Part shown: in pieces, positions 1 through 64,000 of the stretch | How the letters are laid out: every line of letters starts with the position of its first letter | Numbering within the stretch: the first letter of the stretch is position 1 | NCBI RefSeq assembly: GCF_964204645.1 | Contig: NC_134025.1 | Coordinates: 3,849,001 to 3,913,000, forward strand | Reading direction: 5' to 3' | Origin: Tubulanus polymorphus | Taxonomy: Eukaryota > Nemertea > Palaeonemertea > Tubulaniformes > Tubulanidae | Length of the DNA stretch: 64,000 nt | Position numbers and translations under genes: made by a program | Notes under the pieces: generated by a model | Seen by the model: only the letters and a program-made list of their open reading frames with translations | What the model was told of the DNA's origin: nothing | Databases searched by the model: none

Positions 1-3000
1 GTAAAGTCGCGAGGCATTATAAGTGTTCAAGGGACCGTGAGATCATAAATTCGCAACTCGCATTGGTGTTAGCGTGGCGCGTATATCAAATGTTTTACAG
101 GTTCAGGACTAGTATTTTATGTACAACAGCATAGCGAGACTACATTACGCACAATACCTAAACAACTAGGCTAACGACATTATTTTTAATGCTACCGACG
201 ACGAATTAATTGAGTTATTGATGAGGCGAAATACGTCGCACAAACACTACAACTCAACATAAAGCCAAGTTTGTCAAGTCAACTTGACAAATGTCATTGG
301 CTTAAATCTTCATTTAGTTTTCCTATAGAAATCATCGATTTTAATCTGAAAACAAACAATGTTAATGTTTATTAGTGTTATGTTGGTCACTCGTATATTT
401 GTAATTTTGTTTTACTGTGTGCACAATGCCTAATGGTAAAACCCAATTTTAGCCGAGTGACTACCCGGCATTCCCGTCCATCACTTTCCCATCCGTCTTC
501 TGTATCCCCGACATAACTAACTACATTGTCAGGTATATGAAACTCCGGCATGGCAGTAGTGTAGATTGCCATAACCTCCACTTTTCTCCCCACTTCCCAA
601 GCCAAGACATCAAAGTCTTGTATGATGAATAACAGCGCGGTGATACGTGATCGGAATTCGGCGCGGGCTGTTTCTAAACAAGCGTCTGCTTCACCGTATA
701 CGGCTGTCGTTACATTGGTTTTCAGTACATTACGCTACTGTAAGCGAAACAGGTTGGCCAAAGTCATGAATTTTACATTAGGTTTATTATGCTCACATTA
801 CAAAAATTCGGCGGACTACACGTTGTAAAAATAGTCTGATATTAATATATGCCTCATCATTTCGTCTGGAATTTCAGACCATTTTTTCATTCGAAATCGA
901 GAAAAACCACCTTTCTTACATAACCACTTAATCAATATGATTATTCAACGTTTTGCGGATAAAAGCCTCATTCATACAGCATGATATTGTATCCAGATGT
1001 TACTGATGACTTTTCGACTACTTCGAGCTTTTAACAATTGCTTTTTCGACTAACGATCGAGTTTCATTGAACAGTTAATGATAATACAACCATAGAACAA
1101 ATGATATTTCATTAATTCATAGATCGTGACCAGATTCCAAATTCGCCTTTAAAACTGTTATTCGATTGAATACTTTTTGTATCGGAACGTGAAATATAAT
1201 CCGAGTTAAACAGCTTATTACGGAAAACATCCTCTTAATTTCGGTCGCTTGATTTCCTGAGTCGGGCCCCGACGGGGGTAAGAAAACTCACCATTGTGCC
1301 AGGAACACTTATCGAGCAATCCAGTGTAATTGGCCCATTTCCCTTTAGAGTTTTCATGTTTCGCCTTGCGCGCATTGTTGGCTGAGTAACGGTAAAATGG
1401 GTAATTATCACCGTGGGTAGGAACATCGATGGAAATGCGCCCAAAGGGTTCGCCAGATACAGTGTTAATTTCCTCTTGTTTCAATTTGTTCAATCATACC
1501 CTACACCTGTATCCACACGTAATATGATTAAACCACTGTTTAACTAGATAGATTTACTAAACGAAGCGATATCAACCATATTAAGCTATATATACATGTA
1601 GACATATTTAGAACACAGTCCTTTTCTGGATTTTTTTCAACTATATTTTCATTGTCAGATATTTCAATTGAATGTCTCTCTACAGTGAGTATATATTCTA
1701 CGTATAGCCTACGATAGACACTTCCGCACTCTCAGGCTACATCAACCAACCAAAGCTGCTACGAACAAACATAACAATAGCCACTCTCCTAGTTTTCAAG
1801 TAGGCATTTTGACCGAATTATTTAGGTTTACCTACAAACTTCGCCAGAACAAATATGCACAAGTACGTGTCACTCACGGGGGCTTCTCACCTTAGTCAAT
1901 GGTGATCCTTACATAATTGATAAATAACATGGTATTGTAATATAGATGTAAATATCACGGACGTTCCGCAGGTTTCTATCTATTTATCGATGTTTGTTTA
2001 CGAAATATTGATGATGCCCGTCCAATGGAACCTCACAGAAACATGTCATTACAACCGAATTTCATTCGGATGCCATTCTTTTATTGATGGTTCTCGTTAA
2101 TATCTCATGTCCATTTCAAGTTGGCTATAGATTCTATTGGTGTTTTGATACTATTGACCGAGTTTTTGTGACTTTGTATAATTTCCAAGCGACATTTGAA
2201 TCGATGGATTACCGTGTCCAGAATAAGCTTCACAAGTAATGAACTTATACGCCCAATGATAGTCTGGGTGTTCTACGTTTCACCTCATCTCCTGAACTTC
2301 AACAACCGAATCGATCATACGATGTCATAGAGAGGCATTTTACTATGGCAGATGTAAACATATCATAACCTGGTCCTTTGTGCTCTCTGTAGTCGGCCAC
2401 AAAAGCGGCGACCCGCTATTTTCGGAATTGTGTGGGTCAAGTGGTCAATTTGCGGTAAAATATTGTAGCTTTGGAAAATCCAATTAAATTCACCAAAGCT
2501 GCGTGATTGTAGCTTTTAGTAGGAAATAATAACTCGATGACCGCATCGCCATCAACAACCTTGACAGACGCTGCCGCAACTATGATTACTTGGGCATTGA
2601 TTTCATGATGATACTCGAAGATTTGATTTTCGATTTGATGGCCGTAATTGCTACGTACATTTGACCGTACAAATCCGCAAGGCGCAGACACAAACATCTG
2701 CGATAGATTTTGGCTCCCTCGAGTTGTCAACTCACAAATACAGAAATTGTTTCCAAGAGGAATTTGGAAAACAAATCTTATTAACGTTTTGAGGAGAGTT
2801 CATACGATTCTGGCTCCGAACTTACGATTACACGATGACATGGACTCAAATCGTTCTGATAAAACAAATATCGTTTCTTCAGAATCGAATCCGACATTGA
2901 TAAGTTCCAAAGGCATTGATAAGTTTTGAAATACAGTGAGAATGAACAGAAAGTCATAAGATTAACAGTAATACAAAAATTCAGCAATCACTTTTCATCG

Positions 3001-5039
3001 TGTATATATGAATTGGATAATCACACATGTCACAAACTGAAACGGAATTCTTATAAACCTGGGAGTTCAGGAACGTGGGATGAATGTGCTTTATTGAATT
3101 TTCGCATTAGAGCTAATCAAAGACTATAAAACTGCAAAAGAAACTGCCTTCGACCCGACACCAAAAACTCATATTCAGTTAAACGGAATACTGTTGATGA
3201 TTTGTGTAAATTTTTTCATCATTTATTTTTGCACCCGATAAAACGAATTTCATGTAAATACACAGCAACAATTTTAAAATGTACAGCCAACTCTTCCAAT
3301 TACTATATAATTTATATCATCAATTTTTAGTTAAAGGAGATTGCTTCGAGATTTGTTTATAAATTAATTTAGTATATACATGAACACCTTTTACAAATAG
3401 ACGATTGATATGTTGATTATTTGTTAATCAATTAACAAAGCTTTAATTAATCAACTGATATGCACTTGACCACTGGGGTGGATAAGACATCAGTATAATA
3501 TAACTTAATTAGATAAAATATGTTTCGATTTTTTTTACAATCTTGGAAGCACACCCATTCACTCATAACGACTTTTATAACATGGACAGGTCCATGGTAG
3601 CAGTAAAATGTAAAAATGTACTGCTGTTTGATAATGCAATTTATGCTACTTAAACGGAAAACGGATTTTACAGATTGAAAGAAAAATATAGCAATGAAGA
3701 ATTTCAATGATCGTATCGAATTGAGTAGCACTTCTTTGACAACAGTAAGGGGGGATATACTATGTTTAGATATAAATATGATCATCTGTTACCGGTAATA
3801 CAGTTTGAGTAAATGACGTTTTGTGAATTTCATTTTCAATCGAAAAGGGGATGACGTATCATTCGAATAATAGCATTCATAATGATATAATGATAATCAT
3901 AATAGAAGTAATTAATAATTGTAAACAGATCATGAATAAATTAACCTTAAATAACCCACGTCTATGTACAACAGAATTTCTGGCAGTATATTTAGCAGTT
4001 TAAAGGCCTTTGATTATGTACAAAAAGCTACCTCGCCAACTGGTCACTCATATTATGCGTATAAGTTGACTGAATTTTTGTGAACGGTGGAACTCATAGT
4101 AATTTGTTGCATGCCACACACACCTGGACCCCATGCTAGTGTCTGCAAAATCACAATCGTATCCCGTCAACCACCTATGGATAAGTTAAATAAGAATTTG
4201 ATGGAACTGCATCATGCCCATTTGTCGGGCAATAATTGTCAAAACACACGAGTCAACAGCTGTGAGTGGCATCAATGGTAAAATAGATATCTTCAAATCA
4301 AATACTCTGCAAATTACCCTTTCAGAATGGTAGCTCGATATCTGAGACAAAATATATGATATTACGTATAAATATTTTTTAAACCACGGGTATATAGATA
4401 CCCGGTATGAAGGCAATTTGTACAGGGGTTGTATTTAAATATATGAGACAATCTGGCATAAAACATATATGAAATGTCAATAGATTGCACTTAGAATACG
4501 TAGCCATTTTTATAGGAAAAACAGATACATACGGTATAATCCAATTCGTATTTTTTCCACAGCCAGGGGTGCGTTCGTCCCTTGGTCGTACGTGGATGTC
4601 CCATGAGCTTTTTCAGCTGGTTTCATCATGACTCACATTTCGCTATCACTCTCGGGGCTTTGTATGAATCTCGCGGCTGTCCATAACCCAAACATCACTG
4701 GGTCTCAGTCATACTCTCGCACAATAATTCATGAATCACCGACTCAAATAACGAGTTGAGATGAGCGCGAATACGAAGTTTCAAACATTTTTCGATAAAA
4801 TATATCTCATTCTTCGACGGACGACGCGAATTCTTTAAAGACACATATAACGTTTTTAAAGATGTTCTCGATATTGAAACCACGAACAGCGAAGGACTTT
4901 TTCACCCAAACACGGATACGAATAAGACACCGATAGTCCGACTCGATGAGATTGATTATAGGCCGGTCAAATTCACAAAACACAACAATCCAGTGTCTGT
5001 TTGTATATAATAAGGCAAGTAAACGCAATTTTGGCAAGG
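1..5039. other. Gene-poor region downstream (3') of the POU gene
   Basis: I see no recognisable gene here. Short open frames exist (the longest are about 90-112 codons, for example on the minus strand at 1218-1493 and 3447-3785), but they have no splice context, no recognisable domain and no family resemblance. The segment is AT-rich and includes the 3' untranslated region of the POU gene next to 5040. Because the POU gene is a developmental regulator isolated in non-coding DNA, part of this segment may be cis-regulatory; that is inference. Confidence 0.5.
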
Positions 5040-6260
5040 CTAAAGAATATCGTGATGGTGATGATGATGCGGTGATGTTTGGTGCGTATGTTGATGCGCT
5101 GCCATTGGAACAGTCTGAGCTAAACTTTGAGGTACCTGATGGTTCTGGTGGGTCTGCATTAACGGTGACCCACTTGAATGATGCAGCGGGCTATTACAGT
5201 TCGTTTGTCCATGGATCGGGCTCCCGTGCATTGGACTATTAGGTTCTAATGAGATAATTTCGCCGTTAGGACCTATGGTACCCGCAGGTGGTGTCATACG
5301 CTTCTCTTTCTGTCGCCTATTACAAAACCATACGCGAACGACTTCTTTTTCTAATTGTAACTGATCGGCAAGATGAGAGATCTCCTGAGCAGAAGGTTTC
5401 GGTTGTTTAAGAAAATGATTTTCAAGAGCTCCCTTAATAGTTACTTCAATACTCGTACGCTTCTTACGTTTTCTACCCTGAGCGGCAATTTTGTCAATAC
5501 TAGTAGGAGAGCCGGTGGTCGAATCGGCCTCCTCGAGCCACTTCTGCAATAGCGGTTTTAACTTACACATGTTCTTAAAACTGAGTTGCAAAGCTTCGAA
5601 ACGACAAATTGTTGTTTGACTAAAAACGTTACCGTATAGTGTTCCGAGTGCCAGTCCCACGTCCGCTTGTGTAAATCCGAGTTTTATCCGTCTCTGTTTG
5701 AATTGTTTGGCAAATTGCTCCAGGTCATCAGAGGTCGGCGTATCCTCGTCTGAATGATCGTGTGGATCGTGATGGTCCACCATCTCTGGGCCAAAGTCTC
5801 TGAGATGCGGATGCATCTGTTGATTTGTGCCGAGCATGCCATTCATACCCATACCGTAGCCGTGATGCTGGATCTGGGGCGAACCGTTTGACATGCCCAA
5901 CGGTGACGACGAGACCGATGGGTGCCATGTGTGTGCTGGGTGAATCTGCTGTGGAGCCCGGTGGTGTAAAGTTCCTGGATGAGTATCTTGCATTGGTTTT
6001 AAGTCCTGATTGTGCATTCCACTATGTCCCATATTATGGCCCCAGTGACTAGTATCCGAGTGGGACGGTATGCCCCAGTGATGATGTCCTAAAAGATGTC
6101 CATTTTGGTTCTGAGGGGGCATATATTTCATCTCCGGCATTTCGCGGTGGTATTGCGGTGGTTGAGACACCGGTATCTGCATTATAGGACTGTCCGACGG
6201 TGACGGCGTACCAAGTGAACAGTTCGTGACAATGTACGGATTTATCGTTGTCGTAGCCAT
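5040..6260 (-). CDS. POU3: POU class III homeobox transcription factor (Brn-1/2/4, Oct-6 type)
   Basis: Sequence-specific transcription factor of the POU3 class, which binds octamer-like DNA in neural and ectodermal development. The single uninterrupted frame gives 406 residues from the ATG at 6258-6260, which opens MATTT; an upstream in-frame ATG at 6287 adds nine residues unlike the family. Order: a His, Met, Pro and Gln-rich N-terminal half, the POU-specific domain at about residues 172-246 ([15 protein letters not shown], then [20 protein letters not shown]), a linker with the class III signature [11 protein letters not shown], the POU homeodomain at about 263-322 ([11 protein letters not shown] to [15 protein letters not shown], with Cys at homeodomain position 50), and a tail ending in six His. 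Lack of introns is typical of class III genes. It is isolated in a gene-poor region. Class is very secure; which vertebrate paralogue it matches cannot be assigned. Confidence 0.97.
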
Positions 6261-7518
6261 TCCTTTAGAGCACAGTACTAGACTCAATCAGACTTGCAAA
6301 GTGAGTTGTCTCCAGCTTATGCGTTATTCATGTATTATCCTCAGCAATGCCCTCTTCTCGACATATCCCCGACCGAAGTCGTCAATCCCGCCTCCAATGT
6401 ACGGATTGGCTTGTCGCCGCGTGATTGACAGTCAACTGAAAGGGAATAACCACGAACTGTCGTGTGTTGACTACCATTGGTTGTTCAGTAATGGGAAAAG
6501 CTGTCGCGTATAATAACTTAGTCAAGCAAAGAGTATTTATTCATTGAATCCCGATCGTTCATTGTATGTGGCCACGGTATTCCTCAAGACACGGGCAACA
6601 TTTCTTAAGCGTCTTAACCCAAAATACGAACGTCCGCTTATGTTTGCCGAGCAACACCAGATGCGCGAACTTTTCTTGGTAAATTTTTAGCACAGGGCGG
6701 TCGAATTGCATTGATACGTTCTCAAAGCAAGCGCATGATTGATGATCATGCTAGGTAAATGCGAGACTACAAGTAAAAAGATATTACATTTCATAGCCTT
6801 TTTATCCATTTGAAAAGAGATTTTAATCAATGGCTAACATTTTTAATTAGATGTTGGAACTATTTGTATACAATTTTGAAAAGAGCGGTTACTCTAAAAG
6901 AACCCGTCTTTTATCGGGCAGACAACTATGGTATATTAATCGTAAACATTGGCTTAGCTTTTGACAGTCGAGTGATTGGCGATTCTTTAGAGGAAAAGAA
7001 ATGAAAACATACAGAGCCACCGGGGTTGGTTTTGATTCAAACTGCGTCTTCTAGTGAACCGGGCGCTGTAGTGTAGCAGCAAACACACCGATGACCCTCA
7101 AAAACTTGAAACCAGTCACCAACATTCTATTTGTAATTTTGTTTCCCAACATATGTATAGAACGTGTCTATAGGTATGTTTTTTGTGATATGTGAAGGAA
7201 ATACTACATTCATACTTTATTTCGCATATATTTGCTCGATGATTCGTCAAAATGATGTTTCTAATTCGGTACAGCGCATCCAAAATATGCACACCAAAAC
7301 AGAAATTGATAAATATTAAAATATTTGCTTGATTAAGATTTTTAACGTTTGATCTGTATAATTTTACATATTGAATAACAAACGTATTAAAATAAATATT
7401 ATATATGATAGGATCTGAATATTGTGTGAATATTGCATCTCAAATAACCATGAAAATGTACGTGGATATATGATCGAACCAGTATGAAATATTTCAAAAT
7501 GAATGTGGAATTATGTGC

Positions 7519-7526
7519 ATTTGCAT
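7519..7526 (+). promoter_or_regulatory. Perfect octamer (ATTTGCAT), candidate POU-factor site
   Basis: The eight bases match the reverse complement of the consensus octamer ATGCAAAT bound by POU proteins. The site lies about 1.26 kb upstream of the POU gene start. Autoregulation of class III POU genes is known in other animals, so this could be such a site. A single octamer is expected by chance about once per 20-30 kb of AT-rich DNA, so the call is weak. Confidence 0.25.
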
Positions 7527-10500
7527 TGAAAATCACCTAAAGAATAAACTGGTACTGTGTCGTATAAATGAATCCCAAGTATCCTATTAACTGTTATGCC
7601 GTGTATATTTTATACAGGATCGTGACTGGTCTGATTAATATTGCTTAAATAAAGACACAGTTTTGACTTGGTAATAGAAATTTTATGTTTCATATGCATT
7701 TTTTAAAGTATCAATGCATAAAAGCGGTACTAGCTAGTTGCCAAATAACAGTTCACGTATTGAGATGGACCTACGCGGACATTTACAGCACCTATAGCTT
7801 ACTGGCTATTATAGAAATGGAGTTTTGGATTATTTACACTTATTCAAAGAGGAAATTGTGTGTTACAATACGAGTACAACCATTTTCGATATCTGCCTAA
7901 GGATTTATTATGTTGCGGAATGTACCTTATCGTGTATGAATGAAACACATCCTATCAGACAGATACTGGATTTTTTTTCAATAAATTTGATTTCAAAGGT
8001 TAGTAAAAGCGCCGTTAGTGTTGTTGTTGCCGAGTTATCGAGAGTCTTCTCATTTGTTACAGCAGGTGATTAGTCGGGCCGGACCGTTTTCTGTTTGATT
8101 GGGAATCGCTCCGCTAGGGAGCGCTCACTAGGAAATGGGATCGTTACAAGAAATCTCCCCTGCGGGTACGGTAGTGCTTTCGAAACAGTTTTTGGTGTTA
8201 AATTTCACCGAATAGGAAGCAAATACACGGCGATTTGTTACAGAGATGTGGCGTGAAGTGTGTTGTATATAAAATTACGCTATTAATTATAGGCTAATTG
8301 TGATTAATCATACGACTATTTACTTTGATTTATTGATACGTTCACGATAGATGAAAAAAGCTGAACTAGCACTATGCCATATTCTATTCACTATACATTT
8401 ATAGAATTGAATGTAGTTTTTCTGTTCCTAAATCCACATCTTATATGTAATTTTTCACGTCTATCGTCTCTAAGAAGTGATTTTTATCTAGTTATGAAGG
8501 TTCTTTGTAAAATTCTAACGATGAAAGCTTTTCTTAGAATATTCGGTTCAAACAGGGAGTACTCGAGGATATTCTTAGACTGTTCCAGAAATCTCGCCAG
8601 GGATTCATGATTTATGTTTCAATTTAGTATATCTCTGAGTAAGCTAATTATTCAACAAGTTACACCATTTTCCATTTGCTGCAGAAAGCTTTATCCTATC
8701 AAACGTAGGTTTTAATCTGGCAATGACGTATTCAGTCTATCATAACCGGTGCATGGTAAATTTCCGCATCCAAATGTGACGGCTTAAACTAGATTTTGAT
8801 CCTACATTTTGGCTGATTCATCTGTGAATACTTGGTTTGCTGCAATTTATGGGCACTAATACCGATGACACCTGTGAATCTAAAGACTCGCGGATAACTA
8901 TGTGAAGGATTAGCGTGAATTTTACATGAAAATCATGATTTATTCAAATTAAATGAGGGATTTAAAAGTTGTTATCGCCAGTGAATGCACTGCCTATTGA
9001 TAATACAGCAAGTTAATATTGCTGGTTTATTTGGCATATTAGATCCGAAACACTCTTTACATCTACGTAATTATCAATCTAATTTATCATTTCAAAAATT
9101 GACTCAAGCTCGCTGTACTCATTCGATCCCACATAATGTATAAATGCACCGGTTTATCTTTTTATGGTTATTTCTTTATTTTGATATCCACAAAAATATG
9201 AATTACGAAATATACCTAGGTTATTGTCAATGAAATTATAGTTTTGGAACAATTCAGTTTTTGCTTAACCCAACAAAACAGCTCGCTGTTACGGACCAAC
9301 TGATTGACTACTAACTAATTTATTCCTTACACTGCATATCTGAAATTCCAAATTGTTCGCTGTATTCAGTATTAGATTTCACATTCCGAGTTTTGATGCC
9401 ACGTAATTACGTTAAGTCGCGTTTTGTCGAAATGCTGCGTCTATCTATGATGGAACTATCGACAGATATTCATTCAAGAATTCAAGAAAATAGAGGACAA
9501 ATAACAGAGTCATATCTGATTTGTATTCTGATATAAAGGCAATTTAAATTCCAGTTTCAAAAAAAAGAGGTAACCAAAGAATCATACAACGAACAAACCG
9601 GAACAGCCCATTAAAGCCACCTGTTGAAAGAAAACGAGAAAATGGACGTAAATTAACCTAACATGGAATAGAAATTAATCGTAGTAGTAAATGATTGTGT
9701 AAGGCTGCAGTTATAGGAGCTATAATTACTATATTCATTACATACCATCATGACAGTTCTTATGATCATAATTCAATATTTTTTACATATTCAATTTCCA
9801 TATTCCATTGTCGCCGTCAGAAATAACAGGTTTTATAGGTGTGGCAGATTGCGAGCCCCCATATTTGTCGGCTACAGCAAAGAACAACAGGTTGTCCGAG
9901 AAAGGTGGTTTTGATATTCGCGTCAAAGATCCACCTGGCGCAGCCTCATCCTACACTCCGCGGGACAATCGAACATCCTAAAATTAGCACATGTATTAGT
10001 GCTGAAAGGTCTTAGTTTTTTGTTTAAAGGATTAATGGGGTGTGCCACTTTGTATATATGATTCGGTACGGAAAAAAATTAAATCCAGAACAAATGTTGT
10101 GACTTTGTTCAGCAAACTTTGTGACTTCCAGCATTTGTGACTAGCATTTATCTAAACTATATTGATGAAAACAATTGTTCTCCGAATTTGAAATAGATTT
10201 TTAGTCGTAAGCAAAATAACTACTTTACAGCGCAGGCGCGAAGAAAAGCCCATCCGGGTGAAAACTTTATAATGACTTCTTATAAAAACCTCTGACTTCG
10301 AGTGTTCAAAAAATAACGGAATAAGATTTGTGATCTGTGACTCGATGATATGTCAATAAAGCGAACTGACAGGACAAATTCTTATTTTGCATATATTTTC
10401 AATTTTGTGTTCGCGACACTTCTGTTGATCAGTTAATGCTCACTTGAATTGCAAATATCTGTCAGATATGGGCACCTGACAGCACGCTGAATTCGAATTT

Positions 10501-11909
10501 AGCATATTACATTATTGTAAATATTGTAAAATACCGATAACAATATGCGCTACTGGAAATCCGATATCTCAGAAAAGCCAGAATGCGATTTCTCCATTAT
10601 TCGCGCCTTTGGGAGCGTAAGTTCTAAGGAAATTAGAAATAACCTCATCTAAAGTGTACCTTTCGTTGCGTATACACTGGAGATTATCAAGTGGATTTTG
10701 GCGCCAACAAATGATAACACAACGATTTCTAAAATCATATATATTCAAATCTGAGACCTCTTGAAGAATTGGAAACTCATTCACTGATATTTCATGTACT
10801 TTAACCCACAGGATTCGTTTCACCACCTGCGCCAAGCACCTGCGTAACCACCATGCAAAAACCTCACCCGTTTTGAGACAAACGTATTTAACCAAGTCCT
10901 ATCCTTCATAAAAACTAAATAAAACACATTCTAGTCGGGGTAGGATTTACTATAACTATGTTACCATCCTATATGTTTATGTGGGAGGGAGGGGTGTGAC
11001 CTTGCTCACCAGCTGAATACCCGGTTCTACCTGTAGACAGATAATTGTGTTATGCACGTGTTAAGTGTATAGCACGTGCGGGAACAAACGATTTTGGAAA
11101 CTCCTTACTGGTTTGGTTTATCGTCAAACATATCAACGTTGGTCCGGGTCCCCAATTTAACCCGTCCAATGTCCGCCATACTGTTTGCATTCATTCGGAT
11201 AAATGTATCATCGTCCTTGTCCAACAATTCACCGATATTTAATCCATACAGACGTCAAAAAGAGACAAAAAACATACATATATGGCATGATAAACGACTA
11301 CGAACCCATTCATAAATCCTATCCCTATTGAAACGCAGAGGTATTATGAAATGGTTTGTCTCTAAAGATCGAACATTAATAGGCGCGTGTCCGTCGGCCC
11401 CCATTTACCAGCATAACTGGCGACATTTTATAAATACATATCTTAAGTACAATAGAAATGGTTAATCTAGGTGTGTATGCGCGTTAAACCAGAATAATGT
11501 CATCAATCCGCTGCTGATCTGAGCTATCGGATTTATCCTAAAACTAGGTGATCATGGTTAATCTAGCGGAAATAGATTAAGATTTGGGGATCTGATGAGG
11601 AGATCTTATCCCGAAAACGTTCGTGTTGATAAACTATTTTACTCATTAGAAAATGAGTTTTTTATTGTTATCGCTTTCGATTATTTTACAAGGCAAAAGG
11701 GTGTAATTTGAAATATTTAATACGAACACGTCCAAATAAGAAAGGAACTTAGGGGGGCCAGGAGCTCGCTCCCCTCCCTATTTTTAGCTAACATTTTCAT
11801 AATCTGGCTCAAGAAAATTAGGCAAATGATTGCAAATAATATTGTTTGAAATCACTTATTTGTGTTTTTTCTTTTGTTTAAAGTTACTCAAAAAAGGACC
11901 AATTTCTTC

Positions 11910-11956
11910 ACCACAGCACCCCCCCCCCCCCCCCCACAGCACCCCCCCCCCCCCCT
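11910..11956. repeat. Duplicated poly-C tract
   Basis: Two runs, 17 C at 11919-11935 and 14 C at 11942-11955, each preceded by CACAGCA. This looks like a short tandem duplication of a C-homopolymer unit. The complementary strand has two long G runs that could form G-quadruplex structure. Homopolymer length may be affected by sequencing error. Confidence 0.85.
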
Positions 11957-14900
11957 CACTTAGTTGGTTACCGGTTACCTAATCGCTGGCGGTAAGCTTT
12001 ATAATCGGATGGGCTTATCAATGTGGTTTGTGAAAATCCGATCGTGAAACTAAACCACAGACCCCTCTACACGGACCATCTACCATGTATACGACTAGGC
12101 CCTGTAAGTTTTGCCCTCGCATATTCCTAATTACTAGACCCGCACGTTTCCAATACTTACTCGGTCGCTTATTTATAACGGTAGCGATGGGCGCGCTGTA
12201 TCAAAATGAAGTGGAGCATCACTCAAGACACCCGCTCACATGGACGAGGTGACTACACAGCGTTACAACCTCATCTATCCCTCTTGGTTTCTCGCTAGAA
12301 GGAAGACCTGCTCAGGAGAAAATGTAATTTTAAGCCTTTTCAGATATTGAAATCGAGCGCGCTAACTCCGATCCATTTTACAAGTCATTCTTTATACCAC
12401 CGTGGGTACACGCTTCACTTCCTGTCCCGTTACCAAGCGCCATGAATGAGTGTCGAGTTGAAAAACCAAAACAAAGCATTAGACAGTAAATAGTGCTTCG
12501 TAACATTTTCCTGAATTTGTGGTTCTGGTGTAAAAACAAGTAAAAATATTCAAAATATGCATCCAGATCAACAGCGTTTCAGAATGCACACAACTAAAGC
12601 TAATATTCTAGATAACACATTAACATCTGATCTCAGTTGATTAGAGTCTGAATCGATGATTAGTTTTCTATTTTCAGTAACACGAAATAACTACATCAAC
12701 TGTGCGCTTCCAGCCCATTCCGCGACAAGTTTTATTTAGTGCGTGATATTCGCGACGGCTATTAATTAAAACAAGCAAACACGATAGATATTAGAAACGA
12801 GTTCGTTCAAATCAATAAATGGTATTCGGTAATATCTAGTTTGGAGAGGATGGTTTGAAAGTCTGCGAGTGAATATTTCAGAATTAAGCTCGTAATCCTA
12901 GAATTGCGTCATGTGACAGTCTCAGACGTCGAATTGAACTGCGCATGCGAGGTTTATTGTCCTTCGTATACCGATCGTGTGTTTTCATACATTAAAACGT
13001 AACAAAAACCAACCATAACGGACTTGTGTAATTTGCGTTCTTTTTTCTTTCTGTTTCAATATAACGTTGTTCTTTTATTGATGTATTTATTATACGTTTT
13101 GTAATTTTCTTTTACCGACATTTGTTCGGAAATGAAATTTTATTTTGCATTAAACCGAGTTCGCTTTGATGATTTCTTTCTACAAGAGAACGGTTTTAGG
13201 TTTTAATCTGAACACGGGTCGAGTTCAGTTATTAATGGACCGAAGGGATCGGGGATGTTAAACCTATCAAAAACCTTTGAAGAATAGGGGGTATTGCGCG
13301 CTTCATTCAATTCAATCTCGACGACTTGCGCGCTAGTTTGGCTTTTTCATCCAGGCCTGTCAAGAGAAGATTGATGACTTGGTGTGCCTTAAACTCACGA
13401 TAAATTACTTATTGTTTATGAGAATATCTGCGGATTAATCGGCCGGTATGGCAGCTGCCTCGCCCGTGCTTCTGATAACCTCGGCTTACCGCCAGGGCCC
13501 GTTTCCCCGGCATTATGCCTTATCTTCTATCGTCGAATCAACGCCGAATTTCAATTTCAGTACGTGTCAGCTCGCCAACTAACGTTACGTCTTTGATAAT
13601 GTAGTTGTATTTTCTAATATGTTTTGAAAACTCGGCATTTACATGACAATAAACAATGCGCAAACCAAGAAATAACAAGTACTTGATGAATGTTAATGTT
13701 GACGGATGACAAATTGGTCAGAAGAAGTTACATAAGGCTATGTGGACGTATACATTTGTGTCTATTGTGGATACGACAATATTCGAACAACGAAATTAAC
13801 AAAACATTTATCAAAACATCGCGACAGTTAAGCCGATTATTCATAAAACATACCAATTTTTCAAATTTTGTTTAATAGAAAAAAACGTTCGAAGTGACAT
13901 TTACTTTTTATAATGGAGGTAACAAACTGCGTATGCAAAAAAAAAATTAGCCGATTCATTGAATCTATCTAGTTTATTTATCGTCACTGGGGTGGCCACG
14001 GTAGATTACGAGAATATTACGTTTTCTCAGACCAAGTGTAAAAGAATCAATTGCCACCACATGTCACCGATTTATTGAGCAATATACCATACATTTAATG
14101 TAATTTATGAACGTCGGAATGAAATTCCGTTTATTTTGATTAAGACATTACTAGTGACCTCGCATCAACTGTTGTCGGTTTTTTATAGATCGATATTAGA
14201 ATGCCTACAGCTGTCTGGTTCTGCACGAATAACTAATCAATAGAAACTTGAAACTCACAAGACGATTAGCCTCGCGAATTAAATAGTATTTTGTTTAATA
14301 GTCATGAAATAATCATTTCACCTCTGGCTGTTTTAGAAGAGATGGCCATTGTTCTGATATGAGGCACGAGTCAGTCGGTCTTATCAGTTACGTTAATTGT
14401 TTTCGAAGTCACGACACATTGGCAATAATTCAACCAGAGACGACTGGCCGGACCCCTACTTGTCGAACTGTACCGTCTTAGTCACGGCAACAGCCGGCAA
14501 ACTTTGTCGAACGAAATAAATTAACATATATGATTTTGAGTAGTCGGTCGGTTTAGATTCACCACAACACAACAAGCTGACACAATGAGCTGGAAATGAA
14601 TATATTTCCATAATTCGCGCAATTACATATAAGGTGAAACCTATATGATATTTGACTGCGCATATTGAAAATTGTTTTCAGAATATCATGAAGAATATCT
14701 AAAAAATAGAATTCACTAGAATATTCCCGAAATCATCTGGAAACAGAAGTCCGCAATCTTATGATGCGCGTAACGATCGATAAGACGCTCTCTGTTCACT
14801 ACTGTTGTCTACGAGAGAGGGTGTTGATTGCAAGATAAATACGATTAATTTTCTAAATTTCTTCTCTTAACTGAGGATATCGAGCGAACATAGCGAGACA

Positions 14901-15929
14901 ACAGTCATTGATAGATTGCCACGTAAATTGAGTCACTAATACACGAAGCATGTTTTCTCTTTGGAAGAGAAAATCTACTCAAGAAATTAGGCTGAAACTT
15001 GTGTTTCAATGACGACGGAAAGCGCGGCCACGGCGCTTTGTGGAAATTGATCACCACCGCCGTTTCACACACAGCCGACCAGAGTCTGAAAGAGTTGTTA
15101 GCTTATATTAGGAGAGACCTAGACTTCATTAAAGAGAACTTTAATTCAAATTTTGACAAACACGGTGACTGATGAGAAGAGTTTCATTTAGACGGATTGA
15201 TTGGGTTTCTATACTAAGATGTGGGATTTACAGCAGCTTTATTGTGGTCTTTGTGTCACTCTCAGGTCCCAATCACGAGTTGTGCTCGATATCTGTGTAA
15301 CTGTAGACATTAATGAATTCACAATTCATTCTTCAAAAGTTCTAGTTCACGAATACGCGAAAACTTGCCGATATTCCCGTCCGCTTCTTTCTAACTCAAT
15401 TAAACCTTTTAGAAAATCAAGATAAAAGATAAAATTTACACATATACAAGAAAGAGAAATGTCAGGCTAGAGCTGAATATGTTTTCAAGTTTACACTATG
15501 TGCGACTGAAATTCGAGTAACCAAACCAACACACCCCGCCTTTTATAAAGCAGAAATCAGCTTAAAAACCAAATAGGCATGAACTATCAACGTGTCCGCT
15601 GCTATCCTCGGCCAGACTAATTCTGTTCAGTTTCCCGCCGTACAAGACGTTACTTACTGCTTCTGAATACCGAACTGCCACAAAACGCACGTTTTGATCT
15701 ATTTACTGTGCCCACTTTGGAACATTACTCTGATTTTAGATTAATTTCCTCATTACCGTGTAAACCGGAAGTGCCGCCATTGAAACAGCTAAGGCGACGT
15801 GAGAAGTGCAAGTGTCAACGTTCTATAGCATGACGAACAAGCAAGAGGCTAAATGTATCCGCGCTGTGATCGATCACCGCTCAACAAATAACAATAGAGC
15901 CGACCAGACGAAGATTTTTAAGGAGGAAA

Positions 15930-16255
15930 ACTACTGAGAAAAACATTAAAAGCGGCTGCAGCGTATTGCCAGAACTTAAGGGGATGATCAGCCCGTAGCA
16001 GATCCAAATGAAAAAATATCAAATAGAGAATTCAAGAAAAAACTTGATTACTTTCAAGAACACGTGTATGGCCAAATTCCAGGCCATGTATCGTCAAACG
16101 ATGATTTGCAGTAGAGAGCCTACAGGTATCTCATCTGGAAAGGCTTGCTCGTTACGAAATGGGTTATCATTTCCAAGATGTCGTAAATACAGCAAAAGTC
16201 ATATCTCGCAAACATAAATTTGAAACCGTTGTGGTTACTGAAGATAAGGTATGAA
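15930..16255 (+). pseudogene. Possible decayed coding fragment of unknown family
   Basis: Three neighbouring stretches read like protein but in different frames. Near 15947-15980 one frame gives KTLKAAAAYCQNLRG and then a stop. From about 15987 a second gives DQPVADPNEKISNREFKKK and on to SSNDDLQ, then TAG at about 16111. From about 16126 a third gives LERLARYEMGYHFQDVV and on to VVVTEDK, ending before GTATG. The mix of charged and hydrophobic residues looks like a helical protein interrupted by frameshifts and a stop. I do not recognise the family. It could be an old retrocopy, a transposon fragment or chance. Confidence 0.3.
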
Positions 16256-18274
16256 AATCTCTATTGAATCACGCGAGGAGAAAAGTCAAACTTTTGTTAT
16301 TTTCACGTTCGGATTAAGTTGACATTGTCACAGCTGGTCCTGCTGCGGGGATAGTTGCTTCGTAATATCAGGTTTATCATAATTCGATCGCGAATGTGCC
16401 TTAGCTGAGTATCTATGTTCGGTGCCCACTCATACCTACCGCGTACCATTAGAATTTGAATTAATTACCCGATGATTATCATCGAGGTCTCATCTTGGTT
16501 TTTGCTTTGTTTATTTGCAAAAACGAAGAGAAAGGCTGTTACTATTAAACATGATATATTTATCACGTTGAGCATGCCAAAAGAAAAAAAGAACCCTATA
16601 TTCACGCGCATTTCTTGAGTCAAGTCTAATTTTTTGGTCTGATTCGTTCATTCAATCATCATGAACTGTTATCGAACGGATTATTGGAAATCAACCAGTT
16701 TGAGTTTGTATAGATGATTATTGTATCTGATGTATTTGAATTAACGACCATTTAACACGCGAGATGATGATTAGAAACACAACCTCAACGCGTTTATCAT
16801 TAAGTAAGAATGAAAACGAAAACGAAGCCATCATGAGAGCTCAAAGTCAATCATAAACAATAGCGATTCTGTGTAAAGAAAAAAAAACTCTTTCAATCTC
16901 TCAAACCATAAAATGGTCCTGAAAGGCAGTTTTCAGTTTTCTTCTAGTCTTCATCAATTCTTACGACAATGATGTTGGTTATCAAGATATCTTTATCGCC
17001 CGAGTCATTGGTCACATATTTGCTTTTTCACGGGTGCCTGAATGTACTGGGTCTAATGTCTTTCTGTCTCATTGATCCTCGAATACGACGGTTATCTCTG
17101 TACGGAGACGGTTGCAGCCGATCACGGGGCCTAAAAGAGAGCCGACTATTGAAAAACACAGAATGTCCGCGATAAATGAGAAAGAAACAGCCGAAAGATA
17201 AGGCTGACTGCACAAAACTAAATGATTGATGAGAAAGCTTAATGACATACTGATAATGCACAACTTGTAATTTCTTCAAATGGCAAAGTGAGACGACATT
17301 GTTAGAGCTTATGATGGTAGTAAAGAATTGACGTCGATATAACAATCTCAACTGCACATCACTAGCGACGGCTGGCCATGATGAACGCGACACAGAAGCG
17401 AACATTGCATTGTATAACTTCCAAGTGATTACATAAAAATGATACATTCGGAAATTTTCTTCAAAAAGTATCAGGCCTACTATACGCAGATAATCTTTTG
17501 TCTTACAAATCACCAATATTTACACCACAATATCCAGAGAAACACTATGCAGTTGTCTTCGCTATTATGGTGGTATAAACACAATTGTATTCATTTCCAA
17601 TTACTTTAAGATACGTGTAGTTGTAATTGACATAACGGTGTTAAATTCGTCAATGAATATGATTTCAGAGGAATGAATTGTTCAAAGTATGCAGTGTAGT
17701 GAAGTCAAGACGGTAACTTCCGTTGCCTCGGGCGGGCACACGGAATACATTAGCAATGAAATGAAAAACAATAAATTTTGGGTAATTTATTTTCATTGTA
17801 TTCTACCGATGGTTGGTCATAAGCTTTTGTCATACAAAACCGCATATGTTGTACAGTCGTTTCTAGCTATTGACTAAACTTTTGACGAAGTATGTCTGTC
17901 TAAGCGACCATTGGAACTTTGGCTTCAATCATTTGGAACGTGCGATCTATGTAAAGTTGTGGTTGACGAAGCGTTTTATCGTCTGAATGTCGGCGACCTG
18001 TCAGACGAGGATGACCGTCATATCGGGTCGCGACAACATTCACGAAGCAAACCGACTACGGGTTACCCTTCCTGACACACTACAACCTTGCAAGGTAAGT
18101 TGTTTATTAATCGTATCTGCCCGGGTAAAGGTAATAATCACTGCACGTGTGAATTATATAGCGAATAAAATGTAAAATGTTAGCCTTAATAAATTCAAAT
18201 TCCAAACTGAACCAATGATTAATCTCATTCAAAAACTGCATCTCAAAATATTTGTATCATCTTGCATTTATAGT

Positions 18275-19013
18275 ATGATGAACCCGTATCAATACAACGT
18301 TCAACCGATGTATGGCGGATATCCAACTACCCTACCGCCTAATCCTTCAGCACCATATCCACCAAATAACAACATGCCAGAAGCTAAGTATGTCGCCACG
18401 CCGATAGTCATGCAACAACCTTCACCCGCAATATCGAATGCGAATACCTGTTCGGTGGTGGTGAACGCTGGCGGAGGGGGTGGAGGAGATGGATCCGGAG
18501 GTAATACAGATTCAAGCAAGGAACGACCCTGGTCGACTGGAATATTCGCTATATTCAGCGACTGTAAGATCTGTAAGTACTGACGCGCCGAACAAAACGA
18601 CCGACGGAGTTCTTCTTTTCAATTAATTGTTTATTGTAATTCACAGGTATGTGCGTGACATGTTGTTACTACTGCAGTATGTGTGACATAGCAACAAGAA
18701 TGGATGAATCTTGTTTTGTCGGATGCTGTAATATTGATGCTGGAGGATGCTCATTTCCTGTTGGAGCTTTAGCATTACGTGTAAAACTTAGAACAAAATA
18801 CAACATTAAAGTATGTTTTAAAAACTCGCGCGTCGCATTCAATAGAAATTAACAACCCTGTGTCTGACCGACTGATATATATCGATGCTTTATTTTTTTC
18901 TATATTTTCAGGGTTCTATCCTCCAGGATATGTGTTGCTTATATTGGTGTCACTCGTGCGCAGTTTGCCAAATGATGCGTGAAATGGAAAAACTGAAGAT
19001 CGGAAGAGTCTGA
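18275..19013 (+). CDS. PLAC8 / cornifelin-like cysteine-rich protein
   Basis: Small protein of the PLAC8 family (cornifelin, onzin and plant FCR/CNR relatives), usually membrane-associated. The precise role of animal members is unsettled. Three coding exons, 18275-18572, 18647-18810 and 18912-19013, join with GTAAGT and GTATGT donors and CAG acceptors, giving 187 residues. The N-terminal 80 or so residues are rich in Pro, Tyr and Asn, followed by a Gly run. The PLAC8 domain starts at RPWSTGIFAIFSDC and has the family's Cys clusters (CMCVTCCYYCSMCDIA, then CCNIDAGGC, then the last-exon segment DMCCLYWCHSCAVCQMMREM). The start is the first of two adjacent ATGs; the second at 18278 is equally possible. 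A possible non-coding 5' exon ends at the GTAAGT donor at 18095. An AATAAA lies at 19064. The family call is strong; no orthologue name is assigned. Confidence 0.9.
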
Positions 19014-19063
19014 ATCGATGCAACAGAAATTGGCTTTATTGGAAATTGATAGAAACTATACTT

Positions 19064-19069
19064 AATAAA
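19064..19069 (+). terminator. Poly(A) signal of the PLAC8-like gene
   Basis: AATAAA hexamer 51 bases after the stop codon. A second AATAAA follows near 19093. The spacing fits cleavage around 19080-19120. Confidence 0.6.
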
Positions 19070-19354
19070 TTATATATCTATTAATTATCATCAATAAATT
19101 TCCGTCCGAATGAGAAAGTATAAACGTATTCGTCGTCATTTGTAAACATACCTGTAAACACCTTCAGTTACTCGTGGGGAGAGCAGTAGGTAGGAGTTCC
19201 CGAAGCCCTGACTAATCGAGCTATCTGTTGATACCAGAAAAACCAAATAACGTAATGTGACTAGGAGGCTATCTGAATACTGACAAGACACCATACAAAA
19301 TAAAGAATTCGTGATTCTGTGTGGGATTTACTAATAAACGTATTGCCCAAGTTT

Positions 19355-21036
19355 TCAGTATTTAGCATAGTCAAAATATCGAAGTACGTCACGACAGTGC
19401 GTGTTGATAGCTTTGACATCACTTAGATATGTTTTACTTTGCCAGGCCAGTGCGACGCGAGATGAGTTGTCTTTTCTTGTGCCCATGTTGCTGTATATAA
19501 TTTTTCCAGGATCGTTTTGCGTCATTTCCTTAATCGCCCTCATTACAGAAGCCGGTATATACTGAGGAAATCCCATGAAATTATACACATTTTGCACGGC
19601 CTTAAACGGATCGAAAGCCAGCGATTCGTATTTCAAGAAAAAGAATCGGTTTGGATATTTTTTTGCCATTTTTCGAAAAATAGCGACATCTTTACGCATA
19701 TAATCGCAGAACTGCTCAGCACCCACTGAACTGTCCTTTCGATTCGAAAATGATGCTCGAGAGCTGAGAGTACCCCGTGGATCGCGCACGTAGTAAATAA
19801 ACAACCAATCCGGATGCTTTTCTGTCAAATATTCAATAGTTTCCATCGAAGCGCGAATTATTTTTGCCGCACGAATGTTCGAAATTCTGCATCTCTCTAA
19901 TAATCCAGCCTCCTTTATACAAGTTTGTACTCCATCCGTTTCATATATTGGTTTCATGCACCGGTACCAATCTAATAACGCTTTCTTTTGTCTTTCATCG
20001 AGGGATATTTTTCCAGATATATTTCCGCGATTTTCTCTCATTTCGCTCAGTATTTGTGAACAGAAGTTATCATTAAGCGAACAGCGTAATGGCTGTAATA
20101 GGGTGTAGCACCTAGCCACATAACCTTGGCTACCAACTAGTTTTAATATACATTCATTGTAACGATTCACTTTAGTCCCCCAGTTCACGAAATGATGAGT
20201 AAGGACCTCTTTCATTACATTAGCTTCATCTAGTTCACAGTTCAATAGTCCGTTGAGAAGTTTTTCAATTGCCGCGGGATTTTCTTTAGTCAATCTAGAA
20301 AAATATCGAAAAAACTTGTATCGGAATGAAAATAGAATATTAATCAAAAATACCGTTTGAATGTAAAAAGACTCTACAAACTAACCGAAGAACAAGTGAT
20401 TGGCTTTGACCCATAGGAGACAAATGAACGCCGATCATGTTTAGGTATAGGTTAGCAATCGGCTCAAACCAAAGGAAGGCACGTTCGTTCTTCTCAAAGC
20501 TTTTTCCGATGAAAGTCGTTCCTCCGCGCATATATCCGTACAGAACTACTTTCGATGGCATCTGCCTTTGAGGATAGGTTTCATCTTCAAGAACAGAGGA
20601 ATCGTATTGTCTCTTTAGTTCATATTGTGGTGGTACCGTTGATGATATCGTGTTTTCCTGAAAAAAAAGGCGAAGTTAGTGAAGGAGCTTAACCAGTGAT
20701 GCAAAAATAATTACTGACCACATTTCAAATTCAATTATATACCTTCCGCAAGGGCGTAGATTTTTTTTGAGTTGGACATATTCGAGGATTGATATCCGAT
20801 TTTATTTCGTTTTCGTTGATCGATCTGGCTCCATAATACAGAAGACGTTCTCGGAATATCCAAATAACTAAAATACATGTCATTAATCGATTTACGACAT
20901 ATATACTTATAACAAAAACTCGTCCAGAAACTGGCTCTGACTTATTGGAAGTTTGTGAATACGGATAAATAATCCTACCTAAAATAAGGGTGATTATTAC
21001 TGAAATGTAGTATTTGCAAATCACAAATTTTCGCAT
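19355..21036 (-). CDS. Golgi carbohydrate sulfotransferase (CHST-like)
   Basis: Type II membrane enzyme that would transfer sulfate from PAPS to a glycan in the Golgi. Four exons on the minus strand, 21036-20979, 20867-20743, 20657-20386 and 20294-19355, keep phase and give 464 residues. Residues about 5-22 form one hydrophobic anchor after a short basic N-terminus (MRKF). A stem region of about 75 residues follows. The 5'-phosphosulfate loop is at about 100-113 (YGYMRGGTTFIGKSF) and the 3'-phosphate loop at about 321-334 (VRDPRGTLSSRASF). Both motifs match the Gal/GlcNAc-6-O-sulfotransferase group as I recall it, though GGTT replaces the common SGSS or TGSS. The donor in exon 3 was chosen as CG|GTTAGT because the next exon needs phase 2. 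No close vertebrate orthologue or acceptor sugar can be named. Confidence 0.88.
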
Positions 21037-21843
21037 CGGAATCTGTTGATTGATGAAGATCAGAACATTTTTGGGATTATCATAATTCAAACCGTGATGT
21101 CATGAATTCAAGCGCTGATGAGTTAAAGTAATCTGACCAAATACAAAATAGACTTACCGCCATGTCATTAATCCTTGTATGTTCCCAGATAATTTTGATA
21201 AACGTGTCCAGATTTAATTGAGGTTGCAGGTGACGCCCTTCACTTTTGGTTCAATGCAATTGAAAGGGATTGGCGAACTGTTGTTAACTTGCATTATGCA
21301 TGCAAGGCAAGATTCGGAACGATTGGAAACCATTTAAATGTATATTAAGATTTTTCGGGATTGAGTGACCAGTCCGAGGGGCCTTTGGGTTGTACGAGAG
21401 CGCATAGTAATTGTCCATCTACTACTAGATCCTACGTGAGAACTCTTGTTTTACAAAAGAAAAAAAAACATTTTGAGGCACAATCTGATAAAAAGGTTGG
21501 TCCAGATTTACTGACACTATTAGATGGAGCACTGCCCCGGTGCTCCGCCGAAATCCGCCACTGTAAATTCAATCCCTGCACTAGGCTTTTAACTCAGGGC
21601 ATCGAGCGGGGAGAAGAAACTGGGACTTATTTAAAAAAGGGAATTTTTCAGTTCACCGGTGTGGTGCGATCGGTCCATCTTTACCGGCGCACGCGAAGAC
21701 GCTCGAATAATGACGCTTTATTGGGATTCGAACCTCATCCGCATGACACCACTTTGTGGAGGTTACGTGGAGCCACCAATACAATTCAATCTGCGAATGT
21801 CAACAAATAAAGATAAGGCCGCAGTACCGACAACTGATTATAA
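21037..21843. other. Divergent intergenic region, sulfotransferase / CDK7
   Basis: About 0.8 kb between two divergent start codons, so it should hold both promoters and 5' leaders. A 149-codon plus-strand frame at 21361-21810 ends just before the CDK7 start. It is Arg, Thr and Ser rich, has no recognisable domain and looks fortuitous. On the minus strand near 21720-21745, GAGGTTCGAATCCCAAT resembles a tRNA T-arm (pol III B box), suggesting a tRNA-derived element remnant. Confidence 0.45.
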
Positions 21844-24106
<2,263 letters not shown>

Positions 24107-24598
24107 AAGATAAAAAATACACTTCTATGGTCACAAATTACTAGTCAAGGTTCCACAATGCATTTACTGACATCTGAAAGGGAAGAATAGCACAGACCGT
24201 TGGAAATCAAAATCCCAGCTGTGATGATACAATCATCGACGTAACCACGCATTTTTGTTGTTATTGATGATGAAATAAACGTCAAACATTGTTATACATG
24301 ATATATTTGATGTCATTTTGATTAATCAGACGGATTTTAGGTTGTACATAAAAGTTGATGAACAGAAAGATACATTCGACCAGAAACTCATAACATCTAC
24401 AAAGAAAACTAGTAAAAACTCAATACATGTATTTTCATATTTGAATTTATTTACAACGAAAAACTAAATTTTCAAGAGGATAATACAGCATTACCGGATA
24501 TATGAACTATTCAGATGTAATTTCATGAAGGGCAAAGTGCTGAGAATAGTTTAAGGGGCTTTATACAAGTTAAGATATACCGGCTTGGGATAATTGAG
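24107..24598. other. Convergent intergenic region, CDK7 / CLASRP 3' ends
   Basis: Tail-to-tail spacer of about 490 bases. It holds a plus-strand AATAAA at 24274-24279 for CDK7 and, on the minus strand, AATAAA (plus-strand TTTATT at 24446-24451) for CLASRP. The two putative poly(A) sites are only about 170 bases apart, and each falls 150-170 bases past its stop codon. No other gene is visible. Confidence 0.6.
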
Positions 24599-27500
24599 CT
24601 AATAGTCGACAATTCGTCGTTTGTATGAGTCAGTACCAGGAGGTGGTGGAGGTGGTGGTGGAGAGTATGATTGTGATCTGGAATGCGACCTTGAAACTCG
24701 TGTTTTTGGTGATCGGGATCGAGACCGAGATCTTGAGCTGTAAACGAAAAAATTATACAATTAATTAGCATTAAACTTCCTCCAGTTGTAGAGATATAAC
24801 AGGATGGCCACTTTCTGCCCATTTAGAAAACCCATCATAAGATATCATAAGATTAATCATAAACAAATACCTTGATGAAGAGTAAGGCCTTTTTCTGGAT
24901 TTTGGTGAAACAGATCTTTTTCGACCTCCATCATCGGAACTACTGTCATCACCGTCTAATCTTTCTCTATGACGCCTTTCTCGCTCTCGTTTTCTCATTT
25001 GAATTGCCATCATCCGTAATTCTTCTTCTCTATCCTAACAACATCAAAAATAACTTTCGTCAAAACAGTTTTCGACGTAAAACAACCTCAAAATAATGTA
25101 TGCTTCGTTACCATTCTCTCCTGCTCCATCTTGTCAGTTTTCTCTCTCTCAGCTTTCTTGTCAGCTTTATCTGCAAGATAATTAGGTTATTAGTCGAGAA
25201 ATTTATGATCTAGTGACAAGGAAATGGAATGCCAAGAAATTCATTCATTATTTCTTACATGTCTTATTCAATGCTGCCTGCATTTTACGTTTAAGTCGTT
25301 CTTGAGCTGTAAGGGCACCTGCTGCTGCAGCTGGTTTCTAGAAAATTAATTACATGCAAACAATCATATCCCTTCACATTTTATGCCACGAGATTTTAGA
25401 ATTCTTTCTCTTAACATCTCTAAACGTACATTCAAACATTTTCTAATATTAAGGGAATCTGAAAAACCAACGAGTGTATCAACAAGAGAGGAAGGCTGTG
25501 TCGTGGTTGCTAGTCCCCGAACAGAATGGTCAAAAGTGCATTTTTTACGTAGCTCAAGACTCTAAACCACCATTATAGAATTGAAATAGTACTTGCAAAT
25601 ACAACATACCTACCAAAGCACAAATGATTATAAGAGTGAAAGCCTTTTTATTATACGTATGCAATCTATTACAGATTGTAAGCTACAAGAAGCTCGGTTG
25701 CAATTACAACTACTAGCAGTTCCCATTTGATTCTAACACGGAGCTGACAATGAGTGAGCAGAAGCAGTAAAAGTCACTAAACCAGGGAGGTACAATCAAA
25801 ACATTCAGAGTTGATGTTGTCATAATAAGAGTGATTTGTCAATAGCTAACTAAGTTCTTACTGACTTTGGTGGACACCTTATTATCCCGAGCATTCTTCG
25901 GCTCTACATGTAATCTGAAAAATTCGAATGAAATATGTGAACACACAAATGAAAACTTAACTGCGAAGGATCAGCAAAGAACAATCAGAAGAAAACTCAC
26001 CGAGAATTTTTTTGTCTGGTTGTTTTCGTTTTCGTATCTTCATCAGAATCACTCTTCTCATTTCCACTGGAAAGACTCGCTCGACGATATCTTTTGATAA
26101 CCACAGGTTGTTTTTCAGGACTTTTGGAGCTAGAATCAATACATATATAAATTATGAACGATTAAATTTCTTAATAATCAAGACTATGTTTGTTTGATTC
26201 CTTACTGTTTTTTAGAGGTTTTACTCCGCGACCTGGATCTCGATTGACTTCTGGAATATCGTCTCGATCTCGATGAAGATCTCGACCGGGAACCTCTGCG
26301 ATTGCGAGATCTCGATCGCGAACGGTTTCTATTCCTAGAACGCGACCTCGACCTACGACGACTCCTCGATCGTCTGTTTCCCCGTCGGTACCGATCTCTC
26401 GATCTCGTACGCGATCTTTGTCGTGACCTCGAACGAGAACTTCTAGAGCGCGACCTCGATCTACGCGACCTCGACGAAGACCGCGAAGACGAACGACTCG
26501 ATCTTGAACTTGATGAAGATCGGTTTCTTTCGTCACGGGATCTGAAAATGAGAATTAAACTCATTCGTCAATCATCATGAAAAGAAATAGTTCTAGGCAC
26601 CCCTAATCAGTGAGTCGCAATTCTCACCTAAACCGTGATTTTAGAATACATGTGCATAGATTTATTTTCTTATTCCACTGTAACATAAAAATAAAAAGAG
26701 AATTCTACCTTGATCGACTTCGAGAATGTGTACAAGACCTTTTCGATCTTGAATTAGATTTAGAAATAGATTTTGGCGACTTAGAAATCACATTCGAATT
26801 ATCATTGTTGTAAGCGACAGATTCTGATTCAGCCATTTGACGCAGCGACCTAAAAACATAAAAAAATAGAACATGCTACGTTGCGTCTACGAACTCGGTG
26901 TCAATGAAACATACCATTGACATAATCTTACTTAGATCGTTAAACTTATTGGAAATGAAATTGACAAATCAAGATTATTCCTCACAGAATATAAAGCATC
27001 ATAATATCCTCCAGGATCATATAGCCATACAGCGAAAGATAGATTGATTTTCATCTCAAAATGGTATTTTAACTCATGCAAAAATTAGCCCACTTTGAGA
27101 TCAGTTTATACTCACCACTTTTGCATAGGTTATTAATAACCTGCTTTATATACTATCCACTTAACATTTTAGAACATGTTAACAATAGTTCATAAGATTA
27201 ACCGCACTTTCATAATCCAATTACGGTAATTCTTACCCTTTCAGGGTCGGCAGAGAAGCTATGTTCTTTTAGGGCAGTTTGGCTGGGTGGTAAAGTCACA
27301 TGCCACAATGTTCAAAATTCCTGATTCGAGTATGAACCCTAGTTTGCAACAATTTTGCCAACAACTTTTTGATAGGAAATCAACAAGCCTAGCTGATGAA
27401 AAGGGTTAGAACACAAACAAAATTCCAACCGACCGTAATTTGTCCTTATCAGAGCGAACATGTAAATGCGGTGGAAGGCTCGGTCCCTGCACTTTGTTCT

Positions 27501-29439
27501 TTTCTTCATCTGAGCTTTCTCCACCAAAAGATGTTATATATTTCAATTTTCCACTGAATTTCGGTGATCTGGATCTGGATCTGGATCTGGATCGCGAAGA
27601 TGACCTAGATAATTGATACGGATCGAGTTATACATGTTCATTTCACGCACCCCTAGAAGTAAATTCAGTATGAAAAAGATAAAAAATACTTACTTTCTAA
27701 ATGGTTCATACTTGGGGCTTTCTCTTGCTGCATAACTGAAATAATCCATATTTTAAAATAGAGTCATGAATTCCGATATAATCAATAACCCTCAAACAGA
27801 ACTAACCTCGGAGGACTAATCTTTCGTCCCATGAGTTTTCGTTCTTTGAAGGCTCGTCTTTCTCTTCTTGATTTACGACCCTACAATAAAGTTATTGGTC
27901 AATGTAAGAGAGAAACATCTCTTTTAGCTAAAAACTACTAAAACTTCAACCTACAGCAAATTGAGCCTTCTCCTCTTCGATCAGTTTCGCTTCTTTTATC
28001 ATATCAGCATCTTCCTTATCCTTCTTTAACATACTATAAACACATGAGAATATACATTTTCAGACTCAGTTTAATTTTCAATATAAATCTTTATTCATTA
28101 TGCAATACTAACGTTATGAAGTCATGTGGCCCCATTCCATATATTTTGCCACATTCATTCATTAAAGATATCTGTTCGTCTGTCAACTGATCAACCTCGA
28201 TAACAACATCTGAAATGTAAATATCTCTTTTAAGTATAAAACAACCAAGATGTCTCTGAATTTCAGGATGGAAAACCTGGGATCCTATCAATACCTAAAT
28301 CCATATCAGTGATTGATGTATCACTCTCATCACCGCTATCTTCATCTTCATCCTTCTTCTTATTCATCGCCGGGGTTACATCAGTACTATCATCATATAC
28401 ATAACCGATAGCCGCCTTTTTATCCGCGAGTCTTCAATAGAAATATCATAAAAAATTATTTACCAATTCAACAACATCTATCCATATATCGACATTTCAA
28501 AAACAGGAATGAACAGGCTCACTTTTTCTTTTCTTCCTCAGCTAATTTCGCAAGATTGAACGTCACTGGTCGAAATTGCTCTTCGATTTCAATCTGATGC
28601 AAGCATTGTTCTTCAGTTACTACATGAGAGATATGAATACAGATGTAAGAGCTACCTTTAAGCCGCATCATCAATCAATAAAACACCAACTTACACCCGG
28701 AGCATTCGTTTTGAACGAGAAGTCTGTATCTTTCATAACAGCATTTTCTTTCTTCTTCTAATTCTGCTTCAGTCAATCTGATTTAAATTCAAAATCACAG
28801 ATATCATTTTCCAATAAATAAGGTAGTCTGACAGCATCGGCCAATTTAAAATCAATTTGAAAACATGGCTGTTTCACAAGTATTTTTATGAGGAACTCAG
28901 TACTCACTTAATTTCCTTATCAGGCGCCTTTGGTATAACATCCAGATTTGCGCGTACATCAAATCTATCGATCATGTTATCTGTATTTCCTTGCCATGGC
29001 ATCCTATATGTAATGAAACAAAACCATTATGTTTGAATTTGAAGAAACCTTCCATGTCTAAGACAGTGATTCTTAAATCAATAGATGTAATTCATGAGAG
29101 GTACAGATCAGCACTTTGACTGAACAATGTCCACATACATGCTTTGAGGGCTAGCAGCAGCCACTGCCACTGCTGGGTCATAGTGAATTTTAATATTTCT
29201 TCCGTAAACTCTGACAAATTGCGTTGGATCTAATTTCTGAAAAAAAAATCATTCAATCATTGATTACTATGTTTTTTGAGTCGGGTGATGATTGTAATGT
29301 TTGCGGGTGTCATTGTTGACGTTGATCGATGGTAATTTACAATTTTCTCATAAAACTCTCTTCTTCTTTCAGCTCGCCTTCGATAATCCACCATCAGACC
29401 TCGGATTTTCTTCTCCTGTTTCCTTGCTTCGTGCCACAT
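24599..29439 (-). CDS. CLASRP: CLASRP (CLK4-associating SR-rich splicing protein)
   Basis: Nuclear SR-type protein (SFRS16/SWAP2) thought to influence alternative splicing through CLK kinases. Nineteen minus-strand exons: 29439-29341, 29236-29139, 29003-28908, 28777-28695, 28619-28523, 28431-28295, 28209-28113, 28033-27955, 27880-27807, 27735-27694, 27604-27434, 26849-26709, 26541-26206, 26129-26001, 25914-25866, 25337-25259, 25170-25112, 25034-24871, 24737-24599. All phases agree, giving 722 residues. Diagnostic stretches are MWHEARKQEKKIRGLMVDY at the start, MMPWQGNTDNMIDRFDVRA, EEQCLHQIEIEEQF, GRKSRRERRAFKERK with KISPPSYAARESP, an RS domain mostly in the 336-base exon, then LTAQERLKRKMQAALNK and a C-terminal Arg/Glu helix. 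The donor at 27433 (CG|GTCGGT) is the least certain, chosen by phase. The protein is longer than human, mainly through RS sequence. Confidence 0.95.
26206..26541 (-). other. CLASRP: RS-domain exon of CLASRP, low-complexity
   Basis: A 336-base exon encoding almost only Ser, Arg and acidic or Tyr spacers in dipeptide repeats (for example SRSRSRSRNRRGSRSRSS). The minus strand is dominated by GATCG, CGAGA and TCGAG words, so long open frames appear in several frames on both strands; these are composition artefacts. Confidence 0.9.
27270..27345 (+). repeat. Possible tRNA-derived SINE fragment in a CLASRP intron
   Basis: TGGCTGGGTGG at 27280-27290 fits the pol III A box. GATTCGAGTAT at 27323-27333 is close to the B box, and the spacing matches a tRNA-derived promoter. 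It sits on the plus strand, antisense to CLASRP, in the intron before the exon at 26849. No complete cloverleaf can be folded by eye, so it is a SINE relic rather than a tRNA gene if real. Confidence 0.4.
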
Positions 29440-30057
29440 TTTAAAGATTATTTTCCCTGAAATTTTACAATATAAGAATACAAAGATTGAATGCAATTCA
29501 ATTCAAATAAATTCTTTAAATTGAGAAATATTAGTTTTATTAACTTTTGCCGAAAACCTTTCAACCTAAAAATAGCCAACCAATATCTACAGATATCCAG
29601 TTATTTTTTACTTAGAATTAAATCATCAAAATAAATTTATTAGACAAAACGACACGAGAAATGAGACCAGAATTTTACCAGATCGACATTCAATTTTTCA
29701 GAGGGTCATCCGCCATTTTGATGATCACGTGATTGCTTCAGTCTGAGGGCACAGAGGGAACATCGTCTGCATTTTGTTCTGATATTCAGTGTTTGTTGAC
29801 AGTTATCACTTCAATACCGCAGCTAAATTGTCTCAAAAGGTACGCAGCGATTTGGGAGAATTACCTATGTAGACGAAGTTTTTGTAATATTCCCTTTTTC
29901 TGGTAGATTTTTGCTATTTTCTGCATTTTTTGATTTTCTTGATTATAGGCGGCAGCACCTACTGGTAAGGTTAGAATATTCCGATGAGGTTCGGGCTGAT
30001 ATGAATCGTAAACTTTGACTAATGAATTTTCTATTCCAATTAGGTATTGAATTGAAT
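29440..30057. promoter_or_regulatory. Bidirectional promoter and 5' leaders, CLASRP / acidic gene
   Basis: The two start codons diverge 618 bases apart. In the middle, CCGCCATTTTG at 29710-29720 is the reverse form of the YY1 motif (CAAAATGGCGG), and TCACGTGA at 29725-29732 contains a CACGTG E-box. Splice signals fit a short non-coding plus-strand exon ending at a GTACGC donor (about 29839) and an acceptor TTAG at 30041-30044 just before the start at 30058. YY1 sites near start points of housekeeping genes are well known; use here is inference. Confidence 0.55.
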
Positions 30058-30756
30058 ATGGCTACCTTAACGGCATTGAACACAGAGCAAAACCCACAAA
30101 TTTCTGAATCAGACTCAAAGCAGATTTTAACCAGCAGAGATAGGACACTGTGCGAAGACGATAAATTTGTTGATTATTTCGACTTGTATGATGCAGACTC
30201 GAATGTAGTTCCTGATATTGAACGAGATTTACTATGCAATGAACAGTTATCCGATTTCGATGATAATAGTTGTGATATTGTTGAAAATCTTGAACCGACT
30301 CCGAAGAAATATAAGACATCGGCCGAGCTCGAACCCTGTTTGAATAACGAGATACCGAGTTTTCTTCCTGATGAAAGAGAACATGAGATCACTGGACTTA
30401 ATAACGATGAAGTTTTGAGTGATGAAAATAGTTTGTCCACCTTGAACAATGAAACTGTGAACACTGCGAAATCTCCTACCAGTTCAATTGAAGATAATGT
30501 GCAACTCGGTGCTGAAGAGACATTCGATGATTTGAATATTCCATCCGAATTGACTGCAGAAGATTCAGCCGAATCTGTAATTACGATTCCATCGACTGAA
30601 CTGTATTCGCCGGAAGAAAGAGAACATTTCGTGCCAGATTTAAACAACAGCTATTACTCCAGTGATGATTATGATAGCGATAGCCAGGATAACAGTAGAA
30701 CACTGAACTCTTGCCAAACTGATCAAGTTGTGCCTAACTTTTTTGTCGAAGAATGA
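30058..30756 (+). CDS. Uncharacterised acidic, Ser/Asn-rich protein
   Basis: I do not recognise this gene. One open frame of 232 residues runs from the ATG at 30058, just after a probable acceptor (TTAG at 30041-30044). It is strongly acidic and likely disordered: Asp, Glu, Ser and Asn dominate, and I see no signal peptide, membrane span, zinc motif or catalytic motif. Visible features are a short basic patch PTPKKYKT near residue 85, which could be a nuclear signal or phosphosite, two related segments (PDEREHEITGLNNDE and SPEEREHFVPDLNNSYYSS) suggesting an internal repeat, and a DYDSDSQDNS cluster near the end. A transcription-related or adaptor role would fit the composition but is a guess. 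It shares a promoter with CLASRP. An AATAAA follows at 31022. Reading-frame length, promoter, leader acceptor and poly(A) signal all argue that it is real. Confidence 0.72.
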   Translation: MATLTALNTEQNPQISESDSKQILTSRDRTLCEDDKFVDYFDLYDADSNVVPDIERDLLCNEQLSDFDDNSCDIVENLEPTPKKYKTSAELEPCLNNEIPSFLPDEREHEITGLNNDEVLSDENSLSTLNNETVNTAKSPTSSIEDNVQLGAEETFDDLNIPSELTAEDSAESVITIPSTELYSPEEREHFVPDLNNSYYSSDDYDSDSQDNSRTLNSCQTDQVVPNFFVEE

Positions 30757-31380
30757 TTTAATTTCTAATAATATGAATACTTGTCCATTACGTTTGCTAA
30801 ATTATGATATTTATGGTAGAGTTAAATGTAATTTATTAGATGTATTTCATTAAGATATAAATGAGCTGTGATCCTCATGAGTGCAATATAAATATTCAAT
30901 GAGTTTTCTATGATTCTTGGAGTCGTGCAATATTTTCTTTGTTAATGTATTAATCTTTGTAAATGCCATTCATTTATTTATAGATCTGACCAAGTTTGTA
31001 GATAAGAAAATGTAATTTTTGAATAAAAATGTTTTTTTTTAAGTTTGAATTTTCCTCGTTTGGTTATAAATACCATTTTGTGAATTCATAAAAAGACCCA
31101 CTTTATCCAACAAAACAGAAAAGCAAACTCAAGTAACGGGATATTATATAAGACTAGGAGGTGTATTTTATCAATAAATTAATTACAATACTACATATTT
31201 ATTCTTCAAGTACGTAGTTTAGCAAATAAAGTTTATTTCCACATGTAACATTTCAACATCATACACACGTATACCAACACTGGTACGATACAGGTATGTG
31301 ATTACAATAAACTATCACCTTTTAATTAATAATCCAACGATTTACAACAAATTACACGATACACGTTTGGTTTTACTTAT
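30757..31380. other. Convergent intergenic region, acidic gene / RCOR 3' ends
   Basis: Spacer between convergent stop codons, containing the 3' untranslated regions of both genes. AATAAA on the plus strand at 31022-31027 serves the acidic gene. Minus-strand AATAAA hexamers (plus-strand TTTATT at 31198-31203 and 31232-31237) fit RCOR, whose stop is at 31381. The two transcripts would end about 170-210 bases apart. Nothing else is visible. Confidence 0.6.
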
Positions 31381-34202
31381 TTACTGTAAGCTTACAGATT
31401 TATTATTGTGAGGAACAGCGTTTGGTCGTATCAATGGGGGTGGTTGATGCAACATCGTTCTGTGATGATGGTGGTTAGGATTCTGAAATCTGATAAAATC
31501 CATAAATCAGAAACAAACGAAAAACTTAATTTCAAATTATTTTGTAAATTACTTTCTCATTAGGGCGACTGACACTAACCTAGCCTGGTGTTGCTGGGGA
31601 TGCAACGGCGGCGGCCTCATTCCTCCTGCCATTATCGATGGGCTTTGTTTAAGTAAAGGTGGTGGTGCAGCGCTGACAGTTACAGTACTGGATGCTGTGC
31701 TGGGTATTGCTGCTGAAGAGGTAGATATTGCTGCAGTAGATGCTACACTAGAGTTGGTTACCGTTGATGGCGCAGGTTCAGCAGACTTCATCTCAACATC
31801 CTGAATCATATAGCCAGCCACAGATTAATAAGACCTGAACACTATTCGATAAATAGATTACTAACATACACCTACCTTAGATTTTTCTTCCTCTTTCTCC
31901 TGAGTTTCTTCAGTCAGACCATTTTCAGCTTCATACTCGGCGAGCACCTCATCCAGGTTGTATCGTCGTCTATAGTTGATGAAGAAACTCCTCACGTGAG
32001 ATTCTGATTTATTTCCGATGACTTCAGATATCGCGAGGAAATCATTGCCATATTTTCTGACACCCTGTACGGCGATAAGTAACTCTTCATTCGTCCAACG
32101 AGGATTTATCTTCTGTGTTTCCTGTAAATCATGAACAAAAAATTTTAATTCCTTTGAATCTTCAATGATTACAAAATCATTATCACAAATAGTACTTACA
32201 ATCCCATCACGTATTTCATTAACTCCTTTAGTACAAATCTCTGCCTGCTGACTAACAATCTGTTTATTTTGACGTACCTAAAAACAAACCAAATCTAAAT
32301 CAGGCACAATACTTACATAATTCATGAATATCTCAGAGGAATCAATTGTCATGAACTTACTTGGCGTTTCAACGAGATAATCTCCGCTTCGAGTTGTTTC
32401 AAGATTGCATCTCCTTGTCCACTTGGACCAGTTGCCATCGCAATGAGATCTTCTTTGTTCAGATATATTCCCCTCGGTGGTTTACGTTTGTGTTTTATAG
32501 GATTATGACGTCCAGAGTGGGATAGTTCTTGTTTCTTCGGTCCGAGATTCGAGCGCATAAGTCCTGTACGTCTGCGAATAAAGAATTGTTTCAAATCAAG
32601 AGTCATTCAATGGTTGGATATTACCGGTATATTGTACTGAGTGAAAACTGTCAAAAACCTCTCACCTCCAATACTGATAGCATGAGTTACACAGTGATCC
32701 TTTAGGTGTTGCATGCAACTGAGATGCACTAACGCCACAATTTGAACAACGAGGCTTACCATCACTTTTCTGCAAACAAGTCATTTTAATCATTGAATTC
32801 ATGCTTCATGAATTATCAATCAATTATATTCATTTAGACATACCCCATCTTTAGGATGCTCAATGTCACTATCACTTGCTCCACTGCCAGCCTCAGAACC
32901 ACCATCACTGAAATACAGTATTTTCTCGCTATCAACCAAACATATCACAATTACTGATATTCAGTTAAGTATAACTGATTGAAGCCTACCTTTCGTCTTC
33001 CCTTTGATTGGCTAGTTTCTTAGCTTGTCGATCCATGAGGCTCGTACGAGATCGAGTTTTCTTCCACGAATAGTAATATTTCACCAAACTTGAAATCGAC
33101 TTATCAGGAAGCTGAAAAACAAAAGATTCAAATTCAGCAAAATCTTAAGACATTGATAAATCTCTATAATATCCATAGCCATAACAGCGATTTATAGTTT
33201 ACCATTTGACGTATTCGGTGAAAACTTTTCCCGTGGAAACTGAAAGCTTGTTCAAACAACACTTTATCTTCGGTGGTCCAGTCATCGGGATATGGTGTAA
33301 AATTCGGAAGATCGGCCAGAGCTTTTTCTACATGATGCTTGTGCCAAAATAACATTCCCAGTGCCTGGAAGAGATTTTATGAATGTAAATAAAGACTTCT
33401 AATTAACAAGGTTACTTCTGGTTGGATAATTCCGCATACCTGTTCGGTATTATAACCATGCTTTTCTTTGGCTACCATAGTGTACTCATCGACTGTAAAA
33501 CAAATGCATGAGTAAAAACAATTTGTATTCAATTCCATAGGCCTATAAAAAATTACCTTTACCAAAATAAATAAATAAAACAACTAACTTTTAAATTCTG
33601 TAAGTTCAGAACTTGGAGCCCAGACCAATATAGCATCCACCTTACTGTCATATTTTCCATCTGAAAAATTGAAATGATTCATTGATTTTAGTATATTACG
33701 ATAGATGGCATCTGTGTAGTTGAGTATTTTCTACCGCTCTGCTAAGTAATCTGAAATCATTTTATTATGAAGCAGGCCATTAAATATGAAAAGATACAAT
33801 GATATCGATAATGGTGACATTTGATTCGATGATATTTTATTATAGGCAAACTCACTAACTTCATATCTAATTAACGATTTAACCCGAAATTAATTTAATT
33901 AGACACAGAATTAATTGACAAACTTACCACCAGCAGGGTTACCAATAACGTTGGGTATTTTAGCCTGATACATATCACCAATTCTCATTCCTCCTTCTAA
34001 AAAGAGTTGAATAAAACGAAGCTTTGATATAGATGAATTCCATGGTATCCGAGAAAGCCAGAAATAAAAGATACGAACCAGAATCCGAGTCATCAGAGCT
34101 ACTGTCATCGGACAGGTGCCCGTTGTTATTATTGTTGGGACTTGCGCCTCTGGATCGACGACCGTTTCGACCTTCTTCCATATTTCGTTCAGCTGCAACC
34201 AT
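31381..34202 (-). CDS. RCOR: REST corepressor (CoREST / RCOR), with a GATA-like zinc finger
   Basis: Scaffold of the LSD1-HDAC1/2 chromatin-silencing complex. Thirteen minus-strand exons: 34202-34079, 33996-33928, 33660-33589, 33492-33440, 33364-33203, 33111-32990, 32907-32844, 32769-32666, 32571-32361, 32277-32200, 32121-31876, 31800-31580, 31489-31381, giving 544 residues in phase. Order: an acidic Ser/Asn N-terminus, ELM2 domain ([15 protein letters not shown], then [19 protein letters not shown]), SANT1 ([19 protein letters not shown], then [19 protein letters not shown]), an acidic linker, a GATA-like finger CSNC...CNSC, the [10 protein letters not shown] linker, a coiled coil ([11 protein letters not shown]), SANT2 ([18 protein letters not shown] to [15 protein letters not shown]), and a Ser/Thr/Ala/Pro-rich tail ending His/Pro-rich. 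The zinc finger is the odd part. The start is the first in-frame ATG; an upstream exon is possible. Confidence 0.95.
32666..32769 (-). other. RCOR: GATA-like zinc-finger exon inside RCOR
   Basis: The 104-base exon encodes [20 protein letters not shown] followed by [11 protein letters not shown], so Cys-X2-Cys, 15 residues, Cys-X2-Cys. This resembles a GATA-type finger, shortened in the loop, and the following YWRR-GL resembles the segment after the finger of MTA proteins. The exon is in phase with both neighbours (phase 0 in, phase 2 out) and has consensus splice sites, so it is part of the gene rather than a stray frame. Confidence 0.85.
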
Positions 34203-35288
34203 TTCCAATATGCAAAACAATTAATTTTTGTAGTTTGGTCAGTTGGTATGAAGTTTTCGGCAAACGAAATAGATAATTCTCTCGACGATTCTTCCTAGAG
34301 CGCACCAACTAACTTCAGCCAAGTTGACAATGCAACGTATACCTGCGCATGAAATAGTTCCTAACATCTTGTCAGTAAAATGCTAATAAGAAAACCTTGA
34401 ATTCTATCTACTGAAATCTCATAAAACGTAGTGATTTAATGTGAATAGTTTCATAGAAAATTGTTGTCAGGTGAATTTGGAAATCATTGTTTTTTGTATG
34501 TATTACTTCGCACAGGGCTATTTCAGTTTCTTGGTAAATAATGGCGTTTGCAAAAATCGGCATGCAATGTCTTTTATTTAGAAAATACGGGAGAACTTTG
34601 GTGTAAATGAAAAACCATCCCACGTGATGATTTGAAGTAAAAATATAATGGCTGTCAAAAAATCTGAGTACTTAAAACCTTTCATTTTAAAACATTTCAT
34701 CCATGATAGTGAAATGTATAATCAAGTAATTGAACAGGACTCCGTAGTTTTACACTGCATAAGTTTTGAGAATGAAATTTTTCTGTCACAGCTAATTTAA
34801 ACTCACATTCATTCAATTCTGTTCCTATTTGTTGAAGGAAAGTATATTGAGAAGGAATGTGACAATAATTTTACATTTCTATCATAGAATTTCGTTTCTA
34901 CAAGGAAAAATAAGGCCATTTGGGATTCGAACCTGCTGCATTCCAAAAAGGACAAGTTCAAATAGATATAGGTAACTAGCTTATGTATAACAACATTTCC
35001 ATTTCTTAAGCTTCTTTATGATACAATGATATCTAAAGTTTTAGAAATATCGAATATGTATAATTGTGAGCGAATCGTTTTGAAAACTATGACATTATCG
35101 GGCGATGAAAGCGATTAAGCCAACAACCTACTCCCCGACAATAAACAAAGTGGGTTGAGCCAAAGGGAATTCCGTTCCTCTTCAGTATTGGAGGTGAAAA
35201 CCCGACCAGGAAGTCAATTTAAGGGATTTCCTAAAAGATTTGGCCGAGAACTTTTGGTTTAATTGGCGATTGATATGTGATCAAAGCC
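34203..35288. other. Divergent intergenic region, RCOR / VPS39
   Basis: About 1.1 kb between divergent start codons, expected to hold both promoters and any upstream non-coding exons. A CACGTG E-box occurs at 34621-34626. On the minus strand near 34915-34935, CAGGTTCGAATCCCAAA resembles a pol III B box and may mark another tRNA-derived relic. No other gene is visible; the 71-codon minus-strand frame at 34408-34623 has no support. Confidence 0.45.
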
Positions 35289-38200
35289 ATGCACGACGCA
35301 TTTGAAGCTGTTCCTATATTGGAAAAATTGCCTCTAGCAATTGAATCAATTGCTTGTTTCGGTCAGTCGAACTGAAAGTGGATAAAACCACTCGTCTTAA
35401 CTCCTCTCTGACTCTGACTCTCTAATCAATTCAATCAAATTTACTATATTTTTGTGTATTTAGTGGCCATGTCATCAATAAGTAGTTTCTGGATTCAACT
35501 CCTGTTCAGGTCAGACCCACACCCTTAGTTAAACTTCTAGCTAGACCTCCTTATAGCAGAATCCAGCGATTTCCTTAAAAAATGAGAATATTCAACCTCC
35601 ATTTCCTGACAGTTTTATCATTTGACATTTACAGAGGATACATTACTTGTCGGTACAAGAGATGGGTTTTTGTTAGTTTACAAAGTTCGACCAATCCCAG
35701 GAGCTGCTGGTAATTTCAAATAGTTTTATTCCTGTGTAATGTCTGGCTGAATTAAGTGTGAGGAGTCTTTATCAATTGCTTCCATTTCAGTACTAGTAGC
35801 TAATTTTGATGTATCCTTAGAAAAGACAAATAAAGCATTTGCCAGGAAACCAGTTGTACAGGTAACCATTAATGGAAAATTATCTTTCTGTGTTGTAACT
35901 ATAATATAAAATACCCCACTGAGAAAGAAAAAATAGAGTCTGAAATTGTTTCCTTGAGCTTTTTGAGTTCATTTGATGTTTCATACTGTTTCTAACAATT
36001 CATATAGTTTGCTTCTTCAGTATTCCTGAAGATAGATATTAAAGGATCAAAACATTGAATAAACTAGGAACAATTTCAGACCCTAGTTTGGGATTTGATA
36101 TTTAAGTTATACGGATAGGCCTATATTTAAAGTTAAAATGTAATTAGTCATAGTCCAAATTTATGCTGAATAGATTTTTGTATTATTTTCAGCTGGCTGC
36201 CATTCCAGAATTTCAACTACTTATTAGTTTATCTGATAACCAGATAAATGTCCATGATTTAACTGTCTATGCACAAATAACAACCATTCCACGGACGAAG
36301 GGAGCCAATCTATTCGCCATTGATCTTCAGGTATAACACATAAAAAGCATTTTGCAAAATTCATCTATGAAGTCAGTTTCGTGAGTAGATTTTCAATATA
36401 TTTTCAAGGAAACTAAAACAATGAATGGGGAGCCTCAGTATACATTACGCCTGTGCGTCTCTGTGAGAAGGAGATTACAGTTATACTACTGGAAAAATAG
36501 AGATTTTCACGAGCTTCAGGTAAGCGTATGAATATCAGAAATCAAATTTTGAAAATGTACTTGAAACTAGAAAATTTATATTTCTGTATTGAATGGCTCA
36601 TGTATTACAGCCTGAACTATGTGTGTCTGATTTAATCAAATCAATGGCCTGGTGTAAAGATTCAGTGTGTGTAGGATTCACTCGTGATTACTTTCTCATT
36701 AATGTAAGTGCATTGATAAATGAATTTCTTCACCTATACAATGTGACGGATATTAAATTTGAAGTGATTTGTTATAGATTGCATCTGGGAATCTGAAAGA
36801 ACTGTTCACTACTGGAAAACAACGAGAATCTTCAATACTCCGATTAAAGAATGACACGGTCACCTTCGCTAAGGACAACAAATTGCGGTCAGGAAGTGCT
36901 ATGGATATAAATGGAATTAAATTTAAAACAAAAAATACCAATTCAAAAGAAGTTAATAAGAACCATTATGATGATAGACTTGCTCTTATCAGAGATGATA
37001 TGACAATTTTCATCAATCAAGATGGCGATCCATTGAAACATGCAATCAAGTGGACTAATATTCCATCAGTTATGGGTAAGTCATCCAGTTCTCTTCCATA
37101 TCTAAACATTCCTTAAAGCGAAAGAAATCAGAAATATTCTATTAGCAGATTTCAGCTTTCTCATTTAAAAGTTTCTTGTTCTTTTTAGCCCATCATCCAC
37201 CGTACTTACTCGCTGTTCTTCCGAAATATGTTGAAGTTTGGACAATTCAACCAAAATCTCTCATACAAAGTATTGAGCTCAAAAATCCTAAACTGATTTG
37301 CGAATCACAGTAAGTAATGATTATATCAGGTGTCTTATGCTTTTGGCTGTCCATGTCGATTTGTCATTAAACACATTGTTTTCTTGTCTACCTTTCAAAG
37401 CGGAACTGTGTATGTATCTGCCCAGAACTATGTGTGGAGGTTAGCATATAGACCTATAGCTGATCAAATCAAACAATTACTACAGAGTAAAGCTTTTGAA
37501 TTAGCTCTGAAATTAGCCGTAAGTATTACCATAGATTTTAGATGTAGTTTTGAGGATATCCTCGAAATTTCAACGGCAGAAAATGAATTTGAATGTTGCT
37601 GATTTGAATTTTCAGACAATGATAAAGGATCCAGATTCCCAGCAACCTGGGCGTATTCACCATATACAGACTCTTTATGCGTGTGATCTTTTTGGTCAGA
37701 AAAAATTTGAAGAATCCATGAACATATTTCTAAGCCTAGGCGTAGGTAAATAATCTACCGAGGATTTGTCCCAAATTATTTCATCACCGATAACCTGATT
37801 TACATCATTACAAGACTTTCATGATATATTTATAATAGATCCATCAAATGTAATTGGTATGTTCCCTCAGCTGCTACCACCAGATTTCAGAAGTCAACTT
37901 AATTATCCCGAAAAACCTCCGGAATTAGAAGGAGTTGAACTTGAGAAGGGACTACTTGCGTTGATTGACTACCTCACTCAGGTTTGTTCTATTGATTATA
38001 CCATAAATTTCAGGAAAATAGATTCATTTTCATGGCATTAGTCAAATCAGTGTTTTTTATTTGAATAGTATTTCCTTGCATTCTTTTCTTTCTTACAGAA
38101 AAGAAATCAACTGATCAAAGACAAAGACAACAAAGAGTTGCGATATACAGCAATTGTTGAAGGCAACACGACCATCAGATCAAAGAAACAGCTGCATACG

Positions 38201-41200
38201 ATCATCGATACAACATTGTTAAAATGCTACCTACAGGTAAATTCTTATATCCTTTTATATGTCATTTGAATTCCGATGAAATCTTACCTTATTTATTGGT
38301 ACTAACTTTTGATGTTACAGACAAATGATGCATTAGTCGCATCACTGCTTCGTTTGCCTGATAACCATTGTCATGAGGATGAAAGTGAACGCGTATTAAA
38401 GAAATATCATAAGTATGATGAGCTTGTTATTCTCTATGAAAGAAAAGGGTTACATCGAAAAGGTAAATATACTAGTTCTAATTCTTCCTTTTCGAGGTTA
38501 ACTGATACTCTTGTATTTGATAATCATTATTTTATATTACCAGCATTAGAATTATTGTTGAAACATTCATGTAAGCCTACGTCTTCACTAGAAGGACATG
38601 AAAGGACCATTCAGTATTTGCAGCAACTAGGTTAATATCTCGGCTCAGTTTGCTACTTCGTTTATTGTTTGATAATCTGCCTTTCTTCACAAATTCCCAG
38701 AATTTCACTTACTTAACGATTTATTTTCCAGGACCTGAATATATAGAACTTATTTTTGAATATGCTAGATGGGTTATTCAGTCTAAACCTAATGATGGCA
38801 TAAAGGTATGCTCATACATGTGAAAATTTATGGTTTACAATAATAATTCAGTAATATATGACAGGAGTTTATATCGGTATTTTTTAGATATTTACAGAAG
38901 ACCTCCATGAGGTTGAAACCTTACCAAGGGATCGTGTTTTAGCTTATATCGAAGAAAATGCAATAGAATTAGCCATTCCTTACTTAGTAAGATATTCATT
39001 TGAATAGATTTAGAAGTGGATTCCAATGTTTTGTGTATAAAATGAAATGTAAGTGATACTTAAATGTTATATTTCAGGAGCATGTAATTACAGTGTGGAA
39101 TGATGAAACTGTTGAGTTTCATAACCGTCTCATAACTTTGTACAGAACTAAATGTGACCTTCCAATGGTGCAATATCTCGCTACATTAGAGAGTGGTCAG
39201 TAGATTTATGATTTATCGTGTAGCTAAGCATAATTAGATAGGAATACAAAGATCTAAAGACACATATCTCTATTTACAGGTGCTAAACCTGCTCCAGCTG
39301 GTTCAGAACCTGGCGAACTTGGTAGTTATAGAACAAGGCTTTTGTTATTCCTGGAAACATCAGAGTGTTATACACCTGAACGACTTCTTACTGGATTCCC
39401 GAGTGAAGGTCAGTGCATTTCTCTTCATTTAGCTAAATCAAAAATTGTCCAACCTAAAGTATGTTTTTCTGCTTTTCTTTCAGCATTTTATGAAGAGCGA
39501 GCCCTGCTTTTGGGACGACTGGGACGGCATGATCATGCTCTAGCAATCTATGTATTGATTCTAAAAGATATCAAAATGGCAGAAGAGTAAGTTTATCATC
39601 TGTAGCTTGACTGAATTCAATGAATTATTGATAATATTTCAAATATGATACTTATGGTTCAAATTTAAGGTACTGTAAAAAAGCATACAGCAAGACAAAA
39701 GAAGGAAACAAAGATGTGAGATATAATGATGCGATAACATAACGCACTTAACAATCAATTTATTTGTATTTTGAATCTAAAGAGGAGATGATTCCAATTG
39801 TTTACAAACAATTCTACATTTCAGGTGTATTTATCGTTACTGAGAATGTATCTTGCACCACCAGACACAACTAGCCTCGGGTTAAAACGATTATCTACTC
39901 CAAACTCTAATGCTGAGATCAACGTCAACGCTGCCCTAAGTCTCCTTCAGGAACATGCTGCTCACATGAATACTGCTAAGGTTAGGGCGTGTTAGTTTTA
40001 CCATTAGGGAGGTGCTGCCATCTCTTGTTTCTTTTTGATACTTCAGTGTTACCATTTGAACAAATATTTCTTGTGTGCATTGAATATATGGAACCAATAT
40101 TTTCTGCCTTTGTGTATGAATGAAATTCTAATGTTTTCTATTGCATATATTATAGGCTTTAGAACTTTTGCCTGCATCAACCAAAGTAAGAGATATTCTG
40201 AACTTTTTGGAGAATGTTTTGGAAGACCGGGCTGCAACCAAGCGTGACTTAAAACTATTAAGATGTCTCCTTTACGCCGAACATTTGCAGGTACTAACAA
40301 ATGACCAATAGTAGAAAGTTAAATTGCTATTCAATGTTTCTATAACAAAATGAAAATCTATGTTTATATTGGAGGGAGAAGTTTTAACGATAATATTCTA
40401 TCTTTATAGTCATTTGCTTTGAGATTTAGATAACTGGATCGTTCTTGCATTGCGTTGTTTTATCATGACTCGTTGATTGTTAGTTTTGATAATTGGCGTG
40501 AACTCGTGGTTCTACAATAACATCTATTACCCAGTATTCTATGTCAAACACTTATCTTATGTAAATATGGAACAATTTAATTGATCATTAATGTTACAGC
40601 CGTGTTTTTAGATACATGTATGCCATTAATTCTTTGGAGCCTTATAAATGGATTTGTTTTAACTTTTAGCGAGAAGGGGTTACATCTGATAACCCTAGTG
40701 ATGAATAACCCAAGGCAACATCTTTTACCTGAGGGTTATGTTCCCTAGGGGTTAACATCAAACCCAGTCTATAAAACCTGCCCCTGATGAATAAATACCC
40801 TCTTTTTCCTGTTTCCTCCATGACACTAAATGCCACGGAATGACATTTCTACATTGATACTCTTGACATTCAAATAAGCCATGTGTCCTTATACTTGATT
40901 TAGCTCCTCAAGGTATTGGCTGAGCTTTTTTTAAAGGCTACTTCTCCCACCCAGTGAAATCTGGTTAATATGTTATGCCTAGTATTGTAGTGATCACTTC
41001 AAGTTATCGACCCAAAAATGTTGAAAGCCTTATGTTTGATGAGAACTTCCATAATCCGTCTTCTAAAAAAAGATCAATACTAAGACACAATTGAGTCGTG
41101 AATGTTAAACATTCACCGTCTGTTGCTCAGAAATCATATATCAATCAATGAATCTAGTCCGATGCCGTTTAGCGATCAATAGTTTATGTATATACTTGTT

Positions 41201-42491
41201 GCTAGCTGTTATCCACATAAACCACCACAGGAGAATTAAACACAATTTACGTTATCCTTTTATCCTATTTTTTGCCACAGCGTAGTTTGATTGGATGAAA
41301 TTCAGGCAGACAACATAGTTTTAACTGCCACATTATGCTTGAAATGTGGATTAAAAAATACATGTATTTATATGAGTTGTGTTGAAGGTGGAAAAGGTTA
41401 TAAAAGGAATGTGTCATTGCTGACTATTAACATGTCAACTGACAGACTTTTTATGATGAATTTGGTGTATGTCCTTACTGTACACACTTATAAGCGACTG
41501 TACAGCCTGTATGGTGTCAAATTAACAGCGTGTTTGTCCACTTTCACCAAATCTTCTGCCTAGTGTAGTCAAATATATGAAAAATAGATCTGAGATCTTT
41601 GTACAGCCCTCACTTGTTATGTTTCATTCTTTTCAATATTCGGAAGGCTAGCTTTCAGGTACACATGTATGTAAATGTTTGGTCAAGAAATCCTAGTTGC
41701 CGCAATTGGAAATATGCTCAAAATCCTAACTTATTATCTACCCTCAGATTCGCGGATCTAATATCTGATGCATTTGTCTACTATGGGTCAATCACGGAGT
41801 GAAGTGGTGCCAAAAAGTGCTCATTAATGTTTTCAAGGGTACTTGATTGTTTCGAGACCTCTTACCGCGAAAGACATTATTTGAGGGCTTCCATGAGACT
41901 TCCCGCTGGTGAAGCCTGCATGCTCCATCAGTCTTACTATTCATGTTTTTAATAATCTGATGCTGTAGTACTGTCGTTCGATGAGTAGTGATAAATCTAT
42001 ATTTGGTTTTGATGAGTTGTGGCTTAATGAAGAATGCATGGGGGAAGGATAGCTGATGTACACTAGCTGACAGTTTAATGTCATCATTATTAGAATCGTT
42101 GTATTTTGTCACATATTATACGCACGCAGTTTACACGTAGTATGTGAGTAATATTGAGTGTAAAACATGCATGTTATATTGTATACCAGGTGCTACTCCT
42201 GAAAAACCGGAGAATCAAGATCTGAATCATTACTATACGACAGCTGTGAATATGTAGGAATATCACTGAGCAACTTTTAGTGTTTCAAACAATATATTTC
42301 TTTGTATTCATCCTTTGCTTTATGATTTGATGCATTCATGAACGTTTCACATGCATCAAAAATTAACTTCCATTTCATACGTACATAGCTTGCGCAGAAA
42401 GCTTTGTTGCCCTAGCAACTTTTACTTGATATTATTGAAGACATTTCAGGTATTACTTAGGATATGATTTTCTAAGCTATGTTTAGACGCA

Positions 42492-42568
<77 letters not shown>

Positions 42569-45137
42569 TAGAGGTGATCTTTATGATAAGTGAGAAATAC
42601 TGTGTAATAGATTTCATGCAGCAATGAAGTGCTACAGCCTATGACCGATTGTTGTGTCATTTGAGACAAATTCTTATGATTTTGAAACTGAATCTCCATA
42701 AACAATGACATGGTCGATTATCTGCATCGCCTAAGATATGACTGATCCAGATTTGACGTGTAACCAAATTGTAATCCGCGCACGGTGAGAGGGATATTTT
42801 ATCAGACTAGGGTAAATCAGCTGTTGCAGGGTAGTGTTAGCCTGTCAATATGTATGAATATATCAACCCAGGGCATACACCACCTGTGTCTATTAGATAT
42901 ATTAATGTACGCATAAAATTCTATGTAACTATTCTAATCCTGGAATATATTGATTGAGTTCTCTTATATCTTCATCTGTTTATTTTTCGATAATTTTCAT
43001 GACGGATGAAAAATCACAATGTAGTTGTTGTTGTACAGACTTATATGACATAAAATTGAAATTCCCCTTTCAGTGCTGGGTATAAAATGAATGCTGTTCA
43101 ATGCAGGGCAGTGAACCCGGGCTTGCTGGAAGATTCCATGCATGACAAAATATATTCCTTTTTCTGAGGCAACATGGATAGTGAATGTTTACCCTGGATC
43201 TCTTTCTAATCATGGAAGTATAAACTAGTTTATATATCCATGTTCTAATGAACAATCAGAATTAATTTTCTGGGATGAACTAAATTGCTTTATCCCTTCT
43301 TAAAGTCACAACAAAGATATGTAGATGGATAATGCACTGAGATAATCTAGTTTCTATAGTTCAGGGTCAGTAGAATTGTATCCTGGGGATTGTCTATCTG
43401 TTTCACCTTGGTGGTGAGACACCGATAAAAATGTCTGCCATCAATGTAACCAGTTTAAAATGGAATTGTGTCCTTCTGTCCATTTCATAGCATGCAGTTA
43501 ATTTCGGCTGGTTCCACCCTCTCTGGTTTACGAGGTCTATTATGCCATGGTTTTCCTGTTTCCACACCAGCTCTCTGACTTAACGATTTATGTCACTGTG
43601 TCTAATGTATTTGCATACTTGTTGCTGGTCTTGTCTATGAAGTTCACGTATACTGGCTGGTGACACTGTGTAATTACTTATTTATAGCTGTTTTATCATT
43701 AGCCGACGTTGCAGAAAGAGCAGTAGCCTGCTGATTCCATGGAGATATAATCTCGTGACGTGGTCAATGTCTAAATTTGGTGCAACTTGGAATTTCTCAG
43801 AAGATAGTTCATCAGGAAGTTCATTTTGTATGTGCTAGAACTGCCTGTCACCAGTCAGTGTGTGATTCAACTGATAATTGTTATCATTTATATGTTCATT
43901 CAATTATAAATGATATGATAGAGTTCATGGATTCCGGAAGAAATACTCGCTCTTCGCCGCTCTGTGAATAGCTAGATAACTAGTATAATTACTCTATTAA
44001 TCACGATCGCTGGAGAGTTTTCCGTGAGAGTTTTACACGAGGCAATCATTATCTCCTGCTGTAAAAAATCTAATAGTTAATATCTTAAACATTGCCTTAT
44101 TAACTTCACTATCACTTATGTAATACGAAGGGATCCTTCCTTGCTTACTATTGAAGATTGCCTAGAAGTATATATCCTTTCACTACATTCTAAATGAATG
44201 TTTCTACCTTGATGCATTGCTTGGTGAGGTAATGTACTAGCATATTTTTGAAACTGATCTATCACACCTCAAGACGTCGCTTCCTGGTTACTAGGTATAT
44301 GCTATGTATGTTTTGCACTTGAAAATTTTTGGAATCGAGAAAAAAATGATAACGAAAGCAGTCAGTGATTGCATGATGCATTTCTATTCAGTCATATCTT
44401 TCTATAAACAGTATATTCTATCAATGATTCATTTAGAAAAATATAGGACCATTGTATAGAATCCTAGATTTCAGTAAATTGAGTAACTTCATACCTTCAT
44501 CGACTAGAATGTGAGAACATTCTTGTTACATTCATCAGATTTCATCAGTTTCCTATCTCATAATGCGTAGAATATAATCAATCCACGGAGGCGTCTGATG
44601 GGTCATCTGGCAGTAGTTCTTATAGTCTACAGTTTGCTCTAATAAGAAAATAGTTTTTTAAATCGACTTCTGTCGGTTTTTCATGATTAATGGATTGATG
44701 GTTGAGAAAAATGAATAGTTTTTTTTTGTGTAATGATAATCATTGAAAATACCTCCCAGTTTCAATTAATTTGCGGTTGATTATCTATTTACAGGTTGCT
44801 GCTGAACGTATTAATTGTCAGTCAACGAAATTTGTCATTGACGAAGAAAAGACATGCAAGAAATGCAAAAAACGAATTGGAACAAGGTGAGAGAAACTAA
44901 GAAACGGATCAAATGAACTGAGATATTTTTCTGGCTTCCATGAATAATTGCTGCGCAGAGTCTACCATGATTAAACTAATGATAGATTTATTATGGTATC
45001 CAGTATTCAACCAATGATTAAATATATGTCATTCTGTCTTTATTTACAGTGCATTTGCTCGTCATCCGAATGGTGATATAGTACATTTCTATTGTTACAA
45101 TGATCCTAAAAGTTTATCAGGTGGTTTGGATCAGTGA
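35289..45137 (+). CDS. VPS39: VPS39, HOPS tethering-complex subunit
   Basis: Subunit of the HOPS complex that tethers late endosomes, lysosomes and autophagosomes. Twenty-four exons: 35289-35361, 35635-35709, 35791-35861, 36193-36330, 36409-36519, 36611-36703, 36778-37075, 37189-37309, 37401-37518, 37616-37745, 37839-37981, 38099-38236, 38321-38462, 38544-38630, 38732-38805, 38888-38986, 39078-39195, 39280-39408, 39484-39586, 39670-39715, 39825-39980, 40156-40290, 44795-44886, 45050-45137. All phases agree, giving 925 residues, against about 875-886 in human. It opens MHDAFEAVPILEKLPLAIES, with an N-terminal CNH beta-propeller (SMAWCKDSVCVGFTRDYFL), then clathrin-heavy-chain-like helices (KKQLHTIIDTTLLKCYLQ; ERALLLGRLGRHDHALAIYV) and the C-terminal zinc segment (CKKCKKRIGTSAFARHPNG). 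The 298-base exon carries an insertion relative to human that accounts for much of the extra length. The intron before the last two exons is 4.5 kb. Confidence 0.97.
40676..40765. repeat. Imperfect inverted repeat, MITE-like hairpin
   Basis: The left arm at 40676-40711 (core TGATAACCCTAGTGATGAAT) and right arm at 40733-40765 (core CCTAGGGGTTAACATCA) are roughly complementary over about 33 bases, with a loop of about 21. Both arms share the ATAACCC and CCTAG words on opposite strands. This suggests a small palindromic mobile element or a foldback structure in the VPS39 transcript. Confidence 0.5.
42499..42564. repeat. (TA)33 microsatellite
   Basis: Uninterrupted TA dinucleotides for 66 bases in the long VPS39 intron, flanked by ATATACA and ending at CATCTAG. 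Length is likely polymorphic. Confidence 0.95.
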
Positions 45138-45811
45138 TGATCTAGACGTGTGCGCACTGTGGATTTATGAAAAACTGTGATATCAAAGGTGCTTGTACAG
45201 AAGATAATTATGATATATACATCAGGAATTGGATTCATCCGGTTGTTTTTTTCTAAGTCAGTAATGTGTGAGGAGCGTGTGTTGTGTATGTTCAGAATGA
45301 AATACGTAAAGCTTTCTCTATTCGGGGGTGATTAAAGTCTTTTAAAAACTCCTTATATATATATATATGTACTTTCTGAAAAATAGAATAACCTGTCGAA
45401 TGAATAGGAAATACATTTTCACACTTTCAATTTAGAGCAGCACGGCTTCAGAACATTGATGAACTAATCTTCTAAGTATTTTACCAGTTTTTCATAGTCA
45501 TCATTAACCCAATTTCACCTATTTTAGTTGTCAATCGAGTAAAACCACACTTATGTGGAATGGGCCCTGGTAAAATGAACACAGATTTCAGAGAATCAAA
45601 GAATAATTTAGATTCATTAAAGGAAATCATGAAGCTCTTTAATTTAGATGGTCTATTCTATTCTGTCATAGTTTGACCTGTTCTGTGCCAATCATATACA
45701 CATGTACTCAGCATTCTTGCTTTATTGTTTAGTTTATATGATAGTATTGTAAAAAAAATATGAAACTGGAATCTGTACATAACACACAAGAGATTTTATG
45801 ATTATGATTTG

Positions 45812-45817
45812 AATAAA
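45812..45817 (+). terminator. VPS39: Poly(A) signal of VPS39
   Basis: AATAAA in the context TTTGAATAAAAAG, the clearest hexamer after the VPS39 stop codon. A run of short TA repeats near 45353-45368 lies between the stop and this signal. Confidence 0.55.
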
Positions 45818-46134
45818 AAGATTTGTTGATTAATGCAACTTGTTTATTTGTTGTTGATTTCACTTCGGAAAAGTATGATTTGATTCAAATGGCTTGAATA
45901 TCTGAAGATTCGAACTGCATTTAAATCCAGTGAGCTAAACTACTACAACACAGGATGACCTGATTGATGGGACTCGGAACGGTGTTATTGTTGACAGTGT
46001 AGGGTTAACCAACTATATTTGCTGTGGTAAACTTTTATAATCGTGACGGACCAACTGCTGGGGTGGTTTGTGAAGGATCGTGACACAAGGCCACAGCAAG
46101 AGGACCAGTAGTCTGACTCTTTGGGGTCCTAAAC

Positions 46135-46185
46135 CTTTTAATTTTCTACCGGTAAGGCCTACTACCGAAGTTAGAAAATTAAAAG
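46135..46185. repeat. 14-bp perfect inverted repeat (hairpin)
   Basis: CTTTTAATTTTCTA at 46135-46148 is exactly complementary to TAGAAAATTAAAAG at 46172-46185. Inside the spacer, CGGTA (46150-46154) pairs with TACCG (46163-46167), extending the stem after a bulge around a loop of about eight bases. It could be a miniature transposon or a stem-loop. Confidence 0.8.
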
Positions 46186-46963
46186 ATTGCCCTGTTGAAC
46201 CTTTGCCGTGCCAAATCTTTACCAGAGAAAAATTGTATTTTTTCTTACTAATTTTCGTTCTTTATTCACTTTTTTATTAGAATTTCACGAACTGAGAAAT
46301 TCTTAATTTCTCTAACGTATCGATCTTGGACAAGACTTCTACAAATTTTCTTTAAATATCTAATTAAATAAATATATATGCATAATATTTGACCCACTAC
46401 TATACAACGAATGGGCTATTTCGGCCCAGTTTTACATATTTTGGGAATTGGCACGTGCGGCCTATAAATATTTTTATTTCATTATTCATGAAAATAGTTC
46501 ACGATGTTGAAAAAACGATGACATCACATCTAGTCTAGTGTATCGATACACTAGGGATAGACTATCCATATTCACTCCAGAAATAAGAATGTAAAAGATT
46601 CAGTTTTATTAACAACGACTTAGAAAAATATATTTCGAAAGCATTCTAATAGCAAATCGGTGTGATAGGACATACAATTACATGGGTTTCATTTGACGTC
46701 ACGAACTCTTTCGGCGCATTCATATTTTTCGGCTTCGTGCGACGGCTCGCGTCGGGTTCCTTCAATCTTCAGCACTGAAAAATACGGAAAACGGATTAAA
46801 AACCTGGGTGTTCATCAAAACTTAAAGGCCATTCAAGACAACTGTAAGAGTTGTTTGAAGAGCAGATCTTTCTGCTCTAGAGGTATGTCGATTTGTAAGA
46901 TTTGCACATTATTTAGCAGGAGAATTTTCAATCCGAAATCGGGTGTTCCGGAAAGCAGCCGCC

Positions 46964-46980
46964 TACCAAAATGGCGGCGT
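46964..46980 (+). promoter_or_regulatory. YY1-like site, probable beta-spectrin promoter
   Basis: ACCAAAATGGCGGCG contains the canonical YY1 motif AAAATGGCGGC, which in metazoan genes clusters near the transcription start. It lies in a locally GC-richer stretch (46730-46990) about 1.2 kb before the coding first exon of beta-spectrin, on the same strand. The ATG within the motif opens only a few codons before a stop. Confidence 0.45.
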
Positions 46981-48217
46981 TAGAATCAAGGTCGTGTATG
47001 TTGTTTTTCGCCTATTAAAACAAATATGTTTGCTAAAGAACCTTTTATATTAGTGCTAACCGATATTTGACGCCGTGTGCGTATTGGGTTTGAGATTTTA
47101 GGCGTTTAAACTGTCTGATTACTAAGCAACAAGTCATACTATGTTGGGTGGGTTGGACCGTTTAACCCTTTCATACTCGTAGTCCACACATTTGATTTAC
47201 TCATTCTAACTCAGTCTGGGCGTCGTGATATGCGAATTATAGTCAGAATTTGAAATATCAACAGATGATGGCAGTATTGTATATATGCTATGTTGGTAAT
47301 TTTTTGGGAAATGCTTATTAGCAATTTGCAGATTTTGTTAGATGAGCTATTTTAGAAATTGGCCCATATTGGACTTGGTCTTGGTTTATTATGATATTGT
47401 GCAATTATGAATGCACCAATTTCCCCATATAACAGCCTCTATAAGGTGTTGTGATTGCCACTGTTATTACCACCTAAGGCTATCTTCAACTGAACTGGTC
47501 TAGTCTCCTGTTATGTCTGGAATTTATGAATAGGCAACAAATGAGAGCGGAGATATTGAAGAAGGCCTGCCTATTCATTGATTAGGGCCTAAGTCAAACA
47601 GATTCAGGGACAAGATCTAAGGATTTTACCTAATATTTTTAAGGTGAATGAATAGAAAAGGGCATTAGATTAAATTGTCAAATTCAGTGTTCAGAAAAAG
47701 CCATTTCTAGATTCTTTTTGACAAAATTGTTCCCTCTTTCATAAATTGCTTTTAGATGAATGGGCACTTAGAATTTTGAGGGTCTTTACGGAAGTCTAGT
47801 AATCCTTCCTCTTCACATTGACCTTTAAGTTTAAATCATCTGAGCCTGCTGGATAAAGTGAAGCTTGAAGCTTCTTGCACACTTAAGTAAACTCTATATT
47901 ACTTGATTTATTTCTTATCAATAATAGTTTGACATTGGTTTAGTTGATATCAATTCATCTAGTGCATATGTCCTCGTTAACGTTTTTTTTTTGATTGAAA
48001 TTGATCTTATGACGTTCCCGGCTCAGTCAGGTTGTTTTTCTCTTGAGGCCTTTTTCCAAGCCATAAATCTTGGTTTCGTTTCCCAATATAATATGTTGTC
48101 CGTTGACTTTGCGGGAATTCGAATAAATGCCTCTCTAGCTTTACAGCCTAAATAATCGTTTTGCTTATTCCATTTTTCAGAGTTTATTTGTTTAGATGAG
48201 AGGATAAGCTTGTCAAA

Positions 48218-51200
48218 ATGACAGAGATAGATACTCGCTGGGATGGCAATGCTGAAGATTGGGAGGGAGGAGACAACTCCTCCAAGTTGTTTGAAAGGTC
48301 AAGAATTAAAGCCTTGGCAGGTATGTGTACAGTGATAATTTGAAAACTAGAACGACACGGGAACAGAATGAGCTACGAAATGAGCTATAGCGAATTTGTT
48401 ATAACAAGTTATGACCTATTAATATTACTTATTCATATTAAACAAATATTATTTCGATGAGGATACGTTGAAGTATTTTGTTCTATTAATTTATGGTAGG
48501 TTTAGTTCATTTGACCAGAACTTCATATGAGTGTGTATAACACCGATGAGATTTATGTACCACTTGTAATTGATGGGAGGCAGTCGGGCTATTTCTATCT
48601 CATCTGCTAATGCGCTATCTCGACTGTACTAAACTACTCAGCATACAGGAATGCGGTACTACTGCTGTTACTGTTGATGCTGAAGCCGTGGGATGTATAT
48701 ACGTATTGACTCTTGAGAGCTTTAGAAACAATCATTAATATTCATTACTGAAGTTATTAATTCTCGATAATGCCGACTGTCCGAAGCAGTACGTTATCTT
48801 AAGTGCTGTAATCTTTAAAAAGTGCGTTAACCCTTGAAAAATTCATCTTACCTCAAGGATGAATTCGGTGTTTTTTTCGTGTCGTTTTTCTGTCCCTCCT
48901 CTTCCGAATCTGTCGTTCGAATGATCGGCTGTAACCGGAAATTTGTACAAATATTCAACCCTGGATAATTGATAATGGTATTGTTATAATACCCGTATCA
49001 TTAGGCCTGGAACTTTTGTTACTTTTGTTATTTATCAATACATGCCCTCCTGAATAAGGCAATTGTTTTGGGGCTAATTATCTTCTATCAAAACCAGACT
49101 GAATTATTCTAAACGTTGCTTTGACCCATTTTGTTTCGATAATGATCGCATCAAAAATATGCATCGATGCTAGAACGGGGTTGCTTCATGTTTGTGAAAA
49201 GGGCAGGGCAATGGTTTGCAGTAATGGCTGACATCAGCTGCCATTGATAGTGCTGCTGTCCCATTCAGGTTTTCTTCAAATTTCGTCCCGGGATTCTTGT
49301 AAAATTTCACTCGTTCAATATGGAGTATCAAAATCTCGAACAAGGGGAGGATGTATATATTATGAAAATTAAAGAGTTGGCAGGTATGATTTGATATTTT
49401 TGATCGCGCGCTGCGGTTGTTAACTCGGTGCCAGACCCGTCATTTGTTTGATTTCGATTTCAGATGAACGTGAAACTGTACAAAAGAAAACTTTCACTAA
49501 ATGGGTGAATTCGCATTTAGCTCGCGTGAACTGTAAAATCAACGATCTGTACGTGGATTTACGCGATGGTCGTATGTTGATGAGACTTTTAGAGATTCTC
49601 TCCGGAGAAAGACTGGTTAGTAGGCCTGGCCTGTTCATTATTTTATCACCAAAAAATATGTGTTCTCCATTGCTGTGTTTTTAGAGGGTCTGCGTTATTT
49701 CTTTAGACTGTATATGATATCTTGGTTGCCGAAGTAGCAAAGCTTTTGGTCAAACTAAGCTCTCCAAATTATTTAGAATTAAGCTTAAAATGTTTTGGTT
49801 CAATTTTCACATTTACTCATCACTTACAACAAAGCAATAATCATTGTAAGCATTGATAGCATAGACTGACATTGACTTGATGAGGGGCTGGCAGCAATGA
49901 TTTTCAGACAGTTGGATGCAAAAATGACAAGGCTGGCCACTACTCTAAAACCCCTTGTGGTGGAGAACACTGTAGCTTTCAACTATGAGAAATGAGGTTT
50001 CAATTGAATCTGTTTTATTTGATATTTTTTTTTTTTAGCCAAAACCGACTAAAGGAAAGATGAGAATTCACTGCTTAGAAAACGTAGAAAAGTCTCTTGA
50101 TTTTCTACGTGAGATGAGAGTGCAAATGGAAAACATGGGATGTCACGATATCGTCGACGGAAACTCTCGATTGACCCTCGGTCTCATATGGACCATCATT
50201 CTGCGATTCCAAGTAAGTTTCGTTTACTAGTTATTAGCCGATCAAACTTCGACTCTCGGCACTTTCATTCATATTCAGTGTGTCTGGTGAATTTAGCATA
50301 GCTCTGTCTAGCCGGTATAATAGTATTGTTCAATGGGAATTTTTTAATCATAAGGACCGTTGTTTGCCATTCTGCTGGTTTGCTTTACACTCGAGACAGT
50401 TAAATCCTTTCATCGGTTATTATGTATTCTACCGTGTAAGAATACGTAGTGGTCTACATAAGTTATAAGCAATAATCCAGTATGGATTAGTCTTCAGTGC
50501 CTGTGTACGCGGCTATGTCTGCTAGTCCGACGCATAAAATACATATCATATGTGCCTTGAATGTTATTTCTTATCCGCCAATCCTGTTGGAAGAATTTTA
50601 TGAGCTGTACGCGTTATTAGCATGTTGTTGACCTCTTCAGTTTTGATAAGGGATATATGTATCTGTTCTAAATACCACCGCTATGAATAATTTCAATTAC
50701 CCTAAAACCTATTTCATTTTTCGAGCTTCATGTTATGCTGAATGGCCTAATAAGTAATAGCATTCAGATAAAGGTTAGAATTAATCAAATGCGGTTATTA
50801 ATTTTGATTTCGATGATTCATTGATTTTCACTCTCAACAATCGAATAGCGGAATATTGAATTATCTATTATGGGGAAATCTGTATAGAGATAATAGGTCA
50901 AGGTGGCCACTGACCTGGAAAACCTGAAAAACTTGGCGAATCTCAGGGAATTCGGTAAATTTTGCACAAAAAAAACTCAGGGAATTTGTATATCTTTATC
51001 AATACATGATTCATGAAAAGTAAATCAATTGTAGCATTTTAAACCAAGAGATTTCTCCATTCATTTGCTGATGGACTCGGAATTTAGTGTTTTAAGATGG
51101 AAAAATCAGGCAAAGCTCAGGGAATTAGTTAATGGGGGTTGGGGGAAACAAGTCACCCTGTTAGCGAGACTGGTAGAAAAATTGATTGTGTGGGATATAT

Positions 51201-54200
51201 TATCTTGTTGTTGCATTGATTTTCCGGTGAGCAGATATTTTTAAGGTTATTTCTCATATTACTCGGAGGGGCTGCTGCTGCTATGAGTTGAGCGACACAG
51301 TGGCGAATACTCCTCCAGTTCAGTCGTATTATTAGCCGTGTACAGAGCAGTGATATAGCACAGGTTGCCATAGAAACCCAATAGAATATAAGGCATCACG
51401 AAGTTAATCACCTATCTACAGTAAATATGTCTACAGTATAAATTGACGTGTTCGTTTCATTTTTTTCCGATGTAGGATCGTCTTTTCAGTACCCCAAGTT
51501 CACTCACTACACTGGACCATATAGAGTATTTTCGGTATTTTTCAAGAAGCGGAATCTTGAGATTATTGATATAAAATGATAATGAGTCATACCACCCTCC
51601 TGTCTAGCGTCTACGTGATGAGCTAATGCTGATTCAGCTCATAGCTGGCTCTGCTATAACGTTGTTCTATTTATCAAATATGAAACTATCGCAGGGAATG
51701 AATCTGATATGTTACTGTATGCGAATTTCTGTATATATGTGAACAGTTTTCATCAAGCGATGAATTATATAATTATTGTATAATTACTGTATGAAATCTA
51801 TACAACTAGTTGCCATTCACGTTATAAATCAGCAAAGACCTACTTTAAATAACCTATAGTAAAAGGTTAGGCCGTATCGGTTGATAGCACTCACATTTGA
51901 CATTAAAAACTCTGATGAAAAAAAACTATTATGGTAGAGATGTTATTCATGTATTTTGTATATATAGATCCAAGACATTACATTCGAAGAAAGTGATAAC
52001 TCGGAAACGAAACAAGCCAAGGATGCTTTGTTACTTTGGTGCCAGATGAAAACAGCTGGATACGCTAATGTCAATGTCAGAAATTTCACAACAAGTTGGA
52101 AAGATGGCCTTGCTTTCAACGCCCTTATCCATAAACACAGGTAGCCACATTCAGCTAGTCACATTCAGCTATGGACATTTTTTATCTTATAATATTTTCC
52201 TTGTATTTTGAACTGATCAATTTCTTTTTTCTCATTTCAGGCCTGACCTTATTCCATATGAAAAACTTACTAAAGTCAATCCTTTATATAACCTGGAAAC
52301 TTCCTTTTCTACAGCTGAGGATAAATTGGGTCTTACACAACTTCTCGACCCTGAAGGTTTGTTCAGAGCTAAACACGTCGAAGTTCAATTGGAAAATGTA
52401 TTCCGAGCTTAATTTTATTCGAACTTGTTAAATTCAGATGTGAATGTTGAACATCCCGATGAAAAATCAATCATTACCTACGTGGTAACTTACTACCACT
52501 ACTTCTCTAAAATGAAGGCCGAATCTGTACATAGCAAGCGTATTGGAAAGGTAAGAAGAGTGAAATTTGAGAGTTAAGTCCATGGACGAGAAAATCTCAC
52601 GGAAAGAAATACCGATGGATAATTGTTGTTTTGATCGATAGGTTGTTGGTCACGCCGTAGAGAACGAGCACATGATGGAAGAATACGAGAGTCTAACGTC
52701 GGATCTGTTAGAATGGATTCAACAAACGATCTCTACTTTAAACGACCGAACATTCTCGAATTCCTTGCAAGGTGTACAGCAACAACTTGCGCAATTCAAT
52801 TCCTATCGAACTGTCGAAAAACCACCCAAGTAAGTTACACATTTCATATGATATAGACCCCTTAAACTTATGAACCATGCCACCGATCACCTGAGCATTT
52901 TTGACAAAATTATATGTCCCTGCTGTAATTTTGTTTGCCTGATATTGATTAAAACCTTGGGATAATTCTCCACGAAAACATTTAGAACTCTTATGGGCTT
53001 AAGTTATCTATTGAATGATCATATTTTAGACATCGTTTTACAAAGATTGTTTTATACCGCAATTTTCAGATTCGTTGAGAAGGGCAACTTGGAAGTTTTG
53101 CTGTTTACTCTGCAGAGTAAAATGCGAGCAAACAATCAGAAACCATATTACCCTAAAGAAGGCAAGCTTATATCCGATATCAACAAGGCGTGGGAAAGAC
53201 TGGAGAAAGCTGAACACGAACGCGAGCTGGCTCTCAGGGAAGAACTTATCAGGTGAGTTACTTTGAAAAGAAATGAATTTATCAGCAATCATTGAAAAGT
53301 TAGTTAAGTAACTGTAGTATTTATTCTGCGTGAATCATTCTTTACAGACAAGAAAAACTTGAACAACTGGCAGCTAGATTCGACCGTAAAGCCGGTATGC
53401 GTGAAACGTGGTTGAGTGAGAACCAGCGTCTCGTCGCTCAGGATAATTTCGGCTACGATTTAGCAGCCGTCGAAGCCGCAACGAAGAAACACGAAGCTAT
53501 CGAAACGGATATCAACGCCTACGAGGAACGCGTGCAAGCGGTCATCGCCGTCGCCGAGGAACTGAAGCAAGAAAACTACCACGACTTTGAAAGAATTGAC
53601 GCAAGGTTCGTATCATTGCGCAATGTGTTTATAGTACACTTCCGGATCGGGGAAACTTAAGGAATTCTATTTCCTTAAAAATCCAGAGAATTTGAATTTT
53701 TAGTGTCTTGTTCTTATTGCTGGGGACTAGTGGCTGAAGGTATCTCTTTGATAAAAACCCGCACCGGGGATATCTATGATTTAATCTGGAAATGTTTGCT
53801 CAAGAAGAAAAATTAGGGCAAATATCAGAATTTTAGATTCTCCGATCATCTGTAAGAACCTTGAAATGATTTGATAATTCGCTATTTTTTCTATATTCAT
53901 CGGGTGTATATTTTATCAGGAAAGAGAATGTTCTACGTTTGTGGACGTACCTACTGGAATTACTGCGCGCTCGCCGACTCAGATTAGAGCTGTCCTTGTC
54001 TCTGCAGAAGATCTTCCAAGAGATGTTATACATCCTCGATTGGATTGATGAAATCAAGGTACAAAAACACTTACTGATGCACTGATCTAGAAAACTCTTT
54101 GAGTCAGAAAAGTTATTTGAATAGAGTATTTGACAAATTTATTCAAATACTTGGAAAACTAGGGGAATTTGTAAAGCGATCCAGTATAGCGATTATTGAT

Positions 54201-57200
54201 TTGTAATTGAAGAATCAGTTTCTTATTCAGTGAAATATGTTGTATTTGGTTTTTTAGAGTCGTTTGTTATCGGAAGATTACGGTAAACATCTGATGGGTG
54301 TTGAAGACTTGTTGCAGAAACACAGTCTTCTCGAAGCCGATATCAACGTAGTCGGAGACCGAGTGAAGGCAGTGAATGGATCCGCTGAGAAATACGTTAC
54401 CGGTGATCTACCTGAAGAAGCTGGAGGTAAGATTCACCGACTTACAGGATTCATACTAAATTCCTCCTAATTGAAAAATTATTTTCCAGGACTGAATATC
54501 CTCTTGATTTTTGAAATTATTCTGTAACTCCTTGAATTTTGGGAGTCTTAAAATTTTCAAGTCTATTCTTTTCCTGGCCTAATCAGCCAAGTACCCATAG
54601 ACTGTATAAGATTGAACCCAGTGTCTCGTTCAAACTTCGGTATTTATTGAATTGACTCATTGCAGACTACCGACCGTGTGATACACAGATCGTCACTGAT
54701 CGTATGTCACATCTGAGCGCTGCGTACGAGGAACTATTGCAACTAGCAGCCGACCGTCGCTCGCGTCTGGAGGATTCGCGTAAGATGTGGCAGTTCTACT
54801 GGGATATGGCCGATGAAGAGGGCTGGATCAAGGAGAAAGAACAGCTGATGTCATCGCCAGATCTCGGTCATGACCTCACAACAGTTCATCTTCTCATCAA
54901 CAAGCATAAGGTATAGAATTAAATCATTTCACATATGATAATAGGGATATCAATCATTGAAGTAACGGAGATGGCGCTAAATCCAGCGAAAATGCTTTAC
55001 AGATGATGAATTGTTTCCTAAAAAGGGAAACATTGCAGAGGCTTCTTGAATTCATCGATGGATGAGATGGCCTCGATAAAAAACAGATGCTGTACATTAT
55101 GATCAATATGTATGTATTTGTTTTGTAGGGTATGGAAGATGAACTCCAAGCTCGTCACAGTCATCTCCAGGGTGTGATAAAGGTCGGCGAAGATCTTATC
55201 GAAGCCGGTAACTTCGCCGCTGATAAGATCAAGATTCGGATCGACGAAATCAACCAACAATGGGAGAACCTGATCGAACTGGCCGCGTACAGAAAGAAAC
55301 GTTTATTGGAAGCGCTCGATTTCTACCAGGTGAATTTCATATTCTCGGTCAATTCGATGACTAATGAGGTTTTAAACGCGTGAATATTGTTTGAAATTGC
55401 GATTTCGTTTGTAGTTTTTCGCCGATGCTGATGATGTCGACACGTGGATGTTGGACACATTGCGTATCGTTTCGAGTGAGGATGTAGGACACGATGAATC
55501 CAGTGTTCAATCACTATTGAAAAAACACAAGGTGAGAAATATTATATTACCATTCGTCGGCTAATGTTTACAGTTAGTCCGTTTCAGTCGATGGAGATTT
55601 TAATGTAGAAAATGATACTTTCTTCATTAACAGTCGCTGCTTTCAATGTTTGAACCTTCTTTTGTGAGTGGCAAATAATCATTACGTTAACAGCCAATTT
55701 CATTGTTGAGTTGAAAAACAGAACAGTTTACAAGCGACAAGATTGTCTATGTTTACTGTTAATTTTAGTTTTATTGTTGATTTTATTTCTTTGTTTGGGA
55801 AGAAGTTTCTTTTGTTTGATATTGATGTTTGTTGAATCATTGTTATAGTGTTTACGTTTTATTTCATCAATTTTAGGATGTAACTGATCAATTGGAGAAC
55901 TATCGTACCGTAATTGATGCATTGCGCGAACAGGCTAGTAACTTGGGAGAACAAGTAAGTGATGATTCCGTAAAATATCTCGCGATGTTTTTAATTCATT
56001 CACTTATCGTAAATTCAATATTTGTATTTTCACGTTTTAGGATAAAGATTCGCAAGAAGTTCAAGGTCGTCTCGCTAGTATCGAACGTCGCTATAACGAA
56101 CTGCTTGAATTGGCTAAACTGCGTAAACAGCGATTGTTGGATGCTTTGTCTCTGTATAGATTGTACAATGACGCCGACACAGTTGAAGTGTGGATTTCTG
56201 AAAAGGTATTTATACATTTAGAATACAGTCGCGCAAGTCTCTTTAAAATGGCAAGTTTGTAAACTGTCTATTTCGAGAGATAAGTAATACATGGCAAATT
56301 TGATTAGAGGGGGCTGATGATTTAAGAGGGGCACTGAAACATACATGTGGTAGGATTTTGATTTAGGGAAAGTGGAGAAACCGTTAATGAAGAACTCTTT
56401 TAAGTTCATTAGCTGACTGGTTTTGTGTGGTTTTACAGGAGAAATTACTGGCTACAATGGTTCCTGGTGACGATATTGAAGAATTAGAAATAATTCGACA
56501 TCGTTTTGATGGTTTCGAACACGAGATGCAAGTGAACGCTTCTAAAGTTGAAAACGTGAACCAAATAGCTCGTCAACTCCTGCAAGTTGAACATCCTAAT
56601 GCCGATGATATCCTGGCCCGACAGCAACAACTCAACGACAGGTAACTTATTAGATGGCAGGTTCTTAAAGCATTCAAATATAGGGACATGGGCTCATAAT
56701 ATGAATGTTTTTCAGATGGGCTCATCTGCAGTCAATCGTCGAGGACAAACGTAAGAGCCTAGGCACAGCATACGGCATCAAGACTTTCCATATCGAGATC
56801 ACTGAAACAGTCACCTGGATTCGTGAGAAAACCAAACTGGTCGAATCGACCGATGAATTGGGTAATGATTTAGCCAGTGTTATGGTTCTACAACGTAAAC
56901 TCAGCGGAATGGAGAAAGACTTGGAAGCTATCGAAGCGAAGGTCGATTCGTTGAATGCCGAAGCCGATCGTCTGTGTGACGAGAAACCGGAAGAGGCTGC
57001 GGCAATCAGGGAACAAGTTACACGCATTACCGAAGTGTGGACAGAATTGAAAGATCAGGTACAAGAGATATTAGTTATATGTTCAACTATTAAATGTACA
57101 ACGAATACTGGATGTTAATGATGTGAATTTTTGTTTGATTACAGTTGAAAGAACGAGATGAGAAACTGAATGAATCGAGCGAATTACAGAAGTTCTTACA

Positions 57201-60200
57201 GAATCTTGATCACTTCCAAGCTTGGCTTTCACGTACCCAGACAGCGATCGCTTCTGAGGATATCCCACAAGACTTGGTACAAGCCGAACAGTTGTTGAAT
57301 GAACATCAACAGATTAAAGAAGAGATCGATGGCTACGCGCCTGAATATGAAAAAATGAAAGATTACGGAAACAAGGTCACCGAAGGACAAAGCGACGCTC
57401 AGTACATGTTCTTGAGCCAGAGATTACAGGCCCTGGACGATGGATGGAATGAGCTTCATCAGATGTGGGATAACCAACAAAATCTTCTCACTCAAGGCAT
57501 GAACTTACAGGTAAGTGACCACCATCTATTGACGAATATTTCAAATGATATCGGCTGTGTTTTGTCTTAGTGCTAAATATTACATTTGTCATCATTTCAG
57601 GTGTTCTTACGCGATAGTATCCAATGCGAAGTACAGTTAAGCAAGCAAGAAAACTTCCTAGCTAAAGATGATGTACCTGTAAGTAGCTATCAGAATATGA
57701 ACATTTTAATTTATTTACAAGTTTCGTCTCACTATTATTCAATTTCATTGAAGTGCAAGTCATTTATTTTACATTACCATTATATTTAACAGTGGCAACG
57801 AAATCTTGATGATTCAAATGTCAAAAATAGGTGGCAGATCATACCTTCATGGACTGAAGCTTAGGTCTCTTCCTTAATGTTTGAATATAAATAATGCATA
57901 GAAAGACCTTAGAAATTATATTTCATTTAGAAAATTAACGATAAAAATGATTTTGATCTTTGCCACTCAATGAGTTTCATTTAATACCCATCTTTGCTGG
58001 TGTAACATTCTTGTGAAATTTTGTCCTTAGATCACTATATAAGTATTAAGTGTTCATAAGCAACACCAACTCGTTACACTGCTTGAATTCCATTGCTTTT
58101 GTAGAATATTTAGAAAGTCCATCGATATTTATGTTTCTAGATACCACGGCTCTTGCTTTATGCATATAGCCACGGTACGAAAAAATGATAGCTTTAAATA
58201 TATCTCTAGATTGATATCGATATTAGTTTTTGTGCTATATTTCATATGAACTAGAATTGTAACATATCAATATGCAGTGTCTTTGCACTGGTCGTGTTTC
58301 TATGTGTATGTTAGTTAACAAAGATATAAATACATAAACGAAAACTGATTTTCAACGATTCTGTTGCACAGAGCACCCAGGTTGGACGTGATAAACAGGT
58401 AAAGAAATGAAATACCTACAAACAAACAAAACACTGATTTGACTATAGCGAGCAGCATGATGGCCCGACGTGTGATTTCCCTTTTAATCTCATCTCATCG
58501 TTGTTTTCCCTCTAGATGTTCGTTCACTTGTTGTCAACGTTATCGATGTTGGCCACGGAGGACGTTCTGTTCATCTATTATTGCACTGTTTGTTCTCTCA
58601 CTTGTCTAAGCGTCGCCGATGATATGTCCGTTTGAAATTGTCATCGTTATTTCGACGTGATAAACTGAATGTAGCTCTTCGACTTAGACGAGTGTGAATC
58701 ATGCTCTTAAATTCCATATTCTTCTCAACTGATTATATCACTGTAGAATATGGGAATCATTTTCATCGCTGACATCTTTATATCGATCACAAGTAAAATC
58801 TCTTAAAGAATTGAGAATCAAGTTTATGTGATTATGATATAAACTTGTCAGTAATCTCAGTGTTGACATTTTCTGTGAATATGTTATACAGCCTTCCCCC
58901 GGACCCTCGAACCCGTCACCATTTCATATTTCAGCTCACTAACAAACTCATCATATTATGTGTAGGTTTAGAAACTGTTTATGTGTGTTTGAACATTCCT
59001 CGAATCAAGATTGTTCAAAATTACTTCCGCTCACGCTGTCTTCTACTGTTGGTCCTTTTCACTCTCTGTACACAGAAATTTATGTTTCGACTCTCGAAAA
59101 TTCTTTGGATGAAAAATCTTGTAATATAACGCAGTAATTATCCATATTCTTTCCGTCAGTAATTGGTTGGATCGTTGATAGTCTTAGTGGTGTCAGGTTG
59201 ACAGTAATTGTCGTTGACTTTGAAAGGGTCAGTCTATGTGGGTGAACCTCATGAATGAACATACTAACAAACGTCGATATGAACATGAATATTTGAAACC
59301 TAACTAACAGCAATGATTCCGAGTGAAAATATATGAATACACAATAAGTGGCATGTTTCCATTTTGAAAAGCATGGAATGTTGAGAATACAAGTTTTGAA
59401 GACATTGATACTTATCAACCGTACTTCCAGATATCCCCCATTTTCCTATCAGTTTTTGTCCAAATTACTTACTCTGCACATACGACTAATGACAAGTGGT
59501 AATTAAAATACGTGTATTCTTGGTGTTAATCAGATATAAAGATGTGTTCTTTGTTGTGTGGTCCCGATACATGTATGTTTTATTCTCGCCGAATTGGGTT
59601 AAATTCCTGATTCTGGTGCTATGTATTTTACCACGGAAAACTTTGAATAATGTTTTCCATCCTTTTATCGATGTACGATAGTTGTTTCGATGTTGTCTAG
59701 AGAAAAGCAAATGGAATTGCTTTGTTTGTTCAAATGTTACATTACGGGTAATGGAGGGCTACTTCCTATCAAAACCCCTTCAGTGAATATAGATTATGTA
59801 AGATGCCATAAGTATTCACGACTGAAAAAAATTAGGATGTCATCGAGTTATTTTTATCTTGATTATTAAGGGCTCTTTGGAGCAGGCGGAGAATATGATC
59901 AAGGAACATGAAGCGTTCATTACAACGATGGATGCTAATGATGAGAAAGTGAACGGCGTATTACAGTTTGCGCAGCGTCTGATCGATGAGAATCATTTCT
60001 CCGGTGATAAGATCCATACCAAGGCCCAAAATATTGAAGAAAGGTAATTATCGATTTATTTCATTACGCTTGAACTAGATGCTATTTATTTGAGCAGTTT
60101 CGATATCAATGTTTTATGTTTTTGTTTTCTACAGACGAAATGGTAATAGACAGAGAGCTTATGAGCATTTAGAACGGCTCAAAGACTCGCTGATGTTGCA

Positions 60201-63200
60201 GCAATTCATGCAGGACTGTGATGATGTAAGTATATAATCTCAGAAAAAGGCTTTGGCGCTCGAAATTCCAAGATCACGTGTTCGTAAAATTATTTGGTTT
60301 GTTTTTGGTAGATCGAAGAATGGCTGCAAGATAAGAAAATAGCCGCAGAAGATGAAACTTACCGAGATGCCAAGAATATCCATAGTAAATACATGAGGCA
60401 TCAAGCATTCGAATCCGAAATTACTGCTAATAAAGATCGTTTGAACAAGTGTGAACAGGTACAAACCATGTGAATTTACTGTTTAATATTCAGTATGAAC
60501 CGTGCCAGGAAGCTTTAGAAATTATTATATATTGATGCGTTTGATTTTAGGACGGAGATGAACTGGTCCGTCAGAAACCTGAATGGAATGAACGCATCGA
60601 GGAACGCCTCAATCAGTTGAAAACACAATGGGACGAACTGGAAGATACGACCAAAGATAAAGGGGCGCGTCTGTTCGACGCTAATAAACATGTACTGTAC
60701 GAACAGAATATTGATGATATCGACGGTTGGATGAAAGAACTCGAAACGCAGGTCATTCCAGAAGAAGCGAGCGAGAATTTGGCTGGTGTGAATATATTGA
60801 TCAAGAAACAGGAGGTAATTCATCAGAAATCTCCATCTCGATCGGCACGAATTTCTGTTGCGAAATTTGACGAATACGCCGCGATTTTCATTGTAGAATC
60901 AAGAACAAGAGATGGTCATCAAACAGCAACAGGTCGAAACATTAGAAGCGGAACAAACTTGTCTGTTAGATCTCGATCCGCATAAACGTGAAGAAATCGA
61001 GATGAGAAAGAAAGCTATTGAAGAAAGGTAAAAAATCGTCATTCTTCAACTTAAACAAGTTATATAACGCTATATTGAACATCTATTTCATACTTCATCC
61101 TCTTTCGTTTTTAGATTCCAGAGAATAAATGCACCATTGATCGAACGTCGTAATCAACTGGAACAGAAGAAACGTATTCATCAATTCCTACGAGATATCG
61201 AGGACGAGAAACTGTGGATCGATGAGAAGATGCAGCTGGCGACGTCGACTAACTACGGAAATAGTTTACTCAGCGTTCACATGCTGTTGAAAAAGAATAA
61301 AAGCCTTCAATCGGAGATCATGAACCACGAGCCGAGAATTCATTCTGTGTGCGACGACGGACGTCTGATGATCAGCGACGGACATCCTCTCTCCGAGGAA
61401 TTCCAACAGAAAATCGACGAATTGCTCGAATTGTGGGACGATTTACTGAAGGCGGTGGAAGCGCGAAAAGAAAGATTGCAGCAATCAGAGGTTGCTCAAC
61501 AGGTAAATATTCAAATACAGTAGTGAAGTTCGTACAGCGATATCGTGAAATACCTAATATATACCGCTTATTTTCAGTTCTACTACGATGCTTCCGAGGC
61601 CGAAGCCTGGATGAGCGAACAGGAGCTTTACATGATGGGCGAAGATCGGGCTAAAGATGAGAACGGCGCCAATAATATGATGAAGAAACACCAGAACCTA
61701 GAGAAGACTATTGAAGATTACGCCGAGACTATTCGTCAACTTAGCGATAATAGTCGGGAACTGATTGACCAGGAACATCCCGAGAGGTTCTTATAATTTA
61801 CAACTTTGATCGCGAACAAAACTATGTTCATTAAAGATCCGTACTAGACTGTTTAGCATCAGATAAATCGAACGTTGAATGAATCTGTATGGATTATTTG
61901 TCTTTTAAGTAATGTTTTGTATATTATTTTTCAGCGAGACAATTGCTACTCGTCAAGCGCAAGTCGATAAATTATACGCCGGATTGAAAGATCTGATGCA
62001 AGAAAGACGATCGCGTTTAGACGAAGTTCTGAAATTATACACGATGAATCGCGAGATCGAAGACTTGTTGCAGTGGATCGCTGAACGTGAGGTGGTCGCT
62101 GGATCACATGAGCTAGGACAAGACTTCGAACACGTCACGGTAAATATCGCCGCAGAATCTGTTGTACAGTCATACCCATGTCAGATCTGATGGGTACTAC
62201 GATGTATTTATATGACGAGTGAGGTCAAAATCCGACCTATGAAAAATTTCCAATTATTTCTTTATTCATTCTTGGTCAGTTATACTGTTAAACTTGCTTA
62301 AGTCATCATAGCTGTGGTAATCATTATGTTTGACTGTAGTTGACTATGCAACACGTCCCTGTTCCGACTAAAACTACATAGAAATATTGTTGAGAAGTAG
62401 ATATTGATTGTTTGTTGCGTTTATTGTTTCAGATGTTGTTAGATCGTTTTAAAGAATTCGCTCGTGACACGCAGAATATCGGTTCAGAACGCGTCGCTGA
62501 AGCTAATGACCTCTGCGATCAGCTGATCAACGCCGGTCATTCGGATGCGGCTACGATAGCTGAGTGGAAGGACGGCCTCAATGAGGCCTGGACAGACCTG
62601 TTAGAACTGATTGAGACGAGGACACAGGCTCTGCAGGCTTCTTGGGAACTTCACAAGTTCTTCCATGACTGCAAAGACACCTTGGAGAGAATCTACGTAA
62701 GTGGCATTTACATGAGTCTTCATGATACCGGTGTTTTGTTAGATTATGTCGTTATCGGTGAATTATGTTCAACTTCAGGAAAAGCAAAATACTATTCCCG
62801 AAGATCTTGGCCGCGATGCTAAAACGGTAGCTGCTCTCCAAAGGAAACATGCTAATTTCGAACATGATTTAGTCACACTTGGTGCTCAGGTAATATATAA
62901 GTTTAGCATTCATTACTCCAACCTGTTATGAGGTATGATTCTGTAGATGATCTGACGATACGTTTCGAATTTTACAGGTCCAAACGGTCCAAGAAGATGC
63001 CTCCAAGCTCATAGCTGGATATGCCGGTGATAAAGCCCGTGAAATACGTGAACGTGAGGCTGAAGTCGTCAACGCCTGGCGTAATTTACAGATGATGTGC
63101 GAATATCGTAAAAACAAACTCGCCGATACGAACGATCTGTTCAGATTCTTTAATATGGTGCGAGATTTACGTTTATGGATGAAAGATATCATCACACAGA

Positions 63201-63979
63201 TGAATACACAAGAAAAACCAAGGTTTGTACTTCGAGAAATATCGATACTCTGATTGTACTGAGAGTGAATTTAAGAGCTATTAGATTAATGAATATGTTG
63301 ATATTTTCAGAGATGTTTCCGGCGTTGAACTGTTGATGAATAATCATCAGTCGTTGAAAGCCGAAGTGGATGCACGCGAAGAAAACTTCGCGATCTGCGT
63401 GAACTTGGGAAAGGATCTTCTGGCGAGGAAACATTACAGACAAGAGGAGGTAACGAGGTCTTCTCTAGCTACAGTTCTCGACCATCTGTTTAATATGATG
63501 CTCGATGTGGTAATGCATGAATTTCTACGACAAAAGAAAGATAAAAGTGCCAAGATATTGAATGATGGGGGTTTTGGTTTCGTGATCAAGTGAAATTTTT
63601 GGAAATCCTTTTTGGTTAAGATTGATGAATTCGATCAAAAAAGTCATTTATCTCGTGAAACTTAACCCCGAAATTATGATCGCAAGTTTCTAATCTCGTG
63701 GATTGATGTAATTTTAGGTTCGAGAGAAATTGATACAGCTTACCACAGAACGATGTACGATGATGGATCAATGGGAAGATCGATGGGAATATTTACAACT
63801 GAGTAAGTTTTATAGTTAAATCACTCATTTCTGAATAACAAAAAAAAAGATCTCCATCGCTGTAATGATAACGATTGTTTGTTCTAGTTTTGGAAGTTTA
63901 TCAGTTCGCTCGAGACGCTTACATCGCTGAGTGCTGGCTCATAGCGCAGGAACCATACTTACAAAATACTGACCTTGGC
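48218..63979 (+). CDS. SPTBN1-like: Beta-spectrin (partial, continues past the right edge)
   Basis: Actin-crosslinking membrane-skeleton protein that pairs with alpha-spectrin and binds ankyrin. Exons: 48218-48320, 49464-49615, 50039-50212, 51968-52140, 52241-52356, 52438-52550, 52642-52829, 53070-53252, 53348-53605, 53920-54058, 54258-54426, 54666-54910, 55129-55329, 55415-55531, 55877-55954, 56041-56205, 56439-56641, 56716-57058, 57145-57510, 57601-57678, 59871-60043, 60135-60225, 60312-60458, 60551-60814, 60897-61027, 61115-61502, 61578-61786, 61935-62139, 62433-62696, 62779-62889, 62978-63222, 63311-63449, 63718-63802, 63888-63979. That is 2,036 codons in phase. It begins [10 protein letters not shown]...[11 protein letters not shown], then two CH domains ([33 protein letters not shown]), then spectrin repeats ([51 protein letters not shown]). 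The C-terminus lies outside the window. It is conventional beta, not beta-heavy, judging by length and the conserved repeats. Confidence 0.97.
49320..49383 (+). CDS. SPTBN1-like: Alternative first coding exon of beta-spectrin
   Basis: A 64-base frame from ATG at 49320 encodes [20 protein letters not shown] plus Ala and one base, then a GTATGA donor. Its phase (1) equals that of the main first exon ending at 48320, so it joins exon 2 at 49464 without frameshift, giving KIKELADERE. The end also resembles the main exon end, RIKALADERE. Vertebrate SPTBN1 has a second N-terminus from an alternative promoter that joins at the same DERE junction, so this is probably the equivalent. The donor is weaker than that of the main exon. 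Confidence 0.65.
50895..51155 (+). repeat. Dispersed repeat copy in a beta-spectrin intron
   Basis: Contains GTGGCCACTGACCTGGAAAA, then repeated variants of CTCAGGGAATT at about 50941-50951, 50977-50988 and 51115-51125, each followed by T- or A-rich sequence. The same style of words recurs in nearby introns (54080-54175 on this strand, 54480-54600 on the other). This indicates an interspersed repeat family rather than unique intron. Confidence 0.5.
54080..54600. repeat. Further diverged copies of the spectrin-intron repeat
   Basis: In the intron before 54258, TCTAGAAAACTCTTTGAGTC and CTTGGAAAACTAGGGGAATT resemble the 50895-51155 element. In the intron after 54426, minus-strand reading gives GGCCAGGAAAAGAATAGACT and other GGAAAAT words, so that copy is inverted. 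The interval also contains exon 54258-54426, which is not part of the repeat. The region near 53640-53720 has related words. Confidence 0.4.
57679..59870 (+). other. 2.2 kb intron of beta-spectrin
   Basis: The second longest intron inside the repeat-coding part of the gene, splitting a spectrin repeat between ...AKDDVP and [11 protein letters not shown].... I looked for an alternative exon and saw none with both splice signals and matching phase. Open frames at 58845-59129 and 59080-59418 are hydrophobic, AT-rich and unsupported. Confidence 0.6.
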
Positions 63980-64000
63980 GTAAGTAAATCGTTTAGATGC

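Follow-up and report, generated by a model that had tools for sequence, protein, structure and literature searches.

A GATA-like zinc finger between the SANT domains of a nemertean CoREST

The CoREST corepressor brings two enzymes together, a histone deacetylase and a histone demethylase, and its structure has mostly been studied with human RCOR1. HDAC1/2 is bound by the ELM2-SANT1 unit of CoREST and LSD1 by the linker together with SANT2, which also contacts the DNA of the nucleosome (review: PMC7288346). In a stretch of 64,000 nucleotides from the nemertean Tubulanus polymorphus (hereafter the window), a gene of this family has a separate exon encoding four cysteines between the two SANT domains. 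The locus raises the question of whether this exon is a genuine part of a CoREST protein, whether it encodes a GATA finger, and how it came to be there. Taking the evidence as a whole, we lean towards the view that this is the only CoREST gene of the genome, that its exon 8 adds a constitutive finger contacting DNA, the nucleosome or a partner protein, and that the vertebrate line lost this finger.

Thirteen exons joined on the minus strand (34202..31381; Table 1) form a complete CoREST/RCOR gene of 544 amino acids. Each of the twelve introns is of the GT-AG type and no stop interrupts the frame, so that mis-joined frames were rejected. The order of domains is ELM2, SANT1, finger, LSD1-binding helix and SANT2, and the known domains score above their Pfam cut-offs: ELM2 with 39.2 bits, followed by SANT1; Myb/SANT with two stretches (68.4 bits in sum), SANT2 in exon 11 giving 42.8 bits and aligning with that of RCOR1 and RCOR3; and REST_helical with 85.1 bits over residues 286-350. 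The finger is thus flanked in a single frame by ELM2, Myb and REST_helical, which bears out the preliminary description of a CoREST with a finger between SANT1 and SANT2. The best match among solved structures is human RCOR3 (429.6 bits, residues 16-535), with RCOR1 second.

Table 1. Exons of the CoREST gene and the cysteine core of its finger (positions in the window; a slash in a motif marks an intron)
Feature	Position	Strand	Content
Exon 1	34079..34202	-	Putative start codon (picked by inspection) and acidic/Ser-rich N terminus
Exon 2	33928..33996	-	ELM2 begins
Exon 3	33589..33660	-	ELM2
Exon 4	33440..33492	-	ELM2, C-terminal part
Exon 5	33203..33364	-	ELM2/SANT1 junction and first part of SANT1
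Exon 6	32990..33111	-	SANT1, second part; preceded by phase-0 intron (RQM/LPDK)
Exon 7	32844..32907	-	Acidic linker, ends HPKDG; phase 2 to phase 0
Exon 8	32666..32769	-	Zinc finger, protein residues 223-257
CX2C-X15-CX2C core (CSNC...CNSC)	32680..32748	-	From motif scan
Exon 9	32361..32571	-	Basic tail following the finger (...KHKRKPPRG); LSD1-binding helix (REST_helical), first part
Exon 10	32200..32277	-	Remainder of LSD1-binding helix
Exon 11	31876..32121	-	SANT2
Exon 12	31580..31800	-	Ser/Thr/Ala/Pro-rich C-terminal region; aligns with RCOR3 tail
Exon 13	31381..31489	-	PPPLIRP tail and stop; resembles RCOR3 tail

With the protein as query, the CoREST exons were found once in the whole assembly. 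Beyond the window the same query matched just two places, a SANT2-like stretch with 34% identity (E 3.6e-4) and a sequence at chance level (E 1.9). The gene appears to be single-copy, and is the only CoREST (RCOR) gene detected. Scans of bacterial and archaeal contigs, made as a contamination check, and of viral contigs revealed no CoREST relatives; their one finger-like match was a phage zinc-ribbon (L042).

The window also contains several other candidate coding regions. Sulfotransferase-family frames lie at 19355-20675 on the minus strand (Pfam Sulfotransfer_3, 44.2 bits on 19355-20380), and exons of a cyclin-dependent-kinase-like kinase, CDK7-like by eye, at 22247-23784 on the plus strand (Pfam Pkinase, 39.1 bits for one exon). 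Many exons at 36154-41000 (+) resemble by eye a tethering protein of the VPS39/TGFBRAP1 type; two of them, scanned singly, had no Pfam match. About 600 bases past the 3' end of CoREST, on the opposite strand, there is an open frame of 245 amino acids (30019-30756, +) that is acidic, Ser/Asn-rich and without a Pfam match.

Exon 8 is 104 nt long, with acceptor cttgtttgcag and donor gtgaga, and encodes 35 residues that include CSNC-X15-CNSCYQYW-R/R, where the slash marks the exon join: the codon of its last arginine takes its third base from exon 9, which continues RTGLMR. The span and the CX2C-X15-CX2C motif given for the exon in the preliminary description were exact, and the YWRR said to follow is YQYW, an arginine across the exon join and a further arginine. 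The GC content of exon 8 is 0.42, that of the introns on either side 0.26 and 0.35, and the other CoREST exons are likewise GC-richer. Stop-free strings of the form CX2C-X13..20-CX2C are rare, with only two in the six frames of the window (the other at 46843-46905, +) against an average of 0.15 in mononucleotide shuffles of it; given this rarity, a chance origin of the finger motif was rejected. Judging from the sequence, the frame of the finger exon is almost certainly coding.

Pfam GATA was the best family for the finger in every run. Against the curated cut-off of PF00320 (26.8 bits), the score varies with the context supplied: 27.1 bits for a 50-amino-acid piece, 25.0 for a 105-amino-acid piece and 21.9 for the whole protein. 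The MTA and RERE fingers of the same genome, each joined across its intron by hand, reach 30.6 and 46.8 bits, respectively, and the phage ribbon L042, which served as a negative control in profile scoring, 12.4 bits. In a sequence search of the PDB, the best match of the finger was GATA1 (E 0.0013); an NCBIfam search of the finger gave no match. A small local profile was built from the genome's own GATA, MTA and RERE fingers. On it the CoREST finger scored 17.8, a value attained by only one of 5000 shuffles in which the cysteines were kept fixed, and the phage ribbon scored 18.6. A profile of GATA fingers alone gave 6.4, a score that 335 of 5000 shuffles reached or exceeded, and a profile of MTA and RERE fingers gave 11.7 bits, which was equalled or bettered by 29 of 5000 shuffles and by the phage ribbon (15.1).

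In detail, the finger departs from GATA factors in two respects. Its spacing is X15, against X17 in the canonical GATA fingers encoded elsewhere in this genome, and LHAT stands in the aligned position of LWRR. LWRR contacts bases in GATA-1 structures. Because it is replaced here, sequence-specific binding to GATA sites was rejected as unlikely. The finger is probably treble-clef-like and GATA in appearance, and proper membership of the GATA family stays a candidate assignment. What had been called GATA-like at the outset is so in its best Pfam family, at the cut-off; descent from GATA fingers does not follow.

An AlphaFold2 model of exon 8 whose alignment included GATA fingers places a hairpin between the two CX2C pairs and starts a helix at the second one; its confidence is low, with a mean pLDDT of 64.9 and values of 74-79 across the finger. 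Since GATA fingers were fed into this model, the likeness of its fold to GATA is not independent evidence. Without an alignment, AlphaFold2 placed a helix after the second CX2C and no hairpin between the pairs (pLDDT 67). Among the top-ranking structures for the low-confidence model were GATA1 and GATA3, with an rmsd of 1.6-2.3 over 31-34 residues and Z about 3. LIM, RING and ribosomal zinc proteins ranked equally with them at the same Z, and a Foldseek search with the finger model found nothing below E 0.2.

Other finger-bearing sequences were seen in the course of these scans. The phage ribbon belongs to a protein with four small zinc ribbons in a row, encoded on a phage-like IMG/VR contig (IMGVR_UViG_3300009430_000109; L042:4787-5278), and the first of these ribbons (CENCG...), a look-alike treble-clef sequence, nearly equals the CoREST finger string. 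Near-identical copies of one repeat are spread over many contigs (L012, L015-L021, and more on C8, C12 and C13). The open frame of this family, about 1918 codons long, includes a GATA-like CX2C-X17-CX2C finger that scores 18.7 bits against Pfam GATA; no Pfam family besides GATA was found in the 1028 codons scanned, and the family is probably a transposable element. The genome also has three two-finger GATA genes (C8:840043-840929, C8:870130-873704 and C3:27230409-27231716), the two on C8 about 30 kb apart, a set that suggests a bilaterian animal with local GATA duplication.

From exon 5 to the end of SANT2, the identity to CoREST is 59% for RCOR3 and 55% for RCOR1. Both human proteins align on either side of the finger and do not have its cysteines, so that the absence of a finger supposed for vertebrate RCOR1-3 holds for human RCOR1 and RCOR3. 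Around the site, RCOR3 has HPMDG before, IGLGRR...RPPKGMYL after, and a shorter cysteine-less stretch between. Loss in vertebrates would account for this alignment, and so would gain elsewhere; the finger may also be confined to one lineage. One study on the evolution of RCOR describes the pre-linker of jawed vertebrates as disordered and highly variable, and makes no mention of a zinc finger (PMC10721905). We suspect that the vertebrate line lost the finger and has the disordered pre-linker instead.

Where did the finger come from? One answer, which we hold to be quite possible if somewhat short of an even chance, is descent from the GATA finger of MTA and RERE, CoREST having kept an ancestral ELM2-SANT-GATA layout that was lost in vertebrate RCORs. 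The order of domains is the same as in MTA and RERE, the best Pfam family is GATA, and the W-x-Y-W-K-K of MTA resembles the Y-x-Y-W-R-R of CoREST. The MTA and CoREST genes of this genome also have a phase-0 intron at the same position in SANT (RQDF/LPWK and RQM/LPDK), which indicates that their ELM2-SANT units are related and fits common descent of that unit. The introns of the finger itself, however, speak against such a history. In the MTA and RERE genes of this genome a phase-1 intron falls a few residues after the first CX2C, the two being two codons apart in our own alignment, whereas the introns of CoREST lie before and after the finger and none lies inside it. Moreover, X15 is shorter than the spacing of MTA, RERE or GATA, the score on the MTA and RERE profile is one that shuffles and the phage ribbon can match or exceed, and PMC9400249 derives CoREST from a one-SANT ELM2-SANT protein, with no finger mentioned. 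Given the different introns, the ancestral layout stays one reading among several. Another, which we put forward only tentatively, is that the finger arose separately, by exon gain or treble-clef convergence, in the pre-linker of some invertebrate CoRESTs and is only a GATA look-alike. That the phage ribbon equals the CoREST finger on the local profile shows that GATA resemblance arises readily; unrelated reading frames of this genome, such as the 1918-codon repeats, bear GATA-like fingers too, and both the different finger introns and the tie with LIM, RING and ribosomal zinc proteins point the same way. A separate origin sits less well with the Pfam GATA score, far above that of the phage ribbon, and with the place of the finger directly after SANT, as in MTA and RERE. 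The stronger version of the first history, in which the finger is ancestral in animal CoREST, goes back to an ELM2-SANT-finger ancestor common to CoREST, MTA and RERE, and was replaced in vertebrates by the disordered pre-linker, seems to us possible, though less likely than not.

As to function, exon 8 would place a small four-cysteine, one-zinc treble-clef finger that looks GATA-like after the ELM2-SANT1 unit, which binds HDAC, and before the helix-SANT2 unit, which binds LSD1; the four cysteines suggest that the finger binds zinc. An LSD1-like SWIRM exon (LSD1 by eye) lies elsewhere in the genome (C1:25212537). The finger lies at the hinge between the two units, together with the basic tail that follows it, a stretch with a net charge of +10 over 43 residues. 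For the GATA-like finger of MTA1, DNA binding that may lack sequence specificity has been proposed (PMC4244562); that finger may also extend to the DNA of the nucleosome, although density for it was not seen (PMC7736783). By analogy with MTA1, it is likely that the CoREST finger makes sequence-nonspecific contact with the nucleosome or DNA, or docks a partner, and that it would do so with its basic tail and near the LSD1 arm. It could also be that the finger makes no contact with DNA and is a docking or stiffening element that sets the distance between the HDAC and LSD1 lobes, an option we regard as open to serious consideration but not as the probable one. The base-contacting residues of GATA are missing, the MTA1 region that includes its finger pulls down RBBP4/7 and GATAD2 is involved in histone-tail binding (both PMC4244562), all of which would suit docking, but the strongly basic tail better suits contact with nucleic acid or an acidic patch.

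The main CoREST protein most likely contains the finger constitutively, because the frame makes exon 8 hard to omit alone. If exon 8 is left out the frame breaks, with a stop at codon 244, and it also breaks if exon 7 is left out. The exon had been described as in-phase; the frame does run through it, but it goes from phase 0 to phase 2 and is no singly droppable cassette. Omission of exons 8 and 9 together keeps the frame at the cost of part of the LSD1-binding helix. Omission of exons 7 and 8 together keeps it as well and yields a CoREST of 488 amino acids without the finger, so that one finger-less isoform is possible. That these two exons form a true alternative pair, giving a finger isoform and a finger-less, vertebrate-like one, is unlikely in our view. 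Exon 6 does join exon 9 in frame, and splice isoforms of Drosophila CoREST with an altered linker are cited as reported in a passage of PMC9400249, but in-frame joining has a one-in-three chance anyway and the splice sites of exons 7 and 8 are ordinary by eye.

The papers searched contain no mention of a zinc finger inside CoREST. A survey of CoREST in 54 animals and 22 choanoflagellates takes ELM2 and two SANTs as the defining features of the family, and neither 'zinc' nor 'GATA' occurs in its main text (PMC9400249); the papers on C. elegans rcor-1 and spr-1 have nothing on a CoREST zinc finger. The silence of both evolutionary surveys (PMC10721905, PMC9400249) is not proof that the sequences they cover have no finger, as their authors may not have looked for one. 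Both CoREST and the GATA-like finger after SANT in MTA and RERE are known; none of the papers searched describes a CoREST with such a finger. Many invertebrate CoRESTs that have the finger may be present in protein databases already, and if it is common there, it is an undiscussed feature of the databases and not a new kind of protein. If our reading is true, one mode of contact of the complex with chromatin or a partner is missing from the vertebrate model of CoREST, and the finger has a bearing on the relations among the HDAC scaffolds CoREST, MTA and RERE.

The nemertean protein can be compared with several known systems. With the GATA factor finger (PF00320) it shares the CxNCG...LCNxC core and a treble-clef-like model of low confidence, and differs in its X15 spacing, in LHAT for LWRR and in a score that lies at the cut-off. 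MTA1-3, the NuRD scaffolds, likewise have ELM2-SANT followed by a GATA-like finger, with the SANT intron in common; however, MTA has a BAH domain before, RBBP-binding motifs after and one SANT only, and its finger has a longer loop and is split by an intron. RERE/Atrophin has SANT and then a GATA-like finger (both halves in L043), also intron-split and, unlike that of CoREST, well above the Pfam GATA cut-off. RERE is not known to have a second SANT. The long isoform of Drosophila CoREST, as presented in part of PMC9400249 citing earlier work, resembles the nemertean protein in having an insertion in the inter-SANT linker, but this insertion is large and reported to abolish Lsd1 binding. RCOR1-3 share with it ELM2, SANT1, the REST_helical LSD1-binding segment, SANT2 and the PPPLIRP tail; RCOR1 and RCOR3 differ in having a pre-linker without these cysteines, reported to be disordered, where the nemertean CoREST has a four-cysteine finger.
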